64,000 bases of DNA, from the IMG/VR virus record IMGVR_UViG_3300035169_000077, positions 1-64,000 of that record; one strand, given 5' to 3'. How positions within the stretch are numbered: the stretch's first letter is position 1; each line of letters starts with the position of its first letter. The notes beneath the pieces are model-generated. The model was not told the origin of the DNA. It saw nothing but the letters and a program-made list of their open reading frames with translations, and searched no databases. Below are positions 1-64,000 of this stretch, piece by piece. This stretch comes from a virus. Made by a program: the position numbers and the translations under genes.

Positions 1-98
1 GGACACGCCGGCGAGACGGGCGCCTGAGCATCACCGGAACTTACGTGTAAGCTCACTGCCAGCGGTACCACTGTCCCTCCGGCCGGACCTTCGCGGGG

Positions 99-431
99 GT
101 GGGCATGCTGGTCACCCGCGCGGACGGCCTCATCGACCGCGACCAGGCCGCCGAGCTCTGCGGGGTCTCCCCGGACGCGATCACCATCTGGGCAACCCGC
201 GGGTACGTCGTCACGCTCCCGGACGGCAAGAAGGAACGCCGCTTCCTGCCCGTCGCGCTGCGCGAGGGACGCTCCCCGTACTACGACCCGGTTGAGGTCG
301 CGAAGGCCGAGCGCGCCACCCGCAAGCGCGGAAGGCGCCCACCGCCGCGCCCTCTCCTGCGCAGCGCCAACACCGCCGGCATCGAGGCCAGCGGGATAGA
401 CCCCAGGCAACTCCGGGGGCGGGCGGCCTGA
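99..431 (+). CDS. small helix-turn-helix DNA-binding protein
   Basis: A 110-residue protein. Residues 17-35 (AAELCGVSPDAITIWATR) look like a MerR/excisionase-type helix-turn-helix, and a basic tail (RKRGRRPPPR) follows near residue 75. Start is GTG at 99 or ATG at 105, with no clear ribosome site for either. It lies just left of the terminase genes, so a role in packaging or regulation is possible, but the sequence does not settle this. The family is not firmly identified. Confidence 0.6.
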   Translation: MGMLVTRADGLIDRDQAAELCGVSPDAITIWATRGYVVTLPDGKKERRFLPVALREGRSPYYDPVEVAKAERATRKRGRRPPPRPLLRSANTAGIEASGIDPRQLRGRAA

Positions 432-449
432 GCCGCTAGCCTCTGCCAC

Positions 450-638
450 ATGACCACCCCGGCCGACCCGCCGCCCGGCAAGTCAATCGTGTCGTCCTGC
501 GCGGCCTGCGGGCGTCCCAAGGTCAGCGTCCACTGCATGGCGCTCGCCTGCACCTGGGCACGCTGCGACACCTGCCACGCCATCACCGGCACCGTGCGAG
601 GCCAGCCCCACGCGATGGGGACGCCGTTCCCCGCGTGA
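450..638 (+). CDS. small zinc-ribbon-like protein
   Basis: A 62-residue protein with two cysteine pairs, CAAC near residue 17 and CDTC near residue 39, spaced as in a small zinc ribbon. There is no Shine-Dalgarno sequence. Instead a -10-like hexamer TAGCCT (437-442) ends 7 nt before the ATG, the layout of a leaderless transcript. Function is unknown. Confidence 0.6.
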   Translation: MTTPADPPPGKSIVSSCAACGRPKVSVHCMALACTWARCDTCHAITGTVRGQPHAMGTPFPA

Positions 639-671
639 CCCTCATGGAAACGGCGGCGGGAGGCGACCCTC

Positions 672-1274
672 ATGGATGAGGACAAGCCGAAGTGCGCCGG
701 GATGTCCAAGCAGACCGGCAAGCGCTGCAAGCGAGACCCGGCGATCGGCCTGGACAAGTGCGCCATCCACTGCGGGCTGTCGAAGGCCGAGCGCGACCGG
801 ATCGCCGCCGAGTACCTCGCCATGCAAGAGGCCCGCAGGGCCGTCATCACGTACGGGCTACCCCGGGACATCTCGCCCGGCGACGCCCTGCTTGAGGAAG
901 TGCGCTACACGGCCGGCCACGTCGCGTGGCTGCGCGAGCGGATCCGGGAGCTTGAGGACCGCGACCTAATCTGGGGCGTGACGGAGCAGGTTGAGAAGAA
1001 CGCCACCGAGTTCGAGGGCACCGACACGACCGAGGCCGCCAAGCCGAACGTGTGGCTTGACCTGTACTACCGGGAGCGCAAGCACCTAGTCGACGTCGCC
1101 AAGGCTGCCATCGCCGCCGGGATCGAGGAGCGCAAGGTTCGGCTCGCCGAGCAGCAGGGCGCGCTCGTCGCCATGGTGATCCGCGGAATCCTCGCTGACC
1201 TGAAGCTGACCCCGGACCAGCGGGAACTCGTCGCCGAGGTGGTGCCGCGCCGCCTCCGGGCGCTCGCGGGCTAG
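672..1274 (+). CDS. terminase small subunit (probable)
   Basis: A 200-residue protein directly upstream of the large terminase and only 15 bp from it. A cysteine/histidine cluster at the N terminus (KCAGMSKQTGKRCKRD, then CAIHCG) is followed by helical, charged sequence (residues 70-200), as in many actinophage small terminase subunits. Such proteins bind the packaging site and load the large subunit. The assignment rests on position and layout more than on a diagnostic motif. Confidence 0.65.
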   Translation: MDEDKPKCAGMSKQTGKRCKRDPAIGLDKCAIHCGLSKAERDRIAAEYLAMQEARRAVITYGLPRDISPGDALLEEVRYTAGHVAWLRERIRELEDRDLIWGVTEQVEKNATEFEGTDTTEAAKPNVWLDLYYRERKHLVDVAKAAIAAGIEERKVRLAEQQGALVAMVIRGILADLKLTPDQRELVAEVVPRRLRALAG

Positions 1275-1289
1275 CAGGGGAGGGCGGCT

Positions 1290-3677
1290 GTGGCCGCCGA
1301 CACGGAGTGGGTTGAGTACGCGGCCCGCGAGTTCGAGGTTGTGCAGCCGCCGGAGTGGCGCGAGATCGCCCGGCCGGAGCAGCTGCCCCCGGATGGCAAG
1401 TGGCTGACGTGGGCGTTCATCGCCGGGCGCGGCGCGGGCAAGACGCGCTCCGCGGCCGAGTGGGCGCATGCACGGGCGATGGAAAACCCTGGCTGCCGGA
1501 TCGCCCTCGTTGGCCGTACCCCGGCCGACGTGCGCGATGTCATGATCGAGGGCGAGTCGGGGATCCTCGCGATCGCGGGCGGCGACAAGCCCGTCTACCA
1601 GTCGACCAAGCGGCGGCTGACGTGGCCGAACGGGTCGATGGCTTATGCCTATTCTGCCGAGGTCCCCCCGCAGCTGCGAGGCCCCCAGCACCACTACGCC
1701 TGGGCTGACGAGGCCGCCAGCTGGACGGACGCCCGCAAGGGCGACGTGCTGGACACGGCGTGGAACAACCTCATGCTCGGCCTGCGGCTCGGCGCTGACC
1801 CGCGGTGCGTGGTCACGACGACGCCGAAGCCGAACGCGCTCACCAAGACGATCCTCGGCCGGAAGTCGACCGTCGTCACCAAGGGCACGACGTACGACAA
1901 CCTGGCGAACCTGGCCCCGTCGTTCCGCGAGGAAGTCCTCGCCGCCTACGAGGGCACCCGCATCGGCCGGCAGGAACTGCTCGGCGAGATGCTCGAAGAC
2001 GTCGAGGGCGCGCTGTGGACGCTCGCGCTGATCGACCAGGCCAGGGTCAAGGGCCACCCGGACCTGGCCCGCGTCGTCGTCGCGGTCGACCCCTCCGGCG
2101 GCGAAGGCCCGGACTCTGACGAGCAGGGCATCATCGTGGCAGGCCTCGGGGTCGACGCCGAGGTGTACATCCTGGCGGACAGGTCATGCAAGCTGTCCCC
2201 GCACGGCTGGGCGTCGCGGGCCGTGGCCGCTTACCGGGAGTTCGCCGCTGACCGGATCGTCGCCGAGGTGAACTACGGCGGCGCGATGGTGGCGTCAACG
2301 ATCGGGATGGCCGACTCCGCAGTTCCGGTGAAGGTGATCACCGCCTCGCGGGGAAAGGTGCAGCGGGCCGAGCCGGTCTCCCTGGCATACGAGCAGGGCC
2401 GCGTGCACCATGTCGGGCCGCTGGCCAAGCTCGAAGACCAGATGACCACCTGGACCCCGCTGGACGGGACGAGTCCAGACCGGCTGGACGCCTGCATCGC
2501 AGCCGGGACGCCAGTGCTCACGGCGCGCGGCGAGGTGCCGATTGAGGATGTCGTAACCGGAGACCTGGCGTGGACGCGCCAGGGCTGGAAGCCGGTCACG
2601 GCGGCTAGGCGCACCCGCAGGGACGCTGAGGTACTGACGGCCGTGCTGTCGTCCGGCAGGACACTGACGGCCACCCCGGACCACCGGGTATGGGTTGAGG
2701 GCATCGGCTGGACCCGGATGGATGCCCTCGTGTGGGCTGATAGACTTTCAGGGTGGAAGAATCCCCGGTCGCAGTCACCTACAGAGGCGTCACGTACAAG
2801 CGCAACCCCAGCGCTAAGCAGCGTGCCCACCGGGTCTACTACAACGCACCGAGAGGCAGCGGGCGCAGTTCGCTGCACCGTGACACCTGGCGCGACAACC
2901 ACCCCGGCGAGGACATCCCCGCAGGCTGGCACGTCCACCACAAGGACCACGACCCGTTCAACAACGACCCCGGCAACCTCGTCCTCCGGTCACCCAAGGG
3001 CCATGCCGCCGAGCACCCCGAAGTCGCCGGGATGCCAGCCGATCACCTCGCCGCCATACGCCCCCTCGCCGCCGACTGGCACGCAAGCGCCGAGGGCCGC
3101 GAGTGGCACGCCGAGCACGGCAAGCGCACCTGGGAAGACCGCGAGCCCGTGGCCCGCAAGGCATGCGGCCAGTGCGGCGAGCAGTTCGACGCGTGGTTCG
3201 ACCGGGCCGAGTACTGCTCTCGCACCTGCATCAACCGCGCCACTGAGCACAGGCTCCGCCGCAGTGCCGTCTGCGTCATCTGCGGATCGGAGTACGAGCA
3301 GGACCGCAAGGCCCGAGGTCAGACCTGCTCCCGCAAGTGTGGCGCGGCTCTGCGCAAGCAGCGAGCGGCGTGACGTCTACGACCTGACGGTGGCCGATGC
3401 CCATGAGTTCGTCGCGGCCGGGGTCATCGTCCACAACTGCGTCTGGGCGATCACCGAATTGACCGGGAACTTCGGAGCGGACGCCTGGCTGGCATGGGGG
3501 CGACGCAAGGCGCAGGAAGCCGCTGCGGCGCGAGGTGAAGCCCCCGCCCCCGCTCCTCGCCCGCCAGTGGCCCAGCCCGAGGCACCCCCCGAGCCGGAGC
3601 ATGTCCCGTTGGACCCGGTGACGGCACGGAAGCTGGCAAGGGACGCGGCGTTCAGGTCATCAGGTAACGGACGGTAG
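1290..3677 (+). CDS. terL: terminase large subunit containing an intein
   Basis: DNA-packaging motor of 795 codons, about 480 residues after protein splicing. The ATPase Walker A motif is GRGAGKTR (residues 46-53) and Walker B is HYAWADEA (D140-E141). The RNase H-like nuclease shows VVVAVDPSGG (D267), a VAEVN segment (E326) and the SPDRLDA segment (D397/D400). An intein starts at C402 and ends H715-N716, with C717 as the +1 residue, so splicing restores RLDA-CVWAITEL, the conserved nuclease motif. The tail is Pro/Ala/Glu-rich. Start is GTG. Intein insertion at the catalytic nuclease motif is typical, because that DNA is highly conserved. Confidence 0.93.
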   Translation: MAADTEWVEYAAREFEVVQPPEWREIARPEQLPPDGKWLTWAFIAGRGAGKTRSAAEWAHARAMENPGCRIALVGRTPADVRDVMIEGESGILAIAGGDKPVYQSTKRRLTWPNGSMAYAYSAEVPPQLRGPQHHYAWADEAASWTDARKGDVLDTAWNNLMLGLRLGADPRCVVTTTPKPNALTKTILGRKSTVVTKGTTYDNLANLAPSFREEVLAAYEGTRIGRQELLGEMLEDVEGALWTLALIDQARVKGHPDLARVVVAVDPSGGEGPDSDEQGIIVAGLGVDAEVYILADRSCKLSPHGWASRAVAAYREFAADRIVAEVNYGGAMVASTIGMADSAVPVKVITASRGKVQRAEPVSLAYEQGRVHHVGPLAKLEDQMTTWTPLDGTSPDRLDACIAAGTPVLTARGEVPIEDVVTGDLAWTRQGWKPVTAARRTRRDAEVLTAVLSSGRTLTATPDHRVWVEGIGWTRMDALVWADRLSGWKNPRSQSPTEASRTSATPALSSVPTGSTTTHREAAGAVRCTVTPGATTTPARTSPQAGTSTTRTTTRSTTTPATSSSGHPRAMPPSTPKSPGCQPITSPPYAPSPPTGTQAPRAASGTPSTASAPGKTASPWPARHAASAASSSTRGSTGPSTALAPASTAPLSTGSAAVPSASSADRSTSRTARPEVRPAPASVARLCASSERRDVYDLTVADAHEFVAAGVIVHNCVWAITELTGNFGADAWLAWGRRKAQEAAAARGEAPAPAPRPPVAQPEAPPEPEHVPLDPVTARKLARDAAFRSSGNGR
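2493..3437 (+). other. intein in the large terminase, with an interrupted linker
   Basis: The element is 315 codons long. The N-terminal splicing block begins C402 (CIAAGTPVLTARGEV) and contains block B with T462-P-D-H465. The C-terminal block is DVYDLTVADAHEFVAAGV followed by IVHN, and then Cys+1. Only about 115 residues resemble splicing domain. The roughly 205 codons between them give a Ser/Thr/Ala/Pro-rich sequence without hydrophobic core, because this DNA codes for an HNH endonuclease in another frame. The intein frame has no stop codon across that stretch, so a full precursor can be made. Confidence 0.9.
2753..3373 (+). CDS. HNH homing endonuclease nested out of frame in the intein
   Basis: A 206-residue protein read in a different frame from the terminase. 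The HNH core is HVHHKDHDPFNNDPGNL (residues 60-76), followed by two zinc-binding CxxC pairs (C138/C141 with C155/C159, and C174/C177 with C192/C196). It fills exactly the gap between intein blocks B and F, where in-frame homing endonucleases normally sit. It has its own GTG start and TGA stop. A TAGACT hexamer (2741-2746) lies 6 nt before the GTG, so it may be made from its own leaderless message. The protein should cut intein-free terminase genes and drive homing. Confidence 0.85.
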   Translation: MEESPVAVTYRGVTYKRNPSAKQRAHRVYYNAPRGSGRSSLHRDTWRDNHPGEDIPAGWHVHHKDHDPFNNDPGNLVLRSPKGHAAEHPEVAGMPADHLAAIRPLAADWHASAEGREWHAEHGKRTWEDREPVARKACGQCGEQFDAWFDRAEYCSRTCINRATEHRLRRSAVCVICGSEYEQDRKARGQTCSRKCGAALRKQRAA

Positions 3678-3750
3678 CCGGAGACCGGCGCTGGTGCCAG
3701 GATTCGCGGGCTGAGACCCCAACACTGGCCGGTAACTTCACTGAGCGTGC

Positions 3751-3954
3751 TCACCGCCTGATCCTCCGGTCCCGCTCCCGCTCCGTCACGAGCTCCACCT
3801 GAGCGACCGGCTCCCCGTCGCCGAGCCACCACGTGACGCCCCAGGCGATCATCGGCTCCGCGCGGGGGAAGACAACCGCGTCGCCCGCTCGCGGCACCGC
3901 GTCAAGGTCGAACCCCCCGAGGCTGGCCACGCCGCGCCTGAACTCGACTCTCAC
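3751..3954 (-). CDS. small conserved phage protein, unknown function
   Basis: A 67-residue protein starting at GTG 3954. It has alternating hydrophobic and charged stretches (GDAVVFPRAEP, WGVTWWLGDGEP) that suggest a small beta-rich fold, and a basic C terminus. It runs against the late genes. GATCAT (3961-3966, minus strand) precedes the GTG by 6 nt and there is no ribosome site, as in other isolated genes here. A longer reading to 4092 is possible but would overlap the + strand gene. No family name can be given. Confidence 0.6.
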   Translation of the reverse strand: MRVEFRRGVASLGGFDLDAVPRAGDAVVFPRAEPMIAWGVTWWLGDGEPVAQVELVTERERDRRIRR

Positions 3955-3984
3955 CCGCCCATGATCCCATCCGAGAGGGGAGCC

Positions 3985-4254
3985 GTGGCAGACGCCGAGG
4001 CGACGCCGGTCTTCGAGTTCAGCGGCACCTGGCCCTTCAACGGCCAGGTGAAGATCGGCGGGCACCCCGTCTCCTCCGTCACCTCGTTTCACGTCGATGC
4101 GCTCGCTGACGGCATCCCGGTAGTCACCCTGACCCTCGTCGGCCCCGGCGCCCTCCGCCTCCTCCTCGCGGCGGGGGCGGCTGACGTGCGGATCCCGGAC
4201 GAGACCCGCCAGGCGCTGACGGCCCTCGGCTGGACGCCGCCGTCAGGTCCGTAA
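3985..4254 (+). CDS. small conserved phage protein, unknown function
   Basis: An 89-residue protein from GTG 3985, which has a strong ribosome site (GAGAGGGGAG) just upstream. An in-frame ATG at 3961 is less well placed. The middle (GQVKIGGHPVSSVTSFHV) is beta-strand-like and the C terminus (TRQALTALGWTPP) resembles short proteins common in actinophages next to portal genes. Function is unknown. Confidence 0.6.
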   Translation: MADAEATPVFEFSGTWPFNGQVKIGGHPVSSVTSFHVDALADGIPVVTLTLVGPGALRLLLAAGAADVRIPDETRQALTALGWTPPSGP

Positions 4255-4274
4255 CCGAGGAGGGCGACTGTTAG

Positions 4275-7200
4275 ATGAGCGTCGCCTCCCGCATCGCCGC
4301 CCCGGACGTGACGGTGGCGAAGACCTACGGGACCTCCGTCCCCCCGCAGATCACGGCGGCCGAGGAACGGTCCCAGATGACCCCGGCATCGCCGTTCAGC
4401 CCCGGCGAGCCGATCGGGCCGTACGACGGGTTTAGCCGCACGCCGCGCTCCCATGAGTTCGTCACCAGCGTCAACACCTCATCGCGGCCGAGGTCCCATG
4501 AGCGCGTCTCCTTCGAGACCCTCAAGGGCCTGATCCGCTCCTACGACGTGGCTCAGTTGTGCATCCGCCACCGCATCGCGTCCCTGCGGTCCCTGGACTG
4601 GAAGCTGATCGCCGCCGACGCGCACGATGGCGATGTCGCCAGCGCGATCGAAACGGGCATGGCCGCGCTGAAGCGCCCCGACCGCAAGACCCTGTTCAAG
4701 CCGTGGCTGGCCAAGTATTTGAGGGGCATCCTGTCCTTCGACGCCGGCACCCTGTACCGGATGCGGAACCGCGGCGGCCGGGTCGTCGGCCTCAAGGTCA
4801 TCGACGGCACCACCATCGCCCCGCTCATCGACTACTGGGGCGACTCCCCGGAGGCGGAAGCCCCCGCCTACGTCCAATACGTGAATGGATTGCCGTGGAA
4901 CTGGCTTACCCGCGATGACCTGATCTACGAGCCGTACGACCCGCAGGACGACTCAATCTACGGGCGGGCGCCGCTTGAGGACATCCTCCTCAACGCCAAT
5001 ACGGATATCCGATTTCAGCTGTACTTTTTGCAGCGCTTTACCGAGGGAAACCTCCCGCACGCTTTCGCGTCTGCCCCGGAAACCTGGACTCCCGATCAGA
5101 TCGAGCAATTCCAGGAGTACTGGGATGGCTTCATGCTGGGCGACCAGAGCCGGAAGCACCAGATTAGGTGGGTGCCCGGGGGCAGTTCCTTTGCATGGTC
5201 GGATGAGAAGGAATTCACCGACAATTTCTCGCTATTCTTGATGCGAAAGACCTGCGCAGCCTATAGCGTAGTCCCTTCGGACCTGGGCTTTACGGAGTCG
5301 GTCAACCGCTCCTCGGGCGAATCACAGGCTGACGTTCAGCACCGCGTAGGGGACCTCCCGCTCGCCCATCACGTAATGGACATCCTGTCGGCATTCCTCC
5401 AGGATGACCTCGGGCTGCCGCTGAAGTTCATCTTCGACCTCGGCGAGGAGCAGGACGACCGCGTCGACCAGGCGCAGGCAGACGACATCTACATGAAGAT
5501 GGGCGTCATCGGCCCCAGCGACATCCGGGAGATGCGCTACGGCCTGGCCGAGCCGGAGGGCAAGCCGGTACCGCGGTTCATCTACACGGAGCGCTCCGGC
5601 CCGATCCCGCTGTCGTCGCTGTTCGCGGTGGCCGGGGAGATCGACCCCGCGACCGCCGCCCCGCTCCCGGATGCCCCGCTGTCACGCGAGGTGTTCGGCG
5701 GCACAGAGGGCGTCCTGCCGAACCCGCCGATCCACGTGATGTCCCTGGCCGAGCAGATGTACGGCGAGTCCGCGATGCCCCCCGCGCCGCCGCCGCAGCC
5801 GGTCATGCAGCCGTCCGACGCGACAGGCGCCCCCGTGGCCAAGGAAGGCGAAGCCGCCGCCGCTGCGGGGATCACGGCCGAGACCGGGCTGTACAGTTAC
5901 GACCTCGTCCGCGCCCTTGACGATGACGAGGACTCCGACGCCGCATCGGTGGCCAAGGAGATGCGGGCGTTCCGCAACTTCGAGAAGGCACGGCGCAAGG
6001 CCGGCGAGTGGCGCGACTTTGAGTTCCGGGCCATCGGCCGGACGCGCGGCCACAACCTAAACGACTCCGGTCGGCTGGCCGTCCGCAAGGAAGCCGGGCA
6101 AGTCGCGGTCGCGGGCCTCGCAGTCCTCGCCGCGGACACGGGCCGGGTGCTGATGCTCCAGCGCGCCCTCGTTGACGACGACCCCGCGGCGGGCACCTGG
6201 GAATTCCCGGGAGGCCACCTTGAGGGCGACGAGTCGCCTCTCGCCGCAGCCTGGCGCGAATGGCAGGAGGAAACAGGCTCCGCCTGCGCCCCCGGCGTGC
6301 AGACCGGTTCGTGGACGTCCGGGATCTACCAGGGCATCGTGTGGACGATCGAGCGCGAGGCTATGGTCCCCGTGCGCTCGGACAGCGTGATCACGAACCC
6401 GGACGACCCAGACTCTGACCAGGTCGAGGCAATCGCATGGTGGGACCCGGAGACGCTGCCCGGCAACCCGGTAGTGCGCCCCGAGCTGCTCGCCGCGATC
6501 GACGACGTGATGACCGCGCTCGGCTGCACCGACGCTGAGCCGACGCAAGGCGATGAGTCAACCTGCCCGTGCGGGACGCCTGTCGTGTACGACGAGATGA
6601 ACGGCTGGCAGCACGCTGACGGGTCCGTCTCGCACGACAACGGCGAGTCGGTAAGCGACAAGATGGCGGGCATAGCCAAGGCGGCTGATGCTCGCCCAAA
6701 AGGCTGGCCCGGCTGGAAGCTTGACCTCCGGGCCGCTAGCTACTGGCAGCCGTTCGTCACCGCCTCGGCGCAGCAGTCGCTGACCCGGGACAAGCTGAAC
6801 GAGATCGGGACCGCGTACATCGCGGCCAATCCTGGCCAGGACGGCACTGCACCCGGGAAGCGGGACCGGAACGCCGCCGCCCTGGCCTGGCTGACAGCCC
6901 GGGGCGTCACCGTCCCGATGGGCGAGGTTGCTGAGGGGATCGCCACTGACGCGGCGATGATCGGCGGGGCCTCCGCGCAGGCCGCGGTGAACGGTGACGA
7001 CACGGCGGACACCGGGGACTGGGAGCCGGGCGACCCCGTCACGGCGCGGCAGGTCGCCGAGGGCCTGGGCGTCGCTGCGGTGCTGGCACTGATGCCCGGC
7101 GGTGACGGCTCAGGCTCCGGCGGCGGGGCTGCGGGCACTGTCGCCGGGGACATGGAAGACGGGTACCTGAACGTCGTCGCCCGGGTCCTCGCCGGGTGGG

Positions 7201-7520
7201 ACCCGGACGTGGCGGCCGAAGAGCTGACAGGCATGCTCTCGGACGCGGTCGCGGACGGGGCCTATGCCGAGGGCCTGACCGTCACGCAGATCACGACGGT
7301 CTCCGGCGATGCCGCCATGGACTACTACCTGGCCAACTCGCTGTCGGAGCTTCAGTGGCTGGTGGATGACTCGCCGAATGTGTGCCCGGTTTGCCTGGCG
7401 AACGAGCGGGCCGGGCCTATCCCGGCCCGGACGGCATGGCCCTCAGGTGCGCAGAACGTGCCGCAGCATCCAAGGTGCCGGTGCTCGATCGTGCCGGCCT
7501 GGTTCCTTACTGGCGGCTAG
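4275..7520 (+). CDS. portal protein fused to a NUDIX hydrolase and a MuF-like domain
   Basis: A single 1081-residue frame. Residues about 60-460 are a phage portal (dodecameric DNA channel of the head; YDVAQLCIRHRIASLRSLDWK and the later YGRAPLEDILL segment). A linker rich in Pro and acidic residues follows. Residues 610-745 are a NUDIX hydrolase with a complete box: G647, E653, R661-E662, E665-E666, G668. A short CPC-containing segment comes next. Residues about 815-1081 end in a MuF-like cysteine pattern (CPVCLANERAGP, then PQHPRCRCSIVP). Start ATG has GAGGAGGG upstream. Portal-MuF fusions are known; the NUDIX domain between them is the odd part. Confidence 0.88.
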   Translation: MSVASRIAAPDVTVAKTYGTSVPPQITAAEERSQMTPASPFSPGEPIGPYDGFSRTPRSHEFVTSVNTSSRPRSHERVSFETLKGLIRSYDVAQLCIRHRIASLRSLDWKLIAADAHDGDVASAIETGMAALKRPDRKTLFKPWLAKYLRGILSFDAGTLYRMRNRGGRVVGLKVIDGTTIAPLIDYWGDSPEAEAPAYVQYVNGLPWNWLTRDDLIYEPYDPQDDSIYGRAPLEDILLNANTDIRFQLYFLQRFTEGNLPHAFASAPETWTPDQIEQFQEYWDGFMLGDQSRKHQIRWVPGGSSFAWSDEKEFTDNFSLFLMRKTCAAYSVVPSDLGFTESVNRSSGESQADVQHRVGDLPLAHHVMDILSAFLQDDLGLPLKFIFDLGEEQDDRVDQAQADDIYMKMGVIGPSDIREMRYGLAEPEGKPVPRFIYTERSGPIPLSSLFAVAGEIDPATAAPLPDAPLSREVFGGTEGVLPNPPIHVMSLAEQMYGESAMPPAPPPQPVMQPSDATGAPVAKEGEAAAAAGITAETGLYSYDLVRALDDDEDSDAASVAKEMRAFRNFEKARRKAGEWRDFEFRAIGRTRGHNLNDSGRLAVRKEAGQVAVAGLAVLAADTGRVLMLQRALVDDDPAAGTWEFPGGHLEGDESPLAAAWREWQEETGSACAPGVQTGSWTSGIYQGIVWTIEREAMVPVRSDSVITNPDDPDSDQVEAIAWWDPETLPGNPVVRPELLAAIDDVMTALGCTDAEPTQGDESTCPCGTPVVYDEMNGWQHADGSVSHDNGESVSDKMAGIAKAADARPKGWPGWKLDLRAASYWQPFVTASAQQSLTRDKLNEIGTAYIAANPGQDGTAPGKRDRNAAALAWLTARGVTVPMGEVAEGIATDAAMIGGASAQAAVNGDDTADTGDWEPGDPVTARQVAEGLGVAAVLALMPGGDGSGSGGGAAGTVAGDMEDGYLNVVARVLAGWDPDVAAEELTGMLSDAVADGAYAEGLTVTQITTVSGDAAMDYYLANSLSELQWLVDDSPNVCPVCLANERAGPIPARTAWPSGAQNVPQHPRCRCSIVPAWFLTGG

Positions 7521-8038
7521 CCGCCGAGCCCGGCGAGCATCCCGGTTGACAGCGCGCCGTGAACGACCAGCAGCTTCTTCGCCCCGGGCTTGCCTGGTGC
7601 CCCCGGCACGTGCTCGGCGCAGACCAGCGTCCCGCCGACCATCGTGATACCGGGCTGCGGCTGCGGCATCCCATCGGGCTGGCCCGGGCGCAGCGGCTCG
7701 GGCAGGAACGCCTCGGGTGCCTGCTGCATCGGGACGCCAAGCCTGGTGGCCTCCTCGGCGGCCTGCTGGTACCCCTCGGATGCGGCGGCCATCTCCGCCT
7801 CGTGCTTGTGCTCCCAGCCGAGCCGGGCGAGGACGCACGGGGCGCAAAGCTGGCGCGGGACCCGGACGGCCTGCCCGATCGCCATGGGGAGCTGGCCGAG
7901 CAGGGTTCCGAACGCCTGCGCCATCTGGGGCAGCATCCCGGCGATAGCGGAGACGCCGTCCGCAGTCTGCCGGGCGGGCGATGTGGGGCTGTTGCCGTTG
8001 AGCCCTGCCGGGGCCTGCGGTGAGGGTTCCTGGGTCAT
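7517..8038 (-). CDS. conserved hypothetical phage protein, Pro/Ala-rich with a cysteine pair
   Basis: A 173-residue protein read against the late operon. It has an N-terminal Pro/Ser/Ala-rich part, a central segment (RQLCAPCVLARLGWEHKHE) with a CxxC pair, and a C-terminal part (GTLVCAEHVPG) with one more cysteine. ATG 8038 has no ribosome site but is preceded at 7 nt by GATAAT (8046-8051, minus strand), a good -10 element for a leaderless message. It overlaps the portal stop by 4 nt tail-to-tail. Function is unknown. Confidence 0.6.
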   Translation of the reverse strand: MTQEPSPQAPAGLNGNSPTSPARQTADGVSAIAGMLPQMAQAFGTLLGQLPMAIGQAVRVPRQLCAPCVLARLGWEHKHEAEMAAASEGYQQAAEEATRLGVPMQQAPEAFLPEPLRPGQPDGMPQPQPGITMVGGTLVCAEHVPGAPGKPGAKKLLVVHGALSTGMLAGLGG

Positions 8039-8072
8039 GCGGACGATTATCGCGGAAAGGGGAGCGTGAGCG

Positions 8073-8261
8073 GTGAGCGCGCCGAAGTCCACCTGCCCCG
8101 ACTGCCGCCAGCTGAAATCCGAGTGCCCCTGCCTTGACGACGATGACCTGTACCAGGTCGGCGACGGCGACGACTACCACGGGGCCGAGGGCCTTGAGAT
8201 CCTGCGCGTCCCCGCCGAGGGCGCACCCGTCAACGACCAGCAAGGAGAGTCAGCCGGATGA
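8073..8261 (+). CDS. small acidic zinc-finger-like protein
   Basis: A 62-residue protein from GTG 8073, behind GGAAAGGGGAG. The N terminus holds CPDCRQLKSECPC, a possible zinc site, followed by an Asp-rich stretch (LDDDDLYQVGDGDDY). It is divergent from the 7517-8038 gene and overlaps the next gene by ATGA. Function is unknown. Confidence 0.6.
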   Translation: MSAPKSTCPDCRQLKSECPCLDDDDLYQVGDGDDYHGAEGLEILRVPAEGAPVNDQQGESAG

Positions 8262-8773
8262 GCCTGCCGCAGATCGATGAGGAAGCCCTCCTTGAGGCAG
8301 TCCTCAAGGTCATCAGCGGCCACGCCGTGGTGAAGCCGGGCGAGACGCTCGTCATCCGGGTCAGGGACTGGACGCCGACGCAGGTCGACATGTACCAGGA
8401 GTACCTGGAGAACAGGCACGCCGGCGGCGAGATCCCGTTCCGGCCGATCGTGGTCATCGGCGACGAGCTGGCCATCGTGAAGCCCGAGACGGAAGCCCCC
8501 GCTAGCCTGCCGGGACTGCCGACCCATGCGGTAGTCGAGATCGAGTGGGCTCACGGCGGCGCCCCCGTGTCGCAGAAGTTCGGCCCGTGGATGATCGCCC
8601 CGGACGACTCGCACATGGCGGCGATCGGCGGGTTCGTTCAGGGCTGGAGCCGGGGTTCCGGGACCGAGCCGGCACAGGTCACGCTGACGGTCGGCGATGA
8701 GTCGATAGCCGAGGGGGCTACGTCCCCGTACCGGGACCAGCCGTCGGCTAGCAGCCAGGCCCGGCCGACATGA
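8258..8773 (+). CDS. hypothetical phage protein
   Basis: A 171-residue protein whose ATG overlaps the previous stop (ATGA), so the two are probably translated together. It has an acidic N terminus with a helical start (DEEALLEAVLKVISGH) and beta-like repeats after residue 85. No family is recognised. Its 3' end overlaps the minus-strand lipoprotein gene by 26 nt. Confidence 0.6.
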   Translation: MSLPQIDEEALLEAVLKVISGHAVVKPGETLVIRVRDWTPTQVDMYQEYLENRHAGGEIPFRPIVVIGDELAIVKPETEAPASLPGLPTHAVVEIEWAHGGAPVSQKFGPWMIAPDDSHMAAIGGFVQGWSRGSGTEPAQVTLTVGDESIAEGATSPYRDQPSASSQARPT

Positions 8774-9134
8774 GCACGTGCTTCAGCCTCGGCGCCGGGT
8801 TGGCGTCGACGTTGTACCCGGGGTTATCTGAGGCAAGCGCGATCGTCGTGCACTCACCGGGACCTTGCCCTGCGGTACCGGGGAAATCGTCCAGGGTGGT
8901 CTTGCAGTCGGCGAGGTCAACCGGGCCGACTTCGCTGGCGAGAGTGGACGCCCCGGGGTCCATGTCCCGCACGATGTAGTCCGGTCCCTGGTCCTTCAAC
9001 TTGCATGCCGCCGAGGATGACGGCGCGGCGACCGCCGCCGGCGGGGCACCGCTGCTGGCGGCAGGGGTGCCGGAGGAGCACGCGGCGAGGGCAAGGAGTG
9101 CCGGGGCGATCACGGCGAGGGGCAGTCGTCTCAT
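8748..9134 (-). CDS. secreted lipoprotein
   Basis: A 128-residue protein with a lipoprotein signal peptide: basic MRRL, hydrophobic AVIAPALLALAA, then a lipobox with Cys19 (LAAC), followed by a Ser/Ala/Pro-rich linker. Mature cysteines at about 44, 77, 94 and 128 could form disulfides outside the membrane. It is antisense to the structural operon. Phage-encoded lipoproteins are often superinfection-exclusion or host-surface proteins expressed in the lysogen; that role is inferred from the type and location only. Confidence 0.75.
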   Translation of the reverse strand: MRRLPLAVIAPALLALAACSSGTPAASSGAPPAAVAAPSSSAACKLKDQGPDYIVRDMDPGASTLASEVGPVDLADCKTTLDDFPGTAGQGPGECTTIALASDNPGYNVDANPAPRLKHVLMSAGPGC

Positions 9135-9298
9135 GACCTGTTGGACGCGCGAACGAGCCGGAAGGCCGGCAATGGCCAGCGGATCGTTACCCGGGGCAAC
9201 ACCGCGCTACGGTCCCGCCAAGCCCTCCCCGGGAAAGGGTGAGAGATCCCTAGCTTGCAGCCCGTGCAGGTCGGGCCGGGGCCTGGCCTTACCTACGT

Positions 9299-9613
9299 CT
9301 ATGTGCGCGGCGCGAACACGAGGTCGGCCATCCACATCGTCGGCGGGTCAACACCGAAGCACGGATCGGCACTGACGACCTGGTAGCGGCTCGACTGGTT
9401 GCCATTCCGCATGATCAGGTAGTCGCCGGGTCGCGGGTTAATGCCATTCCAGCAGGAGATGTGACCCTGCTGGCCGTTGCCGACCGGGCGGAAAGCGTAG
9501 TCGTCGCGGGTCAGGTCGTAAGTCTGCGGCCCGGCACTAGAGGTCACGTCCACACTCCCTATCTGTCGGGCCGCAGCCGATTTCTGACAGGCCTCGCCCG
9601 GTTTTTCGCTCAC
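9299..9613 (-). CDS. conserved phage protein (GDYLI/GVDPPTMWMAD type)
   Basis: A 104-residue protein. GTG 9613 overlaps the stop of its upstream neighbour (GTGA), which sets the start. The C-terminal half (PGDYLIMRNG, SRYQVVSADP, DPPTMWMADL) looks like a small beta-barrel often encoded in actinophage head regions. It is the third gene of a minus-strand operon beginning at 10349. Function is unknown. Confidence 0.65.
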   Translation of the reverse strand: MSEKPGEACQKSAAARQIGSVDVTSSAGPQTYDLTRDDYAFRPVGNGQQGHISCWNGINPRPGDYLIMRNGNQSSRYQVVSADPCFGVDPPTMWMADLVFAPRT

Positions 9614-10056
9614 CGGAACCACGTCCCGCGCCCGTCCCAGTGCCAGCCGGTCCGGTGCCCCTCGTCCAGGGCGCACGCGGCAGGCTGCGGGCCTTGCACC
9701 GGGGCGAAGTACGGCACGTCCAGCGGATGCACAGGCTCTACGGGGACCGGCGCGCGGGGCGGCAGCGGGAACAGGAGCGCACCGCAAAGCGGCCGGGCCA
9801 GCTGGGCTAGGTACTCGTCAGGGTAGAGCGTCGGGGGTCCCGCGTTCCAGCGGCCAGCCCACAAGTCGTCAAGGGCACGGCCGATCATCTTGGGCGTCAG
9901 CGTGCCACCCTGCTCACGCTGTCCCGTGAACGCCTCTACCTCATCGGCGAACGCCGACGCGACAGGGGCTAGCGCCTCCTCGTTCGGCTCGAAGTGGTCG
10001 AAGCGCATCGTCTCCCCGTTGCCGTAGTAGACGTTCCAGCCGATCGGCTCGCTCAC
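9610..10056 (-). CDS. hypothetical phage protein
   Basis: A 148-residue protein from GTG 10056, linked by GTGA overlaps to genes on both sides. The N-terminal part is acidic (FEPNEEALAPVASAFADEVEAF). The C-terminal part is Pro-rich with a histidine/tryptophan patch (GHRTGWHWDGRG). No known fold is recognised. Confidence 0.6.
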   Translation of the reverse strand: MSEPIGWNVYYGNGETMRFDHFEPNEEALAPVASAFADEVEAFTGQREQGGTLTPKMIGRALDDLWAGRWNAGPPTLYPDEYLAQLARPLCGALLFPLPPRAPVPVEPVHPLDVPYFAPVQGPQPAACALDEGHRTGWHWDGRGTWFR

Positions 10057-10349
10057 GGTCGCATCATCCTGATCGTTCCCTCGTCGATGCCTGACGCTCG
10101 CAAGCTGGCCTCGCGCCTAGCCAGGGTCGCTCGCCGCTCGGGATCGCCGAACCGGACGATGGTCGCCGTGATCCCGAGCAGCCGCCGTCCCCGGAAGCTC
10201 ACCTTGCCCCTCAGCGGCGTGCATTCAGCTGCCCCCTCGGCATCTAGCCGGGCGATGAAGTCCCTGAGCTCGCCGAGCGTCAGGGTGGCGTCCCGGTTCG
10301 CTGCGAAGACGTGGCGCTCCCTGGTCGCGAGATCGCGGATCAAGTCCAT
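10053..10349 (-). CDS. hypothetical protein, first gene of a minus-strand operon
   Basis: A 98-residue protein (start MDLIRDLATRERHV). It has a helical N terminus, an LTLGELRDFIARLDAEGA segment and a basic beta-rich C terminus. ATG 10349 is preferred because GACAAT (10357-10362, minus strand) sits 7 nt upstream; an earlier in-frame ATG lies at 10358. It begins the three-gene unit 10349-9299. Its 5' end approaches the + strand protease gene. Confidence 0.55.
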   Translation of the reverse strand: MDLIRDLATRERHVFAANRDATLTLGELRDFIARLDAEGAAECTPLRGKVSFRGRRLLGITATIVRFGDPERRATLARREASLRASGIDEGTIRMMRP

Positions 10350-10382
10350 GCTCCTCATTGTCGCCGGAAGGCGGTGGGGCGC

Positions 10383-10934
10383 GTGTGCCTGTCGTGTGGC
10401 TGCCGCGAACCGGAGAACGCCCACCGCGACCCCCGGAACATCACCCTCGCCGATCTTGCCGCAGCCGCAGGCGCGGCCGGGATAAGCCTCGCCCAGGCAG
10501 CGGAGAACATTCTCGCTACCGCCTACGCCACCATTGGCGCCCCGGAGGACGAGCGTCCCGCCGAGCCGCAGAAGTTCGTCCTCGGCGTTGCTTACCAGGC
10601 GGGGCCTGACCCCAGGATCGCCAGGGGCCAGGACGGCGGCCGGGACTTCTTCACCCCCGCCGAGTTGGAGAAGGCAGCCTGGTCGTTCATGCTCAGCGGC
10701 CAGCAGCACGGCCTCCATCACGCGGACGGCACCGAGGGCGCGGCCAGGCCCGTCGAGTCGTACATCTACCGCAACCCCATCCCGTGGGTGGTGGCACCGG
10801 ACCTCGTGGTCCGCAAGAACGACTGGGTGCTCGGCTCCCTGCTCGACGACCACTCCTGGGAGCTTGCCACGGCCGGCCAGGTAACCGGCTGGTCGCCGCA
10901 GGGCATCGGCCACCGCCGCGCCCGGAGGGAGTGA
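10383..10934 (+). CDS. XkdF-like putative prohead protease
   Basis: A 183-residue protein. The N terminus has a small cysteine motif (VCLSCGCREPENAH). The C-terminal 110 residues (VAYQAGPDPRIARGQDGGRD, then FMLSGQQHGLHHADGT and VVRKNDWVLGSLLDD) match the XkdF family, predicted head-maturation proteases found just before scaffold genes. GTG 10383 is chosen because it opens the conserved cysteine motif; GTG 10374 is possible. It precedes the scaffold-like gene by 5 bp. Confidence 0.75.
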   Translation: MCLSCGCREPENAHRDPRNITLADLAAAAGAAGISLAQAAENILATAYATIGAPEDERPAEPQKFVLGVAYQAGPDPRIARGQDGGRDFFTPAELEKAAWSFMLSGQQHGLHHADGTEGAARPVESYIYRNPIPWVVAPDLVVRKNDWVLGSLLDDHSWELATAGQVTGWSPQGIGHRRARRE

Positions 10935-10939
10935 GGCCC

Positions 10940-12811
10940 GTGGACGTGCCCGGCTTCAACGATGACGAGTTCACCGAGCTTTACGACGCGACGTTCCCGC
11001 GCGTGGACCTGGTCGGCAAGGCGGCGAACGGGATGCGGTTCCTGATCGCCAAGGAAGCCGATGAGAGCACCCCGGCGGGCATCCTCGGCGCGGACGTCGT
11101 CCGGAGCCTGATCGCCAAGGGAGAGGACGGCGACATGACCACTGCCCGCGAAAGGCAGCCGCTCCCGAACGGGATCACCCTGTCCGGCTCCCCGGCCCAG
11201 ATCGCCGCGTTCATCCACGCCGCGTCCGTCCGCAAGGCCGGCCCGGCCCCGGACCTCCCCGACAACGCCGACGGCTCCCCCGGGGACCCCGTCAGTAAGG
11301 ACGCAGCCATGGGACCTGAGCTTGACGGAGACCCGGACGCGATGGACTCCATGGACGTCACCGTCCCCCTCGCCGAACCGGAAGACATGGCACCCGGTGA
11401 CCCCGCCGACCCCGGCTCGCCCGCATGGGAGAGCATCGACGCGGCCTCCGCCCAGAAGTGGCTGTCCATCGCCGCGCGGCTGAAGAACGCCCTGTGCGTC
11501 CTGGCCGAGCGGGAGATGGTTGAGGCCGCCTCCGCCGACCCGGACGACATCGAGAACGCCTGGAACCTCGAAGACGCCATGTGCGCCGTCGACTACGCCA
11601 TCGAGCAGCTCGCCGTGTTCGCCGCCTGCGAGCAGGCCGAGGCCGAGCTGGGCGCCGAGATGGAAGCGATCGGCAAGGCGCTCGCCTCCTTCGACACCGC
11701 GCCGCTCGGCGTCATCGAGGGCCTGTCGGCCGTGCGGAAGGCCGGGCGTGTCCTGTCGTCGGCGAACGAGGCCGCGATCCGCGCTGCCGCCGAGTCGCTC
11801 CAGAAAGTCCTCGCCTCACTACCCGAGGCACCCATCGCCAAGGAGGGGGCAGCCATGCCCGCAACCACTGCAGCCAAGGCCCCCGCGACGGTGGCGAAGG
11901 AAACGGCCACGCCGGAAGCGCAGGCAGCCAGCACAGGCCCCGTGAACGCTGGCGGGACGACCGGGATGGGCGAGCCGCGCAAGACCGGCCCCGCCGAGTC
12001 CCTGCCCGCCGACGGCCCGCAGGCGGCCAAGCCAGGCGACGTCCCGGGCCGGACAGTGGTCAAGTCCGCGCTCAAGGTCGTCGTCTGGGACCGCTCCGGG
12101 CGCGCGTGCCAGGCGGACCCGGCCTCGATCCGGCAGCAGATCGCCAAGGCCGACGGGGACGGCGAGGGCAAGGTCACCATGCAGGCCGTCTTCGACGAGA
12201 ACGGCAACCTCGTGGGCATCGTCGACCCCGCCGACATCACCCCGGTAGCCGGGGCAGGGGGCAAGCCTGACGCCGATGAGGGCGAGCCGCAGGCAGGCCC
12301 TGCCGCAGCGGCGGCGGATGACATGACCCCCCAGCCGCCCGCCGAGGCCGGCACCCCCGCAGAAGACGTCGCCAAGTCCGGGACACCGGCTGGCGCGAGC
12401 ACCACCACCATCACCCTGGACGTGCTCAAGAGCATCATGCGCGAGACCGTGGCAGAGCAGATCGGCGCGCTGCGCCCCGCAGAGGATGCCGCGAACACCG
12501 CCGGCATCGCGGGGCTCAGCGCAGAGGTCGAGACGCTCAAGGCCCAGCTCGCCGTGGTGGCAGAGCACCCGGCGATGCCGAAGGTGTTCACCCACGGGGC
12601 GGTCCCGCCCCGCGGTGACGGGCCGGTCCCCCCGGCGCACCAGATGCGCGGACAGGACCACGGGGCGCCCATCATCGACGTGGCCAAGGCCAGGGCGATG
12701 AAGCAGCGCATGTACACGGCGGACCCCGCCGAGGCCAACGCGATCGCGACCGAGCTGAACCAGTCGGCCATCGCGACCCTTGAGGCCATCCACAGCGTGC
12801 GCCGCCAGTAG
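10940..12811 (+). CDS. capsid scaffold/assembly protein (probable)
   Basis: A 623-residue protein from GTG 10940, which has GGAGGGAG upstream. The N terminus (RVDLVGKAANGMRFLIAKEA) is a signature often seen directly after XkdF. The rest is Ala/Glu/Pro-rich with helices around residues 165-300 and a predicted coiled coil near residue 520 (GLSAEVETLKAQLAVVAEHP). Low complexity, acidity and a position between protease and capsid fit a scaffold. It is much longer than a minimal scaffold, so it may have more than one role. Confidence 0.65.
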   Translation: MDVPGFNDDEFTELYDATFPRVDLVGKAANGMRFLIAKEADESTPAGILGADVVRSLIAKGEDGDMTTARERQPLPNGITLSGSPAQIAAFIHAASVRKAGPAPDLPDNADGSPGDPVSKDAAMGPELDGDPDAMDSMDVTVPLAEPEDMAPGDPADPGSPAWESIDAASAQKWLSIAARLKNALCVLAEREMVEAASADPDDIENAWNLEDAMCAVDYAIEQLAVFAACEQAEAELGAEMEAIGKALASFDTAPLGVIEGLSAVRKAGRVLSSANEAAIRAAAESLQKVLASLPEAPIAKEGAAMPATTAAKAPATVAKETATPEAQAASTGPVNAGGTTGMGEPRKTGPAESLPADGPQAAKPGDVPGRTVVKSALKVVVWDRSGRACQADPASIRQQIAKADGDGEGKVTMQAVFDENGNLVGIVDPADITPVAGAGGKPDADEGEPQAGPAAAAADDMTPQPPAEAGTPAEDVAKSGTPAGASTTTITLDVLKSIMRETVAEQIGALRPAEDAANTAGIAGLSAEVETLKAQLAVVAEHPAMPKVFTHGAVPPRGDGPVPPAHQMRGQDHGAPIIDVAKARAMKQRMYTADPAEANAIATELNQSAIATLEAIHSVRRQ

Positions 12812-12835
12812 CGCACCGCCCCGAAGACCGACCCC

Positions 12836-12867
12836 AGCCCCCCGTGAGGCACGCCTCCGGGGGCTTT
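12836..12867 (+). terminator. hairpin between scaffold and capsid genes
   Basis: AGCCCCC pairs with GGGGGCT (arms 12836-12842 and 12859-12865), followed by TT. It lies in the 81-bp gap before the capsid ribosome site. With only two T residues it may attenuate or protect the message rather than stop transcription. Confidence 0.5.
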
Positions 12868-12892
12868 CGCATGCCCCCCGGAAGGAGGCATC

Positions 12893-14401
12893 GTGACCAC
12901 TCAGCAGGAGATCTCCGAGGAGACCCTGGAGGCCATGGCGGCCATCGCCAAGGCGCAGACCACCGGCATCACCACCGCCACAGGGATCACGTCCTACGAC
13001 CTGTCCAGCCTGGTCTCCCAGGTCCCGGTCGTCACCCCGTTCTTCGACATGATCCCGACGGAGAAGTCCACCGACGGTAACAAGTACGCGGTGTGGAGGG
13101 CGATCCTCAACAGCAACGCCGCCCAGCCCGACCCGGCCACCCCGTTCGACTTCGCCGGCTCCGAGCTGGTCTTCAGCGAGCAGGACTTCCAGGCCGCGTA
13201 CAAGGTGCTGTCCTTCGACACCATCGTCACCCAGGACTCCTATGACCTCGCCCTGGGTTACGCGGACCCCTTCGCGGTCGCGACGTTCAACCTGGTCAAC
13301 CAGATGCTGATCGCGAAGGACCGCAAGTTCATCGGCGCCCAGTCGTTCGCCCTCGTGCAGCCGTCCGCCCCGTCCCTCACCACCGCCGCGACGGGCGGCA
13401 CGATCACCTCGGGCACCACCGTGTACGTGGGCGTCGCCGCCCGCACCGGATCCGGCTACTACTACGGGTCCGGCAACAGCCGCGGCGCTTCGGCGAGCAT
13501 CACGGCGGGCACCACCACGTCCACGAACAAGGTCACCGCGACCGTCACCAGCGTCCGCGGCGGCGTCTGCTACGACTGGTTCCAGTCCGCCGATGGCACC
13601 ACCTGGTACTACTACACGACTACGACCGTGAACACGGTCGTGATGACCAAGGTCATCGCGGCCAACCAGGCGCTCCCGTCTGCCATCACCGTCCCTGACC
13701 TGGCGACAGGATGGAAGGGCACCCCGGGCACGGTCCCGACCTACAACGGCGCCGCCGACAACGGGTCGGCGAACGCCGCAGACATGGACGGGCTGCTCGC
13801 CACCCTGTCCGGCGACTACAACGCCACCGGCCAGTGGGTCACCACCGGCACCGGCACCGCCAACCCGTCGATCAACACGAGCCTCGACGGCGCGGCCCTG
13901 ACCCTCACGGGCGGGACGATCACGGAGATCGAGCAGTACCTGTTCCTCGCCCTGTGGCAGTCGATCAAGGTCTCCCCGACTGCGATCATGGTCAACGCGG
14001 CGCAGGCGCAGGAAATCGCGAACCTGATCCTGGGGTCGAACAGCGCGACGACCTTCCTCAACACCGACAAGAACGGCCGTGTCGACGTCGTGGCCGGCGG
14101 CCGGGTCGGTCACGTGCTCAACGCCCCCGCGGGCGGCATCCCCGTGCCGATCGAGGTCCACGTGTCGCTGCCCCCGGGCACTATCGCGGCGCGCAGCGAC
14201 CGGGTTCCGTTCCCGCAGGCCAACATTTCCTCAGTGCTCGCCTACCGCGCGCTGCGGGACATGACGCAGTTCGAGTACGCCGCCTCCCGGATCGCGAACA
14301 CCGCCGGCGGCGGCCCGCGCCGGGAAACGGAGCTGCGCTGCAACGGCGCCTTCGTGAACCGCGCGCCCCTGGCGATGTCTGTTTTGCAGAATGTCGGGTA
14401 G
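12893..14401 (+). CDS. major capsid protein with an inserted Ig-like domain
   Basis: A 502-residue protein from GTG 12893 with GGAAGGAGG upstream. N-terminal capsid segments (TSYDLSSLVSQVPVVTPFFD, SEQDFQAAYKVLSFD) and C-terminal ones (EIEQYLFLALWQSIKVSP, HVLNAPAGGIPVPIEVHVS, YAASRIANTAGGGP) fit an HK97-type shell. Residues about 160-275 are Ser/Thr/Gly/Tyr-rich beta sequence (YVGVAARTGSGYYYGSGNS), probably an Ig- or FnIII-like surface domain inserted in the shell. It lies between two hairpins, as expected for the most abundant virion protein. Confidence 0.9.
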   Translation: MTTQQEISEETLEAMAAIAKAQTTGITTATGITSYDLSSLVSQVPVVTPFFDMIPTEKSTDGNKYAVWRAILNSNAAQPDPATPFDFAGSELVFSEQDFQAAYKVLSFDTIVTQDSYDLALGYADPFAVATFNLVNQMLIAKDRKFIGAQSFALVQPSAPSLTTAATGGTITSGTTVYVGVAARTGSGYYYGSGNSRGASASITAGTTTSTNKVTATVTSVRGGVCYDWFQSADGTTWYYYTTTTVNTVVMTKVIAANQALPSAITVPDLATGWKGTPGTVPTYNGAADNGSANAADMDGLLATLSGDYNATGQWVTTGTGTANPSINTSLDGAALTLTGGTITEIEQYLFLALWQSIKVSPTAIMVNAAQAQEIANLILGSNSATTFLNTDKNGRVDVVAGGRVGHVLNAPAGGIPVPIEVHVSLPPGTIAARSDRVPFPQANISSVLAYRALRDMTQFEYAASRIANTAGGGPRRETELRCNGAFVNRAPLAMSVLQNVG

Positions 14402-14440
14402 CGTCGACCACTGTCGCACATCGGCCTAGACCCGGACCGG

Positions 14441-14471
14441 GAAGCCGGGGGACTGCTCTGCCCCCGGCTTC
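14441..14471 (+). terminator. strong hairpin after the capsid gene
   Basis: A perfect 11-bp stem, GAAGCCGGGGG / CCCCCGGCTTC, with a 9-nt loop, lies 40 bp after the capsid stop. There is no T-run, so it may be a partial terminator that lowers downstream expression or a 3' stabiliser of the capsid message. Confidence 0.6.
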
Positions 14472-14505
14472 CCGCCCGGCCCGACCATCGCAAGGAGCGC
14501 CAGGA

Positions 14506-14967
14506 ATGGCCAAGCTGTACTCGCGCACGGGCGCGGACGCGCACAAGGACCCCGAGCACGGACTGTTCGAGCCGGACGGTGATGGCGCGTTCGGCTTCCC
14601 GGACGACCTGTCGGACGTACTGCTGCGCCAGCACGTCGGCAAGAAGCGCATGTGGGAAGACGAGGAGATGCGCGCCGAGCGCATGCACCAGGAGGCCGAG
14701 CAGCGGCACCGGGACCCCGCGGTCCTGTACGCCGCCGTCTCGGAGCTGGTTCAGCTGAGCAAGCAGGCGCAGGGCGCGGCGGCCGTCCCCGCAGACCTCG
14801 CGGCCGAGCTGGCCGAGTTGCGCCGGGAGATCGCCGAGCTTCGCGCCAGCGCCGCCCCCGTTACGGGAGGACCGGACGGCGAGGACGCGGACGGGGCTGG
14901 CGAGGCCAGGCCTGCGGATAAGCCAAGGCCGCCGAGGAAGCCCGCGGCGCCCAAGTCCGCCGCCTGA
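14506..14967 (+). CDS. small acidic/basic head protein, unknown function
   Basis: A 153-residue protein with a good ribosome site (AAGGAG) and ATG 14506. The charged N terminus (LYSRTGADAHKDPEHGLFEP), a central coiled coil (about residues 50-115) and a Lys/Pro-rich tail (KPRPPRKPAAPK) suggest a soluble structural accessory. Its stop overlaps the glycosyltransferase start (TGATG). Confidence 0.6.
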   Translation: MAKLYSRTGADAHKDPEHGLFEPDGDGAFGFPDDLSDVLLRQHVGKKRMWEDEEMRAERMHQEAEQRHRDPAVLYAAVSELVQLSKQAQGAAAVPADLAAELAELRREIAELRASAAPVTGGPDGEDADGAGEARPADKPRPPRKPAAPKSAA

Positions 14968-15554
14968 TGCTCGCGGGCGCCAGCGTCACGGTCGTCATCC
15001 CGACCATCCCGCCGCGCGCCGCGATGCTGGAGCGGGCGATGGAGTCGGTGGCAGCCCAGACCGTCAGTGCCCGCCTGGTCATCGAGGCCGATGACGACCG
15101 GGCCGGCTCGGCCGCGACCCGGAACCGGGCGCTGGCCAGGGTGGAGACCGAGTGGGTCATCTGCCTTGACGATGATGACCAGCTGATGCCGAACGCGGTC
15201 CAGGTGCTCACCGAGGCGCAATCCGCGACGGGCGCGGACGTGGTGTCGGGCGCAGCCTGGATACCGCAGTCGCCTGGCCACCGGGAGCCGGTCGCCACCC
15301 CGGCCCCGGGATGGATTTCCCCGGAGGCCGTCATGGCCCGGTCGGTCCTGCATGTCACGTCCCTGGTCCGTGCTTCTCTCGCCCAGGCGGCGGGGTTCAC
15401 CCGGGCACATGACCCGGGCACCGGCATGGACCTGGACGATTACGGCTTCTACCGGGCGCTCGCTTCGGCGGGGGCCTCGTTCTGGCGGGTGCCCGAGACG
15501 GTGCTGATCTGGCATCACCACGGGAAAAACACATCGGGTCGGCCGGTTTGGTGA
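14967..15554 (+). CDS. glycosyltransferase family 2 (GT-A fold)
   Basis: A 195-residue enzyme. The nucleotide-sugar binding start is VTVVIPTIPPRAAMLERAM, and the metal-binding acidic motif is ICLDDDDQLMP near residue 70. A later acceptor-side segment is GMDLDDYGFYRALA. It starts at an ATG overlapping the previous stop. It opens a run of sugar genes inside the head operon, so its likely target is a virion protein. Donor and acceptor sugars are unknown. Confidence 0.8.
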   Translation: MLAGASVTVVIPTIPPRAAMLERAMESVAAQTVSARLVIEADDDRAGSAATRNRALARVETEWVICLDDDDQLMPNAVQVLTEAQSATGADVVSGAAWIPQSPGHREPVATPAPGWISPEAVMARSVLHVTSLVRASLAQAAGFTRAHDPGTGMDLDDYGFYRALASAGASFWRVPETVLIWHHHGKNTSGRPVW

Positions 15555-16183
15555 CCCTCCCGATCCGGCACTACTACCACGTTTACGCGGCCGGGGCGTG
15601 GATCAGGCCCGCGCAGGAGCACGTCACGGCGCTGGCCCTGTCCGGCCTGCGGGCGCCCATGGTCATCGGGCTGGTCGGCGTTCCCGGTGGCCGGCAGCAG
15701 GCCCGGGAGATGATCACGGCGATGCTCTCGGAGGCTGGCCTGCCCGCCCCGGAGCGGTGGGCGGAGGCCGATGAGGGCTGGGAGCAGGTAACCCTCGCCG
15801 AGATCCACGCCGACATTCACCGGATCCCGGCCGGGTTCGCGGTCATGTACGCCCACGCGAAGGGCTCGGCGAACCCGTCTCCGCTGAACGCGGCGTGGCG
15901 GCGGTCGATGACCCGGCACGTGGTGTGCGGCTGGGAGGAATGCGCTGGCCTGCTGGAGGACGGCTACGACACGGCGGGCTGCCACTGGGTGACGGCGCAC
16001 AAGAGCACCACCGCGTTCTACGCGGGGAACTTCTGGTGGGCGCGGGCCTCCTACCTGCGGGGGCTGCCGCCTCCGCCGTGCGATTCCCGGTGGCAGGCCG
16101 AGACGTGGGTGTCCTCCGTATCCGGCCCGAAGGCGGCCGACGTGCTGCCCGGATGGCCGCGCTACGCCCAGGCCGCCTCGTGA
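15551..16183 (+). CDS. glycosyltransferase-like protein
   Basis: A 210-residue protein from GTG 15551 overlapping the previous stop (GTGA). Segments VMYAHAKGSANPSPLNAAW, YDTAGCHWVTAH and AGNFWWARASYLRGLPPP match a family of putative glycosyltransferases seen in actinophages, and the GNFWWA box is typical. It sits between two other sugar-related genes. The exact reaction is unknown. Confidence 0.65.
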   Translation: MTLPIRHYYHVYAAGAWIRPAQEHVTALALSGLRAPMVIGLVGVPGGRQQAREMITAMLSEAGLPAPERWAEADEGWEQVTLAEIHADIHRIPAGFAVMYAHAKGSANPSPLNAAWRRSMTRHVVCGWEECAGLLEDGYDTAGCHWVTAHKSTTAFYAGNFWWARASYLRGLPPPPCDSRWQAETWVSSVSGPKAADVLPGWPRYAQAAS

Positions 16184-16677
16184 GGGTCTACTGCCCGTAC
16201 ACCGCGATCGCCGCGGCGACCCGCGCCGCCCTTGACGCCTCCGGGTACGAGTGGATAGAAGCCGAGGTGACCGGCGACGCCGGCTACTGGATGCTGCTCG
16301 CCTCGCTGTGGGAGCAAGGCGAGACGTTCGCCATCGTGGAGCATGACGTCATCCCGGCAGCCGGGGCGCTGGCCTCATTCGATGCCTGCGGCGGTGACTG
16401 GTGCTCATGCCCGTACCCGTACCTGGCCGGGACGTATGCCGGCCTCGGCTGCACGCGCTTCACCGCGGCGATTATGACTCGGTGCCCGGACCTGATGGAC
16501 GTCGTCGCCACCATGAGCAACGACAGCCACCCGCCGGGGCACTGGTGCACCCTTGACGCCTGGACGCGCGTCGTCCTCACCCAGCGGGGTGAGCGGCAGT
16601 GCACCGCCCACCCCGTGGCCGGCCACCCGTCCCGGTCGCCCGCCCACGGGTGCGTCCCCGGGTACGCGCCACGGTGA
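16180..16677 (+). CDS. putative glycan-related protein, copy 1 of a tandem pair
   Basis: A 165-residue protein from GTG 16180 (GTGA overlap). It opens like a nucleotide-sugar enzyme (RVYCPYTAIAAATRAALDA). The motifs FAIVEHDVIPAAG and YAGLGCTRFTAAIM recur in the next gene. The acidic EHD motif could bind a metal or sugar nucleotide. No named family is recognised, and function is inferred from the glycosyltransferase neighbours. Confidence 0.6.
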   Translation: MRVYCPYTAIAAATRAALDASGYEWIEAEVTGDAGYWMLLASLWEQGETFAIVEHDVIPAAGALASFDACGGDWCSCPYPYLAGTYAGLGCTRFTAAIMTRCPDLMDVVATMSNDSHPPGHWCTLDAWTRVVLTQRGERQCTAHPVAGHPSRSPAHGCVPGYAPR

Positions 16678-17153
16678 TCCTCCTGCCGTACACCCGCCTG
16701 CACCCCGCAACGGCGATGCTCGCCAGCCGTTACGCCCCGGGTCATGTCCGGGTGAAGCTGGACCCGGCCGACGATGCGGCCTACTGGCGGCTGCTGGCCA
16801 CCGCGTGGCGGGAGCCAGGCGACCTCACGGTGATCGAGCACGACATCGGCATCCGCGCCGGGGTCGCAGAGGGCTTCGCCTCATGCCGGGAGCCGTGGTG
16901 CGGCCACGAGTATCCCCTTGACCGCGGCGTCCTGCTGGCCTGCCTCGGCTGCACCAGGTTCACCAGCCAGCTGAAAGCGGCAGAGCCGGACCTCCTGGAC
17001 GTCGTCGGCGAGGTCGCCGGCGACGGGCTGCCCGCCAAGGACTGGCGCCGCCTGGACGTCCGGACTAGCGACGAGCTTAAGCGTCGCGGCTACGCCATGC
17101 ACGTCCACTCCCCGACCGTCCGGCATTACCACAAGTACGGAGGCACCCCATGA
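16674..17153 (+). CDS. putative glycan-related protein, copy 2 of a tandem pair
   Basis: A 159-residue protein from GTG 16674 (GTGA overlap). It shares with the previous gene the order of blocks: VILLPYTRLHPATAMLAS, LTVIEHDIGIRAG, then LACLGCTRFTSQLK. The two diverged after duplication. The conserved cysteine in LGCTRFT and the EHD motif are the best candidates for function. It is probably part of the same modification pathway. Confidence 0.6.
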   Translation: MILLPYTRLHPATAMLASRYAPGHVRVKLDPADDAAYWRLLATAWREPGDLTVIEHDIGIRAGVAEGFASCREPWCGHEYPLDRGVLLACLGCTRFTSQLKAAEPDLLDVVGEVAGDGLPAKDWRRLDVRTSDELKRRGYAMHVHSPTVRHYHKYGGTP

Positions 17154-17518
17154 GCAACGTCCTCGCATCAGGTTCCCAGGGACTGGCCGGCGTTCCCGTC
17201 GATCCCGTGTCCTTCCCGGACGGCACGGCCACCGCCGCCTCTGCCCCGGTCCTGACGGCGCTCGGCGCGGTCAGCGGCACCGCCCTGCAGCTCGCGGATC
17301 TCACACGGGATTACATGGTCTACCTCGAGGTCACCACGTCGGGCACAGCGACAAGCGTGACCATCGGCCACACGTCCAGCGCGAACGACGCGACGATCAT
17401 GGCCAGCGCCGCGGCGACCGCGGGCGTCGTGATCAGCTTCCGCCTCCCGGCCGGCTGGTACTTCAAGTGGACGGGCACCACCACGGCGTTCGCCACCCAG
17501 AACGCCGTCGGCTGCTGA
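17150..17518 (+). CDS. small structural or decoration protein (probable)
   Basis: A 122-residue protein whose ATG overlaps the previous stop (ATGA). It is almost wholly Ala/Thr/Ser/Gly beta-type sequence with no charged clusters (TTSGTATSVTIGHTSSANDA) and ends in GWYFKWTGTTTAFATQNAV. Such proteins are often capsid decoration or fibre-like proteins. The position among sugar genes suggests it could be the glycosylated substrate. Confidence 0.5.
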   Translation: MSNVLASGSQGLAGVPVDPVSFPDGTATAASAPVLTALGAVSGTALQLADLTRDYMVYLEVTTSGTATSVTIGHTSSANDATIMASAAATAGVVISFRLPAGWYFKWTGTTTAFATQNAVGC

Positions 17519-17527
17519 CCCAGCCTG

Positions 17528-18514
17528 GTGAAGGATCCCGCCACCCCGGGCCCGCTCCGGATCGCCGTCACCGGGGCGGCCGGGTACATCGGCGGCTGGC
17601 TGTGCCGGGAGCTGCAAGCGCGGGGCCATGAGGTTCACGCGCAGGACCGCCGCCAGCCCGGCGGCGTGAGCGACTGGGACACCTGGCACGGCTTCGACCT
17701 GTCCGACGGGCCGGCCCGTGCGACGTGGCTGCACCGGGTTAGGCCGGACGTCGTCGTCCACCTGGCCGCCCTTTACGGGCGCGTCTGGGGCGAGACGGAT
17801 CTGGCGGAGACAGCGCGGGTCAACGCGGGCCTGACTGCTGCCCTGGCGAGGGACTGCGCGGAGGCGGGTATCCGGCTCGCCTACGTGTCGTCCAGCGAGG
17901 TCTACGGCGCATCCGCGGCGGAGGGACCGGTCACTCACCGGTCGCCGCTCAGGCCCCTGAACATGTACGGGCTATCCAAGAAGTGGGGCGAGGAGGCCGC
18001 CCGGGCCTATCATCCGGACGGCCTCCTGATCGCCCGGCTGAACATGCCCTACGGGCCGCCAGTCGCGGACCCGGAACCGGGGTCGGTCCCGGGGACATCC
18101 GCGCGCGTCGGGCCGCTCGGGTACAACATGCTGCACACGATGCTCTGGCAGGCGAGCCACGGCATGGACATCACGGTCCACCGGGGCGCGGAGCGGTGCA
18201 TGACCTGGGTCGGCGATGCCGTCGCGGCCCTCGCGCTGGTCACCGAGAAGGTCCCGTCCGGCACCTGGAACATCTGCCGGGATGACGATCACCTGCCCGT
18301 CGCGGAGATCGCCTCCCGGGTGGTCGCGGCGGCGAAGTCGGCGTCACGGGTTACCGAGTCCGGCCTTCCCCGGGGAGCGACCGCCCGCAAGGAGATCAGC
18401 GCGCACATGCTGGGCGCCTTCGGCTGGCGGCCGTCGGTGAGCCTGGACGAGGGAATCACCCGCTCCCTGGCCCACTACTCCCGGTACGACGTGACCGGGG
18501 CATGGCGAGGGTGA
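17528..18514 (+). CDS. NAD-dependent sugar-nucleotide epimerase/dehydratase
   Basis: A 328-residue extended short-chain dehydrogenase. It has a Rossmann motif VTGAAGYIGGWL, a catalytic Ser region YVSSSEVYG, a YxxxK motif MYGLSKKWGE and a downstream RLNMPYGP segment. The family converts nucleotide sugars (epimerases, 4,6-dehydratases). Its place between glycosyltransferases suggests it makes the donor sugar for virion glycosylation. The actual substrate cannot be told from the sequence. Confidence 0.85.
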   Translation: MKDPATPGPLRIAVTGAAGYIGGWLCRELQARGHEVHAQDRRQPGGVSDWDTWHGFDLSDGPARATWLHRVRPDVVVHLAALYGRVWGETDLAETARVNAGLTAALARDCAEAGIRLAYVSSSEVYGASAAEGPVTHRSPLRPLNMYGLSKKWGEEAARAYHPDGLLIARLNMPYGPPVADPEPGSVPGTSARVGPLGYNMLHTMLWQASHGMDITVHRGAERCMTWVGDAVAALALVTEKVPSGTWNICRDDDHLPVAEIASRVVAAAKSASRVTESGLPRGATARKEISAHMLGAFGWRPSVSLDEGITRSLAHYSRYDVTGAWRG

Positions 18515-19167
18515 GCCTCCCGCTCATCAGCGTCATCGTCCCCACGGTGCCCGGCCGCGAGGGCCACCTGAGCAGGTGCGTGCGCGCCTACACGACGCAG
18601 GCCCCCGGGAACTACGGCCTCGACCTCGTCATCGAGCACGACCATGCCACGGTCGGCCTCGGCTGGCAGGCCGGCGCGGGGAAGGCCCGCGGCGACTTCC
18701 TGCACCTGACCAACGACGACATCGAGCCGCGCCCCGGCTGGCATGCCCCGGCGATTGAGGCTATCGAGCAGGGATTCCTGCCCGCCCCGCAGGTTTACGG
18801 GCCGGACGGCGATCCGCAGTCGTGGCCCGAGCCGGGGAAGGCCGGAGCCGACTGGGCACCGGTGCCCATGTCGAGCCTGCCTTTCATGTCCCGTGCCCAG
18901 TGGGAGCGCATAACCCCGCTGCTGACCTCGCACTACTACAGCGATGACTTCATCAGCTGGCGCGGCCGGCTTGCCGGGTGGCCGCCCGCTCTGCGCTCCG
19001 GGTATGCGTTCACCCACCACTGGGCGCAGGTGCGGCGCGGCGCGGGGATGACCGAGCAGGAACGGATGCGCCACGACCGGGGCCTGTACGACGAGGCCAT
19101 CCGGAGGGCCGCACGGGGCGAGTGGACGGTGCCGTGGCCGGCTAGCGGCAGCGGCATCCCGGCTTGA
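18502..19167 (+). CDS. glycosyltransferase family 2
   Basis: A 221-residue protein overlapping the epimerase by 13 nt. The N-terminal strand is LISVIVPTVPGREGHL, followed by LVIEHDHATVGLGWQAGAG, and the acidic motif is FLHLTNDDIEPRPGW (DxD-type, near residue 75). It ends the sugar cluster. Donor and acceptor are unknown. Confidence 0.75.
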   Translation: MARVSLPLISVIVPTVPGREGHLSRCVRAYTTQAPGNYGLDLVIEHDHATVGLGWQAGAGKARGDFLHLTNDDIEPRPGWHAPAIEAIEQGFLPAPQVYGPDGDPQSWPEPGKAGADWAPVPMSSLPFMSRAQWERITPLLTSHYYSDDFISWRGRLAGWPPALRSGYAFTHHWAQVRRGAGMTEQERMRHDRGLYDEAIRRAARGEWTVPWPASGSGIPA

Positions 19168-19366
19168 CGTGGACGATGAACCCGGCCTCGGCCAGGTAGC
19201 AGCGGCTGGCGCGCGGGATGGCATCGCGGAGCGGCTTCCACGGCGACGGCTTGGGCCATGCCGGCAGGACCACGTCATAGCCGAGGAGCAGGGCCGCCAG
19301 CAGCTCCGGGGGCAGCAGCGGCGCTGACGGCTCCAGGTCGTAGGCGAAAAGGCCGGTCTCGGTCAC
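19142..19366 (-). CDS. small hypothetical protein on the opposite strand
   Basis: A 74-residue protein from GTG 19366. GATGAT (19373-19378, minus strand) lies 6 nt upstream, with no ribosome site. It contains a hydrophobic stretch (PPELLAALLLGYDVVLPAW) and a C-terminal cysteine pair (KPGCRCR). It overlaps the end of the glycosyltransferase by 26 nt. Function is unknown. Confidence 0.5.
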   Translation of the reverse strand: MTETGLFAYDLEPSAPLLPPELLAALLLGYDVVLPAWPKPSPWKPLRDAIPRASRCYLAEAGFIVHVKPGCRCR

Positions 19367-19407
19367 CCGCTCATCATCGCGCAAGCGGCGAGGGGGATGA
19401 GCGCCTC

Positions 19408-20382
19408 GTGGCAACCCCGTACTGCACGCCGCAGACCGCCACTAACGCGCCAACGGGCGTCAGCTGGTCCCTGATCCCGGATCCGGACAGCGACGAGTCG
19501 GCGCAGCAGGCGGCACTTACCGATGTCTGCTGGCGTGCCACGTCGCGCCTTGACACCTGGTGCAACCAGGTCATCCGCGCCACGGCGGACACCGAGTACC
19601 TCAATGGCCCCGGCCAGCCCCGGTGCAACGTAGACCGGGACACGGGCAACGGCGTGCTGCAGATGCGCCGCTGGCCGGTGACGGAAGTGCTGGCGATCCA
19701 GGTCTCGCCCGCGCGGTCGTTCCCCCGCGTGTGGACGCCCGTCACGGCGGGGCAGTGGGACATCCGGCACCCGCTCATCTACAGCGGCGACTCGGCGAGC
19801 GCGACCGCCCCTGATGGCGGCTGGACGATCGACGTGGCCCCCGGCTGGATCTCGTGGTGCGGCCAGGGGCGGGGCGCTAACGGCGCCTGGAGCGGCGGGG
19901 GAGGCCGCGGCGGCCAGCGCGTCCAGGTGTCCTACATCAACGGGTGGCCGCACACGAGCCTCACGCAGGCAGCGCTAGCCGGGGCGACCGTCCTCCACGT
20001 GGATGACGTGACCGGCTGGGCGGGAGCGTCAGGCTTCGGCTACGACGGCTCGGCGACGGAGTCCCTTGCCGTTGCCTCCGTGGCGGCGACCAGCCCGTTT
20101 GCCCTCCCGAACGGCGCGGGCACCGCGCAGGCGGGCCCGGGGACGATCACCCTCACCGCGGGCCTGAAGTTCACGCACCAGCAGGGGACGCTGGTCTCCG
20201 CGCTCCCGGCAGTGCTCATTGAGGCAGCGATCTACGCCGCCTGCCTGCAGGCCCTCGATGCCGGAATCGACGCGATCGCCGTCCAGTCGCTGTCCGGCGA
20301 GCGGGTGTCGTCCGGTGAGGCGTCCAAGGACATCGCCACGGAAATGGAACTGATCCTCTCCTACTTCAAGCGGCATATCTGA
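19408..20382 (+). CDS. head-tail connector (adaptor) protein
   Basis: A 324-residue protein from GTG 19408, behind GAGGGGG. The N-terminal half (AALTDVCWRATSRLDTWCNQ) and C-terminal helix (LIEAAIYAACLQALDAGIDA) fit the connector proteins that follow capsid genes. Residues about 195-270 form an inserted Gly/Ser/Ala beta domain (GATVLHVDDVTGWAGASGFG). It begins the head-completion block. Confidence 0.65.
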   Translation: MATPYCTPQTATNAPTGVSWSLIPDPDSDESAQQAALTDVCWRATSRLDTWCNQVIRATADTEYLNGPGQPRCNVDRDTGNGVLQMRRWPVTEVLAIQVSPARSFPRVWTPVTAGQWDIRHPLIYSGDSASATAPDGGWTIDVAPGWISWCGQGRGANGAWSGGGGRGGQRVQVSYINGWPHTSLTQAALAGATVLHVDDVTGWAGASGFGYDGSATESLAVASVAATSPFALPNGAGTAQAGPGTITLTAGLKFTHQQGTLVSALPAVLIEAAIYAACLQALDAGIDAIAVQSLSGERVSSGEASKDIATEMELILSYFKRHI

Positions 20383-20401
20383 CCAGGCAGGAGGCCCTCT
20401 G

Positions 20402-20545
20402 ATGGCAGGCCCGTTCCAGCGCTACATCCCCTCCGGCGCCCGTGCGGCGGCGGCGGCGAAGCGGAAGCCGAGGAAGCCCAAGGACGTGCGCGTGAGCCAC
20501 GGCGGCCACAAGAGGCGCACCGTCAACGCGCCAAAGGCCTGGTAG
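20402..20545 (+). CDS. very small basic protein
   Basis: A 47-residue protein, ATG 20402 to TAG 20545, with GGCAGGAGG upstream. It is strongly basic (KRKPRKPKDVRV, then HGGHKRRTVNAPK). Its stop overlaps the start of the next gene by one base. Similar short basic proteins occur between connector genes; it may bind DNA or the connector. Confidence 0.6.
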   Translation: MAGPFQRYIPSGARAAAAAKRKPRKPKDVRVSHGGHKRRTVNAPKAW

Positions 20546-21045
20546 TGCTCGACTCGGTTCAGCGCTTCTGCCGGGACATCGCGGCTACCACCGTGCTCCC
20601 GGCCGGCCTCGGTGAGGTCGTGGCCAGGATCACGCCGCCGGTCGTCGAGAAGATGAGCTCCCCCCGCGTCCACGTGTGGGGCGGCCGGCTTGCGGGCGCA
20701 CGGCAGACGGCCCCTCGCGGGCCGGGGATGATGAAGCTCACCTGGGTAATCGACGTCTTCGTCTCCTCGCTCGACACGCCGGACAACGCCCTGGAGAACG
20801 AGCCTTTCCCGAAGATCGTCGACGCGGTGCTGAAGACTTTCATCACCGCCGTCATGCCCGTGTGGATCGACGAGAACGGCAAGCCGGTCGGGCCGAACCA
20901 GGGCAGCAAGACGGACACGCAGATCCAGGCGGTGGCCGAGTCGTTCACCGGCGACTACCCGGCCGAGCGCTCCGTGGCCGGCCCGAGGATGCTCTGGTAC
21001 GTCCAGCAGTTCGGGATCAACGTCGTGGAGGTGATCCAGGCGTGA
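20545..21045 (+). CDS. head-tail completion protein (probable)
   Basis: A 166-residue protein from GTG 20545 (TAGTG overlap with the small basic gene). A central segment (KLTWVIDVFVSSLDTPDNAL) is typical of a protein that precedes the gp10-like tail component in actinophages. Placement between connector and gp10-like gene suggests a stopper or tail-terminator role. Confidence 0.55.
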   Translation: MLDSVQRFCRDIAATTVLPAGLGEVVARITPPVVEKMSSPRVHVWGGRLAGARQTAPRGPGMMKLTWVIDVFVSSLDTPDNALENEPFPKIVDAVLKTFITAVMPVWIDENGKPVGPNQGSKTDTQIQAVAESFTGDYPAERSVAGPRMLWYVQQFGINVVEVIQA

Positions 21046-21491
21046 GCCTCACCATGACCGTCTCCCGTCCCGCAGCCAGCCCGTTCGCCCGGTTCAACTG
21101 GCAAGAGGCGTCCCGCGTGTGGGGGGATGAGGCTGCCCCGCTCGGCCAGTCGATGCTCCGCTCCCACGCCCCGTTCCGCACCGGGGCGCTCCGGCAGGAC
21201 ATCCGCTACCGGCAGGAAACCACTCCGGGCCTGCACCTGATCGTGTTCTACGCGACGGTGCCGCAGGCCAAGTGGGTCATCGACGGCACGCGCCCTCATC
21301 CGATCGTGGCGAGGAACGCGAAGGTGCTGCGGTGGCTCGGCCCCGGAGGCCTCGGCGGGGCGCGGTTCGCCAAGAGCGTCAACCACCCCGGCACCAAGCC
21401 CAACCCGTTCCCGGAGAAGGCCATCAAGCCGATCGGGCAGGCGATCTCCGCGATGTTCGCGAGGGCGGTTGAGGAGTCGATGCACCTGTGA
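21042..21491 (+). CDS. HK97 gp10-like tail component
   Basis: A 149-residue protein from GTG 21042 (GTGA overlap). It carries the usual pattern of this family: HAPFRTGALRQDIRYR, FYATVPQAKWVIDGTRPHP, then NPFPEKAIKPIG. Members join head and tail or terminate the tail tube. Context (before the major tail gene) agrees. Confidence 0.75.
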   Translation: MSLTMTVSRPAASPFARFNWQEASRVWGDEAAPLGQSMLRSHAPFRTGALRQDIRYRQETTPGLHLIVFYATVPQAKWVIDGTRPHPIVARNAKVLRWLGPGGLGGARFAKSVNHPGTKPNPFPEKAIKPIGQAISAMFARAVEESMHL

Positions 21492-21793
21492 CCGTTCACC
21501 AGCTGAGGTACACCGGCTATCAGGCCGTGACGTTCCAGGAGCCGGGCGTCGGCTACGTGGAACCCAACGGGGAGTTCTCCGTGGACGAGTCCCGGCTGCG
21601 CGGGTTCATGCGCCGTGCGGACATCGAGCACGCCGGGGAGTGCCCGGCGCCCCCGTGCAAGTGCGGCGAGGAGCCGGAGGCGAGCGACGACAAGAGCGCA
21701 CGCCAGGACGGCGACACCAGCGGCGGCACCCGGTCAGGCAGGCGCGGGCGCGCTGGCTCGCCGAGCGGGAAGAACGGCACCGGAGAGCAGTAA
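21488..21793 (+). CDS. small hypothetical protein in the tail operon
   Basis: A 101-residue protein from GTG 21488 (GTGA overlap). The N-terminal half (VTFQEPGVGYVEPNGEFSVD) is globular. A CPAPPCKCG cysteine cluster and a charged, repetitive Gly/Arg/Ser tail follow. Its last 241 nt are also covered by a minus-strand gene end. Confidence 0.6.
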   Translation: MTVHQLRYTGYQAVTFQEPGVGYVEPNGEFSVDESRLRGFMRRADIEHAGECPAPPCKCGEEPEASDDKSARQDGDTSGGTRSGRRGRAGSPSGKNGTGEQ

Positions 21794-22125
21794 GTCCCGA
21801 ACGTTGGCAGCCTCTCAGCCGGGGTGCGCACGTCCACCAGGCGCGGGCGGGGAAGCGCGGGCAGCCACCCCGGAGGGCCGAGGCCTCCGGGCATTGACCC
21901 CACGACCGTCTCCCCGCTGAGGACCGCCTCCATGTCAGCAGGCCCTTGCCAGCCGCCTGGCGGCTCGTGCTCGTCCCCGCGAGGGCCGCGCTCGTCGCAC
22001 GGGCAGTCAAGGCAGACGCAGAAGCCAGCGCCCCGCATGATGCACTGATCGCAGGCGCACACGCAGAACCCGTCATCGTTGAAGTGCGGCACCGAGTGAG
22101 GCCCTGGAACGCCAACGTTGCTCAC
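21553..22125 (-). CDS. cysteine-rich hypothetical protein, overlapping the tail gene
   Basis: Up to 190 residues from GTG 22125, which overlaps the stop of its neighbour (GTGA). The N-terminal part is cysteine-rich (CVCACDQCIMRGAGFCVCLD, then CPC). The last 80 residues are antisense to the 21488-21793 gene and look like shadow sequence, so the real protein may have been shorter before an ancestral stop was lost. It is the last gene of a four-gene minus-strand unit. Function is unknown. Confidence 0.5.
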   Translation of the reverse strand: MSNVGVPGPHSVPHFNDDGFCVCACDQCIMRGAGFCVCLDCPCDERGPRGDEHEPPGGWQGPADMEAVLSGETVVGSMPGGLGPPGWLPALPRPRLVDVRTPAERLPTFGTYCSPVPFFPLGEPARPRLPDRVPPLVSPSWRALLSSLASGSSPHLHGGAGHSPACSMSARRMNPRSRDSSTENSPLGST

Positions 22126-22475
22126 GGCTTCTGCCTGTCCCGCTCTTCCTCTTCGTCCCATGCCTCCGGGGACTCCGCGCTCGCCTTCAGCGTGGCGAAC
22201 TGGTCATCGGTCAGCGGCTCGCCGTCGACCGTGAGGTACCGGAACTCGAGCGCGCCGCTCTCAACGCCCTCATGGTGCCCCTCGCCGCAACTGCCCATGC
22301 TCGGCCCTCGCCTCGCCAGCGGGTCAAGGGCGGCACGGAACACGAGCCTGCCGTCCTCCACCGTCCACGTGCCGGAAAGCGCCGTGGTGAACCGGCACCC
22401 GCCGCAGGTAGCCAGCGGGCTCTCGATCTCCAGCGTCTGACGGTAGTGCTTGCGCCAGTCCCACTTGGCTGTCAC
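22122..22475 (-). CDS. hypothetical protein in antisense cassette
   Basis: A 117-residue protein from GTG 22475, GTGA-coupled on both sides. Features are CGGCRFTTALSGTWTVEDGR, a second cysteine near residue 63, and an acidic C terminus (EAWDEEEERD). No family is recognised. Confidence 0.6.
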   Translation of the reverse strand: MTAKWDWRKHYRQTLEIESPLATCGGCRFTTALSGTWTVEDGRLVFRAALDPLARRGPSMGSCGEGHHEGVESGALEFRYLTVDGEPLTDDQFATLKASAESPEAWDEEEERDRQKP

Positions 22476-22840
22476 GGCATCAGCAGGTCCAGCGTGACCC
22501 GCCCTTCCATCCGGCAGAACTCCTGGCCGCCGTCCATGCGGTGCTGGACCTCGCCCGCGATGAAGACCTGCGGATGCCGCTGCCAGCGCGCCCCGGCCGT
22601 CTCAAGGAGCGCGATCACCGCTTCAAGGGAGTCCAGGTAGGCCCTGCGCAGGGCTACCGGGCCGAGCGCCGCCGCCTCCGGTCCCGGCCACGGCGCGAGC
22701 GCCCCCTCGATCTGGAGCGTCATGTTCCACCCGTCGGCGAGCACGGAATCCACGCGCAGGTAACGGCCGAGCAGCGCGCTCCATGCCCCGGGTGCCGCCG
22801 GCTTCTCCGGCAGCGACGACCGAACCTCGATCTCGCTCAC
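22472..22840 (-). CDS. hypothetical protein in antisense cassette
   Basis: A 122-residue protein from GTG 22840, coupled to both neighbours by GTGA. Helical centre (RRAYLDSLEAVIALLETAGA) between beta-like ends. No family is recognised. Sharing an operon with a DUF6221 protein suggests a lysogen-expressed accessory. Confidence 0.6.
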   Translation of the reverse strand: MSEIEVRSSLPEKPAAPGAWSALLGRYLRVDSVLADGWNMTLQIEGALAPWPGPEAAALGPVALRRAYLDSLEAVIALLETAGARWQRHPQVFIAGEVQHRMDGGQEFCRMEGRVTLDLLMP

Positions 22841-23574
22841 AACGCCCACTCGTCCTTCCTGAACTCCGGGTGATCAGCCCACGCCGCGACCGCCGCACGC
22901 GCCACCCGGCACGGCCACGCGACCGGGATCGCTATCCCGAACTCGTGCGCCCCCTCATCGTCCTGCCAGTTGACGCAGGTGCGGCAGCACAGGCCGTACA
23001 TCGTCTCAACGGGGGCGTGGTCTGACTCCTGACTGCCGATGACCGCCCTCGCGGCCGCCAGTTCCCGCCGCGCGCGGGCCGTGTCGTATATGGCGAGCAC
23101 CGAGTAAGGGCGGGGGACTTCCTCGCCCATCGCCACCCACCCGTCATCGCCCCATTCCGCCGCGACGGTGGTGTAGAGCATCTGCCCCGCCTCGTCCTTG
23201 AGGGTGAGCCACGCCACCCGGTGCGCATCCCCGGTCGCCCGCACGCGCTCCTCGTCCTCGGCCAGCCGTGCGGCAGCGAACGCGACCAGCGGGTCATCGG
23301 CCAGCGTCGGCATGCGCTCAAAGCGCGGCGGCCTGCCCCCGGCGATCGTGGCCAGGATCGGCCGCCTGCCGTCTGCCTCGACGTCAACCAGCAGCCTGCC
23401 GTTCGGGGACACGCCGGTTACGGACGGCCACGGCTGGCCGCTCAGCGACGGCAGCAGCCCTGACTTCATCTCCACCGAGGCCTTCGCCGGCCAGTCGGCG
23501 GCGAACGTCCTGACCGTCCCGCCGGCACTGGTGACGGTCACCTCAACACGCGCGAACCGCGCCTCTTCGTCCAC
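22837..23574 (-). CDS. DUF6221-like protein with an N-terminal extension
   Basis: A 245-residue protein, first of the antisense cassette. From about residue 95 it matches the DUF6221 pattern: DPLVAFAAARLAEDEERVRA, YDTARARRELAAARAVIGS, CCRTCV, and a WPC...WADHPEF end. The first 90 residues are beta-type and not part of that family. GATACT (23581-23586, minus strand) sits 6 nt before GTG 23574. DUF6221 is common in actinobacteria and of unknown function. Confidence 0.7.
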   Translation of the reverse strand: MDEEARFARVEVTVTSAGGTVRTFAADWPAKASVEMKSGLLPSLSGQPWPSVTGVSPNGRLLVDVEADGRRPILATIAGGRPPRFERMPTLADDPLVAFAAARLAEDEERVRATGDAHRVAWLTLKDEAGQMLYTTVAAEWGDDGWVAMGEEVPRPYSVLAIYDTARARRELAAARAVIGSQESDHAPVETMYGLCCRTCVNWQDDEGAHEFGIAIPVAWPCRVARAAVAAWADHPEFRKDEWAL

Positions 23575-23615
23575 CCGCCCAGTATCCCGCCGTGCGCGGA
23601 GACAGGAGGCCGGCC

Positions 23616-24593
23616 TTGCCGTTCCCTACCGTAACCGAGCGGACCGGGGCACTCTCCGCCACGGGACTAGCCAAGGAGACCTCCTTCGGGGTCCCTGTCA
23701 GTGCGAGCACGTTCCTGCCCATGACCGGGAACACGATGGAGGCCGACCCCGGCTGGTTCTCCCCCCCGGTGATGATGGGCGTCCGGGACAAGCAAGTGTT
23801 CAACATGTACGGGGAGGCGAAGTTCGCCGGGGCGATCGACGGGCCGCTGTTCCCGTCCAACGCGATCGAGCTGCTCGTCGCGTCCATCGGCACCGACGCC
23901 GTGGCCGGCACGGTGGCCCCTTACACGCACACGATCAGCCAGGCGAACACGCTTCCGAGCCTGACCGTGGAGAAGAACCTCGGCGGCTTCCAGTCGCTCC
24001 AGTTCGCCGGCTGCCGGGTCAACAAGCTGGACATCAAGGCCCCGGTGGGCAACCAGCCGGTCGCGATCACGGCGGACATGATGGGCCAGTCCGTCCTGGT
24101 CCTCAACAGCCCCACGGCGGTCTCGGTCACCAACGAGATCCCGTTCGTTTTCGCCGAGGCCAGCGTCACCCTGATGACCCACGCCCGCGCCGACGTCAGC
24201 AACGTGCAGCTCACCATCGAGAACGGCGTCAAGGAGACCTACACCTACTCGGGGAGCCACGGGCCGAGCTACCTCACCCCGGTCACCGTCCACGTCTCCG
24301 GCACCATCGACGTCGTCTGGTCATCGCTGAACGACTCCACCTACGGCGACTTCAACACGATGGAGAACGGCACCCTCGGCGCCCTAGTAGTCGCGTTCGC
24401 CCACCCGGGCGGAGGCGGGTACTCCGTGACCCTGAACTGCCCGCAGGTGGCGCTGACCAAATTCGGCAGCACGGTCCAGGAGGAAGACGTGATCATGTCG
24501 AGCTTCACGTTCGAGAGCAGCAAACCCCTCACGGGCGGCAGCCAGTACTCCATTCAGGCCGTCGTGCTTAACGGGGTCAGCGCTGCCTACTGA
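23616..24593 (+). CDS. major tail protein
   Basis: A 325-residue protein. Start is TTG 23616, set by AGGAGG 6 nt upstream; an in-frame GTG at 23592 has no such site. Beta-rich sequence (LAKETSFGVPVSASTFLPMT, SLQFAGCRVNKLDIKAP, and an Ig-like C terminus) and the position before chaperones and tape measure identify the tail tube protein. It must be very abundant, so the TTG start is notable. Confidence 0.8.
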   Translation: MPFPTVTERTGALSATGLAKETSFGVPVSASTFLPMTGNTMEADPGWFSPPVMMGVRDKQVFNMYGEAKFAGAIDGPLFPSNAIELLVASIGTDAVAGTVAPYTHTISQANTLPSLTVEKNLGGFQSLQFAGCRVNKLDIKAPVGNQPVAITADMMGQSVLVLNSPTAVSVTNEIPFVFAEASVTLMTHARADVSNVQLTIENGVKETYTYSGSHGPSYLTPVTVHVSGTIDVVWSSLNDSTYGDFNTMENGTLGALVVAFAHPGGGGYSVTLNCPQVALTKFGSTVQEEDVIMSSFTFESSKPLTGGSQYSIQAVVLNGVSAAY

Positions 24594-24689
24594 GCCGTGC
24601 CCGTGCCCCTTTACGCAATCCTGCACGACGTCGTTATCGCCGCCGTGGCGATCGCGCTTTACCGCTCCCTTACCGCGAAACGGAGATCA

Positions 24690-25178
24690 ATGCCCGGCTT
24701 TCTTGAGGCGTCCGGCTACGAGGGCACTCAGCGGATCGACCTCGGCAACGGCTACTGGGCCGACGTCAAGAAGTGCCTCACGACCGAGGAGAAGGCCCGC
24801 GTCGATGACCTGCTCGGCGGCAAGCAGCAGGTCGACGTCAGCGCGCAACGGCAGCTCGCCACCCTCGACTACAGCGCCATGCGCGCCGAGATGGTCGTCC
24901 AGTCCCTCGTCGCCTGGAACATCGACGACGAGAAGGGCGACACGTGGCCGCTGCTCCCCGAGGCCCCGCCGCCCGGCAGGCCGTACCCCGCTAACTCGGT
25001 GCGGCGCATCTCGGTCGCCCGCCTGCCGTCTCCGGTGTTCGACCAGATCTACCTGGTGTGCGACGAGCTGAACTCGCCGCGCAAGGGCGCTGATGCGGTG
25101 ACGTTTCCTGACGGGCCTGTCGGCGGCGATCAGGATGGGGACCCCGGGGCCGCCGGTCCTGGACCAGTTCCTGACTGA
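24690..25178 (+). CDS. tail assembly chaperone (upstream frame, G-like)
   Basis: A 162-residue protein from ATG 24690 with CGGAGA upstream. It contains the G-like segment (WADVKKCLTTEEKARVDDLL) and RRISVARLPSPVFDQIYLVC typical of actinophage chaperones. Its Gly/Asp/Pro-rich tail overlaps the second chaperone frame. It helps fold the tape measure during tail building. Confidence 0.75.
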   Translation: MPGFLEASGYEGTQRIDLGNGYWADVKKCLTTEEKARVDDLLGGKQQVDVSAQRQLATLDYSAMRAEMVVQSLVAWNIDDEKGDTWPLLPEAPPPGRPYPANSVRRISVARLPSPVFDQIYLVCDELNSPRKGADAVTFPDGPVGGDQDGDPGAAGPGPVPD

Positions 25179-25314
25179 GCGGGAGCTCTGGCAGCAGCTA
25201 GGCCTCACCAGGGAGGAAGCCCGGAAGCGGCCTCACCGCGAGATCGCCGACTACAAGCGGATCATCTCGATGATCCGCCGCGAGGAAGCCGCGCAGGCCA
25301 GCAGGCGCCGCTAG
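25135..25314 (+). CDS. tail assembly chaperone, second frame (T-like)
   Basis: The frame is open from 25102 and its first ATG is at 25135, giving 59 residues (LWQQLGLTREEARKRPHREI, then ADYKRIISMIRREE), the usual T part of the chaperone pair. It overlaps the end of the G frame and lies +1 (or -2) relative to it. In most tailed phages this frame is reached by ribosomal frameshifting, so a G-T fusion is expected. No unambiguous slippery heptamer was seen. Confidence 0.7.
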   Translation: MGTPGPPVLDQFLTERELWQQLGLTREEARKRPHREIADYKRIISMIRREEAAQASRRR

Positions 25315-25334
25315 GGCGGGACGGGGGTTCCCCC

Positions 25335-28300
25335 GTGTCCGCTGAGTCGTTCACCGTCCTGGCGATCCTGGAAGCCAGGGACCGCGCCAGCGAGATCTTC
25401 GCCAAGGTCGACGAGTCCCTCGACAAGTTCAGCGAGACCGCGACCAAGGCCGGGGAGACCGCCAAGGTAGCGGGGACCTCGATCGACGAGTCGCTCCTGA
25501 AGACCGCCTCCGGCGCTGACGCCCTGGACGTCGCCTCAGCCCGGGTCGCCGGGGCGCAGGAGAAGGCCACCCGGTCGGCCGAAGCGCAGGCCGAGGCCGA
25601 GAAGAACCTCGTTGAGGTCCACAAGGCCTCAGCCGCAGCCGCCGATGACGACGTCGCCGCCCAGTACCGGCTCATGGAAGCCGACCAGAAGATGACCCTC
25701 GCGGCCAGGGAGAACGCCAAGGCGCAGAAAGAGCTGAGCAGCGCCCAGAAACTCCAGGCCGACACCGCGGCAGCAGCAGCGGCTAAGGACAACCTCGCGG
25801 CGGCCGGGCAGAAGAAGGTCAGCGACTCGGCCAAGTCGAGCGCGATCGGCCTCGGCACTGTCGGGAAGGTCGCCGGGGTCACGGCCCTCGCCATGGGCGT
25901 CGCCGGGGCGCTGATGGTCAAGGCGGCAGGCAACTTCCAGGACTCGACCACCCACCTCGTGACCGACGCGGGCGAGTCCGCGAAGAACCTGGGCATGGTG
26001 CAGGCCGGGATCCTGCAGGTCTCCACCGCGACCGGGACCTCAGCCGCGAGCATCACGGACGCGATGTACCACATCGAGTCCGGCGGCTTCCACGCGGCGA
26101 GCGGCCTGGCGCTGCTGAAGACCGCCGCTGAGGGCGCGCGAGTCGGCGGGGCCGACCTGGACACGGTCAGCAAGACCCTGGTCTCCACGATGAACGCCTA
26201 CGGGCTGTCGAGCAAGAACGCCACGGTCCAGCAGCAGATGGCCACCGGCGTCATGAACCAGCTCATCGCGACCGTGTCTCGCGGTGACATGCGGATGCAG
26301 GATCTCGCGTCGTCGCTGTCGTCAGTGGCGCCCCTGGCCGCAGCGGCGCATATCCAGTTCTCGCAGGTCGGCGGCGCTATCGCGACGATGACCGCGCAGG
26401 GCATGACCGCCCAGCAGGCCACCCAGGACCTGAGCAACACCATCCGGAACCTCAGCAACCCGAACAACGTGGCGATCGCCGAGATGAACCAGCTCGGGAT
26501 CAGCAGCAACGACGTCGCCCAGCACCTCGGGCAGCGGGGCCTGACGGGGACGATCGGGATCCTGACTAAGGCGATCTTGGACCACATGGGCAAGTCGGGC
26601 CAGGTCATGATGTCCGCCTTCACCCAGAGCACGACGGCCGGCCAGGACCTGCAGGTGATGCTGCAGTCGATGCCCGCCCCGTTCAGGGCCATGGCCCAGG
26701 GGTTCGCGGCCGGCAAGGTGTCGGCTGCCGACTGGGCCAAGGAGCTGAAGGCCCAGACCCCGGTCAACGCCCACCTGATGAGCCAGTTCGCCACCCTGTA
26801 CGAGAAGTCGCACTCGTTCAACTCGATCCTCGCCAAGGGCGGCCCGGCAGCCCAGACTTACACTGCGGCGCTGGCGAAAATGATGGGCGGCGCTACCGGC
26901 CTCAACACCGCGCTGATGCTGACCGGGAAGAACGCCTCGGTGTTCGCCGGGAACGCAGCCGCGATCGCCGCAGCCGCGAAGAAGGGCGGCACGGAGGTCG
27001 ACAACTGGTCGACGATCCAGGGAACGTTCAATTTCAAGCTAGCGAGCGCCAAGACCGCGGCCGAGAACACCGGGATCGCGATCGGGTCTGCGCTCCTCCC
27101 GGCGGCGACGGCGCTCCTGTCGGCGATCACCAGCATCGTGGAGCCGATTGCCGAGTGGACCGCGAAGCACAAGACCCTCACTGAGGTCCTGTTCGCCGGG
27201 GTAGCGGCGCTCGCCGCGACCGTCGCGATACTCATCGGGCTGAAGAAGGCGTACGACGCCGTCAAGACCGCGGTCACCGTCGTCACGGACACCTACAAGG
27301 CAGTAGAGAAGTGGGCGACCCGGGCTGCGGCGACCCAGGAGGCCGCAGCCGGGGAAGCTGCTGTCGCGCAGGAGACCGCGGCCGAGGAGTCGGCGACCGC
27401 GCAGGAGGGAAGCGCGCTCCGCTCGTCAGCGGCATGGGTGGCGTCCGGTGCCCGCGCTGTAGCCTCAGCGGTCGCCAGTGCCGCAACGACTGCTGCCGCA
27501 TGGGCTGCCTCAGCCGCCTCCGGGGTCGCCTCCGCCGCCGTGTGGGTAGCCGGCGCGATAGCCAAGGTGGCCATCATGGTGGCCGCGAACGTAGCGGGCG
27601 CGGCCGTGACCATGGCCGCCTGGATCGTGGCGAACGCGGCCATGCTGCTCGGGATCGGCCTGCTCATCGCCGTCGTGGTCGCCGCCGTGATCCTGATCGT
27701 GAAGAACTGGTCGAAGATCTCGGCCTTCGCCAAGAAGGCGTTCGATGACGTGGTCGACGCGGTGAAGGTCGCGATCAACTGGGTGAAGTCCCACTGGCCG
27801 CTCTTGCTCGCGATCCTGACCGGGCCGATCGGCCTGGCCGTCTACGCGATCATCAAGTACTGGCACGACATCACCGCCGGGATCGCCGCGGTCGTCAACT
27901 GGGTCAAGTCCCACTGGCCGCTCCTGCTGGCGATCATCACCGGGCCGATCGGCCTGGCGACCCTGTTCGTGGTCCGCCACTGGGACCAGATCGTGGGCGG
28001 CGCCCGGTCGATGATCGGCGATGTCACCGGGTTCTTCACCTCCCTCCCGGGCCGCATCCTGCATGCGCTCGGCGACCTCGGCAACCTGCTGTACGGGGCA
28101 GGCGGGCGGATCGTGCAAGGCCTGATCAACGGCGTCATGTCGATGGTCGGCGCCCTGGCTAACACGGTGAGCAGCGTCGTTAACACGATCAAGTCGTACT
28201 TGCCGTTCTCCCCGGCGAAGAAAGGCCCGCTGTCCGGGTCGGGCGCACCTCGCAACTCGGGCCTGTCGATCGGCCGGCAACTCGCCGAGGGACTCGCCGC

Positions 28301-28559
28301 CGGGACCTCCATGGTGGCCTCGGCGTCGCACAGGCTCGCCGGCGCGGTATCCCTCGGAGCGGGAGGCGGGATCGGGAGCGTCCCGGCACTGTCGGCGATC
28401 TCGGCCGGCCGCGGCGCCGGGGGCGGCGGGAACATCATCATCGACGTCCACGACAACACGGTGATGTCGGACGCGGACATCAACAAGCTGGTCGCCAAGG
28501 TCGGCACGGTCGTCGCCAGCAAGACGCTGCCCCAGGCGGGCGTTCGTGTCAGGTACTGA
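25335..28559 (+). CDS. tail tape measure protein
   Basis: A 1074-residue protein from GTG 25335 that sets tail length. Coiled coils fill residues about 25-170. A TP901-type core follows (LVTDAGESAKNLGMVQAG to about residue 500). Hydrophobic segments appear at about 600-650 and 735-800 (LLIAVVVAAVILIV), as in proteins that enter the host membrane. There are two near-identical 40-residue repeats (NWVKSHWPLLLAI) near residues 815-860. Confidence 0.9.
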   Translation: MSAESFTVLAILEARDRASEIFAKVDESLDKFSETATKAGETAKVAGTSIDESLLKTASGADALDVASARVAGAQEKATRSAEAQAEAEKNLVEVHKASAAAADDDVAAQYRLMEADQKMTLAARENAKAQKELSSAQKLQADTAAAAAAKDNLAAAGQKKVSDSAKSSAIGLGTVGKVAGVTALAMGVAGALMVKAAGNFQDSTTHLVTDAGESAKNLGMVQAGILQVSTATGTSAASITDAMYHIESGGFHAASGLALLKTAAEGARVGGADLDTVSKTLVSTMNAYGLSSKNATVQQQMATGVMNQLIATVSRGDMRMQDLASSLSSVAPLAAAAHIQFSQVGGAIATMTAQGMTAQQATQDLSNTIRNLSNPNNVAIAEMNQLGISSNDVAQHLGQRGLTGTIGILTKAILDHMGKSGQVMMSAFTQSTTAGQDLQVMLQSMPAPFRAMAQGFAAGKVSAADWAKELKAQTPVNAHLMSQFATLYEKSHSFNSILAKGGPAAQTYTAALAKMMGGATGLNTALMLTGKNASVFAGNAAAIAAAAKKGGTEVDNWSTIQGTFNFKLASAKTAAENTGIAIGSALLPAATALLSAITSIVEPIAEWTAKHKTLTEVLFAGVAALAATVAILIGLKKAYDAVKTAVTVVTDTYKAVEKWATRAAATQEAAAGEAAVAQETAAEESATAQEGSALRSSAAWVASGARAVASAVASAATTAAAWAASAASGVASAAVWVAGAIAKVAIMVAANVAGAAVTMAAWIVANAAMLLGIGLLIAVVVAAVILIVKNWSKISAFAKKAFDDVVDAVKVAINWVKSHWPLLLAILTGPIGLAVYAIIKYWHDITAGIAAVVNWVKSHWPLLLAIITGPIGLATLFVVRHWDQIVGGARSMIGDVTGFFTSLPGRILHALGDLGNLLYGAGGRIVQGLINGVMSMVGALANTVSSVVNTIKSYLPFSPAKKGPLSGSGAPRNSGLSIGRQLAEGLAAGTSMVASASHRLAGAVSLGAGGGIGSVPALSAISAGRGAGGGGNIIIDVHDNTVMSDADINKLVAKVGTVVASKTLPQAGVRVRY
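27777..27960 (+). repeat. tandem 120-bp repeat inside the tape measure gene
   Basis: Two copies of a 63-nt block (27777-27839 and 27897-27959) differ at about six positions and are exactly 120 bp apart. They encode the NWVKSHWPLLLAI repeat, so a 40-codon unit was duplicated, changing tail length by one unit. Confidence 0.75.
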
Positions 28560-28568
28560 GGGGGGCGC

Positions 28569-29960
28569 ATGGTCGCCCGCCCGAGCCTGACGCTCACCAT
28601 CACCCCGCCCGGCGGCTCCCCGTCTACCTACCAGCAGTACCTCGCCTATGACGGCGCCGAGCAGTCGATGAGCATCACGCAGAACTTCGGCCGCCAGGGC
28701 GACACCGCGACGCTGCCGCTGGTCGACGAGTACTCGGGCAGCCCGCACGTCCGGATCCAGGTCCTGTCCCGGCTGAGCCTGTTCGACAACGTCTGCTCGA
28801 AGACGCTGTTCGCCGGGGTGGTCACCGATCCTGTCCTCTCGGTCACCGGGCCGAACCGCAACGAGTGGGCGCTGTCGTGCACCGACAACACCTTTTACGC
28901 GGACAACGCGATCGTGCACGGCGTGTGGTTCGGGTTCACCGTCGACCAGATCATCATCGCGCTGACCAGGCAGGCGAACTGCGGGATCAGCGCGGTGGCG
29001 GTGCGGGACGGCGGGTTCGTGGCCCCCGGGCCGCAGCTCTCCAGTTTCGTCTTGAACTACACCACGCTCAGTGACGCGTGGCGGAAGCTGGCGACCCTGG
29101 CCGGCCAGGTGACCCCCTACGGGTGGTTCGTGGACGAGTCCCTGAACCTGCACTTCTTCGACGCCAGCAGCGCGGTCGACTCGGGCGTCACCTTCACCAC
29201 CGCCCCCACCGTGGGCGGGTCGACTACCGAGGGTCATATCGTCCTCGACAGCCAGAACGCCTACGAGTGGGACGGCACCAGCATCAGGAACAGGATCCTG
29301 GTGCAGGGCGCGACCCAGACGGTCACCAACGCCTTCACGGCCACTAAGACGCCCAGCCCGACGGATACCTGGCGGGCTGACGGCACCCAGATGGCGTGGC
29401 CGCTGCGGGGCAGCCTGTCCGGCTCGCCGACGCTGAAAGCCGGCGGCGTGCTCACCAGCGTCACCGTGGTCACCGGGGGCGGCACCGCGTCCGGGCCGTG
29501 GGTCGCCGAGCAGAACGCCATCGGGCAATGGTTCCTGGTCGCCTCGTCACCGCCAGGCGCGGGAACGCTGCTCCAGTTCTGGTACAACTACCAGGTCCCG
29601 GTCGTGGCCGCCGCGAACGACTACGCGAGCCAGTCAACGTACGCGGGGCCGAACAACGGGATCTTCTCCGAGTTCATCAGCGACACGTCCCTGACCACGG
29701 CGCCGATGGCACTGGCGAGGGCGCAGCAGTCACGCGCCGAGTACGCGTTCGCCGCCGAGCGGGCCACGTTCAACAGCTCCGAGGACTTCCTCGGCTGGGT
29801 CCGCGCGGGGGACACCTTCACCTACGTCAACCAGTTCATCCCGGACAGCCAGCGGTCATGGGCGCTCGGGGTGAATGACACGTTCATCGTGACGGCCAAT
29901 CAGGTCGCCTTCGGCACGGGCGGCTACCGGGAGATGCAGGTAACCGCCGTGCGGCTGTGA
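28569..29960 (+). CDS. minor tail protein / tail hub (probable)
   Basis: A 463-residue beta-rich protein after the tape measure. It has an N-terminal tail-tube-like part (SLTLTITPPGGSPSTYQQYL), a middle LSSFVLNYTTLSDAWRKLA segment and NSSEDFLGWVRAGDTFTYVN near the end. Position and layout fit the baseplate hub (gp27-like). No lytic motif is visible. Confidence 0.7.
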   Translation: MVARPSLTLTITPPGGSPSTYQQYLAYDGAEQSMSITQNFGRQGDTATLPLVDEYSGSPHVRIQVLSRLSLFDNVCSKTLFAGVVTDPVLSVTGPNRNEWALSCTDNTFYADNAIVHGVWFGFTVDQIIIALTRQANCGISAVAVRDGGFVAPGPQLSSFVLNYTTLSDAWRKLATLAGQVTPYGWFVDESLNLHFFDASSAVDSGVTFTTAPTVGGSTTEGHIVLDSQNAYEWDGTSIRNRILVQGATQTVTNAFTATKTPSPTDTWRADGTQMAWPLRGSLSGSPTLKAGGVLTSVTVVTGGGTASGPWVAEQNAIGQWFLVASSPPGAGTLLQFWYNYQVPVVAAANDYASQSTYAGPNNGIFSEFISDTSLTTAPMALARAQQSRAEYAFAAERATFNSSEDFLGWVRAGDTFTYVNQFIPDSQRSWALGVNDTFIVTANQVAFGTGGYREMQVTAVRL

Positions 29961-29969
29961 GGGGGCGCG

Positions 29970-30179
29970 ATGCCCGGCGTGTACCGCCCGTATTCGCTAG
30001 CTGATGTTCTCGGCACGATGCAGCAGCAGGCCCTCGGCAACACCGACACCAGCGTCAGCGGCCTCGGGTCCCTCGCCGAGGCCGATGAGACGGTAGCGCT
30101 CGCCGATTCGGCGACCGGTACGGCAGCGGTAAACCCTGCGTACGATGCGGGTACCTGGGGGGCGGTCGTTTGGAGCTAG
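29970..30179 (+). CDS. short tail-operon protein
   Basis: A 69-residue protein with a Gln/Ala/Gly/Asp-rich composition (TMQQQALGNTDTSVSGLGS). Its end overlaps the next gene by 10 nt. Probably a small virion component; function is unknown. Confidence 0.55.
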   Translation: MPGVYRPYSLADVLGTMQQQALGNTDTSVSGLGSLAEADETVALADSATGTAAVNPAYDAGTWGAVVWS

Positions 30180-30697
30180 CCGCCAGCGATGGCCTCCGCA
30201 TCAGGGGGCGCCTGTCCCTGGCCGCGATCCGCCCGGACGGCACCATCCGCGACCAGCGCAGCGGCGGCAACGTCATGTGCACGAACGGCTTCTCGGTCCT
30301 CGCCGCGGCCCTCGTGTGGTCCGGGATGCAGGACCAGGCGGCCAGCCTGGGCGTGACCAGCCCGGTGTACCTCACGCCGCTTTACGGGGCGGTCGGCTCC
30401 GGCGGCGGCACCCCGCTGAAGTCCGACACGGCCTTGTTCGCCGAGCTGGGACGCCAGACGGTAGGCGCGGGGGCGTCCAGCCCGGCGACCCCGAGCATCG
30501 CGGCTGAGGCCACGTGGCTCTTTTACTTCCCGCAGCCGTCCGTCACATGGACGGTGACCGAGGCGGGGCTGTTCGCCGGCGCGACCTCGGCCGCCGGGTC
30601 CGGGACCATGGTCGATCACTGGGCGTTCTCGCCCTCCATAACAGTGCCCACCACGGACACGCTGCTTTGCCAGGTGTCGCTGGCGCTCGGGCCTTAG
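30170..30697 (+). CDS. minor tail protein, unknown function
   Basis: A 175-residue protein starting at TTG 30170, 10 nt before the previous stop, with a G-rich run (GGGGGGCGG) upstream as ribosome site. It has Ala/Gly/Ser beta-type sequence (SVTWTVTEAGLFAGATSAAG). It belongs to the distal tail set. Confidence 0.55.
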   Translation: MELAASDGLRIRGRLSLAAIRPDGTIRDQRSGGNVMCTNGFSVLAAALVWSGMQDQAASLGVTSPVYLTPLYGAVGSGGGTPLKSDTALFAELGRQTVGAGASSPATPSIAAEATWLFYFPQPSVTWTVTEAGLFAGATSAAGSGTMVDHWAFSPSITVPTTDTLLCQVSLALGP

Positions 30698-30710
30698 GCG
30701 GGGTGACCTT

Positions 30711-31439
30711 ATGCCCCCCTCCTGGCAGGCCGCCACCGCAGGCTTCAGCGCCCTGGCCGGCCACGTCAACCAGTTCCTGGCCACTCACGCCGTCACCTAC
30801 GTGTACACGGGGTCGCAGACGGCGGCCCAGTCCACTGCCGGGTCCGGCGGGGTGGCGAGCAACGGCACCTGGATAGCCCAGTCGTTCAGCACGGCAGGCG
30901 GGCAGACGACAACCGGGTACGTGATCGTGACCGCGAAGGTCACCCTCAGCCCGGCCCCGTGGGTGGTCAGCATCCAGGCGAACAGCGCGGGTGCTCCTTC
31001 CGGGACGCCGCTGGTCTCGGCTGCGGTCCCGAAGGAGTTCCTCACCTCGAGCGCGGCTGCGCAGGCGGTCATGCTGCCGGTAACCGGGCTGACCGCGTCC
31101 ACGACGTACTGGATTGTCGCCAATGCCGTGGGCGATGCCAGCAACTTCTTCACCTGGAGCAAGTCCAACCAGGTCACGGGGACCTCTACCAGCACGAACG
31201 GCTCGACGTGGACCCCGCAGGCGTTCGGGATGCTCTACAAGGTCTTCGACGCCACCCCGGTCATGCCGCTGGCCGGCACGTGGGAGGACTCCGCCGCCCG
31301 CTGGACGGCCCTCGGCTACAACGGCTCCGGGGCGCTGACCAGCATCGAGGAGTACACGGCAGGCCAGGCGGCGAACGGCTACACGGCATCCTCCCGCGCC
31401 CTCACCTACGCGAATACCCTGCTGACGGGAGTGGCCTGA
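30711..31439 (+). CDS. tail protein with FLATHAVTYVYTG-type N-terminal domain
   Basis: A 242-residue Ser/Thr/Ala-rich beta protein. Its start (HVNQFLATHAVTYVYTGSQT) is like that of the 31920 gene (FLAAHGITCVYAGNRAWT), pointing to a shared attachment domain. Residues 50-170 resemble a carbohydrate-binding-like sandwich. Probably displayed at the tail tip. Confidence 0.6.
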   Translation: MPPSWQAATAGFSALAGHVNQFLATHAVTYVYTGSQTAAQSTAGSGGVASNGTWIAQSFSTAGGQTTTGYVIVTAKVTLSPAPWVVSIQANSAGAPSGTPLVSAAVPKEFLTSSAAAQAVMLPVTGLTASTTYWIVANAVGDASNFFTWSKSNQVTGTSTSTNGSTWTPQAFGMLYKVFDATPVMPLAGTWEDSAARWTALGYNGSGALTSIEEYTAGQAANGYTASSRALTYANTLLTGVA

Positions 31440-31440
31440 G

Positions 31441-31923
31441 ATGGCGTCGTCGCTTGAGCTGCTGCTCCTCGCGCAGCAGTCGGTAACCGACACGCAGGTC
31501 CTGAACTCCGTCACCCTCGTCAACTCGGCGACCATGGCGACGCTGCTGACGGCCCCGGTAGCGGCCGGGGCCGGCGGGTACTACCTGCGTGCCCTCGTCG
31601 GCGCGGATGCCCTCGCGGCGGCGGGCACCATGCAGATGGAGCTGACCACCGGGGGGTCCGGGGCGGTCGTGTCGCAGGCCGGGTACGGGTTCTATTACCT
31701 CGGCGGGGCCGTCGACCCCGCGACGACGTGGAAGACGACGACCGGGGTCACGTTCAACGGCCCGACGATGGCGGGCAGCGGCACGTTCTACCAGCTCGTC
31801 CTGGAGGGGTGGATCGCCTTCTCCACGGGCGGGTCGCTGTCCCTGCAGGTGGCGACGTCGAACGCGTCGGACACGTGGAACGCCCAGCCGGGATCGCTGT
31901 TCACGCTGCGGCCCCTCCCGTGA
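31441..31923 (+). CDS. small beta-rich tail protein
   Basis: A 160-residue protein one base after the previous stop. N-terminal helix (SLELLLLAQQSVTDTQVLNS) then Gly/Thr-rich strands. It overlaps the next gene by GTGA. Likely part of the tail fibre assembly. Confidence 0.55.
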   Translation: MASSLELLLLAQQSVTDTQVLNSVTLVNSATMATLLTAPVAAGAGGYYLRALVGADALAAAGTMQMELTTGGSGAVVSQAGYGFYYLGGAVDPATTWKTTTGVTFNGPTMAGSGTFYQLVLEGWIAFSTGGSLSLQVATSNASDTWNAQPGSLFTLRPLP

Positions 31924-33797
31924 CCACCCCGATCGCTGACCCCTCGTGGCTCGCGGCGCGCTGCGGGCTGCCGGGTGACACGACGGCGGTCAACCATGCC
32001 GCGCAGGTGGCGCAGTTCCTCGCCGCCCACGGCATCACCTGCGTCTACGCGGGGAACCGGGCGTGGACGGTCGCGTCAACGGGAAGCTCAGCCGGCACCC
32101 AGTTCTTCTGGATCGACCCGGCGAACCTGGGCAGTGCCATCGGCTGGCTGCCGGATTACGACGTCGACCAGCCGGTGATCCTGCCGGGCGGCGTCACCGC
32201 GATAGGCCGCGTCGAAGTCGCCGTGCAGGCTATCGGGGCTGGCGCGGACCTGAAGGTCACCCTGTACCCGGACAACGGCTCCGGCGCCCCCGATACGGGC
32301 AGCCCGATTGTCAGCGCGACGGTTCCCGCCGCGCACCTGCTCGCCCTGGCCGCGGCGGGCAGCCTCGCCTCCGCCGGGCCGCTGGCCACCTCACGGTCCA
32401 ACACGGTGCTGCCCGGCCCCGACACGACCTTCGCGTGGACGCAGCCCGCGGTGTCCGTCAACGGCGCCGCGACGTTCGCGACCCCGGTCACGTCGGGGAA
32501 CTGGACGCTGTTCCTCGGCGGGTTCGACGCGACGGCCACCGCGGCGTCCGCGATGGTCTCCTCCGTGCAGTACCTCGGAGGCGGGGCGGTCTCCGGGGCG
32601 ATCCCGCAGCAGTCCCTGCCGCAGGCGGCCTGGTACTCGGCGGCGTGCGCTACCGCGGACGCCATCGTGGTGGCCGGCGGCACCAACCAGGCCTCGGCGC
32701 ACTTCGCGTCCGTGTGGACGGCGCCGTGGGATCCCGTGGCGGGCACCCTCGGGGCGTGGTCGGCTCAGCAGTCCCTCCCGGCGGCGTCCGTCAATGCCGG
32801 GATGGCCGCATGGAACGACACGGTCTACGTGGCCGGCGGGTCGACGGACGGCACGAACGCCAGCGCCGTGAACACCGTGTGGTGGGCCGCCGAGCAGAAC
32901 GGGCAGGTCACCGCCTGGTCGCAAGGGCCCCCGCTCCCCGTGCCGGTCATCAAGCCGTACGTCGCCGTCGTCGGCGACTGGCTGATCGCGGCTGGCGGCC
33001 TGAACGCGGCGGGCACCGCGCTCACCGCCACCTGGTACTCGGCTATCGCCGCCGACGGCACCCCGGGGGCATGGCAGCCAGGCCCGGCGCTCCCCGATCC
33101 CGCCTACGCGTTCGCCCCGAACTGGAACCTCCTCGCCACCGACAGCGCCGTCATCATCATCTCCGGGACCACCACCGGGGGCGCCGCGTCGTTCTGCACG
33201 CAGGTCCTGTCGGTTAGCGCGGACGGCCCGGCGCCGGAGTGGCAGCTGCTGGACTACACGCTGGCGACGTCCTTCGGCGAGTACCAGGTCGCCGCCTACC
33301 CGTCGGGCGGCGCCGGGGAGTGGGAGGCGTTCGGCTTCCAGCCGGCGTCCTACTCGTCCGCGGCCCTGCTCCCGGTGCCGCTGATCTCGGTCCCGCTGCC
33401 CGCCTCCGGCCTCACCCCCGGGAGCACCTACCACCTGGTGTTCCATCAGTCCGGCGGCGACGCGCTGAACAACTACGTTCAGCTCGGCGAGCTGGGGGCC
33501 GCGACGCCCCCCGCGCCGTGGCTGTACTCCGTCCGGGGCTCCGGCGGCCCGTGGGTGTCCCACGCTAACCGGGCGGTCTGCCTGAGCGTCTACGACCAGG
33601 CCCCCGGGGGGCCGGTGCTGCACCTGCACGAGGACGCCGGGGCGAAGGTCACGACCCTCGTGAACGCCTCAGCGTCGGGGTACCTGATCGGGGCGTGCGA
33701 GGGCACGGCGTTCGCGGACGGGACGATCCTCGCCGCCGTCACCCAGGTCACCTATGACACGGCGGGGCTTCCGTCCGGGACCGTCCAGCTCGCCTGA
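31920..33797 (+). CDS. tail protein with Kelch-like beta-propeller
   Basis: A 625-residue protein from GTG 31920 (GTGA overlap). The N-terminal domain resembles that of 30711. Residues about 225-430 contain Kelch-type repeats (DAIVVAGGTNQASAHFASVW, DTVYVAGGSTDG, DWLIAAGGLNAAG, each followed by a W-x-P segment), forming a beta-propeller. Such propellers bind glycans or proteins, so this is a good receptor-binding candidate. Confidence 0.7.
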   Translation: MTTPIADPSWLAARCGLPGDTTAVNHAAQVAQFLAAHGITCVYAGNRAWTVASTGSSAGTQFFWIDPANLGSAIGWLPDYDVDQPVILPGGVTAIGRVEVAVQAIGAGADLKVTLYPDNGSGAPDTGSPIVSATVPAAHLLALAAAGSLASAGPLATSRSNTVLPGPDTTFAWTQPAVSVNGAATFATPVTSGNWTLFLGGFDATATAASAMVSSVQYLGGGAVSGAIPQQSLPQAAWYSAACATADAIVVAGGTNQASAHFASVWTAPWDPVAGTLGAWSAQQSLPAASVNAGMAAWNDTVYVAGGSTDGTNASAVNTVWWAAEQNGQVTAWSQGPPLPVPVIKPYVAVVGDWLIAAGGLNAAGTALTATWYSAIAADGTPGAWQPGPALPDPAYAFAPNWNLLATDSAVIIISGTTTGGAASFCTQVLSVSADGPAPEWQLLDYTLATSFGEYQVAAYPSGGAGEWEAFGFQPASYSSAALLPVPLISVPLPASGLTPGSTYHLVFHQSGGDALNNYVQLGELGAATPPAPWLYSVRGSGGPWVSHANRAVCLSVYDQAPGGPVLHLHEDAGAKVTTLVNASASGYLIGACEGTAFADGTILAAVTQVTYDTAGLPSGTVQLA

Positions 33798-33962
33798 CGC
33801 CGGGGAAGGGCCGGGGCCGGGCAGATCGCGGCCTCAACGCCGGTCCTCGCGGGCGTCCACCCGCGCACCCGCCTTCTGCCGTGGGGCGTAACGGCCACGG
33901 CCCCTGGCCGCGACGTGGACGCGCCGGGGCCACGGAAAGCTTACGCGGGAGGTGCCCGCCCC

Positions 33963-34214
33963 GTGGACTCCGCCCTGATGAGCGTGCTCACGGGCAGCGG
34001 GGTAGCGGGCCTGTTCTGCATCCTTTTCATCATCGGGCTGGTCATACCGAAGCATGTCTATGACGACCTGCGGGCCGAGAACGCGGAGCTGAAGGCCGAG
34101 CGGAAGGCCGAGCGGGACCGGGCCGACGCCGCAGTCGCAGCGGCTGAGGCGACCCGGAACATCATGGCGTCGTTCCAGGCCGGCCGGAGCCTCACAGGCG
34201 GCCCTCCGCCGTGA
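33963..34214 (+). CDS. small membrane protein with coiled coil (holin-like)
   Basis: An 83-residue protein from GTG 33963 with GGGAGG upstream. One membrane segment (GVAGLFCILFIIGLVIPKHV) is followed by a charged coiled coil (LRAENAELKAERKAERDRAD). It opens the lysis region after a 165-bp gap that holds only a 7-bp hairpin (33878-33901). Holin or holin-partner role is inferred. Confidence 0.6.
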   Translation: MDSALMSVLTGSGVAGLFCILFIIGLVIPKHVYDDLRAENAELKAERKAERDRADAAVAAAEATRNIMASFQAGRSLTGGPPP

Positions 34215-34444
34215 TCCGCGTCATTGCCGTTACCCGGAGGGCCATGAGCGCCTTGTTCCCGTGGCCTGCCCGGAGCGAGCGGAAGGCCGCCATAGCGAAG
34301 GCCCGCGACGGGCGGGAACAGGCCGAGGCCAGGGCCGCCGAAGCGGTCGGCGTAGAGGCGCAGATCAGGCAGATGGCGGCGCAGAACCACTTCGCCCAGG
34401 TGATCGCCGAGCAACTGACGCAGCATCACCGCCGGGAAGCGTAA
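34211..34444 (+). CDS. small coiled-coil protein of the lysis region
   Basis: A 77-residue protein from GTG 34211 (GTGA overlap). A short hydrophobic-aromatic start (LFPWPARSERKAA) is followed by a helical region ending HFAQVIAEQLTQHHRRE. Similar small proteins lie beside actinophage holins. Function is unknown. Confidence 0.55.
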   Translation: MIRVIAVTRRAMSALFPWPARSERKAAIAKARDGREQAEARAAEAVGVEAQIRQMAAQNHFAQVIAEQLTQHHRREA

Positions 34445-34458
34445 GGCAACAGGGGGAA

Positions 34459-34896
34459 ATGAAATTGCTTCGTCGCGTCACATGGCGCAGCTGGGCCGGG
34501 CTTGCCCTGGTCCTCGCCGCCTATATCGGCATGGGCTTCTGGTGGGGATCCAACGGCAACGTAGAGGCTCTCATCTACAAGTGGGGCTTGCTGGCCGCGT
34601 CCGTGGCCCCGTTCGCCCTGATAGCCGTTTACACGGCGTCCCGGAACAAGTGGTGGTCGAACGACCTCGGAACGGCGCTGGTGCAGACGGCGCTGTGCAT
34701 GGTCCCGATCGCGGGCCCGCTGGCTTACGTCTTCTGGGTCGACAACGGGATGCTCACGTCGTCGCTGCTGGCCTGGGTTGAGGTGTCCGGCCCGGTGCTG
34801 TCCACGCTGGCGATGCTGCGGCTCTGCTGGGTGTTCGCGCGTATCCACCGGGACGGCAACGGGCACGGCGGGCCTCGGGGCAACGGTGACGGGTGA
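34459..34896 (+). CDS. four-segment membrane protein
   Basis: A 145-residue protein, ATG 34459 behind AGGGGGAA. Hydrophobic spans near residues 12-30, 42-62, 75-95 and 100-125 (LALVLAAYIGMGFWW and others), with a Gly/His/Asn tail (DGNGHGGPRGNGDG). A holin or membrane anchor is plausible from context. Confidence 0.65.
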   Translation: MKLLRRVTWRSWAGLALVLAAYIGMGFWWGSNGNVEALIYKWGLLAASVAPFALIAVYTASRNKWWSNDLGTALVQTALCMVPIAGPLAYVFWVDNGMLTSSLLAWVEVSGPVLSTLAMLRLCWVFARIHRDGNGHGGPRGNGDG

Positions 34897-34987
34897 TGCC
34901 CGCCGGGCACTGTGGCCCTTGCTCATCGCCGCCATCACCGTGACAGCGGTAGGGGTGGCAGTCCTCATCGCACTCGTCAGCCACTAG
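34886..34987 (+). CDS. single-span membrane miniprotein
   Basis: A 33-residue protein from GTG 34886, overlapping the previous gene by 11 nt. Almost the whole chain is one membrane helix (LLIAAITVTAVGVAVLIALV) after a short charged start. It may regulate the neighbouring membrane protein. The start is inferred, since no other start is available. Confidence 0.5.
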   Translation: MTGDARRALWPLLIAAITVTAVGVAVLIALVSH

Positions 34988-34999
34988 CAAAGGGGCCTG

Positions 35000-35545
35000 A
35001 TGGCACTCGCGGACCTGTCCGTCCTCGCCGCGCGGAAGAACGGCGGCTCGTTCCCCACGGGCTACCCGTCGTCGCCGCTCACGTTCTACAGCCCGGTCGA
35101 CGATCTCCATGGCGCGCTCCTCGACGTGATGAACGCCGCGACGTCCAGCCTGGTCGTGGTGATGTACGGGCTGGATGATGACGAGCTGGTGAAGCTGCTC
35201 CACGAGAAGCTCGACGATGAGCACTGCTTCGTGCAGCTCACCCTCGACTCCTCCCAGGCTGCCGGGAAGCACGAGGCGGCGCTGCTCGCCAAGGACGTCT
35301 TCCCGTCGAACACGGTCGCCATAGGTCGCAGCGAACGGGGCGCGATCATCCACCTGAAAATGGTGGTCGCGGACGGAATCGACGTGATCACGGGGTCGAC
35401 GAACTGGTCAGAGTCCGGGGAGTCGCTACAAGATAATGCCCTGATCATCATCAGGGACGCCCATGTCGCGGCAGAGGCTCGCACTAGAGCGGACATCATT
35501 CACCAGACGATTCTCACGAGGGCCGCTGCCCTGCACGCCTCCTAG
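35000..35545 (+). CDS. phospholipase D-like protein (single HKD motif), 3' end rebuilt
   Basis: A 181-residue protein. One HKD motif: H118-L-K120, D125, then G132-S-T-N135. PLD proteins cut phosphodiester bonds in lipids or nucleic acids and need two HKD motifs, so this one would act as a dimer. The last 30 residues ([20 protein letters not shown]) recur as a fragment at 36058-36156, beyond an inserted HNH gene whose 3' end overlaps this one by 32 nt. The last part uses codons less GC-rich than the fragment. Confidence 0.75.
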
Positions 35546-36026
35546 CAACTGCCCGCCGCTCGTTCTCCCGCTTGGTCACCGGGTCAAGGTGCTCGGGATT
35601 CACGCATGCCCGGACGCAGCAGAGGTGATCTAGGTGCTTCCCGGTCGGGATCGGGCCGACGTGCTGTTCGTACATCCAGCGGTGCGCCCGGAGGGTCTTG
35701 CCGTCTCGCCGTAGGGCGCCGTAACCGGTTTTGAGCATCGCTCGCGCCCAGATCCAGCAGGGCGTTTCGTAGCCCATGTCTTCGACTCGGTACAGCGGCT
35801 TGGTGTGGATACGCAGGAGTCCTTCGGATATAGCCCGGCGCGCCTCAGGCGAAAAGACCCTGCCGGTACCGGCGTCAGCGATAGCTGCCCGGTGCTCCGG
35901 CGTCAGCGATCGCCCGCGCATCTTCGATGCGCGGAGTTCCCGGATCTCTGGATTGGTCCACTGATGTCCTCGCAGGTAACGACCGCGAGTCGGATGTCCG
36001 CCGCAACCGCAAAGGCAATCTGACAT
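35514..36026 (-). CDS. HNH endonuclease with NUMOD3-like repeats
   Basis: A 170-residue protein, start ATG 36026. The N-terminal cysteine motif [19 protein letters not shown] precedes NUMOD3-like DNA-binding stretches ([15 protein letters not shown] and [14 protein letters not shown]). The HNH core is [25 protein letters not shown] (36033-36038, minus strand) stands 6 nt before the ATG. It is convergent with the PLD gene and flanked on both sides by copies of that gene's 3' end, so it is an inserted mobile endonuclease. Confidence 0.85.
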
Positions 36027-36042
36027 GTCAAAAGCATACCAG

Positions 36043-37056
36043 CTAGCCGTCATTCGCAATGCCTTGGTGATCATCAGGGACCCGCACGTGGCCGCTGAGG
36101 CGCGGACGCGGGCGGACATGATCCACCAGCATGTCCTGACGGCCGCGCGCCGGTAACTCCGCCTTGGGCTGCCTGCCCGAAGCCATCAATGCCCGGTCAA
36201 GGCACTCCGCGTAGTCGGGGGCGATCAGGTCGAACGCGGACAGGCCATTGCCGAACCAGTAGTCGTCCCAGTTCGCCGGGTCCATGCGCAGGCCGCCTAG
36301 GCTGCCGCGAAGGCCGGCCATCCCCAGTTCCCACTGCACGGGGCGGGGAAGGCCCCAGAACAGGTCCCGCGCCTCCTGCTCGCGGTGCTCGTCGCGGGCT
36401 TCCTCGTCATGCTGCGCCCATTCTTCCGGGGCCTCCCGCGCCCATTTCGGCCTCAGGTCGGTGCCCTCGGGCGGCTGCCATGCGGCCGCCCTGGGGTTCG
36501 GGAACTGATCGGCCGCCGAGTAGGACAGGACAACCGGCTCGTCATCGCGGGACCGGAGGAACGCGGTCACGTCCTCCCATGACTCATGGCTTGGCCGGCC
36601 GCACCGCTCGCGGTAGCCGGTGTTGCGGCGGAACGTCCCCGCGTCCAGGCCCTCGTCGATCATCTCGGCGAGCCATGCCCGGTCGGCCCCCTCGCACCAG
36701 CAGTGGATCTCAGCCTGCCCGGCGATGCGGGCAGCGAGCCTCAGTGGGTTGTTACTGCCGGCGGCTGCCATCGCGGTGTTCAGCAGCAGCGTGAGCGAGT
36801 CGATCTCGCAGCCCTTCCACCACAGGACAGGCTCCGAGATGCGCAGCAGCGTCTCTACCGACTTCAGCCACGCGTCATCGTCACGGAACCGCAGCCCCGG
36901 GTAGGGGTCGGGGGCGAGTTCGCGGCACAACGCGATGTGGCTCGGCATGTCGAGCACCGCAAGGGCGGCGTCCTTCACCAGGTTGTGCAGGTGATGGTGC
37001 TCGCCGCCCCAAAGCTCCGCGTCGCCCGACGGCGAGTGAAAGTAGACCCTGCTCAT
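36043..37056 (-). CDS. conserved actinophage protein of unknown function
   Basis: A 337-residue protein, start [20 protein letters not shown]. Features are [40 protein letters not shown] and [19 protein letters not shown]. This layout occurs in other actinophage lysis regions. TAGGCT (37064-37069, minus strand) lies 7 nt before the ATG. The last 35 residues run antisense through the displaced PLD fragment, so its C terminus may be altered by the HNH insertion. Confidence 0.65.
36058..36156 (+). pseudogene. displaced 3' fragment of the phospholipase D-like gene
   Basis: Thirty-two codons plus TAA read [20 protein letters not shown] and on to [12 protein letters not shown]. This is the same end as the intact gene at 35545, with mostly third-position differences. 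It has no start of its own and is the original tail cut off by the HNH insertion. Confidence 0.85.
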
Positions 37057-37123
37057 GCCGGCAAGCCTAGGCGTTGAGAAGCGCGTTCGGACGGCTGCGA
37101 CTGCGGGAAGAAGGCGGCACCGG

Positions 37124-37216
37124 GTGAGCCTCGCTGACGTCCTGTGGGCCGGTGCCGCTCTCCTGGCCCTCGCGGTCCTGACGGCGGTAGCCGACTGGCT
37201 CCGGGGTGGCCTGTGA
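37124..37216 (+). CDS. single-span membrane miniprotein
   Basis: A 30-residue protein from GTG 37124. It is nearly all one membrane helix (VLWAGAALLALAVLTAVADW). Its stop overlaps the next start (GTGA), which supports translation. Part of the second lysis/membrane cluster. Confidence 0.5.
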   Translation: MSLADVLWAGAALLALAVLTAVADWLRGGL

Positions 37217-37353
37217 CCGCGAACGGCCAGTGGTGGCTCTGCCCCAACGAGCCGCGATGCCCTCACGCCGCCGTGGTGCACGACATCGAGGACTTCGACG
37301 ACGAAACCCCGCGCTGCTGCGCCGAGGGCTGCGACTGCGGAAAGCGGGCCTAG
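37213..37353 (+). CDS. small cysteine-rich protein
   Basis: A 46-residue protein from GTG 37213. It carries cysteines in WLCPNEPRCPH and in CCAEGCDCGKRA, suggesting a small metal site. Coupled to neighbours on both sides (GTGA before, TAGTG after). Function is unknown. Confidence 0.55.
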   Translation: MTANGQWWLCPNEPRCPHAAVVHDIEDFDDETPRCCAEGCDCGKRA

Positions 37354-37583
37354 TGTCGATCCTCCGGGACCTGTTCGGCCCGGGGACGTGGGGTGCGGGT
37401 GGCAATCTCGCCGCCGCGCCGATCCTCGCGGTGATCAGCGGCGGCGTGGCGTGGCTGCTGCGGCACAAGATCGGCCGGGGACTCGCCGCCTGGTGGGCAA
37501 AGCACCACGGGCCGCACGCCATAGCCCAGCACCGTGAGGCGCTGCGGCAGCACGAGGAAGCCAAGCGGAGGGACGCGCAGTGA
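37353..37583 (+). CDS. small membrane protein before the endolysin (holin-like)
   Basis: A 76-residue protein from GTG 37353. One hydrophobic span (AAPILAVISGGVAWLL) and a long basic, His-rich C-terminal helix (HKIGRGLAAWWAKHHGPHAI). It overlaps the endolysin start by GTGA. Position points to a holin or anti-holin. Confidence 0.6.
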   Translation: MSILRDLFGPGTWGAGGNLAAAPILAVISGGVAWLLRHKIGRGLAAWWAKHHGPHAIAQHREALRQHEEAKRRDAQ

Positions 37584-38338
37584 GCATCACGATGTTCGAC
37601 ACGATCACCGAGTCCGCGTGGCCATCTGACCCGCAGGCGGTCCTCGGCTACGTGGACGGCCACGTAGGGGACCAGCCGGACTGGGCTTATGTTCAGCACC
37701 GGTTCCCGAACGCCTTCCACCTGTCGATCGCCCTGGACCCCGCGCACGACGCGATGGCCCTGGACATCGAGACGGGGGCGGCTTCCCCGTCGTCGGCGGT
37801 CGCCTGGTACGAGCGGCAGAAGGCCAGGGGTGTCGCCCGCCCTTGCCTGTACGCCTCCGCCTCCCTGATGGAGGCCACCATCATCCCGGTAGTCCGCGCG
37901 GCCAGGTTCCCCCGTGACCAGGTGCGGCTGTGGTCGGCGCACTACACGCACTCGGCTCACATTTGCGGGCCGTCATCCTGCGGGCTGACGTCGGTCGCCG
38001 TGGACGGCACCCAGTGGACTGACCGGGCGTACGGCCGGAACCTCGATCAGTCGCTCCTGCTCGGCGACTTCTTCGGCGCGGCACCCAAGCCCCCGCCCGG
38101 GCATCCGTCGCCGTGGCCCGCTGGCACGGTACTCCGTGAGGGGGACTCCGGCGCTGCCGTCCGCGCCTTGCAGACGGCACTGAGCGACTCCGGCATCAGG
38201 GGAGTACGGGGCATCACCGTTGACTCGGTGTTCGGGCAGCAGACCCTGACCGCTGTCCGGAACTTCCAGGCGGATAAGGGGCTGGCGGTAGACGGCATCG
38301 CCGGGCCTCAGGTTCGCGCAGCTCTCGGCATCCGGTGA
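37580..38338 (+). CDS. endolysin: glycoside-hydrolase-like domain plus peptidoglycan-binding domain
   Basis: A 252-residue protein from GTG 37580. The catalytic part (residues 1-165) resembles DUF1906/GH25-like hydrolases: VLGYVDGHVGDQ, MALDIETGAASP, LWSAHYT and DGTQWTDRAYG, with acidic residues in the DIE motif. Residues 185-252 are a PG_binding_1 domain (LREGDSGAAVRALQTALSDS, ending GIAGPQVRAALGIR). It digests the cell wall at lysis. No signal peptide, so it needs a holin. Confidence 0.8.
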   Translation: MSITMFDTITESAWPSDPQAVLGYVDGHVGDQPDWAYVQHRFPNAFHLSIALDPAHDAMALDIETGAASPSSAVAWYERQKARGVARPCLYASASLMEATIIPVVRAARFPRDQVRLWSAHYTHSAHICGPSSCGLTSVAVDGTQWTDRAYGRNLDQSLLLGDFFGAAPKPPPGHPSPWPAGTVLREGDSGAAVRALQTALSDSGIRGVRGITVDSVFGQQTLTAVRNFQADKGLAVDGIAGPQVRAALGIR

Positions 38339-38619
38339 TCCCCGCCGCCGAGCGCGTCCTGGTCCAGCTGTGGTGGACGGACGCGACGAACGTCGCCGGA
38401 GGCTGGCACGACGCCGAAGACCTCGGCGAGTTCGCCACTAACGGCGCATGGGAGTGCTCAAACACCGGCTGGCTGGTCCATGAGGACGAGAAGTGCTACG
38501 TGCTGGCCGGGCGCATGACCGACGACGGGCGCAACGTCGGCCTCATCGAGCGGATCCCCAAGGCGGCGGTAACCCGAAGGGCCGACTTCACCAGGCCGCA
38601 AGCTGGGGAGGCGCGCTGA
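38335..38619 (+). CDS. hypothetical protein
   Basis: A 94-residue protein from GTG 38335 (GTGA overlap with the endolysin). Acidic, aromatic N terminus (LVQLWWTDATNVAGGWHDAE) and a basic C terminus. Function is unknown. Confidence 0.6.
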   Translation: MIPAAERVLVQLWWTDATNVAGGWHDAEDLGEFATNGAWECSNTGWLVHEDEKCYVLAGRMTDDGRNVGLIERIPKAAVTRRADFTRPQAGEAR

Positions 38620-39185
38620 TGACCGGAATCCCGCTCCGGATCGCCGAGCCGACAGGCCGCTACCAGCGGAGGCTCCGCCGGTTCACCTACGGGTCGAAGT
38701 CGGAATGCCCCGGATACCGGTACGGCCATGACGGGTCCGCCGTGATCGGCGAGGTACCCGGGGCTGAGCATGAGCCGGTTCGCGGCGACAGCTGGCCGCA
38801 CGACGATCCCCGCTGGCCTGCCGCGTGCGAGCGGTGCGGCCACCAGTTCGCGGACGCCGATGAGTGGCAGCGCAGCGACGACGAGGTGTTCAGGCTCCCC
38901 GACGGCACTGAGTTCGCCTTCACGGGCTCCCTCGGGATGGTCGCGCCTCCCGGGACGATGGTCCGCGCCGCCTGGTACGACGGGCACGCTGGCCAGCCGG
39001 GCGAGTCCTGGCTGATCGCGCTCCCCGACGGCGGCGACTGGATAACCACCCAGGTCGCCAAGGGCGGGGGCTTCTGGACCGTGACGGGCACGGCACCGAA
39101 CCTGACCGCGACGCCCTCGATCTTCCACAACGCCCCAACTGGGTGGCACGGCTGGCTGAGGGAAGGGGAGCTGGTTAGCGCATGA
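38619..39185 (+). CDS. conserved hypothetical protein with one cysteine pair
   Basis: A 188-residue protein, ATG 38619 overlapping the stop of the previous gene (TGATG). A CERCGHQF site lies near residue 68, and the C terminus (WHGWLREGELVSA) is typical of a conserved actinophage family. Overlaps the next gene by ATGA. Confidence 0.6.
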   Translation: MTGIPLRIAEPTGRYQRRLRRFTYGSKSECPGYRYGHDGSAVIGEVPGAEHEPVRGDSWPHDDPRWPAACERCGHQFADADEWQRSDDEVFRLPDGTEFAFTGSLGMVAPPGTMVRAAWYDGHAGQPGESWLIALPDGGDWITTQVAKGGGFWTVTGTAPNLTATPSIFHNAPTGWHGWLREGELVSA

Positions 39186-39622
39186 GGCAGGCAGCACCGG
39201 ATCCGGCACCGCTCGCCTACCTGGTGGAGCGGCTCTCGTACCGGCCCGGCTGGACGTTCAAGCTCGCGGACATCGACCGGGGGCAGGGCAGCGAGGGGCT
39301 GACCCTGATCATCACCACGCGCGGGTACGACAGCTACCACCCCGGTCGCGGCGAGAACTACCGGGTCAATCACTACATGCCAGTGCCGCCGGCCGCGTTC
39401 GATCACCGATCCTGGCAGCGATGGCTATTCGACCAGCTCCTCCTTGTCGAGCGGCACGAGGCCATGGAGTTCTTCCGCGTGCACGACTCCCCGGGCAGCG
39501 AGCATGTCGTCCGCCCCTATGCGCCGTCGCATGGGCCGGGAAATGACCCGTACATCGTCCGGGAGATCGGCACCGGCATGGACCAGCGGACGTCGTTCCG
39601 GGGCGACGTCAACCCCCCGTGA
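39182..39622 (+). CDS. hypothetical protein
   Basis: A 146-residue protein (ATGA overlap). Segments SYRPGWTFKLADIDRGQGSE, NHYMPVPPAAFDHRSWQRW and HEAMEFFRVH occur in a conserved but unnamed phage family. Function is unknown. Confidence 0.6.
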   Translation: MRQAAPDPAPLAYLVERLSYRPGWTFKLADIDRGQGSEGLTLIITTRGYDSYHPGRGENYRVNHYMPVPPAAFDHRSWQRWLFDQLLLVERHEAMEFFRVHDSPGSEHVVRPYAPSHGPGNDPYIVREIGTGMDQRTSFRGDVNPP

Positions 39623-39864
39623 CCATCACCCTGGCCCGCCGGGTAGCAGGCCCCGAGGACCTGGAACTACCGGGCGACTACTGCGGGCCGCTCCCTGAGC
39701 TTGAGGGCCCTGACCTCACCCCGTCCGGCAGGACCGCCGTGTGGCTGGTGGCCCCGGACGGGTCACCGGTACGGCTCGCCTCCCCGCCGTGGGAGTTCAC
39801 CGAGGCTGAAGACGGGTCGCTGGAGATCACCGTGGCGGCCGGAACGCCCTCCCCGGCAGCCTGA
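39619..39864 (+). CDS. hypothetical protein
   Basis: An 81-residue protein from GTG 39619 (GTGA overlap). Acidic beta-type sequence. Its last 187 nt are overlapped by the end of a minus-strand gene. Function is unknown. Confidence 0.55.
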   Translation: MTITLARRVAGPEDLELPGDYCGPLPELEGPDLTPSGRTAVWLVAPDGSPVRLASPPWEFTEAEDGSLEITVAAGTPSPAA

Positions 39865-40112
39865 GCCAGGACGATCTCGCGCCCGCAGCAGATGGCGTGA
39901 TCTTGCAGCGGAAGCCGGCCGGAGCGCGTCGACCACCAGCCGCGCGGATGAGTGCCCGCCGTGAACTCGATCCCGCACGCCGCCACCCGCACTTCCCCGC
40001 GAAAGCCGCCGTCGAAGCGGCGCACGATCAGGTGAGCAGATGTCGGCAACGCGGGGCCACCCGGATACATGGGGCTGAGGCCCATCGCCCACAGGTTGGG
40101 ATCGTCGCTCAT
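39678..40112 (-). CDS. hypothetical protein, antisense overlap at its end
   Basis: Up to 144 residues. The first 85 (MSDDPNLWAMGLSPMYPGGP, VRRFDGGFRGEVRV, CCGREIVL) look real. The rest is antisense to the 39619-39864 gene and low-complexity, so an earlier end is possible in the ancestor. TAGGCT (40119-40124, minus strand) is 6 nt before the ATG. Confidence 0.5.
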   Translation of the reverse strand: MSDDPNLWAMGLSPMYPGGPALPTSAHLIVRRFDGGFRGEVRVAACGIEFTAGTHPRGWWSTRSGRLPLQDHAICCGREIVLAQAAGEGVPAATVISSDPSSASVNSHGGEASRTGDPSGATSHTAVLPDGVRSGPSSSGSGPQ

Positions 40113-40136
40113 CCCGCCAGCCTAGGGCTACCTCGC

Positions 40137-40242
40137 AGGCCGGGCGGGACTTGAACGCCGCTCCTCAGGGCCTGGGCCGCCTCCGCTAGCGCGCTATCGC
40201 TCGGGCGCGGTTACCTGCGCTCTGCCGTTGAGCTACCGGCCT
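40137..40242 (-). tRNA. tRNA-like sequence, degenerate or with enlarged variable region
   Basis: A perfect 7-bp acceptor stem (AGGCCGG/CCGGCCT) is followed by TA and a canonical D arm (GCTC-AACGGCA-GAGC). A T loop (TTCAAGT) is present, but its stem fits only with one bulged C (GCGG-C-G/CCCGC). No normal anticodon arm is visible. The 57 nt between D and T arms are about 20 more than expected and include near-palindromic GCGATAGCGCGCTAGCG. It is 106 nt, with no 3' CCA encoded. It may be a decayed tRNA or a tRNA mimic. Confidence 0.4.
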
Positions 40243-40265
40243 GAGCCGACCCTACCCGGCCGGGG

Positions 40266-40679
40266 CTAGTCGACTAGCTTTCTTGAGGCCTCGCGTCGCC
40301 GCCATTCGCAGCGCCGCAGCGTGTGCTTGCGGAACAGCCGGTCCTCCCAGATGGCCCGCGCCCAGCGCCGCTCTCCCTTAACAGGCGATTCAGGCACGGC
40401 GACCACGTCCGTCCCGCACGACTCGCACCGGCTCGGCCCTTCCCTCTCGCCAGTGCGGATGAGGAACGGCGCGGACTCGGCCAGCGACGCCAGGTCCTCG
40501 GCGACCAGCGGCCCCTTGACGGGGTCAGCCTCCAGTTGCCGGAGCACGGCGGCGTAGTCCACGGCCGGGATGATCCCCTGCTCCAGGCCAGAGCGCAGGA
40601 ACACGCCTCCTGGCGGGGCGTCCGGGTCCACGACGATCTTGAAGCCACTGAAAGCCCAGCCCTCATCCCCGGCGGTCAC
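40266..40679 (-). CDS. hypothetical protein with a CESC cysteine pair
   Basis: A 137-residue protein from GTG 40679. TACGTT (40686-40691, minus strand) lies 6 nt upstream. It has an N-terminal beta part (SGFKIVVDPDAPPGGVFLRS), a CESCGT site near residue 87 and a basic C terminus (RRCEWRRREASRK). Function is unknown. Confidence 0.6.
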   Translation of the reverse strand: MTAGDEGWAFSGFKIVVDPDAPPGGVFLRSGLEQGIIPAVDYAAVLRQLEADPVKGPLVAEDLASLAESAPFLIRTGEREGPSRCESCGTDVVAVPESPVKGERRWARAIWEDRLFRKHTLRRCEWRRREASRKLVD

Positions 40680-40710
40680 CCGCCCAACGTACCCCGGGAG
40701 GTGACGGCGC

Positions 40711-42093
40711 TTGACCTCACTCGTTTACGTCACCATCACGGGCCAGTTCCTCGGCGGCGATGAGACGCCCCTCTCCGGAACGGTGACCTTCACCGCAAGC
40801 CAGGCTGTCTACTCGGCAGGCCAGGAGATCGTCACCCCTGATGTCCCGGTCGCCGCGCAGATCACGGACGGCGTCCTCCTGGCCGAGTCGGGCGGCGCGC
40901 TGCAGCTGCTCGCGACGGACCAGAGCGGCCTGACGTTCCTGACCTTGAGCGGGTTCTTCTACTGGACCGTGCGGGTAGTGGCCGGCGGAGTCACTGAGCC
41001 GTCATGGTCGTTCGGCCTGCCGTCGTCGCCATCGAGCGTCGACTTGTTCGCCCTCGCGAACAGGCCCTTCACCGCAGGCGGCGTCACCTCGGTCACGGCA
41101 GCGGACACCTCGGTTGTCATCGGGGGAACGGGCACGGCCCCGACGGTGCGGACGGGCACGCTGGACGTGATCGCCACCCAGCATGCGCCGGCGGGTAACT
41201 GGTCGAACAACAGCCACAAGATCACGTCGCTGGCAAACGGGGCCTCCGCGCAGGACGCGGCGGCGTTCGGGCAGGTCCCCACCTCAGCGGGGAGCATCGG
41301 CGGCCTCCTCGCCGCAAGCAACCTCTCCGACGTCGCCAATGCCGGCACGGCCCGGACCAACCTGGGCCTGGGCAGCGCGGCGACTCAGGCTAGCAGCGCG
41401 TTCGACGCGGCCGGGGCGGCCTCCGCAGTGCTGGCGCTTGCCGCGCTGCGCGCCAATAACCTGTCGGACCTGGCCAGCGCGCCGACGGCCCGGACCAACC
41501 TGGGCCTCGGCGGGGCGGCCGTGATCGGCGTCCCGGTCTCCATCGCCAACGGCGGCACCGGGCAGACTGCCCAGCAGGCGGCACTCGACGCGCTCGCGGG
41601 AGCGGTCACCACGGCCCAGTTCCTGCGGGGCAACGGCACGCACGTCGTACTGGGCGCGATCCAGGCCACCGACGTCCCCACCCTCAACCAGAGCACCACG
41701 GGGACGGCCGCCAACTTCACCGGCGGGGCGACCGTGCCCGCCTATGTGGCCCCGCACGTGGCGACGCTCACCGACGCGGCGACGGTCGCGGTCAACGCGG
41801 CCCTCGGCAACGACTACCGGCTCCTCACCACGAGCGGGGTAGGCGCATCGCGGACAATCGGCGCACCCTCTAGCCCGGTCGACGGGCAGGCCATCACGAT
41901 CGACGTCCAGCAGGCATCCAGCGGGGGCCCGTACACGGTCACCTGGGCATCAGGGGCGGGCGGCTACTCGTTCGGCACCGACGGCGCGCCGACGCTGAGC
42001 ACCGGTGCTAACGCGGTCGACACGATCGGCTTCCGCTACCACGCCGGCCTCGGCAAGTGGATATGCCTCGGGTGGAAATTGGGATTCGCGTGA
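40711..42093 (+). CDS. tail fibre protein 1
   Basis: A 460-residue protein from TTG 40711 with GGGAGGTGA upstream. Residues 1-118 (VYVTITGQFLGGDETPLSGT, FGLPSSPSSVDLFALAN) are the same attachment domain as in 42788. Then come fibre repeats: LSDVANAGTARTNLGLGSAA and LSDLASAPTARTNLGLGGAA, and SIANGGTGQTAQQAALDALA. The C terminus is a beta-rich tip. Typical trimeric tail fibre. Confidence 0.8.
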   Translation: MTSLVYVTITGQFLGGDETPLSGTVTFTASQAVYSAGQEIVTPDVPVAAQITDGVLLAESGGALQLLATDQSGLTFLTLSGFFYWTVRVVAGGVTEPSWSFGLPSSPSSVDLFALANRPFTAGGVTSVTAADTSVVIGGTGTAPTVRTGTLDVIATQHAPAGNWSNNSHKITSLANGASAQDAAAFGQVPTSAGSIGGLLAASNLSDVANAGTARTNLGLGSAATQASSAFDAAGAASAVLALAALRANNLSDLASAPTARTNLGLGGAAVIGVPVSIANGGTGQTAQQAALDALAGAVTTAQFLRGNGTHVVLGAIQATDVPTLNQSTTGTAANFTGGATVPAYVAPHVATLTDAATVAVNAALGNDYRLLTTSGVGASRTIGAPSSPVDGQAITIDVQQASSGGPYTVTWASGAGGYSFGTDGAPTLSTGANAVDTIGFRYHAGLGKWICLGWKLGFA

Positions 42094-42791
42094 CGATCAG
42101 CTTCCCCGCGACCAGCGGCGACCACAGCGTCACGGCGGAGGCGAATCCGCTGGTGATCGCGCCGCCGGCGAATGTCGCCAACGGCGACTTGCTCGTCGCA
42201 TGGGTCATCGCCAGGACCGGGATCAGCAGCGCGCCGGGCAGCTGGACGGCGCTGCAGTCGTTCACCACCAACGGGACGTTCGCGGCGTACTCGCTGAAGG
42301 TCCCGACCGCGTCGGCGCTGCCCGCTAACTGGACGTGGACCCCGGCGTCGGCGCGGGCGAGCGTGATCATCCAGCGGGTGACCGGCACCGACCTCACCGC
42401 CTCCGTCACCGTCGGCGGGACCTGCGGGGCGGGCACTGACGCCGGGTTCGGGACGACGTACTCGTCATTCCTGCCGATGCAGCTGCCCGGCATCACGCCA
42501 CCGGACGCGTGGGCCGCCTGCGTCGGGACGTTCTTCACCGGGGACGCCAACACTCCCTCGGCGGACCTCGTGCCGGGCGGGACGCTGCTGGCGACGGCGA
42601 CGACCACGAGCGCCGGGGCTGGCCGGTCGTCGTCGGGGATCTACGGCGCTGTCGCGGCCGGGCCGACCGGCACGATCGTGTGCGCGAACGACTGGCCGGG
42701 CGCGCCCGGCGGCCAGGACGGCATCCTGCTCGGCTTCACCGCCGTGCGCGCCCCCGTGAAGAGCGGGCTGCTGATGGCGGGGGTCATATGA
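42090..42791 (+). CDS. tail fibre-associated beta protein
   Basis: A 233-residue protein from GTG 42090 (GTGA overlap). Beta-sandwich-like sequence (NGDLLVAWVIARTGISSAPG, GTCGAGTDAGFGTTYSSF). The same pattern (NLLIAHVGGNGSG...) is embedded in the large fibre at 42788, so it looks like a free copy of a fibre module. Probably a tip domain. Confidence 0.6.
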   Translation: MTISFPATSGDHSVTAEANPLVIAPPANVANGDLLVAWVIARTGISSAPGSWTALQSFTTNGTFAAYSLKVPTASALPANWTWTPASARASVIIQRVTGTDLTASVTVGGTCGAGTDAGFGTTYSSFLPMQLPGITPPDAWAACVGTFFTGDANTPSADLVPGGTLLATATTTSAGAGRSSSGIYGAVAAGPTGTIVCANDWPGAPGGQDGILLGFTAVRAPVKSGLLMAGVI

Positions 42792-45328
42792 CGAGCCTGT
42801 CGTACGTCACGATCACTGGCCAGTTCACCGGGGGCGGCAACACGCCCCTGTCGGGCAGCGTGACCTTCACGCCGAGTCAGGCTGTCTACGCCGGGGGCGT
42901 CCCCGTCGTCACTCCCGGGGTGCCGATTACCGCCCAGGTGATCGCCGGGCAGCTGTTGTCCGAGCACGGGGGGCCGCTCCGGCTCCTGGCGACCGACAAC
43001 GACGGCCTGACCTTCCTGACCCTGACGGGCTTTTTCTGGTGGTCGGTTGAGGCGGTCATCGGCGGCGTCACTCAGCCGGCGTGGTCTTTCGGCTTGCCTT
43101 CCAGCCCGACAAGCGTCGACTTGTTCGCCCTCGCGAACACGCCCTTCGGTGGAGGCGGCGGCGGCAACCTCCCGCCCGCGATCATCACCTCCAGCGGCCC
43201 CCTTGGCCCTGAGTCAACGGCGATCCTCGCCGCCCCCGGCCTGACCGTCTCGCTGCCCGACGCGACCGCGGCACCGGGCAGGGCGATCACGGTCAAGCTC
43301 GACTCGCCGTTCACCACCGGGACGGTCGAGACGATCAACGGGCAGCTCATCGACGGCTACCCCTCGTACCAGATGGCCGCCCGGTACCAGTGGTGCACGC
43401 TCCAGTCGGACGGGACCAACTGGCAGGTCATCAGCGCCAAGCCCGGCGGCCTCCTGAGCATCCCCGTGCCAGTGCTGCCGGCCGGGACCGCCAACGCGCC
43501 GTACAGCGCCCAGCTCACGGCCAGCGGCGGGTGGCCCGGGTACACGTGGAGCGTCAAGTCAGGGAGCCTGCCCGACGGCGTGACCCTGTCCACCTCAGGC
43601 GCCCTCTCAGGCACCCCGACAGTGGCGACGACCAGCGGCTTTACCGTCCAGGTGACCGACTCGATCGGCTCCATCGCGACGATCGCCCTGACTATCACGG
43701 TCGGCGGGGGCATCGTCCTCGTCCAGCAGGGCGCCGTGATTAACGCCTCGAACGGGGCCTCGGCGGCTCCCGTCTTCCTCAACGCCACCGCGGCCGGGAA
43801 CCTGCTCATCGCCCATGTCGGCGGCAACGGCTCCGGGGCCATCACCACGACCGCTTCCGGCTGGGTTGTCGTCGGCGCCGGCGGCCATGCGATCGCCTAC
43901 AAGGAGAACTGCGGGGCCGGCGAGACGCCTCCCGTCTTCTCTCGCGGCAGCACCAGCGACATGTGGGCGTACCTGGAGGAGTGGACCGGGGCCGCCACCT
44001 CAGGCGCGGCAGACCAGTCCGTGTCATCCTCCGCCGGGTCGTCGGCATGGACAGCGGTATTCCCGGCGCTGAGCACCGTGCCGGGGGAACTGCTGGCCTG
44101 CGCGGGCTACTGGAACGGCAGCAACACGGGCGGCAGCGTCGCGCTGACCAGCTTCCTCGACAACACCGGCGACACGATCACCGGCACGTTCCTCCAGGGC
44201 GGGAATAGCTTCGGCCAGTACTTCGCCGGGGTCTCCGGGGTCGCCGGCCCGACCGGCAGCACGCATGACCAGGTCGGGATGACCCTCAGTGTCTTCGCGG
44301 GCGGCGACGGCACCCTGGTCTCGTTCCAGCCCGGCAACCAGGGGCCGCCCGGGAACCCCGTCGTCACCACCGCGTCCCCGCTGCCATCAGCGTCCACGCT
44401 GCAGCCGTACACGGTGATCCTCGCCGCAGAAGACGGGGTCCCGCCCTACACGTGGTCGATCGCGTCCGGCACGCTCCCGGCAGGCCTCGCGCTCTCCGCG
44501 GACGGCGTCATCTCCGGCTCCCCCGTGACCGCCGCCGTGTACTCGTTCACCGTCCGGGTCACCGACAGCATCAGCGACTCCGGCACCATGCCGCTGGGCC
44601 TCACGGTCGCGCAGACTCCCACCCCGACGTTCGTGACGTCGGCCTTCACGGAGGCCACCGGAAGCCGCAGCCAGCCGTATCCCGGCATAGCCGCCATCAC
44701 CGGGCCCACTCAGGACCCGACCGTCAACAACAACGTGTGGTCGCCGGTGACCGGGACGGCGTCCGAGCTATTCGTGGTCGATCCCACCCGCTTCTGGGTA
44801 GTCGCCAACATGCCACCCGGGAACACTCAGGTGCTGGCATTCCAGAGCAATGACCTGCGGTTCGGCGAGTTGCCGCTCAGCAGCTTCACTAAGGTCGTCA
44901 GCTCGTTCAGCGAGGAAATGAACCCGACTCCCGGCACGCAAGCCTGGGCGGCCTATGACATCTGGCTGAATAACTGGAACAACGAGATCATGATCCATCA
45001 TGATCTCGCCAGGTTCAATCCTTACGACTCCACGCCCCTGGCCAGGGGAATCTCGTTCGGCGGGAGCAACGGCGTGCCAGTCCTGGCCTGGGACCTGCAC
45101 CTTTACGGCACCAGTGAATATGTCTGGCAGCCAGCGAATAACGCGTTCAATATCCAGTCGGGCAGCGTTGACATTTTGCAAATGCTTCAGTGGATGATTG
45201 ACAATGCGTTCCTGCCGGCGGTTAACACCTTCACGGCAGTCGGCTACGGCTGGGAGATGTGCAGCACCGGCGGCCTTGATGAATTCTTCCAGGTGACCGC
45301 TTTCACCCTTGACGCCGAGTACGGCTAA
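42788..45328 (+). CDS. tail fibre protein 2 with Ig-like and GH12-like domains
   Basis: An 846-residue protein, ATG 42788. Order: attachment domain shared with 40711 (1-120); a Gly hinge (GGGGGG); a first He_PIG Ig-like repeat (about 235-315, WPGYTWSVKSGSLPDGVTL); a sandwich like the 42090 protein (about 320-515); a second Ig-like repeat (about 520-615, PPYTWSIASGTLPAGLAL); and a C-terminal region like GH12 endoglucanases (about 620-846) with candidate glutamates in WNNEIMIHHDL and GYGWEMCSTGG. It would bind or cut a surface polysaccharide. The last 360 nt are lower in GC. Confidence 0.7.
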   Translation: MTSLSYVTITGQFTGGGNTPLSGSVTFTPSQAVYAGGVPVVTPGVPITAQVIAGQLLSEHGGPLRLLATDNDGLTFLTLTGFFWWSVEAVIGGVTQPAWSFGLPSSPTSVDLFALANTPFGGGGGGNLPPAIITSSGPLGPESTAILAAPGLTVSLPDATAAPGRAITVKLDSPFTTGTVETINGQLIDGYPSYQMAARYQWCTLQSDGTNWQVISAKPGGLLSIPVPVLPAGTANAPYSAQLTASGGWPGYTWSVKSGSLPDGVTLSTSGALSGTPTVATTSGFTVQVTDSIGSIATIALTITVGGGIVLVQQGAVINASNGASAAPVFLNATAAGNLLIAHVGGNGSGAITTTASGWVVVGAGGHAIAYKENCGAGETPPVFSRGSTSDMWAYLEEWTGAATSGAADQSVSSSAGSSAWTAVFPALSTVPGELLACAGYWNGSNTGGSVALTSFLDNTGDTITGTFLQGGNSFGQYFAGVSGVAGPTGSTHDQVGMTLSVFAGGDGTLVSFQPGNQGPPGNPVVTTASPLPSASTLQPYTVILAAEDGVPPYTWSIASGTLPAGLALSADGVISGSPVTAAVYSFTVRVTDSISDSGTMPLGLTVAQTPTPTFVTSAFTEATGSRSQPYPGIAAITGPTQDPTVNNNVWSPVTGTASELFVVDPTRFWVVANMPPGNTQVLAFQSNDLRFGELPLSSFTKVVSSFSEEMNPTPGTQAWAAYDIWLNNWNNEIMIHHDLARFNPYDSTPLARGISFGGSNGVPVLAWDLHLYGTSEYVWQPANNAFNIQSGSVDILQMLQWMIDNAFLPAVNTFTAVGYGWEMCSTGGLDEFFQVTAFTLDAEYG
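44984..45007. repeat. perfect 11-bp inverted repeat inside the fibre gene
   Basis: GAGATCATGAT and ATCATGATCTC are separated by CC. The site lies within the codons for NEIMIHHDL of the GH12-like domain. It could fold in the message or be a protein site, or simply follow from the codons used. Confidence 0.6.
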
Positions 45329-45446
45329 GCGGCCCGCTCCTCCCCCATCACCTGACCCCCCTCCCGCAAGTTACGGCGCCCTTAGCGCAACCACGGCCGC
45401 GCACCCGCGGCACGCCTGGCCAATTTCAACGAGAAGGAGAACCGTC

Positions 45447-45737
45447 ATGACCACTCCCGCCCCCGAGCCAACTTCCGCCCACGAGGGCTTCCTCGGCCAC
45501 GTCCGCGACTGGTTCGAGCGCGACATCGCCCCCGAGATCGCCGTCGTGAAGGCAGACCTGGAGAAGGTCAAGGCCCTCGCCCCCCAGCTGTCCAGCGTGG
45601 CGACCACGCTTGAGACGCTGGTGAAGGCCCTCGCGCCCAGTGCGGCCCCGGAAGTCGCCACGCTCGTCGAAGACGCGGAGAAGGCCGCCGCGATCATCGC
45701 GCGGATCGCGGCGGAGCTGGGCGCGGCCGGCCTGTAG
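45447..45737 (+). CDS. small coiled-coil protein
   Basis: A 96-residue protein, ATG 45447 behind AGAAGGAGA. Helical throughout (IAVVKADLEKVKALAPQLSS, VEDAEKAAAIIARIAAEL). It is the last late gene before the terminators; the 118-bp gap before it shows no gene. Function is unknown. Confidence 0.65.
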   Translation: MTTPAPEPTSAHEGFLGHVRDWFERDIAPEIAVVKADLEKVKALAPQLSSVATTLETLVKALAPSAAPEVATLVEDAEKAAAIIARIAAELGAAGL

Positions 45738-45790
45738 GCTTTTGCCCGGCAGAGGCCACGCTCGGTTCCACGGGAGGCGCTGAGCAGCAG

Positions 45791-45832
45791 AGAGGCCCCG
45801 GTCACCTGTGGGTGGCCGGGGCCTCTCTTTTT
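45791..45832 (+). terminator. rho-independent terminator of the late operon
   Basis: An 11-bp stem AGAGGCCCCGG/CCGGGGCCTCT with a 14-nt loop, followed by TCTTTTT. It closes the rightward structural region. Confidence 0.9.
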
Positions 45833-45957
45833 GCGTTCCCGGGGTCCGGTGGCCCGGGCGGGGCGCGGCGGCGGGTGGCCAGGTCCCGCCCCGGGCTTCA
45901 GGTCGCCGCGCCCGGTTCAACGATAGGCTCTGTCCCGCTGCACGACGGGTAACACCG

Positions 45958-45992
45958 CGCCCCGCCCCTCAAGCGAGGGGCGGGGCGTTCTT
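45958..45992. terminator. second hairpin terminator between convergent units
   Basis: A perfect 13-bp stem (CGCCCCGCCCCTC/GAGGGGCGGGGCG) with an AAGC loop, followed by TTCTTC on the + strand. It lies just beyond the stop of the minus-strand CCA enzyme and probably serves both directions. Confidence 0.75.
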
Positions 45993-45996
45993 CGCG

Positions 45997-47364
45997 TTAT
46001 CCTCGCTCGGCCAGCCAGCGGAGCGCCCCGGCCTCATCCCCGAACTCCCCGGCATCCTGTGCCTCCAGGGCCTCGGCGAGGATGGGCTTGAACGACGGCC
46101 CCGGCTTCATCCCCGCCGCGATCAGGTGGTCCCCGGTCAGCAGTCCCTTCGCGGGGCGTTCCTCAACCTTCAGGTCCCGGCCCAGGTCGAACCACGCGCC
46201 TGCCGTGCTCCACGCGTCCGGGTCGCCGCGCCCCTTCGCGTCGGCCGCGCACACAAGCGCGAGTTCGGTCAGGGTCGCGGGCTCCAGCCTGCGCACCAGC
46301 CGCCGCACCGCCGGCTTCGTCGGCCGCCCGAAGCAGTTCATGTGCTCCCGGATCAGCGGGACGATGCGGGCGATGATGCCCTCAGGGCAGCCGATCGACC
46401 GGAGGAACGCCGTCGCAGGCTCTACGCCGGCCTCCGCGTGGCCATGGGAGGTGATCCGGCCCTCGGTGAGCTGGCTGTGAGTGACCTTGCCGACGTCGTG
46501 CAAGAGCGCGGCGAAGACGATGACCAGCCGGTCTGTTCCGGTCAGGCCCGCCTCATCGGCAAGCCGGGCAGCCTGGTCAGCGGCTAGCCCGGCGTGGGTC
46601 CACACGTCGCCCTCCGGGTGCCATTCGGGGTCCTGCTCGACGCCGTGCATGTACGCGAGTTCGGGGTAGCGCGCGTCCCACCAGGTGTCATGCAGGACCG
46701 CCAGCGCCCGGCTGACGTGCGTGCCGCGCGTGCCGATCTTCTCCCACTCGCCCCAGATGCGCTCGGCCGGCAGTTCCCGGTACGAGCCCAGGAGATCCCG
46801 GCACAAGATGGCCGTCTCGGGGACCATGGTGAAGCCGAACCGGGCCGCGAACTGGACGCCGCGCAGGACGCGCAGCGGGTCCTCGCTGAACGCGTCCGAC
46901 GTGTGGCGCAGGATCCCGGCCCGGATGTCGGCCAGGCCCCCGTGAGGGTCGATCAGCCCCCCCGTTGCCGGGTCGAGCATGATCGCGTTCATCGTGAAGT
47001 CCCGCCGGGCGCTTGCCTGGGCGAAGCTGATGTCCATGTCCGGCGAGACCTCGAAGCCCCGGTGGCCCGCGCTGACCTTCCGCTCGCGGCGGGGGACGTT
47101 GATGTCCAGGTCGGTGTCCCCGGCGCGGACCTTCAGCACGCCGTAGCTCTTGCCGACCTCATCCACGCGGCCTGCGCGGCTGAGGGCTTCCGTCAGCGCG
47201 GCGAACGTCAGGCCGTAGACCTCAACGTCAACGTCCTTGCTCTCGGCCCCGCCCATGAGGGCATCACGCACGAAGCCGCCTACGAGCAGCGGGTGGCCGC
47301 CAGCTTGGCGGATCGCGGCCAGCACTCGCTCAACGTCCGGCGACAGGCGGGGCAGCGTGATCAC
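45997..47364 (-). CDS. cca: CCA-adding enzyme (tRNA nucleotidyltransferase)
   Basis: A 455-residue class II nucleotidyltransferase. The polymerase head shows LLVGGFVRDALMG and the catalytic DVDVEVYG (DxD), followed by RRDFTMNAIMLDP and DPLRVLRGVQFAARF. An HD domain follows (ALLHDVGKVTHSQ). GTG 47364 overlaps the stop of the upstream gene. The enzyme builds or repairs 3' CCA ends of tRNA. The phage tRNA at 53898 lacks an encoded CCA and would need this step. The family also includes poly(A) polymerases, but the layout is typical of CCA enzymes. Confidence 0.85.
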   Translation of the reverse strand: MITLPRLSPDVERVLAAIRQAGGHPLLVGGFVRDALMGGAESKDVDVEVYGLTFAALTEALSRAGRVDEVGKSYGVLKVRAGDTDLDINVPRRERKVSAGHRGFEVSPDMDISFAQASARRDFTMNAIMLDPATGGLIDPHGGLADIRAGILRHTSDAFSEDPLRVLRGVQFAARFGFTMVPETAILCRDLLGSYRELPAERIWGEWEKIGTRGTHVSRALAVLHDTWWDARYPELAYMHGVEQDPEWHPEGDVWTHAGLAADQAARLADEAGLTGTDRLVIVFAALLHDVGKVTHSQLTEGRITSHGHAEAGVEPATAFLRSIGCPEGIIARIVPLIREHMNCFGRPTKPAVRRLVRRLEPATLTELALVCAADAKGRGDPDAWSTAGAWFDLGRDLKVEERPAKGLLTGDHLIAAGMKPGPSFKPILAEALEAQDAGEFGDEAGALRWLAERG

Positions 47365-48074
47365 GGGCGGTCCCAGTAGGCGCGGCGGACTTCTTGCAGC
47401 CACGCCTCGGCGGCAGCCTCGTCCGGGCGATCCGGGAGCACGCCGGGCTTGTCGAATGCCTCCTCGGCGCGGGCGAGCACGTCCCTCGCCACCTCTACGC
47501 CCCGCGTGGCGACGTCCTCGCCGAACTCACGGCACGCCGCAGCCTGCGCAAGGCTCAGGCGCACGCTCAGCCGGCCGCTGACGTGCAGTGCCGTCCCCTG
47601 GTGGATCAGCCTCCACAGATGGCGGGCGTGCTTCTCGGTACGCTTCCTGGTGTCGGCCGAGAACGACCCGTCACCCCGGTTCTCCAGCCGGCGGAACTGC
47701 TGGGTGGCATACCCGAGGTAGGCGTTCCGGACCGCCGGCCGCGACAGGAGCGACTTGCGGATATCTACCAGCAGGTAACCCTCGCGCGTCGCCGTCTCGT
47801 ACCTGTCAAGCCACAGCAGCTCCGCGACGGTCGGATTGCACTTCAGGAGGAGCGCGGCCAGCTTTCCCGCCTCGTGGTACGTCGCGTCCGGCTTGGTGCT
47901 GACCCGGCTCGCGGCCTTCCCGAGCGGCGGGTGCAGCCCGTGGAACGCCACGGTGGGCGCGGCGTAGCAGCCGATCCGGTCCACGTCGGAGTCCTCGGTC
48001 GCCAGCCCGTATGCCGTTGAGCCGTTGATGCCCGCGAGGAGCACGTTCGGCGGCGGCTTCATCTCAGCGTCCAC
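47361..48074 (-). CDS. RlaP-like nucleotidyltransferase
   Basis: A 237-residue protein of the DNA polymerase beta superfamily. The signature is GINGSTAYGLATEDSDVDRIG (G-S then D-x-D) near residue 25. It also has ATYHEAGKLAALLLKCNPTV and ELLWLDRYETATREG, as in predicted nucleotidyltransferases RlaP/YcgL. GTG 48074 has GAGGGGAAA upstream. It is translationally coupled to the CCA enzyme, so a shared role in RNA end processing or repair is likely. Substrate is unknown. Confidence 0.75.
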   Translation of the reverse strand: MDAEMKPPPNVLLAGINGSTAYGLATEDSDVDRIGCYAAPTVAFHGLHPPLGKAASRVSTKPDATYHEAGKLAALLLKCNPTVAELLWLDRYETATREGYLLVDIRKSLLSRPAVRNAYLGYATQQFRRLENRGDGSFSADTRKRTEKHARHLWRLIHQGTALHVSGRLSVRLSLAQAAACREFGEDVATRGVEVARDVLARAEEAFDKPGVLPDRPDEAAAEAWLQEVRRAYWDRP

Positions 48075-48256
48075 GCTTTCCCCTCTTCCGTCGCGCCCCG
48101 TCCCGCTTCCTGGCATGGTGCCCGGGTCGCGGGGCGGGGCGCACCTCGTTTTAGCCAGGGGCCTAACAGCGGCACTCCCGGTCGGCTAGTCTCCTCCTGC
48201 GTGAGTTGAATGCTCCCGGCCGCGTCCCACGCCACGGCCGGGCGCCTACCAGGCTT

Positions 48257-49099
48257 TTAGCCGGCGTTGACCTGGACGGCGGTTACCGTCAGGTCATCAA
48301 GGACGTAGGTGCCGGCACCCTGGTCGCTGTCGTAGCCGAACGCGTAAACGTGGAGCGTCGTGTCCTGCGCCAGCGTGACCACGGTCGACCCGCTGAAGTA
48401 GGAGTCGATCGTCGTGTGCCCTCCGGACTCCAGCGCCCCGCTTCCCACGTTGAGCAGGTCCCCGGTGAAGGACGAGTTCTTGGCCTCGTCGTAGGCGAAG
48501 AACTGGGGGAACACCTGCACGTCGCTGGTCATCAGCGGCGTCGCCTTGGCGGTCATGGACAGCAGGTAGGTGCCCGCCTTCAGGCTGACCGTCCCGACTT
48601 CCGTGGAGTTCGCGACGAACCCGCCGCCCGTGGCCACGCTCGCCACGCTGCCCAGGTCATGAGCGCCCGCGCTGACGACCCCGGACGGCCCTTGCGGTCC
48701 CGCCGCGCCGTCCGCCCCGTCCGCGCCAGCCGGGCCAGCCTGCCCCTGGCTGCCGGTTGCGCCAGCCGGTCCCTGCGCTCCTGCCGCCCCGGTCGCTCCC
48801 TTCGCCCCCGCGGGCCCTGCCGGCCCGGCCGAGTCCCACGCCAGCGCCGTCGTCCCCGCCGGGCACCCGCCCGACGCCTGGTAGTCCGCAGCGTGCCAGT
48901 ACACCCGGGTCAGCACCCGGGCGGACGGGGTACGCGAGTTCGCCACGCACCCGTACAACGTCGCCGACGTCGCCTTCGGCGGGGTGACCGCGCTCGTGCT
49001 CGCAGACGCCGCGGTCATCAGCCCGAACGCCGCAGCGCTCACCGCCACGCCCGTCACGACCGCTACGGCCCACGGCCGCCTGATCCATCCGACCCTCAT
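48257..49099 (-). CDS. secreted collagen-like protein
   Basis: A 280-residue protein. Signal peptide: basic MRVGWIRRP, hydrophobic AVAVVTGVAVSAAAFGLM, cut after ASAST-type sequence. Cysteines lie near residues 51 and 79. Residues about 90-142 are about 17 Gly-X-Y triplets (GPAGPAGAKGATGAAGAQG). The C-terminal 130 residues are a beta-sandwich like bacterial collagen-like/TNF-type heads. It should be exported as a trimer, unlike most phage collagen proteins that stay in the virion. A role at the lysogen surface is inferred. Confidence 0.75.
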   Translation of the reverse strand: MRVGWIRRPWAVAVVTGVAVSAAAFGLMTAASASTSAVTPPKATSATLYGCVANSRTPSARVLTRVYWHAADYQASGGCPAGTTALAWDSAGPAGPAGAKGATGAAGAQGPAGATGSQGQAGPAGADGADGAAGPQGPSGVVSAGAHDLGSVASVATGGGFVANSTEVGTVSLKAGTYLLSMTAKATPLMTSDVQVFPQFFAYDEAKNSSFTGDLLNVGSGALESGGHTTIDSYFSGSTVVTLAQDTTLHVYAFGYDSDQGAGTYVLDDLTVTAVQVNAG

Positions 49100-49116
49100 T
49101 GACTGCCCTTTCGTAG

Positions 49117-49137
49117 CCCCCGCCCTAGCGGCGGGGG
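49117..49137. terminator. hairpin between minus-strand genes
   Basis: CCCCCGCC and GGCGGGGG with a CTAGC loop, at the 3' end of the 49125 gene and just upstream of the collagen-like gene. No T-run; probably a weak terminator or processing site. Confidence 0.5.
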
Positions 49138-50060
49138 AGGTTCACGCGGGCCGGGCTCTCGCGGTCGAAGATGCCGCCCTCAACCGCGTCAAGGCAGCGA
49201 CGGCACTTCTCCGCCCCCATCCCGATGACCGGCAGGACCGCCCCGTTGCCCGTCCGGTAGAACTGGTGCGAGATCCCGTTGCGGTGGTACGCCCCAGGCC
49301 CCGGGCACTCCGGCTCCGCCTGGCATTCGGTGCCGTCCACGTGCCGGACAACGTGACCGGGGCACGACAGCCGCCACCTGCGGCCCTCCGCAGCGGGAAC
49401 CCAGCGCTCCTCGTACGCCATCGCGGCAGACGGGCATGACCGGCCGCCCTTTGACCGCCGGCGAAGGTGGAACGCGGGAGGCGGGGCACCGGGAAGCAGC
49501 AGGTTCTCGCCCCCGAAGCTGACGGACTTGTGCCGGGAGGTGACCGGCTCCCCGCACGCCCAGCAGCACCCCGGCATGATCCCCTCAAGGCGGGCCATCT
49601 CCGCCGCGCCCTTGTCCAGCTCCCGCTTGATGTCAAGCTCCGGGCACGGCCACGGCTCCCCGCACTCACGGCACACCGGGTAGTGGGGGTGGAGGACGAA
49701 CACCCTCCGCCCCGCGTACGGGCGGACCTTCACGTGCCTGCGCTTCCCGCCGCTGGCCGGCACCACGATCAGGTACAGCGGGCGGCCGTCCCATTCCTCC
49801 TCGCTGCCGGGGTTCAGCCGGCCATCCGGGGGGAACGGCCTGCCTGCCCGCGCGGCCCTCGCCGCCCGGTCCCGCTCGGCCTCGTACCGCCCCCGGTCCG
49901 CCTCGTCCCAGTCGATGACCCGGACAAGCCGTGCCTCACGGACCACCCAGACCTTCCGGCCGTTGGCGACCAGGTCCCCGGGCTTCAGGTCGCGCCACTG
50001 ACGGTGCTCACCGCCCTGCGGCTCCCACATGTCACCGCGAGGTCCCCAGAAGACGCTCAC
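49125..50060 (-). CDS. conserved hypothetical protein with several zinc sites
   Basis: A 311-residue protein from GTG 50060 overlapping the stop of an 18-codon frame (GTGA). Cysteine pairs: VCRECGEPWPC, CCWACGEPVTSRHK and CRRC near the end, plus scattered single cysteines. The GGENLLLPGAPPPAFHLRR region recurs in actinophage proteins. Probably a multi-zinc protein of nucleic-acid or protein binding type. Function is unknown. Confidence 0.6.
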   Translation of the reverse strand: MSVFWGPRGDMWEPQGGEHRQWRDLKPGDLVANGRKVWVVREARLVRVIDWDEADRGRYEAERDRAARAARAGRPFPPDGRLNPGSEEEWDGRPLYLIVVPASGGKRRHVKVRPYAGRRVFVLHPHYPVCRECGEPWPCPELDIKRELDKGAAEMARLEGIMPGCCWACGEPVTSRHKSVSFGGENLLLPGAPPPAFHLRRRSKGGRSCPSAAMAYEERWVPAAEGRRWRLSCPGHVVRHVDGTECQAEPECPGPGAYHRNGISHQFYRTGNGAVLPVIGMGAEKCRRCLDAVEGGIFDRESPARVNLPRR

Positions 50061-50113
50061 CGCGAACGTCCCGTGAGCTGGGCGGCCAGCGCGGCCCAGG
50101 TGAGCGGGGTCAC
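50057..50113 (-). CDS. 18-residue reading frame coupled on both sides
   Basis: GTG 50113 overlaps the stop of the HTH gene and TGA 50059-50057 overlaps the next start, both as GTGA. The peptide is VTPLTWAALAAQLTGRSR. Overlaps at both ends suggest it is translated, perhaps only to pass ribosomes along. Confidence 0.5.
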   Translation of the reverse strand: MTPLTWAALAAQLTGRSR

Positions 50114-50406
50114 GCGGCGTCCTTGCGACGCCTCGGAGGCCGGGACTCCAGGACGGGAACGCTCTCGGCAGCCTGCGCCCTCCGTCGCGACGGAGGGCGG
50201 GACGAGAGCTGGCTTGACGGCTTGACCTCGTTCGCCCGCAGGTAGGCGAGCAGGTGCTCTGGCAGGAACACGGTGTCCCGCCCCACCTTGGAATGGCCGA
50301 TCCGGCCGGCGCGGGCCTCTTCCATCATCCACTCGCCGGACTTCCCGCCGAGGGCCTCCCCGGCGTCCTCCGGTGTGTAGATGATCGGGGGGCGCGTCTC
50401 GGTCAT
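50110..50406 (-). CDS. excisionase-like helix-turn-helix protein
   Basis: A 98-residue protein, ATG 50406 overlapping the stop of the upstream regulator (ATGA). Residues 9-57 (YTPEDAGEALGGKSGEWMME, then GHSKVGRDTVFLPEHLLAYL) form the winged-helix fold of MerR-like excisionases (HTH_17). The basic tail is SRPPSRRRAQ...RPPRRRK. A recombination directionality factor or regulator is likely, given the nearby integrase. Confidence 0.7.
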   Translation of the reverse strand: MTETRPPIIYTPEDAGEALGGKSGEWMMEEARAGRIGHSKVGRDTVFLPEHLLAYLRANEVKPSSQLSSRPPSRRRAQAAESVPVLESRPPRRRKDAA

Positions 50407-50633
50407 GCCGCCACCGCCCAGTCCAGGGGAGCGGCGAGTATCCCGGCGAGGACGGCCATCTCGTCGCTCGGCACGGCGCGGCGGCCGGCCTCGACCTTCG
50501 ACACGGTGGGCTGCCACCACGGGTGCCCGGCACCGCGCATCTTGTCGGCTAGCTGCTCCTGCGTCAGCCCGGCTGCCTTCCGCAGCGCGGAGAGCCTGTC
50601 CCCGACGCGCTGTTCCTCGGTCATGCCAGACAT
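50403..50633 (-). CDS. XRE-family regulator (Cro/CI-like), leftward
   Basis: A 76-residue single-domain HTH protein: RLSALRKAAGLTQEQLADKM, WWQPTVSKVEAGRRAVPS, EMAVLAGILAAPLDWAVAA. Start is ATG 50633 or 50624. CATCAT lies 7 nt before the second. Its recognition helix (WQPTVSKVEAGRR) is like that of the divergent regulator. With the two operators between them, this is the phage immunity switch. Confidence 0.8.
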   Translation of the reverse strand: MSGMTEEQRVGDRLSALRKAAGLTQEQLADKMRGAGHPWWQPTVSKVEAGRRAVPSDEMAVLAGILAAPLDWAVAA

Positions 50634-50639
50634 GATGCC

Positions 50640-50654
50640 ATACCAATCCGGTAT
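50640..50654. promoter_or_regulatory. operator dyad 1
   Basis: ATACC-AATCC-GGTAT, a 5-bp inverted repeat with a 5-bp spacer, 7 bp upstream of the leftward regulator. Its partner lies 60 bp to the right. Confidence 0.75.
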
Positions 50655-50699
50655 GCGATGCAAGACTCTTGGAGTCGCGACTGAAATGGTCGCGCGAGC

Positions 50700-50714
50700 A
50701 TACCGACTTGGTAT
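50700..50714. promoter_or_regulatory. operator dyad 2
   Basis: ATACC-GACTT-GGTAT, with the same arms as dyad 1 and centres 60 bp apart. It overlaps a TATATC hexamer in front of the rightward regulator, so binding should repress that gene. Confidence 0.75.
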
Positions 50715-50725
50715 ATCGTCCGGGG

Positions 50726-51217
50726 GTGACCCCACCGCACCCCGACGTGCTCCGCATAGGCGAGAACGTCCGCATAGCCCGGGAGCGCAAGGGCCTGTCC
50801 CAGGCCGCGCTCGCCGAGGAGATGCGCGCCCGCGGCTTCACCGCATGGCAGCAGCCCGCCGTGTATAAGACCGAGAAGGGCGTCCGCGAGCCCAGCGGCC
50901 GGGAGATGGCAGCCCTCGCCGCGATCCTCGGCACCACGATTGAGCGGTTCTTCTGGCTCCAGGGGGAGGCCGCCGAGTCCGACGCCGCAGACGCCGCCAT
51001 CGTCGCCGTCCGCCAGTCATGGCAGGGCGCCTCCGACGCTGTCCTGCGCCTGGAGGCCGCGCTAGCCTCGGGTCGGCACCGGCTCGCGCAGGCGAAGGCC
51101 AGCAAGTACAAGCGGGTACGCGAGGTCGCCGGGGAGCTTGAGGCGGAACTCGGCGAGTCCACCCTGGAGGCCGCCGTAGGCGACGGCCTCGCCCGGCTCG
51201 AGGACGGGGACACCTGA
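50726..51217 (+). CDS. XRE-family regulator with coiled-coil C terminus, rightward
   Basis: A 163-residue protein from GTG 50726. The N-terminal HTH (RIARERKGLSQAALAEEMRA, QQPAVYKTEKGVREPSGREM) parallels the leftward regulator. Residues 85-163 are helical, a likely dimerisation part. TATATC (50712-50717) lies 8 nt before the GTG, so a leaderless message is possible. Its stop overlaps the integrase start (TGATG). Likely repressor of the pair. Confidence 0.75.
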   Translation: MTPPHPDVLRIGENVRIARERKGLSQAALAEEMRARGFTAWQQPAVYKTEKGVREPSGREMAALAAILGTTIERFFWLQGEAAESDAADAAIVAVRQSWQGASDAVLRLEAALASGRHRLAQAKASKYKRVREVAGELEAELGESTLEAAVGDGLARLEDGDT

Positions 51218-52890
51218 TGGGGTACGCGGAGCTCGTCCGGTCGCCGAGGGGGAACTACTGGCGCGCCCGGTTCAAGGGAGCGGACGGCAAGCTCGTGACC
51301 GTCGTTGACGAGGCCGGCGCCGTCCTCCGGTACGACGGGAAGCGCAAGGCCAAGAAGGCGGCAGACGACCGGGAGAAGGACGCCCGCCAGGGCCGGTGGC
51401 ATGACCCGGCAGCGGGGATGATGCTCGTCAAGCCGTGGGCGCAGGAATGGTACGCGGGCCTGAGCCTCGCGCCGAAGACCATGGCCAACATCAAGAGGCA
51501 CCTGGAGCATCACATCATCCCGTTCTTCGGCGAGGACGAGCTGAGAGCGGTCGACGCCGCGCGGATCGCCGAGTGGAAGGCGGAGGAGAAGGCCGCGGGG
51601 ATGTCGCCGAACAGCATCAGGACGTGGCACGGCACCCTGCACACGCTGCTAGAGGACGCCAGGCTGACCGGGAGGATCAGCGTCAACCCGGCGACGGCCA
51701 GGCGCGGCCGGGGACGGCGGGACGGCGGGGCGCGAAGGTCGCAGGTACAGCAGGAGCGCGTCATCACGTCACCCCTCGGCATCCTGCTGATCGCCGAGCG
51801 GATGTCGGTCCTGTCCGGCCGCGATGACGAGTTCGCCATGGTGGAGGCGGCCTACGGCTGCGCCCTGCGCCTCGGCGAGCTGACCGGCCTCGAGGTGCCG
51901 TCCGTCCGGGCGGGCGGCCTCAACCCCCGTAACCCGCTCCGCAAGGTCGCCGGCGAGCTGCGGGACGAGGCCATGCGAGTGGAATGGCAGCTTACCGAGG
52001 TTGAGGGGGAGCTGCTGCGGGAGCGGCCGAAGAACGGCTCCACCGGCGACCTTGACCTGCCCCCGTACCTGTCCCGGCTGATCGGGGAGCATGTTGCCGC
52101 GGCCGGCCCGCGGGAGTGCCCGTGCCACGGGACCGTCCACGCGTTCCGGGGGATGGGCGCGGCGAGCGCGAGGCCCGTGGTGCCCTTGCGGGTCGTCGCG
52201 GGGTACGCGGGCGTCTCGGAGGCCGCGGCGTACGTGGCGCTCGGCGGCAAGGGGCGGGTGTCGGACGCGACCCGCGAGAAGGTGGCGGCGGCGGCCCGGG
52301 AGGTCGGGTGGGTGCGGCCGGCGCGCCTGGACGGCCCGGCATGGCACTGGCGGCAGTCGGCGTTCGAGGCGATGTTCACCGCCGCGGTGTCGGGCTGGCT
52401 TCCGCCGGACGCGCCGCGCCCGCGCCGGCCGGTGCCGCTGGCGGGGGAGTGGCCCGGGACGCGGCTGCGCGGGCGCAACGCCCAGGGGCGGGCGTCGCTG
52501 CGGTGGGAGCCGGTCGCGGAGGGGATGACCCCGCACGGGCTGCGCCACTCGCTGAAGACCAGGATGGAGGAGGCCGGGATACCGGAGGTCGCCTCCGAGG
52601 CCCGGCTGCGGCACGAGATCCCCGGGGTGTCCGGCGCCTACCGGCACGTGACCCCCGAGATGCGCGCCCAGGTGACCCGGCTGCTACAACAGGACTGGGA
52701 GGCGGCGCTGGACGAGCGGCTCGCGATGTCGCCCCGGTCGCCCGTCGCGGTGCTCGGCCGGCTGCTCCAGGAGCGGGCTGAGGCCCGCAAGCCCCGCCTT
52801 GTCTCCAGTGCGTCTCCAGAAGCAGCAGGGCCGGCTTCCCTCCCGAGGGTGGAAACCGGCCCTGACCTGCGTCGGGGTGACTGGATTTGA
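51217..52890 (+). CDS. int: tyrosine site-specific integrase with an inserted LacI-like HTH
   Basis: A 557-residue recombinase. Arm-binding N terminus; SAM-like core-binding part (VKPWAQEWYAGLSLAPKTMA). Catalytic Arg in YGCALRLGELTGL near residue 217; then HGLRHSLKTRM (HxxR), a conserved His in EARLRHEIPG, and the tyrosine nucleophile in SGAYRHVTP near 475. Residues about 325-375 (PLRVVAGYAGVSEAAAYVAL, GRVSDATREKVAAAAREVGW) look like a LacI-type HTH between the catalytic Arg and HxxR. The stop codon lies inside the tRNA-Pro-like att sequence. Confidence 0.9.
   Translation: MGYAELVRSPRGNYWRARFKGADGKLVTVVDEAGAVLRYDGKRKAKKAADDREKDARQGRWHDPAAGMMLVKPWAQEWYAGLSLAPKTMANIKRHLEHHIIPFFGEDELRAVDAARIAEWKAEEKAAGMSPNSIRTWHGTLHTLLEDARLTGRISVNPATARRGRGRRDGGARRSQVQQERVITSPLGILLIAERMSVLSGRDDEFAMVEAAYGCALRLGELTGLEVPSVRAGGLNPRNPLRKVAGELRDEAMRVEWQLTEVEGELLRERPKNGSTGDLDLPPYLSRLIGEHVAAAGPRECPCHGTVHAFRGMGAASARPVVPLRVVAGYAGVSEAAAYVALGGKGRVSDATREKVAAAAREVGWVRPARLDGPAWHWRQSAFEAMFTAAVSGWLPPDAPRPRRPVPLAGEWPGTRLRGRNAQGRASLRWEPVAEGMTPHGLRHSLKTRMEEAGIPEVASEARLRHEIPGVSGAYRHVTPEMRAQVTRLLQQDWEAALDERLAMSPRSPVAVLGRLLQERAEARKPRLVSSASPEAAGPASLPRVETGPDLRRGDWI
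52801..52819 (+). promoter_or_regulatory. arm-type integrase sites, left pair
   Basis: GTCTCCAG at 52801-52808 and again at 52812-52819, 11 bp apart and in the same direction, inside the 3' end of int. The same pair with the same spacing lies beyond the att core. Confidence 0.6.
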
Positions 52891-52912
52891 ACCAGCGGCC
52901 TCTTCGTCCCGA
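52871..52912 (-). other. attP: phage attachment site: 3' half of tRNA-Pro(CGG)
   Basis: On the minus strand this reads as a tRNA-Pro from the anticodon loop (TTCGGGA) through the T arm (GCTGG-TTCAAAT-CCAGT) to the CACCCCGAC 3' end. The 5' half of a tRNA is absent. Such a part-gene beside int is the usual core of a phage that integrates into a tRNA gene and restores it. Exact core ends need the host attB. Confidence 0.8.
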
Positions 52913-53041
52913 ACAAGCCAGCCCGCCAATTTATGCTCCAGTGGTCGCGCAGGTCAAACCGTTGCGGTCTCGGATTCCAAGGTCGGGCAATAGGTGCCCG
53001 GCCCGTTTCAGCCTTCCCCGGCAGGCGTCGGCGGGGTAGCT

Positions 53042-53060
53042 GTCTCCAGGAATTCTCCAG
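53042..53060 (+). promoter_or_regulatory. arm-type integrase sites, right pair
   Basis: GTCTCCAG (53042-53049) and TTCTCCAG (53053-53060), again 11 bp apart in the same direction. Together with the left pair they bracket the att core. Confidence 0.6.
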
Positions 53061-53089
53061 AAAGGATGAGGCGAGAGTGGCGCGGGGGA

Positions 53090-53389
53090 TCACGCCTCCC
53101 GGATGCGCTCCGGCACCACGACGTACGCCCCGGACCACATCGTCAGGGCGGCGCTCCACTCAAGCTGCACGACGGGACGGCCGCGGCGGTCCTCCCACCG
53201 GGCGGCCACGGTAACCAGCCTCCAGGACCCGCCACCGAACAGCACCTCGCACGGGGAGCCGTCAGCGCGCCACGTCCCGTCAGGGATGTCATCGACGGGA
53301 AGGGCTTCCTCGAGCGCGGGGCACTCGCGGGGGTCACGGGGAGGCACGAGGGCAGGAGTACCCGCAGGGGCCGGCATAAAATCCGGCAT
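53090..53389 (-). CDS. hypothetical protein
   Basis: A 99-residue protein, ATG 53389. The latter part (PDGTWRADGSPCEVLFGGGS, VTVAARWEDRRGRPVVQLEW) is beta-rich, SH3-like. It lies beyond the att core, next to the arm sites. Function is unknown. Confidence 0.6.
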   Translation of the reverse strand: MPDFMPAPAGTPALVPPRDPRECPALEEALPVDDIPDGTWRADGSPCEVLFGGGSWRLVTVAARWEDRRGRPVVQLEWSAALTMWSGAYVVVPERIREA

Positions 53390-53433
53390 GAAATCGCGCC
53401 CCTCGTCGGAAGCCCCCCGGCTAGGCTTGCGGC

Positions 53434-53610
53434 ATGCGGATGCCCTTCGAGAGGCTCATGGAACTGGTCGCCGCTGTCGGCCCGGACGAGGCGCGGCTTC
53501 CGCTCGGGGCTTTCGCGGAGCGATGGGGCGAGCCTTCGGAGCGGATCGCCGACGCGATCGACGCGGTGCGGGTGCTGAACGGGGAACGGACGTACATCAC
53601 GGTGACGTGA
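53434..53610 (+). CDS. small hypothetical protein
   Basis: A 58-residue protein, ATG 53434. TAGGCT (53422-53427) lies 6 nt upstream and no ribosome site is present. Helical, acidic (FERLMELVAAVGPDEARLPL, RIADAIDAVRVLNGER); it may be a small winged-helix-like regulator. A strong hairpin follows the stop at once. Confidence 0.6.
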   Translation: MRMPFERLMELVAAVGPDEARLPLGAFAERWGEPSERIADAIDAVRVLNGERTYITVT

Positions 53611-53611
53611 G

Positions 53612-53649
53612 CGCGAGGCCCGGCAAACCTTAGCCTGCCGGGCCTCGCG
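53612..53649 (+). terminator. hairpin terminator
   Basis: A perfect 14-bp stem (CGCGAGGCCCGGCA/TGCCGGGCCTCGCG) with a 10-nt loop, directly after the stop of the 53434 gene. Confidence 0.75.
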
Positions 53650-53897
53650 GTATCGCCGGCCCTTGCGTCCGGCAGTGCGGTTCGGGGGAGCTGGAAACCG
53701 CCTTCACAGCCTCGGCCGCTGGCCGGCAAAGCCCTCACGGGGTGCCGGGCATCCCTTTCCAGTGCGCTCCCCCTATACGGGAGTCCTGCGTAAGCCTGAT
53801 CCCGCGACGGTTCCAGCGCGGATACCCACTGCGGTCAGGCGGTGGTCAAGCCCTTGCCGTAGCCCGGCTGGCGTGAACCGTTAACTGGGCGAATCCG
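53650..53897. other. non-coding gap before the tRNA
   Basis: 248 bp with no convincing gene on either strand: the open frames here lack ribosome sites and read as arginine/proline-rich shadow sequence. The tract could hold a small RNA or a promoter, but no clear hairpin-plus-T-run or conserved RNA fold was recognised. Confidence 0.5.
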
Positions 53898-53971
53898 TGG
53901 CGCGAGCCGGATTTGAACCGGCGACCTACGGGTTATGAGCCCGCCGAGCTACCGAGCTGCTCCATCGCGCT
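53898..53971 (-). tRNA. tRNA-Met(CAT), initiator type
   Basis: A 74-nt cloverleaf. Acceptor AGCGCGA/TCGCGCC with a mismatched first pair (A1-C72); D arm GAGC/GCTC. The anticodon stem has three consecutive G-C pairs below the loop CTCATAA (anticodon CAT); T arm GCCGG-TTCAAAT-CCGGC; discriminator A. An unpaired 1:72 position and GGG/CCC anticodon stem are hallmarks of initiator tRNA. No CCA is encoded at the 3' end (CGG follows). Confidence 0.9.
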
Positions 53972-53986
53972 GGGTCAAGCTTAGCG

Positions 53987-54316
53987 TTACGACAGGATCT
54001 TTCGCGCGAGGCGCTTCCGCCAGTTCGGGACGGGTTCCCGCGCGTCGTGGACGGTGGCGGTGGTTCCGTTGCCGGTGATGGTGTTCGCCAACTCCCATTC
54101 CTCGTCCCACCGCCGGCCGCCCTGGTAGTGCTCCAGCCAGCGCTCGTACTGGTGGCCATAGCCGCTGGAGGACTCGTGCGCGAGCTTCTCGGCGATGCGC
54201 CGCAGCGCGACCCGGCGCTTCATCCGGGGCTGGAACCAGCCGAACCACTTCGTGCCGACCGCGCCGATGAGGAGCGCCAGGGTCGGCCCGAGCCACAGTC
54301 CAAGGGTGTCCCACAT
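53987..54316 (-). CDS. single-span membrane protein
   Basis: A 109-residue protein. An N-terminal membrane segment (LGLWLGPTLALLIGAVGTKW) is followed by a basic cytosolic part with aromatic residues (WLEHYQGGRRWDEEWELA). TAAGGT (54324-54329, minus strand) is 7 nt before ATG 54316. Lies just right of the tRNA. Function is unknown. Confidence 0.65.
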   Translation of the reverse strand: MWDTLGLWLGPTLALLIGAVGTKWFGWFQPRMKRRVALRRIAEKLAHESSSGYGHQYERWLEHYQGGRRWDEEWELANTITGNGTTATVHDAREPVPNWRKRLARKILS

Positions 54317-54387
54317 GGGCGGAACCTTAGCGGACGTGCTGCCTTTAACTCCGGGCCGGATAATATCCCCGCCCTGGCAAAGGGCGA

Positions 54388-54415
54388 GGGGGCGGCTCTT
54401 CCACCAGCCGCCCCC
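54388..54415. terminator. hairpin at the end of the right-arm operon
   Basis: A 10-bp stem (GGGGGCGGCT/AGCCGCCCCC) with an 8-nt loop, in the 208-bp gap between the 54525 gene (minus strand) and the membrane-protein gene. The gap also holds a small palindrome (GGATA-A-TATCC, 54358-54368). It could end the long leftward transcript. Confidence 0.6.
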
Positions 54416-54524
54416 CGGAGTGCCCGCCATCCGTTCCGAGACAGGTGAGCAGTTCCCCATGCTGCCACGGGATGGGACCGGGTGAGGCCCCCGTACGGAA
54501 GTGGACGGAACTGAACGAGATCTC

Positions 54525-54671
54525 TTACAGCAGCAGCGCGATGACCACCGCGACTGGGACGAGCGCGGCCAGCAACAGGGCCGCGCGGGCGAGGATGCCC
54601 AGCAGCCTCCGGCGCTGCACCGGACCAGACCGCCGCCACAGCCCCCGCCACGTCCGGGGGGCGTCCCTCAC
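54525..54671 (-). CDS. small membrane protein
   Basis: A 48-residue protein from GTG 54671 (GTGA overlap). Basic start (WRRSGPVQRRRLL) then a membrane helix (LLLAALVPVAVVIALLL) at the very end, as in a tail-anchored protein. Last gene of the long leftward operon. Confidence 0.55.
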   Translation of the reverse strand: MRDAPRTWRGLWRRSGPVQRRRLLGILARAALLLAALVPVAVVIALLL

Positions 54672-54946
54672 GGGGGCGCCTCGCCGTGGAAGACCTGGAC
54701 GTTCGGCCCCGTCCGCATGCCGAGCGCGTAGTTGTGCGCCTCCACGGCTTCCCTGGCCAGCTCCGGGGAGTCCATTACCCCTATCGGGGGGTGGCCCTTC
54801 CAGTCCCCGCCGGCATCCGCGTACAGGTTCCTCGGGTTGGAGCGGCCGACTCGCCACGGGACGTCCCTCAGCTCTCCCATCGCAGCGTGGTAGCGGGCCG
54901 TGGCCTCCGAGATCATCGCCCGGCCGCCGTCGCCGAGGTCACTCAT
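54668..54946 (-). CDS. conserved hypothetical protein
   Basis: A 92-residue protein, ATG 54946 with GGAGGG upstream. The conserved segments MGELRDVPWRVGRSNPRNLY and IGVMDSPELAREAVEAHNYA occur in many actinophage and actinobacterial small proteins of unknown role. Confidence 0.65.
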   Translation of the reverse strand: MSDLGDGGRAMISEATARYHAAMGELRDVPWRVGRSNPRNLYADAGGDWKGHPPIGVMDSPELAREAVEAHNYALGMRTGPNVQVFHGEAPP

Positions 54947-55169
54947 CGTCGTCACCCTCCAGCGTGATCCCGTGTTCCGCGAACGCGGCCACGATCGCAG
55001 GGTCGCCCTTGAACTCCTCAAGCGAGTAGTCCGCGGTGTCCCAGTCCTCGCCGAGGAGCTTGCCGATCAGCGGGCCGAGGACGCGGCGCTTGATCTCATC
55101 GCTTGCCCCCGCGTCGATCAGCCCCTGCGCTACCGGGTCGAAGATCTCCGCCGCGCTTGCCCATCCCAT
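54939..55169 (-). CDS. conserved hypothetical acidic protein
   Basis: A 76-residue protein (FDPVAQGLIDAGASDEIKRR, LLGEDWDTADYSLEEFKGDP). Acidic, helical, with an acidic end (EGDDDE). It overlaps both neighbours. Small acidic proteins in this arm could be DNA mimics, but nothing specific shows this. Confidence 0.6.
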   Translation of the reverse strand: MGWASAAEIFDPVAQGLIDAGASDEIKRRVLGPLIGKLLGEDWDTADYSLEEFKGDPAIVAAFAEHGITLEGDDDE

Positions 55170-55552
55170 AACAGGTCATCCTCTCTCAGGTCGCAGGCGA
55201 TGTACCTGCCGTCGGCGATGGCCTGCGCGGCTTCCCGTAGCTGGTCTTCGCGGGTACTGAACGCCCCGGCCGCGATCCGGGCGGCGATCCCGAAGTGCCG
55301 GTGCCAGGTGCGCCAGCGGTCAGGCTGGCCGGGGACCCTGGCGGGGTCGGACTTCGGGAACTGCCGGCCGGCGTGGGCTTGGATCTTCCGCGCGACCGCC
55401 TCGGCCAGGACCGGCGCGGCGGCCTCCAGGATCTCGCGGGCCGGGCCTGTGAAGTCCCGCCACGTCAGGTGAGGCGCGCTGTACTCGCTCTCGTACTGGC
55501 GCAGCAGGACTTCAGCCGCGGCTTGGACGGCGTTGTCAGGAACTCTCGGCAT
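55130..55552 (-). CDS. hypothetical helical protein
   Basis: A 140-residue protein, ATG 55552. Helices (VQAAAEVLLRQYESEYS, PAREILEAAAPVLAEAVARK) and a repeated Ala-rich pattern. Overlaps the next gene by 40 nt. Function is unknown. Confidence 0.6.
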   Translation of the reverse strand: MPRVPDNAVQAAAEVLLRQYESEYSAPHLTWRDFTGPAREILEAAAPVLAEAVARKIQAHAGRQFPKSDPARVPGQPDRWRTWHRHFGIAARIAAGAFSTREDQLREAAQAIADGRYIACDLREDDLLWDGQARRRSSTR

Positions 55553-56015
55553 CGCGGCCTCCTGCCTCGATCGCGGCCTGCTCCCGGGCGCGGTACGCCC
55601 GCCAGAGGGTGCGCTCGCCGTCGACGAGCAGGTACGGCAGCATGACCTCGGTTACCGTGGCCATCCCGGCGGCGACGAGCGCGAGCTGGGCCTCAAGCCA
55701 GTCGCGTGCCACCCGCCAGGCGACGTCCGCCGCGTGCTTCCGGGTGGCGAGCTTCGCCAGCGCGGGCCGGGTGAGCTTCGGCGGGTTGTCCCGCAGCATC
55801 GCCATGATGACCGCGTGGGCGCCGCCGACGTTCACCGGCAGGTCGAACGCGCGAGGCCCGTGCGGAGTGTCCAGCCGGAACGACAAGCCCGCAGGCTCCC
55901 GGTTCTCGTAGTGGACGGCGACCGATGCCGCGCCCGCGTCGGCGAGCATCGCCTGGCACTCGGCCGCCGTCTTCGCGGCCGGGACCGTCGTCGAGTAGTT
56001 TGTGGGCCTAGCCAC
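55536..56015 (-). CDS. hypothetical protein
   Basis: A 159-residue protein from GTG 56015 with AGAGGAAAG upstream. A mixed N-terminal part (AAECQAMLADAGAASVAVHY) is followed by a helical centre (ADVAWRVARDWLEAQLALVA). Function is unknown. Confidence 0.6.
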   Translation of the reverse strand: MARPTNYSTTVPAAKTAAECQAMLADAGAASVAVHYENREPAGLSFRLDTPHGPRAFDLPVNVGGAHAVIMAMLRDNPPKLTRPALAKLATRKHAADVAWRVARDWLEAQLALVAAGMATVTEVMLPYLLVDGERTLWRAYRAREQAAIEAGGRDAESS

Positions 56016-56226
56016 CGCTTTCCTCCTCTAGCCGCACCACGGCGGCTACCTCGTGCAACTCGCCCCTGCCTACCGCTTTCGTCTGCGCACGGCGCTCGTC
56101 CCGCTCAATGAACGCGGTGTCCCGGTCGTCAAGGCCGGGAGCGTCAATGTCGGGCTGGCCGCTGGCCTGATTCCAGGTCACGACGACGAACCCGAGAACC
56201 TCGCCTCCCGCGTACTCAGGCACCAT
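56008..56226 (-). CDS. small conserved hypothetical protein
   Basis: A 72-residue protein, ATG 56226 (VLGFVVVTWNQASGQPDIDA, TAFIERDERRAQTKAVGR). The WNQASGQP segment recurs in actinophage small proteins. Overlaps both neighbours. Function is unknown. Confidence 0.6.
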   Translation of the reverse strand: MVPEYAGGEVLGFVVVTWNQASGQPDIDAPGLDDRDTAFIERDERRAQTKAVGRGELHEVAAVVRLEEESGG

Positions 56227-56767
56227 CGCCACCCTTCCCGGCGGGCCGCCGGCTGGTGATCGCGAGGGGAAGCGTTGCGCCGTAGGAGCGGAACCGCGCC
56301 ATGTCGCTGGCGCCCTTCCCGGCGAGCTCCGCGGCGAGAGCGGCCACCACGGCGGGGTCGTCCAGCTTCCCGAACGCCTCCGGGTCAACAGGGTGACCGG
56401 TTCCGCCGAGTTGCATCGACTCAAGCAGCAGGCGGAACGCCACCTTGTCCGGCATCCATCCGCCCTCGGGCTTGCAGCCCCACGGGCACGGCAGCCACTC
56501 GACTACTCCCCACAGCCTGCAGATCAGGGGCCGCAGGTCGTAGGCGAGGCACCGGCCGTCCGGTCCGAGCGCCTCGCACCAGTAGTCGCAGGGCTTCTTG
56601 CGGGCCTCATCCTCGGGCGTGAGCGGGTGGCCCGCCAGGGCGAGGCGACGGCGCTCCCACGGGGTCATGCTGGCAGGCCCGCAGGATATCCAGCAGTTGC
56701 CAAGGCAGCCCGGTATCGCGGGGACCTGGTCGTAGATGGCCTGCATCCGCTCGGCCCGGTCAGCCAC
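56216..56767 (-). CDS. YkgJ-type cysteine-cluster protein
   Basis: A 183-residue protein from GTG 56767. The cysteine pattern CLGNCWISC, CDYWC, GRCLAYDLRPLICRLWG and CPWGC matches the YkgJ family, thought to bind zinc or an iron-sulfur cluster. Function of the family is not established. The largest recognisable gene of the right arm. Confidence 0.7.
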   Translation of the reverse strand: MADRAERMQAIYDQVPAIPGCLGNCWISCGPASMTPWERRRLALAGHPLTPEDEARKKPCDYWCEALGPDGRCLAYDLRPLICRLWGVVEWLPCPWGCKPEGGWMPDKVAFRLLLESMQLGGTGHPVDPEAFGKLDDPAVVAALAAELAGKGASDMARFRSYGATLPLAITSRRPAGKGGDGA

Positions 56768-57254
56768 GGCTAGCCTCCCCGGTCAGGTGCCGGGTGATCA
56801 GCGGCCTCACCATGCACTCGTCCGCTGGCACCGGGTCGCCCGTGTCGTCCCCGGTCGCCTGCTGGACGATCTCCGTGCAGCCAGGGCAGGCCATCGACAG
56901 GGGCCGCTCCTCGCAGTACCGGCCGGGATCGTCGCCGCCCTTCACGGCCGGCGAGCCGTCCGGGTGCGCCTCATCCCACTCGTCCCAGGCCTCCAGCTCG
57001 TCTCCGGTCGCGCCAGGGTGGATCTCAGGGCGCGGGTGGGGGCAGTCGTCAGCGGAGCCGTAAAGCTGCGCGGGACGGTGGGCCAGCGCCAGGGCGTCCA
57101 CGGTCCTGGCGAGCTTTAGCGTGGTCCCGAGCAGCAGGCCGGCCGTGAACGTCTGGTCGACCGGACGGGAATCGCTCTTGCTGAACACGGCGCGCGCTGT
57201 CGTGACGATCTCCCGGACCCCGGCCAGCGCGAGAGCGATCTTGTCGTCAGCCAT
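56760..57254 (-). CDS. hypothetical protein
   Basis: A 164-residue protein, ATG 57254. Helical N terminus (LALAGVREIVTTARAVFSKS), acidic middle, and a CPGC pair near residue 124. Overlaps the YkgJ-like gene by 8 nt. Function is unknown. Confidence 0.6.
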   Translation of the reverse strand: MADDKIALALAGVREIVTTARAVFSKSDSRPVDQTFTAGLLLGTTLKLARTVDALALAHRPAQLYGSADDCPHPRPEIHPGATGDELEAWDEWDEAHPDGSPAVKGGDDPGRYCEERPLSMACPGCTEIVQQATGDDTGDPVPADECMVRPLITRHLTGEASRG

Positions 57255-57519
57255 TCGGCTTCTCCTCTCCCAGCAGGGCGCGGGTGATGGCCTCGCGCAG
57301 TTCGGCCGCGCGGCGGTTCCCTGCGGCGGGAGTGCCGGCCGCCTCCACGGCCTCGGGCATCCCGGCCTCCGCGAGCAGGGCGGTTATCTTCCCGGACGCG
57401 GCATCCCAGGCGCCGGCCAGTTTCAGTACCTCCTCCACGGCGTCAGCCAACCGGGGGACGTCACGGGCCTGCTCCCGGGCACGGATCGCGGTGAGCTCAG
57501 CGGCAACGGCGTCAGCCAT
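57247..57519 (-). CDS. small coiled-coil protein
   Basis: A 90-residue, almost wholly helical protein (AVAAELTAIRAREQARDVPR, NRRAAELREAITRALLGEE). Overlaps both neighbours by 8 nt. Function is unknown. Confidence 0.6.
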   Translation of the reverse strand: MADAVAAELTAIRAREQARDVPRLADAVEEVLKLAGAWDAASGKITALLAEAGMPEAVEAAGTPAAGNRRAAELREAITRALLGEEKPNG

Positions 57520-57979
57520 AACTGGCCATCAGCAGGAGCCGCACATTCTGGGGCCAGTCGATGTTCCAGTGCGCCCAGACCTTCCCGAACGCTTCCAGCT
57601 CGGCAGGCGTCGGCTCCGCGAGGGTGGCCTGGTCGACCTCCTCGCAGCCCCACTCGACCGAGGTGAGGCTCCGCTTCAGGATGAGGGCATCGCCGCCGAG
57701 CTCGTACCCGTAGGAGCGGAAGTCCAGCGGGACCGCCGCGTCCCGGCGCTTGTTGTACGGCTCGCGGAACTCGGCGAACCAGGCGCGGCGCTCGTCCAGC
57801 GTGATCGCATCGAAGTCCGGCGTGTCCGGCTCCTGCTCAGTGAAGCCGAACAGCGCCGGGAACCGCTCTTCCATGTTGAACGTGTCAAGGTCGCGCTCCG
57901 CGAAGTCGAAGCCCTCGTCGTTCTCGCTGTCGCCGAAGTCGACGCCCCACGCCAGGTACGCGTCGGCACTTGATCCCAT
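57512..57979 (-). CDS. conserved hypothetical acidic protein
   Basis: A 155-residue protein, ATG 57979 with GAGAGGAA upstream. The ends AYLAWGVDFGDSENDEGFDF and NVRLLLMASYG are conserved in an unnamed actinophage family, with the middle LGGDALILKRSLTSVEW. Very acidic. Function is unknown. Confidence 0.65.
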   Translation of the reverse strand: MGSSADAYLAWGVDFGDSENDEGFDFAERDLDTFNMEERFPALFGFTEQEPDTPDFDAITLDERRAWFAEFREPYNKRRDAAVPLDFRSYGYELGGDALILKRSLTSVEWGCEEVDQATLAEPTPAELEAFGKVWAHWNIDWPQNVRLLLMASYG

Positions 57980-58003
57980 ATCGATTCCTCTCGTTGTCGC
58001 AGG

Positions 58004-58201
58004 TCAGAAGGGAGGTTCATCCTGGTAGCCGCCTGGCGGCTCCGGGTTCATCGGCTCTCGCGGGCAGTCGCACGGCTTCCCGTCGTGCTCTTTGTCCTCG
58101 TGGTCCTGCCGCTCCCATTCGGCGATCTGGTCGAAGTCGGGCTCCTCCTGGGGGAGGGTGGACTCGACGTCTTTTTCCCACTCGCCGTCTTCGTTGATCA
58201 C
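58004..58201 (-). CDS. small acidic protein
   Basis: A 65-residue protein from GTG 58201 (GTGA overlap). Strongly acidic and hydrophilic (EKDVESTLPQEEPDFDQIAE) with one CDC pair (KPCDCPREP). Probably disordered. Function is unknown. Confidence 0.55.
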   Translation of the reverse strand: MINEDGEWEKDVESTLPQEEPDFDQIAEWERQDHEDKEHDGKPCDCPREPMNPEPPGGYQDEPPF

Positions 58202-58650
58202 TCGCCGGGCACCCCCGTCACGCCGAGCCTGATGAACGTGATCGCCCGCCCGGCCCGGTCGCAGGTCTCCTTCGTCTTGCCGCTGCAGTCGTCGCACAGC
58301 AGGCGCAGCACGTGGCCCGGCGCGGGGCTTCGGTCGGCGTTGGCGCGGCCCATCGCCGCCATCCACACGGCCGCCGCGTGCGAGCACCCATCGCAGGTCA
58401 GCGGCATCTCTGGAGGCTCTCCGGCAGCGCGCCGGCATGCTTCCCGGTAGGCCCTGCCGAACCGCTCGCGAAGGTCCGGGGTATCGAGGATGCCGGGCGA
58501 CCCCTGGACCCCGACCAGGACCGCGTCCCGCAGCCTGCCGACCCTGACCTTGTCGCCCATCGCGTCGGTGATGACGTCGATGATCTCGGCCTCGTCGAGG
58601 TCCGCCACGAGAGCGTCACGCCTTTCCTCGGCTGCCTCGAACTGGTCCAT
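58198..58650 (-). CDS. hypothetical protein with zinc-like cysteine pairs
   Basis: A 150-residue protein, ATG 58650. Acidic N-terminal helix (EEAEERR-type, ALVADLDEAEIIDVITDAMG), CDGC near residue 86 and CDDC near 119. The cysteine pairs could form one zinc site. Function is unknown. Confidence 0.6.
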   Translation of the reverse strand: MDQFEAAEERRDALVADLDEAEIIDVITDAMGDKVRVGRLRDAVLVGVQGSPGILDTPDLRERFGRAYREACRRAAGEPPEMPLTCDGCSHAAAVWMAAMGRANADRSPAPGHVLRLLCDDCSGKTKETCDRAGRAITFIRLGVTGVPGE

Positions 58651-58940
58651 CAGTTCCCTCCTCCTGCCGCCGTGGCGGCGTCTGCCGTGCCCGGGAAATG
58701 CGCGCCGAGGGAAGCGACGAACGCGCTCAGCAGCCGCTCCGCCTCCGGCTTCAGCTCCCCCGGGCCGTCTCCGTAGCGGCGCACGGCCTGCATGCCGGGC
58801 AAGTCAGTGGTCAGCACCCACTCGCCGCTTGCCTGCAGAGATCGCCAGATCGAGAACAGGCACGCCTCCACGGTGCCGACGTGGCCGCCGATCATGCCGA
58901 GGGGAGTCTCCTGCCAGCGGATGCGCTCAGCCACGCTCAT
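58650..58940 (-). CDS. hypothetical protein
   Basis: A 96-residue protein, ATG 58940 overlapping the previous stop (ATGA). Features: VEACLFSIWRSLQASGEWVL and a helical end (EAERLLSAFVASLGAHF). Function is unknown. Confidence 0.55.
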   Translation of the reverse strand: MSVAERIRWQETPLGMIGGHVGTVEACLFSIWRSLQASGEWVLTTDLPGMQAVRRYGDGPGELKPEAERLLSAFVASLGAHFPGTADAATAAGGGN

Positions 58941-59224
58941 TTCAGTTCTTCCTGTCCTGCCGCCGTGGCGGCCCTGTTGATCCTGTCCGCGTGCTCCCTG
59001 TACGCGGCTGACGTGTCGCAGCCGATCAGGAAGTTCATCCCGTCGTGGCGCGGGAAGTGGGTACGCCATGCCAGCCAGCGGGGGACGTCGTACTCCGGCA
59101 TCCGGTGCGGGGGCACGGTCAGCAGCTCGTACTTCTCGCCCGGCTCGATCGGCTGGTCGCAGTCGTTGCATGCGTGCGTCGTGCGGGCGGTGCGGACCCT
59201 GACGGCGATCGGGTAGTCAGTCAC
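58937..59224 (-). CDS. small zinc-ribbon protein
   Basis: A 95-residue protein from GTG 59224 (GTGA overlap). HACNDCDQPIEPGEKYELLT is a treble-clef-type knuckle near residue 19, with C68 further on. Such proteins are common in actinophages. Function is unknown. Confidence 0.6.
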   Translation of the reverse strand: MTDYPIAVRVRTARTTHACNDCDQPIEPGEKYELLTVPPHRMPEYDVPRWLAWRTHFPRHDGMNFLIGCDTSAAYREHADRINRAATAAGQEELK

Positions 59225-59634
59225 GGCGCTTCCTCCCCGAGGATCTCGCGGGCCACGGCCAGTGCCCCGTCCCAGTGCTTGCAGGCGCCGCCCAGGTAGC
59301 CGCACCCGCAGTGCCACCACGGGCCGGGATCGTCCTTGACCTCCTCGGCGCACCGCCCCGCCGTCTCCTCCAGCCACCCGGCCAGAGGCTCGCGGGCATT
59401 GCCGAGGAGAACGATCAGCGTGGCGTCGGCCTTCTGGCGCCCCTCGTGCGCCGGGTCGCCGCACCGGTACATCTCCGCGACCATGTGACCGTCTGGCATG
59501 CCGGGGCCGTCAACCGCAGGGTCAACGCCGTCCAGGTACGACACCCTCCACGGGGCCGGGGTAGCGGTGCTCCCGGCCTCCCTCAGGAGGTTGGCGGCAC
59601 GGCGGAGGGTCTCGGCGGGGTGCTCGGCGCTCAC
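59221..59634 (-). CDS. conserved hypothetical protein
   Basis: A 137-residue protein from GTG 59634 (GTGA overlap). The layout HPAETLRRAANLLREAG, VSYLDGVDPAVDGPGMPDGH, HCGCGYL and LAVAREILGEEA is a recurrent actinophage type; the next gene shares its outline. Function is unknown. Confidence 0.65.
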   Translation of the reverse strand: MSAEHPAETLRRAANLLREAGSTATPAPWRVSYLDGVDPAVDGPGMPDGHMVAEMYRCGDPAHEGRQKADATLIVLLGNAREPLAGWLEETAGRCAEEVKDDPGPWWHCGCGYLGGACKHWDGALAVAREILGEEAP

Positions 59635-59984
59635 TGCGGCCCTTCCTCGTCGCTCAGGTAGGCGCGGGCAACCGCGATCGCCTCGTCAACGCCGACGCGG
59701 CCGGCCAGCTCGGCGTCCATGCCGACCATCCACGCGATCTTGTCCAGAAGGGCCGCGACCGCCCGGGACGTGGCCAGGTCCCAGGGGGCGGCCATCTCGC
59801 CAGCGGGGCCGCCGAGGCCGTTCGCCACGCCTGCGCGGTACCTCGTGTTGGCGTCGGCGGCCGTCTCGAACCGCCAGTAGGAGCGGAACGGGTCGGCCAT
59901 CTCGGCTTCCATGGCATCGGCGCGCTGCCGGATGTACTCGGCGGCACGGGCCATCAGGTGGGCGGGGTGCTCAGCCGTGGTCAC
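59631..59984 (-). CDS. conserved hypothetical protein, paralogue-like to its neighbour
   Basis: A 117-residue protein from GTG 59984 (GTGA overlap). It shares with the next gene the opening (AEHPAHLMARAAEYIRQRA versus AEHPAETLRRAANLL) and the ending (AIAVARAYLSDEE). The two probably arose by duplication. Function is unknown. Confidence 0.65.
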   Translation of the reverse strand: MTTAEHPAHLMARAAEYIRQRADAMEAEMADPFRSYWRFETAADANTRYRAGVANGLGGPAGEMAAPWDLATSRAVAALLDKIAWMVGMDAELAGRVGVDEAIAVARAYLSDEEGPQ

Positions 59985-60145
59985 CGTGACCGCCTCCGCC
60001 GCTTAGGCGTGGCCGTGACTCCCAGCCAGCCGAACGGCGTCCGCGTCCCCGCAGACACCCGCACCCGGCCACGGCCGAGCGGCTCTGAGATGCGGAGCCG
60101 GAAAGGGCCAACCCGCACCGACTGGGAAACCCTCAAGCCCCTCAC
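59981..60145 (-). CDS. very small basic protein
   Basis: A 54-residue protein from GTG 60145 to the TGA overlapping the next start (GTGA at 59981-59984). Beta-type, basic (SVRVGPFRLRISEPLGRGRV, ending PKRRRRSR). Resembles short VRVGP-type proteins of actinophages. The overlap and codon bias support it. Confidence 0.6.
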   Translation of the reverse strand: MRGLRVSQSVRVGPFRLRISEPLGRGRVRVSAGTRTPFGWLGVTATPKRRRRSR

Positions 60146-60146
60146 G

Positions 60147-60443
60147 TCAGTTCACCGGCCCTAGCACGATGACGCGCTCGGCGTTGCCGCCGGGCTCGTA
60201 CAGGTCGTCCGCGTCAGACTGCGTCCAAGCCCCTGTGCGCACCCACCCGGCGACGTCCTCCGCCGTGGGGTACACCTCGCCGGAGTAGGTGCTGTCCGGC
60301 TCGTACACCGCCTCCCACGCTTCGGCGAGGGGTGAGTGGCCGTTGCCCTCCGCGTCCTTCCGCAGGACCACCTTGCGGTCCCTCGGCTGCGTGGCGAGGT
60401 AGTCGAGCAGGTCGCCCACGGTGCTCATCTTGTTGTCGGTCAA
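60147..60443 (-). CDS. small conserved hypothetical protein
   Basis: A 98-residue protein. TTG 60443 is preferred (TTGA overlap and AGAGGA upstream) over ATG 60428. Contains TVGDLLDYLATQPRDRKVVL, a helix-rich start seen in small actinophage proteins, and an acidic middle. Function is unknown. Confidence 0.6.
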   Translation of the reverse strand: MTDNKMSTVGDLLDYLATQPRDRKVVLRKDAEGNGHSPLAEAWEAVYEPDSTYSGEVYPTAEDVAGWVRTGAWTQSDADDLYEPGGNAERVIVLGPVN

Positions 60444-61045
60444 CGTTCCGGTCCTCTCGCCAGAAGGCCGGCAACGGCGGCCTCGTCGCCGGGATAGTCA
60501 GGGTCGGGGAAAGAGTCCAGGCGGGCGCGGTCGTCCGCCTCGGCCAGCGCCCGCGCCTCCCGGCGGACGGCAGGGTAGCCGTCAACGTGGCCGCAGGGGT
60601 TCTTCCAGCCGTCGCAGCCCAGCTGCCGCGAGCCGTCGTAGGAGGTCGTCTCGAAAGGCTCGCCGCGCGGGCCGTCGCACTGCGGGCACGTCCACGGGAG
60701 CGTCACCCGGATGCTGTGGAATCCCTCGTGCTGCTGGCTTCCGGGGATGGTGACTGTCCTCACCGAGGGTGCCTCGCCGACGCGCGATGGCATCGCCTCC
60801 GCCGCCGCCGGCTCGGCGTCGGCGAGGCGGCACGACTCCATCCACGCCTTAGCGAACGCCTCCCGCTCGGCCGGGCTGGAAATGTGCGCCGACGTCGTCT
60901 TGCCGTGCTCGTCCCTGATCAGGAACTGGACCGCGCCGCCGTCCTCGTCGTCCTCGGGCGGGTAGGCGCCGATCGTGAGCTCCTCGCCGAAGAAGCCGCG
61001 CACGGTGTGCGTGAAGGCGGCGTCGGGCATCTCGTCACTGGCCAC
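60440..61045 (-). CDS. hypothetical protein with a zinc-like site
   Basis: A 201-residue protein. Beta-type N terminus (VRGFFGEELTIGAYPPED, VQFLIRDEHG). CPQC near residue 120 pairs with CDGWKNPCG further on. GTG 61045 or ATG 61030 could be the start. Function is unknown. Confidence 0.6.
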   Translation of the reverse strand: MASDEMPDAAFTHTVRGFFGEELTIGAYPPEDDEDGGAVQFLIRDEHGKTTSAHISSPAEREAFAKAWMESCRLADAEPAAAEAMPSRVGEAPSVRTVTIPGSQQHEGFHSIRVTLPWTCPQCDGPRGEPFETTSYDGSRQLGCDGWKNPCGHVDGYPAVRREARALAEADDRARLDSFPDPDYPGDEAAVAGLLARGPER

Positions 61046-61433
61046 TGACCGTCACCCCGTGGCACCGCTCGCACGTCCGGAACCCTGCAGCCCACTCTGA
61101 GCGGGCAACCCGGTGAGCGCACAGGCCGGTCACGTAGCCGTCCTCGAAGCCGGGGAAAGGCTCGCCGACAGGGAAGGGCTCCGCGTCCAGGACCGTGACC
61201 GTGATTCCGTCACTTAGCCGCTGGCCTCCCTTCAGGGCCTCGGCCACGGGACCGGAGACCTCCGCGCCCAGGAGGCAGGCGGCCACCCCCGCTGGCGTGG
61301 CGTCGTCAAACTCGCAGTCCTCCGCGAACTGCGCCGCCTGCGCCTCCGTCATCCAGACCACTACCGGCACCAGCACCGCCACCACGGGCGGATCCGGCCG
61401 CTTGTCCTCTTCCTGCTCCACTGGCTCAGCCAC
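61035..61433 (-). CDS. hypothetical protein
   Basis: A 132-residue protein from GTG 61433 with GAGGAGGG upstream. A charged N-terminal part leads to VVAVLVPVVVWMTEAQAAQF, and a CERC pair is near the C terminus. Function is unknown. Confidence 0.6.
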   Translation of the reverse strand: MAEPVEQEEDKRPDPPVVAVLVPVVVWMTEAQAAQFAEDCEFDDATPAGVAACLLGAEVSGPVAEALKGGQRLSDGITVTVLDAEPFPVGEPFPGFEDGYVTGLCAHRVARSEWAAGFRTCERCHGVTVSGQ

Positions 61434-61436
61434 GGT

Positions 61437-62012
61437 TCAGCCCTCCTCTTCGTCGCTGTTGATGACCGGGAACACGTGCCCGGCGAACTCGCACACATCG
61501 GCTAGCAGCCCGTCCGGCCCGGCTCCCTCTACGTTGAAGACCCGGTCCCGCCCTAGGCGCGAGTCGTCGTTGCCGCTGGCGCTGCACGTGGGGCAGTAGC
61601 GGGGCTCGTCCTGCCCGGCTGCCTCCGCCTCGGCTAGCGCCTGCTCCCAGCAGGCGCGCAGCACCGGGTACCAGCCGGGCATCTCACGGAGGACCCGGGA
61701 GACGCTCGCCCACTCCTCGCCTGTCATCGCGTCCACTGCGGGTGCCTGGTCCGGGAACGGGAACGTCCCGGCGACGTCGGCGGCGAAGTCGCCCGGCACC
61801 CGGCCCCCGGACTCCCCCGCGATCCCCGCAGCCCTCCGCCCCAGCATCCCGGCGAGCAGCGCGGCCCCCTTCGCGGTCAGCGCCTCCCACTGCGACGGCG
61901 TGAAGTACGACCACGCGCCCGCGTCAAGCAGCACGCTCCCGTAGTCGCCCCGGATCCTCGCCTGCCCGTCCTGGGTGTCCACCGGCACCCACTGGGTTAC
62001 CTGCCCGGTCAT
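61437..62012 (-). CDS. hypothetical protein
   Basis: A 191-residue protein, ATG 62012 with a GGGGGAG site. The ATG overlaps the stop of the small gene upstream. Features: SYFTPSQWEALTAKGAALLA, a CPTC pair near residue 141 and an acidic end. Function is unknown. Confidence 0.65.
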   Translation of the reverse strand: MTGQVTQWVPVDTQDGQARIRGDYGSVLLDAGAWSYFTPSQWEALTAKGAALLAGMLGRRAAGIAGESGGRVPGDFAADVAGTFPFPDQAPAVDAMTGEEWASVSRVLREMPGWYPVLRACWEQALAEAEAAGQDEPRYCPTCSASGNDDSRLGRDRVFNVEGAGPDGLLADVCEFAGHVFPVINSDEEEG

Positions 62013-62137
62013 CCCGCTCCCCCTTCGCTGGTCACTGCCGTCTTCTCCGCCCTCTCCGCGCACAGCAGGCACCGGGACGGGTCAAGGCCGTCCTCGCACA
62101 CGTCATCCACCGCCTCCGCGTACATCCAGTTCGTCAC
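62009..62137 (-). CDS. very small cysteine-containing protein
   Basis: A 42-residue protein from GTG 62137 with GGAAGGGG upstream. Its stop overlaps the next ATG (ATGA). Contains MYAEAVDDVCEDGLDPSRCL and then LCAE, three cysteines in a possible metal site. Coupling and ribosome site support it. Confidence 0.6.
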   Translation of the reverse strand: MTNWMYAEAVDDVCEDGLDPSRCLLCAERAEKTAVTSEGGAG

Positions 62138-62141
62138 CGGG

Positions 62142-62378
62142 TCACCCCTTCCCGGCCGGCGTGGCCAGCCAGACCGCGTTCGCCTTGTCCTCCGTGGCCG
62201 TCAGGGTCACGGGGGTGAAGTCCGGCAGGCTGAGCGCCCCGGACATGCCGCCCGGTGCCTCCCAGTCCAGCCGGGTCGACTCGTACCGGTCACCGAGGCC
62301 GGCATCAGTCACCGTCACCGCGCCGGGGAACACGGGGAGCGTCACCGTGTCGCCGGGGCGGATACGCCATGCCTCCAC
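62142..62378 (-). CDS. small beta-rich protein
   Basis: A 78-residue protein (WRIRPGDTVTLPVFPGAVTV, MSGALSLPDFTPVTLTATED). Probably a small beta barrel. Function is unknown. Confidence 0.6.
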   Translation of the reverse strand: MEAWRIRPGDTVTLPVFPGAVTVTDAGLGDRYESTRLDWEAPGGMSGALSLPDFTPVTLTATEDKANAVWLATPAGKG

Positions 62379-62379
62379 G

Positions 62380-62598
62380 TCAGGCCGCCTCCGCCGCGAG
62401 ATCGGCCAGCAGGACGTTCCGCGTCACGAGGTCAGTCCCGGCGCGCTCGTCTGCGGCGGGGAACTCAACCGTGGCGAAGCGCTCGCCGCACTGGCTGAAC
62501 AGCCGCAGGACGCGGCCCTCATCGCTGTACCCGAGCGCGTCGTGCTCGGGGTCAAGCTCGCCCGTGAAGCGGACGGCGCCGCCAGCCTGGATCGTCAT
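62380..62598 (-). CDS. small beta-rich protein
   Basis: A 72-residue protein. ATG 62598 is chosen for the ribosome site GGGAGGG 7 nt upstream; an in-frame ATG at 62631 has none. FTGELDPEHDALGYSDEGRV and FATVEFPAADERAGTDLVTR suggest a beta-barrel fold. Function is unknown. Confidence 0.6.
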   Translation of the reverse strand: MTIQAGGAVRFTGELDPEHDALGYSDEGRVLRLFSQCGERFATVEFPAADERAGTDLVTRNVLLADLAAEAA

Positions 62599-62637
62599 CG
62601 GGGTCCCTCCCTGGGATGCCGGGTCAGTCATCGGGGG

Positions 62638-63048
62638 TCAGGCCGCCTTCCGCAGCGAGGACTGCGCCGGGCCGTCCGCGATGAGGACGATGACGGCCGC
62701 GCAGCGGTGGTAGCAGGGGCGCTTTGCGGTCAGTCCCCGGCTCGCGTCGCAGTTGCAGCCCTTCGGGGTGGTGACGTGGACGTCGCTGCCGTCCTCGGAC
62801 ACCGCGCGGAACACGTCGGGGCGCTGGCCGGCGCGGACGATGCCGCCGTCCTCGATCAGCTCGCGGGCCTTCTCGACCTGCGCCGGGGTCCACTGCGACA
62901 GGTCCGCGACCTTCGCGGCCTTGCGGAGCTTGGCGCGGCAGCCGGATCCGCGCATCACGGCGAGGCTCTCCGGGCTGCTGATCTTGCGCCCGCAGCCGAG
63001 GCACCGGGCCTCTTGGCTGGTCTCAGTGGTCACCGCGTCGTTGCTCAT
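62638..63048 (-). CDS. DUF6011/SWIM-type zinc protein
   Basis: A 136-residue protein, first gene of the leftward operon. CLGCGRKISSPESLAVMRGS matches DUF6011-type zinc knuckles. CNCDASRGLTAKRPCYHRCA matches a SWIM motif (CxC...CxH), which binds DNA or protein. ATG 63048 is predicted to be leaderless (CATACT 6 nt upstream). Probably DNA-binding, perhaps autoregulatory. Confidence 0.7.
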   Translation of the reverse strand: MSNDAVTTETSQEARCLGCGRKISSPESLAVMRGSGCRAKLRKAAKVADLSQWTPAQVEKARELIEDGGIVRAGQRPDVFRAVSEDGSDVHVTTPKGCNCDASRGLTAKRPCYHRCAAVIVLIADGPAQSSLRKAA

Positions 63049-63112
63049 GCTTATAGTATGTGCCAAGACCGTTGGCATTGTCAAGACTGTTGGCACATAG
63101 TATTGTCGCGGT
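63049..63112. promoter_or_regulatory. divergent leaderless promoter and operator
   Basis: Leftward: TTGACA (63084-63079), 18-bp spacer, CATACT (63060-63055), then 6 nt to ATG 63048. Rightward: TTGTCA (63078-63083), 17-bp spacer, TATTGT (63101-63106), then 6 nt to GTG 63113. The two -35 boxes overlap. Direct repeats CAAGACYGTTGGCA (63064-63077 and 63082-63095) are 18 bp apart, and TATGTGCCAA/TTGGCACATA (63057-63066, 63090-63099) form an inverted repeat. One bound protein could control both directions. Confidence 0.75.
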
Positions 63113-63328
63113 GTGGACCACGAAACGCTGAAGGCCCTCGCACGGGCCGACGCCCGCGCCAAGGCAAGATCCAACGACACGCACAAGGCCCTCGTCGCGG
63201 CCATCTGGGAAGCGGCAGACCAGGGAATGCCGCAGGTCGAGATCGTCCGGGATACCGGGCTGACCCGCGAGCGCATCCGGCAACTCTGCGACCCCGTATA
63301 CCGGGAGAAGCACGGTGGTGAGAAATGA
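63113..63328 (+). CDS. small HTH protein (sigma-4-like)
   Basis: A 71-residue protein from GTG 63113. Residues 33-62 (AADQGMPQVEIVRDTGLTRE, RIRQLCDPVYRE) form a helix-turn-helix like that of sigma factor region 4 or resolvase-type HTH. First gene of a rightward operon opposite the long leftward one. Could be an early regulator acting on the adjacent operator. Confidence 0.65.
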   Translation: MDHETLKALARADARAKARSNDTHKALVAAIWEAADQGMPQVEIVRDTGLTRERIRQLCDPVYREKHGGEK

Positions 63329-63585
63329 GTGACTTCCCGAACCGCGAGCACGCCAACGAGGACAGGACCGCCCGGCAGCAGGCGATCGAGGCACTGGACG
63401 CCATCGCCAGGGACGCTGAGGTCCTGAAGCGCAGGCTCAGCAACGGCAGCTACGCCGACGTGACCGACGCCGAGTCGCTCGTCGCCAAGGCGGGGCAGGT
63501 CGCGCGGCGCCTCGCGGTGCTCGACACTCTCCGGCATGTCCGCGAGTGGCACGCGGCCGACGTCGCCGCCCCGAAGGGGCAGTGA
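63325..63585 (+). CDS. small helical protein
   Basis: An 86-residue protein whose ATG overlaps the previous stop (ATGA). Helical (ARQQAIEALDAIARDAEVLK, AKAGQVARRLAVLDTLR). Function is unknown. Confidence 0.6.
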   Translation: MSDFPNREHANEDRTARQQAIEALDAIARDAEVLKRRLSNGSYADVTDAESLVAKAGQVARRLAVLDTLRHVREWHAADVAAPKGQ

Positions 63586-63588
63586 CCT

Positions 63589-63888
63589 GTGAGCGTCAGC
63601 GGCCCGCTCCCCCGGTGGACGATGCTCAAGCCCGGAGGCCCGTACGAGGCGACCGACCCTCACGGCGTCGCATGGCGCCTCTGGGCTGCCGGCTCGCCTC
63701 CCGCCGATGACCCGTTCCCCGCTGGCTACCGGCTCGCGCCCCGCGATGACCTGGCAAACGTCAACTTCATCAGCGACCATGGCGGCCTCTACCACGCGCT
63801 CGACATGGCGGGCCTGCGCATCGCTGGTGACGCTGTCCGGGCCGATCCGGGCGGGGCGCGGCGGCAACTCGGGCTTGAGGACGGCTAG
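63589..63888 (+). CDS. hypothetical protein
   Basis: A 99-residue protein from GTG 63589, 3 bp after the previous stop. PRWTMLKPGGPYEATDPHGV and GLYHALDMAGLRIAG. Function is unknown. Confidence 0.55.
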   Translation: MSVSGPLPRWTMLKPGGPYEATDPHGVAWRLWAAGSPPADDPFPAGYRLAPRDDLANVNFISDHGGLYHALDMAGLRIAGDAVRADPGGARRQLGLEDG

Positions 63889-63893
63889 CCCGC

Positions 63894-64000
63894 TCACGCT
63901 TCCCCGCACTCCCCGCACTGCCAGCCGTCGTCACCATCGGAGCGGATCACCGTCCCGGCCTCGAACGACTCGCCGCAGCCGGAGCACTTACCGCCCCAGC
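63894..64000 (-). CDS. partial zinc-ribbon protein (cut by the window)
   Basis: The last 35 codons of a leftward gene: GGKCSGCGESFEAGTVIRSD then WQCGECGEA and TGA 63896-63894. Two CxxC pairs form a zinc ribbon. Its start lies outside the window. Confidence 0.6.
   Translation of the reverse strand, partial: WGGKCSGCGESFEAGTVIRSDGDDGWQCGECGEA

Follow-up and report, generated by a model that had tools for sequence, protein, structure and literature searches.

A putative HNH homing endonuclease gene nested out of frame within terminase inteins

INTRODUCTION

The endonuclease-containing inteins of the terminase large subunit (TerL) of mycobacteriophages (Kelley 2016, PMC5050341) and the HNH_3 intein of cyanophage CL131 (PMC6293099) encode their nuclease in the intein's own frame, within one polypeptide. 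The locus described here raises the question of how an intein and an endonuclease can share one stretch of DNA in two different reading frames, and whether such a layout is an accident of one record or a working arrangement. The locus lies in the first 64 kb of a 98.7-kb IMG/VR virus record (IMGVR_UViG_3300035169_000077), and this whole stretch of 64,000 nucleotides is called the window below. A first-pass annotation of the window had placed a terminase intein at 2493-3437 and, in the gap between its splicing blocks B and F, an HNH gene at 2753-3373 with its own GTG and TGA in another frame. Our analysis reproduced this layout to the base.

RESULTS

The intein and the HNH gene in the window

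The features on which the argument rests are as follows.

1290-2492, + strand: N-extein, part of the terL ORF
1290-3677, + strand: terL ORF (terminase large subunit), interrupted by the intein; Pfam Terminase_6N 6e-19, Terminase_6C 2.6e-13
2493-2756, + strand: intein N half with Cys1 and block B TPDH; Hint_2 2.9e-7, TIGR01445 1.9e-6; pLDDT about 97
2738-2746, + strand: extended -10-like TGA-TAGACT (TAGACT at 2741-2746), 6 nt ahead of the GTG; codon resampling gives P = 0.008 (TANNNT) and 0.0005 (TGnTANNNT)
2753-3373, + strand: HNH endonuclease gene, 206 aa, GTG start, TGA at 3371-3373; HNH_3 5.8e-8, phrog_15471 1.7e-23; pLDDT 94
2757-3341, + strand: linker in the intein frame, Ser/Thr/Pro-rich in translation, disordered, no stop; pLDDT mostly <55, no secondary structure; dN/dS about 1 in relatives
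2900-3007, + strand: HNH catalytic core (HVHHKDHDPFNN...NL..H) in the HNH frame; Pfam HNH_3 residues 50 to 85; residues invariant in alignments A8 and A11
3164-3340, + strand: two CxxC...CxxxC zinc-ribbon-like modules in the HNH frame; Cys 138/141/155/159 and 174/177/192/196 invariant or nearly so
3342-3437, + strand: intein C half with block F DVYDL and block G VIVHN; Intein_splicing 3.9e-10, TIGR01443 5.9e-5; pLDDT 93 to 97
3438-3674, + strand: C-extein, part of the terL ORF

Domain searches with Pfam and NCBIfam detected both the N-terminal and the C-terminal intein blocks in the TerL frame, and HNH_3 in the other frame. The intein has the residues of class 1, with Cys1 at 2493-2495, the block B TxxH motif (TPDH), a terminal HN at 3432-3437 whose Asn is encoded at 3435-3437, and Cys+1 at 3438-3440. 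AlphaFold modeled its residues 1 to 85 and 281 to 315 as a HINT fold (pLDDT about 97) and gave no structure to the 195-residue linker between these halves. The best Foldseek match to the intein model was the gp41-1 intein, followed by other mini-inteins. A blastn search with the window intein gave no match among phages, and a comparison with the low-complexity linker as query returned noise only. The intein sits in the TerL nuclease domain, at the region of catalytic motif III, whereas the mycobacteriophage TerL inteins are in the ATPase domain.

The HNH open reading frame is offset by +2 from TerL, that is, in the -1 frame, and not in frame as in a canonical intein-endonuclease fusion. It fills the gap between blocks B and F: its start lies where the intein N half ends, and its stop where block F begins. 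The HNH (beta-beta-alpha metal) catalytic motif was found in the window protein and in 32 of 32 aligned relatives, and AlphaFold predicted a well-folded protein. Foldseek returned no significant match to the HNH model, and an IMG/VR scan with the window HNH as a single protein had no match, so that alignments were needed to find relatives.

HNH genes are often found in group I introns, and the nearest solved HNH enzyme, I-HmuI, comes from such an intron, which would allow the element to be an RNA intron with incidental intein-like ends. We give this next to no credence, given that no Rfam intron family matched in the window or in seven loci, that the intein catalytic residues are complete with a predicted HINT fold, and that the host frame is kept open, which is unnecessary for an RNA intron.

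The first-pass annotation had emphasized that the intein frame stays open across the HNH gene as a Ser/Thr/Pro-rich linker. There is indeed no stop, but in this GC-rich sequence (70% GC) the openness is weak evidence alone: synonymous shuffling left the frame open often (P = 0.39 to 0.45). Since the open linker of the window was unsurprising by itself, relatives were sought.

Relatives of the nested locus

A TerL search led to a distant locus (L023) whose TerL is 40% identical to that of the window, with an intein N half at 61% and an HNH protein at approximately 49% identity. Its frame offset is that of the window, and its HNH start and stop fall at matching positions. Three GenBank phages, Acinetobacter phage Highwayman, Tetrasphaera phage TJE1, and Rhodobacteraceae phage MD07, carry the nested layout under the label "terminase large subunit", with no separate annotation of the HNH in any of them.

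We then surveyed IMG/VR and GTDB genomes by profile scans, using HMMs derived from the nested loci to classify the matches. Two alignments, A4 (genome contigs) and A12 (viral contigs), lacked any conserved stretch that could be used. Among 170 distinct loci of the HNH family, 116 were nested in a continuous intein frame, 15 were split, 31 had no detectable intein, and 8 were partial; intein halves stood on both sides of the HNH in 131. The frame relation in related inteins, which the first-pass annotation had proposed as a check, was close to uniform: 115 of the 116 nested loci shared the offset of the window, and one (L162) used the other sense frame. In-frame homologues and compensating indels, either of which would have spoken against the layout, were looked for as well, and none of the 116 was in frame. 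The HNH motif was intact in 114 of the 116, and the intein catalytic residues were likewise retained (Cys1 in 113/115, terminal Asn in 114/115). Nested loci ranged from 0.30 to 0.70 in GC content, and contigs assigned to Thermoplasmatales, Methanomethylophilaceae, Methanimicrococcus (in the split form), Bacteroides, and Patescibacteria were included. By these sequence comparisons, the layout is a widespread family and not one case.

Reading-frame constraint and selection

These relatives, many of them in AT-rich genomes, provide the decisive support for the layout. Synonymous shuffling of HNH codons predicts 15.4 open intein frames among the 116 loci; 115 were open at the offset of the window and L162 at its own, and at 38 loci the open frame was individually improbable (P < 0.01). 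Because an open frame is part of the definition of "nested", the fair figure is 116 open frames among the 131 loci flanked by both intein halves. The corresponding frame was open in only 1 of 15 split loci and 1 of 23 free-standing genes, in which mean stop counts equaled expectation.

The two frames also differed in their substitutions. Across 14 pairs, dN/dS was 0.08 to 0.30 in the HNH frame, where measurable, and 0.77 to 1.68 in the linker frame. The HNH frame is under purifying selection and the overlapping linker frame is approximately neutral; thus, selection maintains the HNH protein, and the linker may vary provided that no stop appears.

Seen in one record only, such a layout would suggest an artifact or a decaying element, in which compensating indels had put an originally in-frame HNH out of frame, and the neutral evolution of the linker frame would fit that account. 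The relatives refute it, leaving it a negligible likelihood: the offset is kept in 115 of 116 loci, which come from independent assemblies and from GenBank phages, the HNH is under purifying selection, and the HNH family contains no in-frame homologue. As for why one offset is nearly universal, the +1 arrangement would be expected to produce 16.6 stops and the -1 arrangement 2.2, so that stop avoidance is a possible and simple explanation; descent from one ancestor is the alternative.

Start signals of the HNH gene

The first-pass annotation had taken TAGACT, 6 nt before the GTG, as a -10-like element that would permit independent expression. The box is where it was described, the same spacing is enriched family-wide, and the sequence signals for an HNH gene with its own start and an internal promoter-like element hold. 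The codons that spell the box in the window, GAT AGA CTT, are rare here, with AGA used for 0 of 91 Arg residues in TerL and the next large ORF. A consensus promoter scan gave no match and no -35 box.

Across the family, 93 of 106 loci start with ATG. Anti-Shine-Dalgarno energy at HNH starts was -5.5 versus -3.2 kcal/mol (p = 5e-9), and 56% of loci have a clear Shine-Dalgarno sequence. Among the 47 loci that lack one, TANNNT stands exactly 6 nt before the start in 17, compared with 0 to 6 at each of the other spacings; in 43 testable loci 15 such boxes were observed, where resampling the codons of the intein frame predicts 4.6 (p = 7e-12). Free-standing relatives without a Shine-Dalgarno sequence likewise have TANNNT at this spacing in 9 of 13 cases, and a minority of relatives have neither signal. 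From these patterns, the window HNH is probably translated from a leaderless mRNA driven by an extended -10 promoter located where the intein N half ends, and the gene is apparently expressed independently from its own promoter.

The -1 offset of nearly all loci would also suit programmed -1 frameshifting, by which the HNH would be synthesized fused to TerL and the intein N half, with its own start unused. Several observations make this very improbable. In 75% of loci the HNH frame has a stop no more than 10 codons upstream of the start; in many the distance is at most 1 codon, and in the window it is 4 codons, so there is little room for a frameshift fusion. Moreover, an ATG or GTG start is conserved with a Shine-Dalgarno sequence or a -10 box ahead of it, and the offset can be explained by stop avoidance.

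Distribution and mobility

The distribution of the element is sporadic and points to horizontal spread: it is missing from close TerL relatives and present in divergent TerL proteins. The TerL search returned 20 relatives with an empty site, with N-exteins 67 to 85% identical to that of the window and mostly reading ...SPDRLDA|LVWA... at the insertion point. The residue after the intein, encoded at 3438-3440, is Cys in the window and Leu in close intein-less TerL relatives, and the +1 residue was therefore changed or brought with the element. The HNH and intein are better conserved than their host, being approximately 36% identical across pairs in which TerL is 16% identical, and in some pairs the identities are 0.54 for HNH, 0.50 for intein, and 0.14 for TerL. 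The Mantel correlation between HNH and intein was weak (0.22) and not above that between HNH and TerL (0.31), so that HNH and intein may also recombine.

On the HNH tree, which came from a quick search and has many weak branches, the nested, split, and free-standing states need 22 changes, with free genes spread through the nested clades. Branches with good support require 5 changes of the free state and 2 of the split state. The closest HNH to that of the window (L095, 62 to 65% identity) is free-standing behind an intein-less TerL, and it retains both the -10 box and SDALVWDDILHKW, a sequence similar to the last part of the intein N half.

The HNH could instead assist the terminase in packaging, its place inside terL serving co-expression and not homing. 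Such a role has been proposed for HNH proteins beside terminase genes, such as HK97 gp74 (cited in PMC10448857), and free-standing relatives in our set adjoin terL in several phages. We nevertheless consider this unlikely, as the HNH is missing from close TerL relatives, occupies several TerL sites, crosses between very different terminases, and interchanges often among states on the HNH tree.

The element indeed occurs at more than one position in TerL. An intein-selected sample yielded 126-aa mini-inteins without HNH at a site in the TerL ATPase domain (L290, L291, and L293), and at this same site two other loci (L286 and L287) have an intein with an out-of-frame HNH, the shared halves being 79 to 85% identical. 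In the 15 split loci (L086, which is Lactobacillus phage CL2, and L163, L175, L182, L184-L187, L193, L196, L240, L244, L252, L263, and L264), stops interrupt the intein frame, and the intein C half with the TerL C end forms a separate ORF, which in several of these loci has its own start and Shine-Dalgarno sequence. In the CL2 record, the intein C half and TerL C end are unannotated.

Other nested nucleases

Comparable layouts were observed with other nucleases and host genes. One locus (L296) has an intein in a Mu-F-like head protein (ORF 1933-3984) and an opposite-strand ORF at 3118-3846 (- strand) that matches MTES_1575/DUF559 nucleases (6e-11); the intein frame is open across it, making this an antisense nested endonuclease. 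In L298 (3029-3739, + strand), and likewise in L300, a family A DNA polymerase ORF contains an intein-like insert, and an HNH ORF (phrog_3377, 8e-19) occupies the other sense frame of this insert; the intein C half is only weakly detected (E 0.055). A further ORF (L288, 106-4179) combines a LAGLIDADG domain and an intein with an out-of-frame HNH in one long reading frame.

DISCUSSION

The sequence-testable points of the first-pass interpretation are supported by these comparisons, and we consider the most probable reading, at roughly 0.85, to be a composite mobile element in which a splicing-competent class 1 intein shelters an independently expressed HNH homing endonuclease in the -1 frame. 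From the architecture, conservation, selection pattern, and start signals, we infer how splicing, expression, cutting, and homing would proceed. Translation of terL would read the shared DNA as a disordered linker, and the HINT halves would fold and splice the intein out to restore TerL. The HNH protein would be made from its own start, on a leaderless mRNA in the window and from an internal Shine-Dalgarno site in many relatives. The nuclease could then cut intein-less terL alleles in mixed infections, and repair would copy the whole intein across. The shared DNA would be under two demands, to encode a functional HNH protein and to remain free of stops, with changes allowed, in the intein frame.

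Four known systems resemble parts of this element. Like the endonuclease-containing inteins of mycobacteriophages and cyanophage CL131, it has class 1 HINT halves with an endonuclease between blocks B and F, and TerL as host gene; unlike theirs, its endonuclease is out of frame. The closest report in the literature covered is ShiLan, an out-of-frame HNH insertion in phage methylases with no splicing domain (PMC11855218). As in the window, a GTG-start HNH lies in another frame of a phage gene, the host frame is open, and the distribution is disjunct, and a leaderless start has been proposed for ShiLan. The present family differs: complete HINT halves surround the HNH, which takes the canonical endonuclease position, the hosts are terminases, and there is -10 box and Shine-Dalgarno evidence. 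Fractured genes that carry split inteins and an endonuclease between the halves, reportedly described in Dassa 2009, and the AceL NrdHF split intein with its intervening endonuclease (PMC7891396) share with our family an independently translated endonuclease gene between intein halves, and the 15 split loci have that form. The window and 115 other loci, by contrast, keep the intein as one continuous polypeptide. Finally, collaborative homing and free-standing HNH genes near terL are known (PMC10448857), and members of our family stand beside terL in BP10, PhiSTP1, SN1, Exiguobacterium phage 23, and others; unlike the nested HNH, these genes lie outside any intein and have stops in the corresponding frame. 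A full-text literature search, which most subscription papers fall outside, found no out-of-frame endonuclease inside an intein, and priority is not certain.

Whether overlapping, independently expressed endonuclease genes are a general mobility route for phage inteins is, in our judgment, an evenly balanced matter. Such a route would take in at least three nuclease families, both sense frames and the opposite strand, and several host genes, and it would bridge mini-, contiguous, and split inteins and free-standing nucleases, with stops in the linker as a simple origin of natural split inteins.

Endonuclease inteins are described as fusions of splicing and cutting in one polypeptide, and the nested family separates the two by double coding. 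The timing and amount of nuclease would thereby be separable from terminase expression, and the linker need only avoid stops. The disordered linkers of approximately 195 residues suggest that inteins of the nested family tolerate large inserts. The family offers more than 100 natural overlapping gene pairs with measurable constraint and indicates where homing endonucleases can hide from annotation. It also makes two questions testable, namely, by what route inteins acquire endonucleases and from what natural split inteins arise.

Follow-up and report, generated by a model that had tools for sequence, protein, structure and literature searches.

The locus examined here raises the question of how a phage gene that has been split near its end by an endonuclease gene can go on encoding a complete protein. 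The window, that is, the whole stretch of 64,000 nt that was analyzed, comes from a 98,687-bp IMG/VR virus record (IMGVR_UViG_3300035169_000077), which is probably metagenome-derived. It carries a phospholipase D-like (PLD) gene on the plus strand at 35000-35545, recognized from its reading frame and the Pfam domain PLDc_2, in which a core of codons 1-142 (35000-35425; PLDc_2 E = 5.5e-13) with the HKD motif H118-x-K120-x4-D125 is completed by a tail of codons 143-181 plus stop (35426-35545). An HNH endonuclease gene for 170 aa lies convergently on the minus strand at 35514-36026 (HNH_3 E = 5e-15), with a likely ATG start at 36026 and a possible in-frame ATG upstream at 36053. A spacer (36027-36057) leads to a headless second copy of the PLD end, codons 146-177 plus stop, on the plus strand at 36058-36156, hereafter the stub. 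The sequence-only reading had described a PLD end present twice, once joined to the gene (to 35545) and once headless (36058-36156), and a convergent HNH gene overlapping the restored end by 32 nt; both sets of coordinates proved exact to the base, and the overlap is confirmed by the minus-strand ORF ending at 35514.

When the record was searched with the PLD protein, the gene itself and one further place were found, 36055-36147, which matches residues 145-175 at 77%. The joined and the headless tail have 24/30 residues in common and are 71% identical in nucleotides, with only 13/30 third positions identical, in line with the earlier statement that the proteins are close and the DNA differs mostly at third positions. 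Since the flank-to-flank match around the HNH gene scores 54-58 bits, the resemblance between the tails can be taken as not due to chance. A simple target-site duplication was rejected because the copies differ at 29% of bases, so the sequence-only reading was right that target DNA had not plainly been duplicated. A further minus-strand ORF (36043-37281) runs antisense through the stub and stops in the spacer.

Which of the two ends is native can be judged from uninterrupted relatives, a comparison that the sequence-only reading had proposed. Two IMG/VR phage contigs, L003 and L004, carry an unbroken PLD homologue with 85-87% protein identity to the PLD of the window, and the DNA of the window core is about 81% identical to theirs. 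Over codons 146-175 the headless copy is 86% identical in nucleotides to each of them, whereas the joined copy reaches 69% and 71%, with 0.43 and 0.40 of third positions identical. Because the PLD ends of L003 and L004 thus match the stub and not the joined tail, the headless copy is, by sequence comparison, the native end and the joined tail the incoming one. Codon 146 comes straight after codon 145 in both contigs, and the spacer is absent from them. It follows that the insert measures about 632 bp (35426-36057), comprises the replacement tail and the HNH gene with the spacer as its right end, and entered at codons 143-146, where three native codons (143-145) have been lost or replaced. The sequence-only reading had also considered relatives with two tandem PLD ends; among 13 uninterrupted PLD relatives that were searched, not one has a second PLD tail at significant score. 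A tandem duplication within the host gene was rejected because none of them carries two ends.

The stub is free of internal stops and still resembles L003 and L004 as closely as the core does, so the insertion in the window is recent relative to the L003/L004 split, while the HNH lineage itself is old, being 60% identical to the HNH protein of a further relative, L005. Just past PLD, L003 6553-6713 corresponds to window 37360-37520; the approximately 1.2 kb from the stub to window 37360 are missing in L003, perhaps reflecting a separate gene gain. In a Streptomyces genome (L036 3177-3896, minus strand), a different HNH gene (42% identical) lies just upstream of a homologous PLD gene, i.e., at the other gene end. 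In INPHARED, neither the PLD protein nor its Streptomyces relative had a match, nor did any of the four other host proteins searched.

The HNH protein matches HNH_3 above the cut-off and NUMOD3 only below it, and matches PHROG HNH families with E values down to 4e-31. The possibility of a group I intron was rejected, since no Rfam match was found at E <= 1 in 34000-38000 and the HNH gene is antisense to the PLD gene, which reads through without splicing. The HNH gene is free-standing in that it lies outside any intron or intein, but it does not lie between genes as free-standing HNH genes do, because the insert splits the native PLD frame at codons 143-146. Elsewhere in the window, a terminase-like gene (1290-3677, plus strand) contains an intein with, by eye, an intein-like start CIAAGTPVLTARGEVPIEDV and the end VAAGVIVHNC, and a second HNH_3 gene (2753-3373, plus strand) is nested within it in a different reading frame.

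The PLD protein has the HxK(x)4D motif and the PLD fold, and H118, K120 and D125 are invariant in 15 relatives. An AlphaFold model built on these relatives (mean pLDDT 87) gave best Foldseek matches to NucT (6ehi) and Nuc (1byr) at E about 1e-9 to 1e-8, so the modeled fold is nearest to these single-HKD nucleases. In the model, the border between core and tail falls in a loop between a helix (138-143) and a strand (146-152), and the tail supplies this last core strand together with the C-terminal helix (154-180). The HKD residues belong to the native core and not to the replaced tail. According to the model, a gene cut at codon 143 would lose the last strand and the helix, whereas the restored gene would keep both, and a full 181-residue protein is still encoded through the in-frame joined tail.

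The codon composition of the locus connects the joined tail to the HNH gene. GC3 is 0.91 in the PLD core, 0.66 in the joined tail, 0.72 in the HNH gene and 27/30 in the stub; by this measure the composition of the joined tail fits the HNH gene and not the PLD core. In 12 of 13 relatives without this HNH gene, GC3 of the tail either exceeds that of the core or differs from it by no more than about 0.1, the exception being the AT-richer L034, where it falls from 0.63 to 0.47. The only other relative with this HNH gene, L005/L026, shows a fall from 0.87 in the core to 0.62 in the tail (p = 0.0014 for L005), and GC3 of the HNH genes ranges from 0.70 to 0.72. Among codons for shared residues, 0.55 and 0.63 differ in the restored tails compared to 0.40 among native tails. 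This excess of synonymous change is only suggestive, as the pairs are non-independent and lower GC3 alone could cause it.

Our preferred reading, to which we assign a probability of roughly 70%, is that one joint insertion between codons 142 and 146 brought in both a free-standing HNH homing endonuclease gene and a diverged PLD 3' end. An intact PLD gene would have been broken near its end by the HNH protein, and repair of the break would have copied the HNH gene and the adjoining gene end from a donor carrying both. The incoming tail would then have joined the resident core in frame, such that a full PLD protein is still encoded, and the resident tail would have been displaced past the HNH gene to become the headless stub. 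The divergence of the tail may shield it against cutting by the HNH protein and against recombination with the stub. This reading builds on four points read from sequence: which copy is native, how far the insert extends, that tail and HNH gene are linked in composition, and that the pattern recurs at five other HNH loci described below; the nuclease activity, the target site and the function of the restored protein are what we infer. The earlier proposal that the element brought a diverged copy of the gene end is thus borne out by the native stub in the light of relatives, the HNH-like GC3 of the tail and the five further loci.

The tail might be a fixed rescue part, in which case the donor also had a stub, or it might be the end of the donor's neighboring gene, with the stub arising from one-sided repair. 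The linked composition of tail and HNH gene fits both. In one-sided homing, the HNH gene would have lain between genes beside an intact PLD gene in the donor, and the donor gene end would have been co-converted as a by-product; on the other side, where there is no homology past the HNH gene, illegitimate joining would have left the resident end as a stub. Compared with a fixed rescue cassette this is a serious rival, although on balance we consider it doubtful. L005 has the same arrangement as the window, a diverged PLD gene and a convergent HNH gene overlapping by 62 nt, and no stub was found in the 111 nt up to its contig end, which fits the neighboring-gene alternative; it also counts against the preferred reading, in that a donor form of the element is not observed. 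The HNH proteins of the window and L005 are 60-62% identical and the PLD proteins 64-66%, i.e., they have diverged to a similar degree, and each tail resembles its own host lineage at the protein level, as expected for one-sided homing and arguing against a single tail that moved unchanged over long distances. Moreover, free-standing phage endonucleases usually cut a neighboring gene and co-convert flanks (PMC2988022). The tail of L005, however, is also low in GC3 compared to its own core, as if tail and HNH gene had moved together.

Recurrence of joint insertion at HNH genes was assessed by scanning for direct protein-level repeats between both flanks of HNH_3 genes with single-segment scoring, as summed tblastx flank scores gave spurious matches in GC-rich sequence and were dropped. 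The sample comprised 188 distinct HNH sites, each flanked on either side by 600 nt or more, and 531 shifted pseudo-sites served as control. At the threshold of 33 bits or more, repeats were found at 7/188 HNH sites and 3/531 pseudo-sites (Fisher p = 0.004), with a best background match of 42.8 bits; the survey thus shows enrichment and not zero background, and every case was additionally inspected by eye. Excluding L080, where the repeat reflects two tandem paralogues of full length, leaves six independent cases including the window. L042 and L231 were dropped as proteins with two HNH domains; in both (L042 at 248-1636, minus strand), the two domains lie in tandem in one open frame.

The window, with its antisense HNH gene, is the only case in which a 3' end is restored, whereas the other five all restore 5' ends. 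In L044, a prophage in bacterial genome G634 that is also found as IMG/VR 2884011611, an antisense HNH gene is flanked by two copies of the first 35 codons (MAVVSV[KR]NHEDYLRS...), and the start of the stub overlaps the upstream stop. A PDDEXK_1 gene is affected in L089, where the restored segment spans its first 18-20 codons and opens the Pfam domain, and the antisense HNH gene overlaps the stub. L224 repeats the start of an Amidase_2/SPOR gene, with a stub that has its own GGAGG ribosome site and an antisense HNH gene, while in L179 the stub, the HNH gene and the restored start follow one another on one strand, the end of each overlapping the start of the next. L019 has its native GTG start joined in frame to the HNH gene, whose stop is overlapped by the restored ATG start. 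Here an uninterrupted relative, L059, shares 37/51 nt with the stub and 31/51 with the restored copy, which places it nearer the stub. For L044, L089, L179 and L224 no uninterrupted relative was found, so the native copy is identified there provisionally, from a start that overlaps or closely follows the upstream gene. GC3 of the restored copy is clearly lower than that of the stub in the window, L044, L089 and L019, slightly lower in L179 and about equal in L224 (14/20 vs 15/20).

In all six cases the copies are 63-72% identical in nucleotides and the breaks lie near a gene end; this points to a repeatable design and speaks against tails that are by-products of one-sided homing. The survey also bears on an assembly artifact. 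Since the window belongs to a virus contig in IMG/VR that is probably metagenomic, a chimera of two phage strains could be imagined; this is very improbable, as copies that are 71% identical offer no long common k-mer for misjoining and the same anatomy recurs in the bacterial genome with L044 and in four other records.

Ordinary phage mosaicism is another possible source of such loci. Homeologous recombination could have brought in a block containing an HNH gene and its neighboring gene end with the endonuclease uninvolved, and L019 offers a possible example. A second 5'-end duplication there (2891-3187, and 3325 onward) has MKLVNYGVGEISDRLTILALK fused to a helicase-like C-terminal piece, followed by MRLINFGAGEVCDRLTILALK heading the full gene; no HNH gene lies between its copies, and the gene is unbroken in L059. 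Because this duplication surrounds a non-HNH insert, gene-end duplication is, as far as these sequences show, not exclusive to HNH genes, and the strong repeats at 3 of the 531 pseudo-sites point the same way. Nevertheless, the repeats are enriched around HNH genes and sit right at the HNH borders, and the insert in the window is the HNH gene and gene end alone, which makes mosaicism unlikely as the explanation.

The usual view of phage homing endonucleases is that they either stay out of coding sequence or shelter in introns and inteins. Elements that repeatedly invade genes and supply a new end for the one they break would form a class with a third route to tolerance. Such a class would also explain some gene-end fragments next to HNH genes. 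Integrative elements likewise rebuild the tRNA or the gene end that they enter at attB, and the window element is similar in that it is inserted at a gene end and the end is restored; it differs in that it has no integrase and no identical att core, and its copies differ at about 30% of bases.

The free-standing HNH (mob) endonucleases of T4-like phages are also non-intron phage HNH genes, and break repair that co-converts their flanks is how they are expected to spread (PMC2988022). They are placed between genes, whereas the HNH gene of the window lies inside host coding sequence with a replacement gene end, and the main text of the T4 element review describes no such gene-end duplications (PMC2988022). 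A phage precedent was not recognized in the open-licence literature searched, which is weak evidence of absence.

Endonucleases that carry gene ends are known mainly from fungal mitochondria, as mORFs with a foreign carboxy-terminus in atp6 of Allomyces and in atp6, atp9, cox2 and nad3 of Glomus (PMC3630166), with a similar case in cox2 of Phlebia (PMC4019555). As in the window, the endonuclease ORF lies between two copies of a gene end, the joined copy is diverged in DNA and close in protein, and the stub matches relatives better (91-98% vs 64-81% in Glomus, 86% vs 69-71% in the window). The fungal elements differ in being LAGLIDADG or GIY-YIG, mitochondrial and at C-termini, compared to HNH_3, phages or prophages and 5' ends in 5/6 cases here. 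Hybrid transcripts were demonstrated in Glomus (PMC3630166), while the phage cases are read from sequence. The window element is thus outside the fungal mORF class by nuclease type and genome type, and a known anatomy is here extended to phages, HNH endonucleases and 5' ends.

The closest parallel in logic is found in synthetic home-and-rescue gene drives, in which an allele is cut and the cutter is inserted along with a recoded sequence that rescues the broken gene (for instance PMC7968924). Tentatively, and with less confidence than in joint insertion itself, phage HNH elements of this class may be natural home-and-rescue drives, in which the HNH protein recognizes the native gene end and the element carries a synonymously recoded end that can neither be cut nor recombine with the stub. 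If so, such an element could enter coding sequence at the 5' or the 3' end of a gene and leave that gene functional. The synthetic drives use an engineered Cas9, whereas recoding to escape cutting is a hypothesis for phage HNH elements. As a natural counterpart of engineered rescue drives, they could allow rules such as the divergence needed and the position of the break to be read from alignments.
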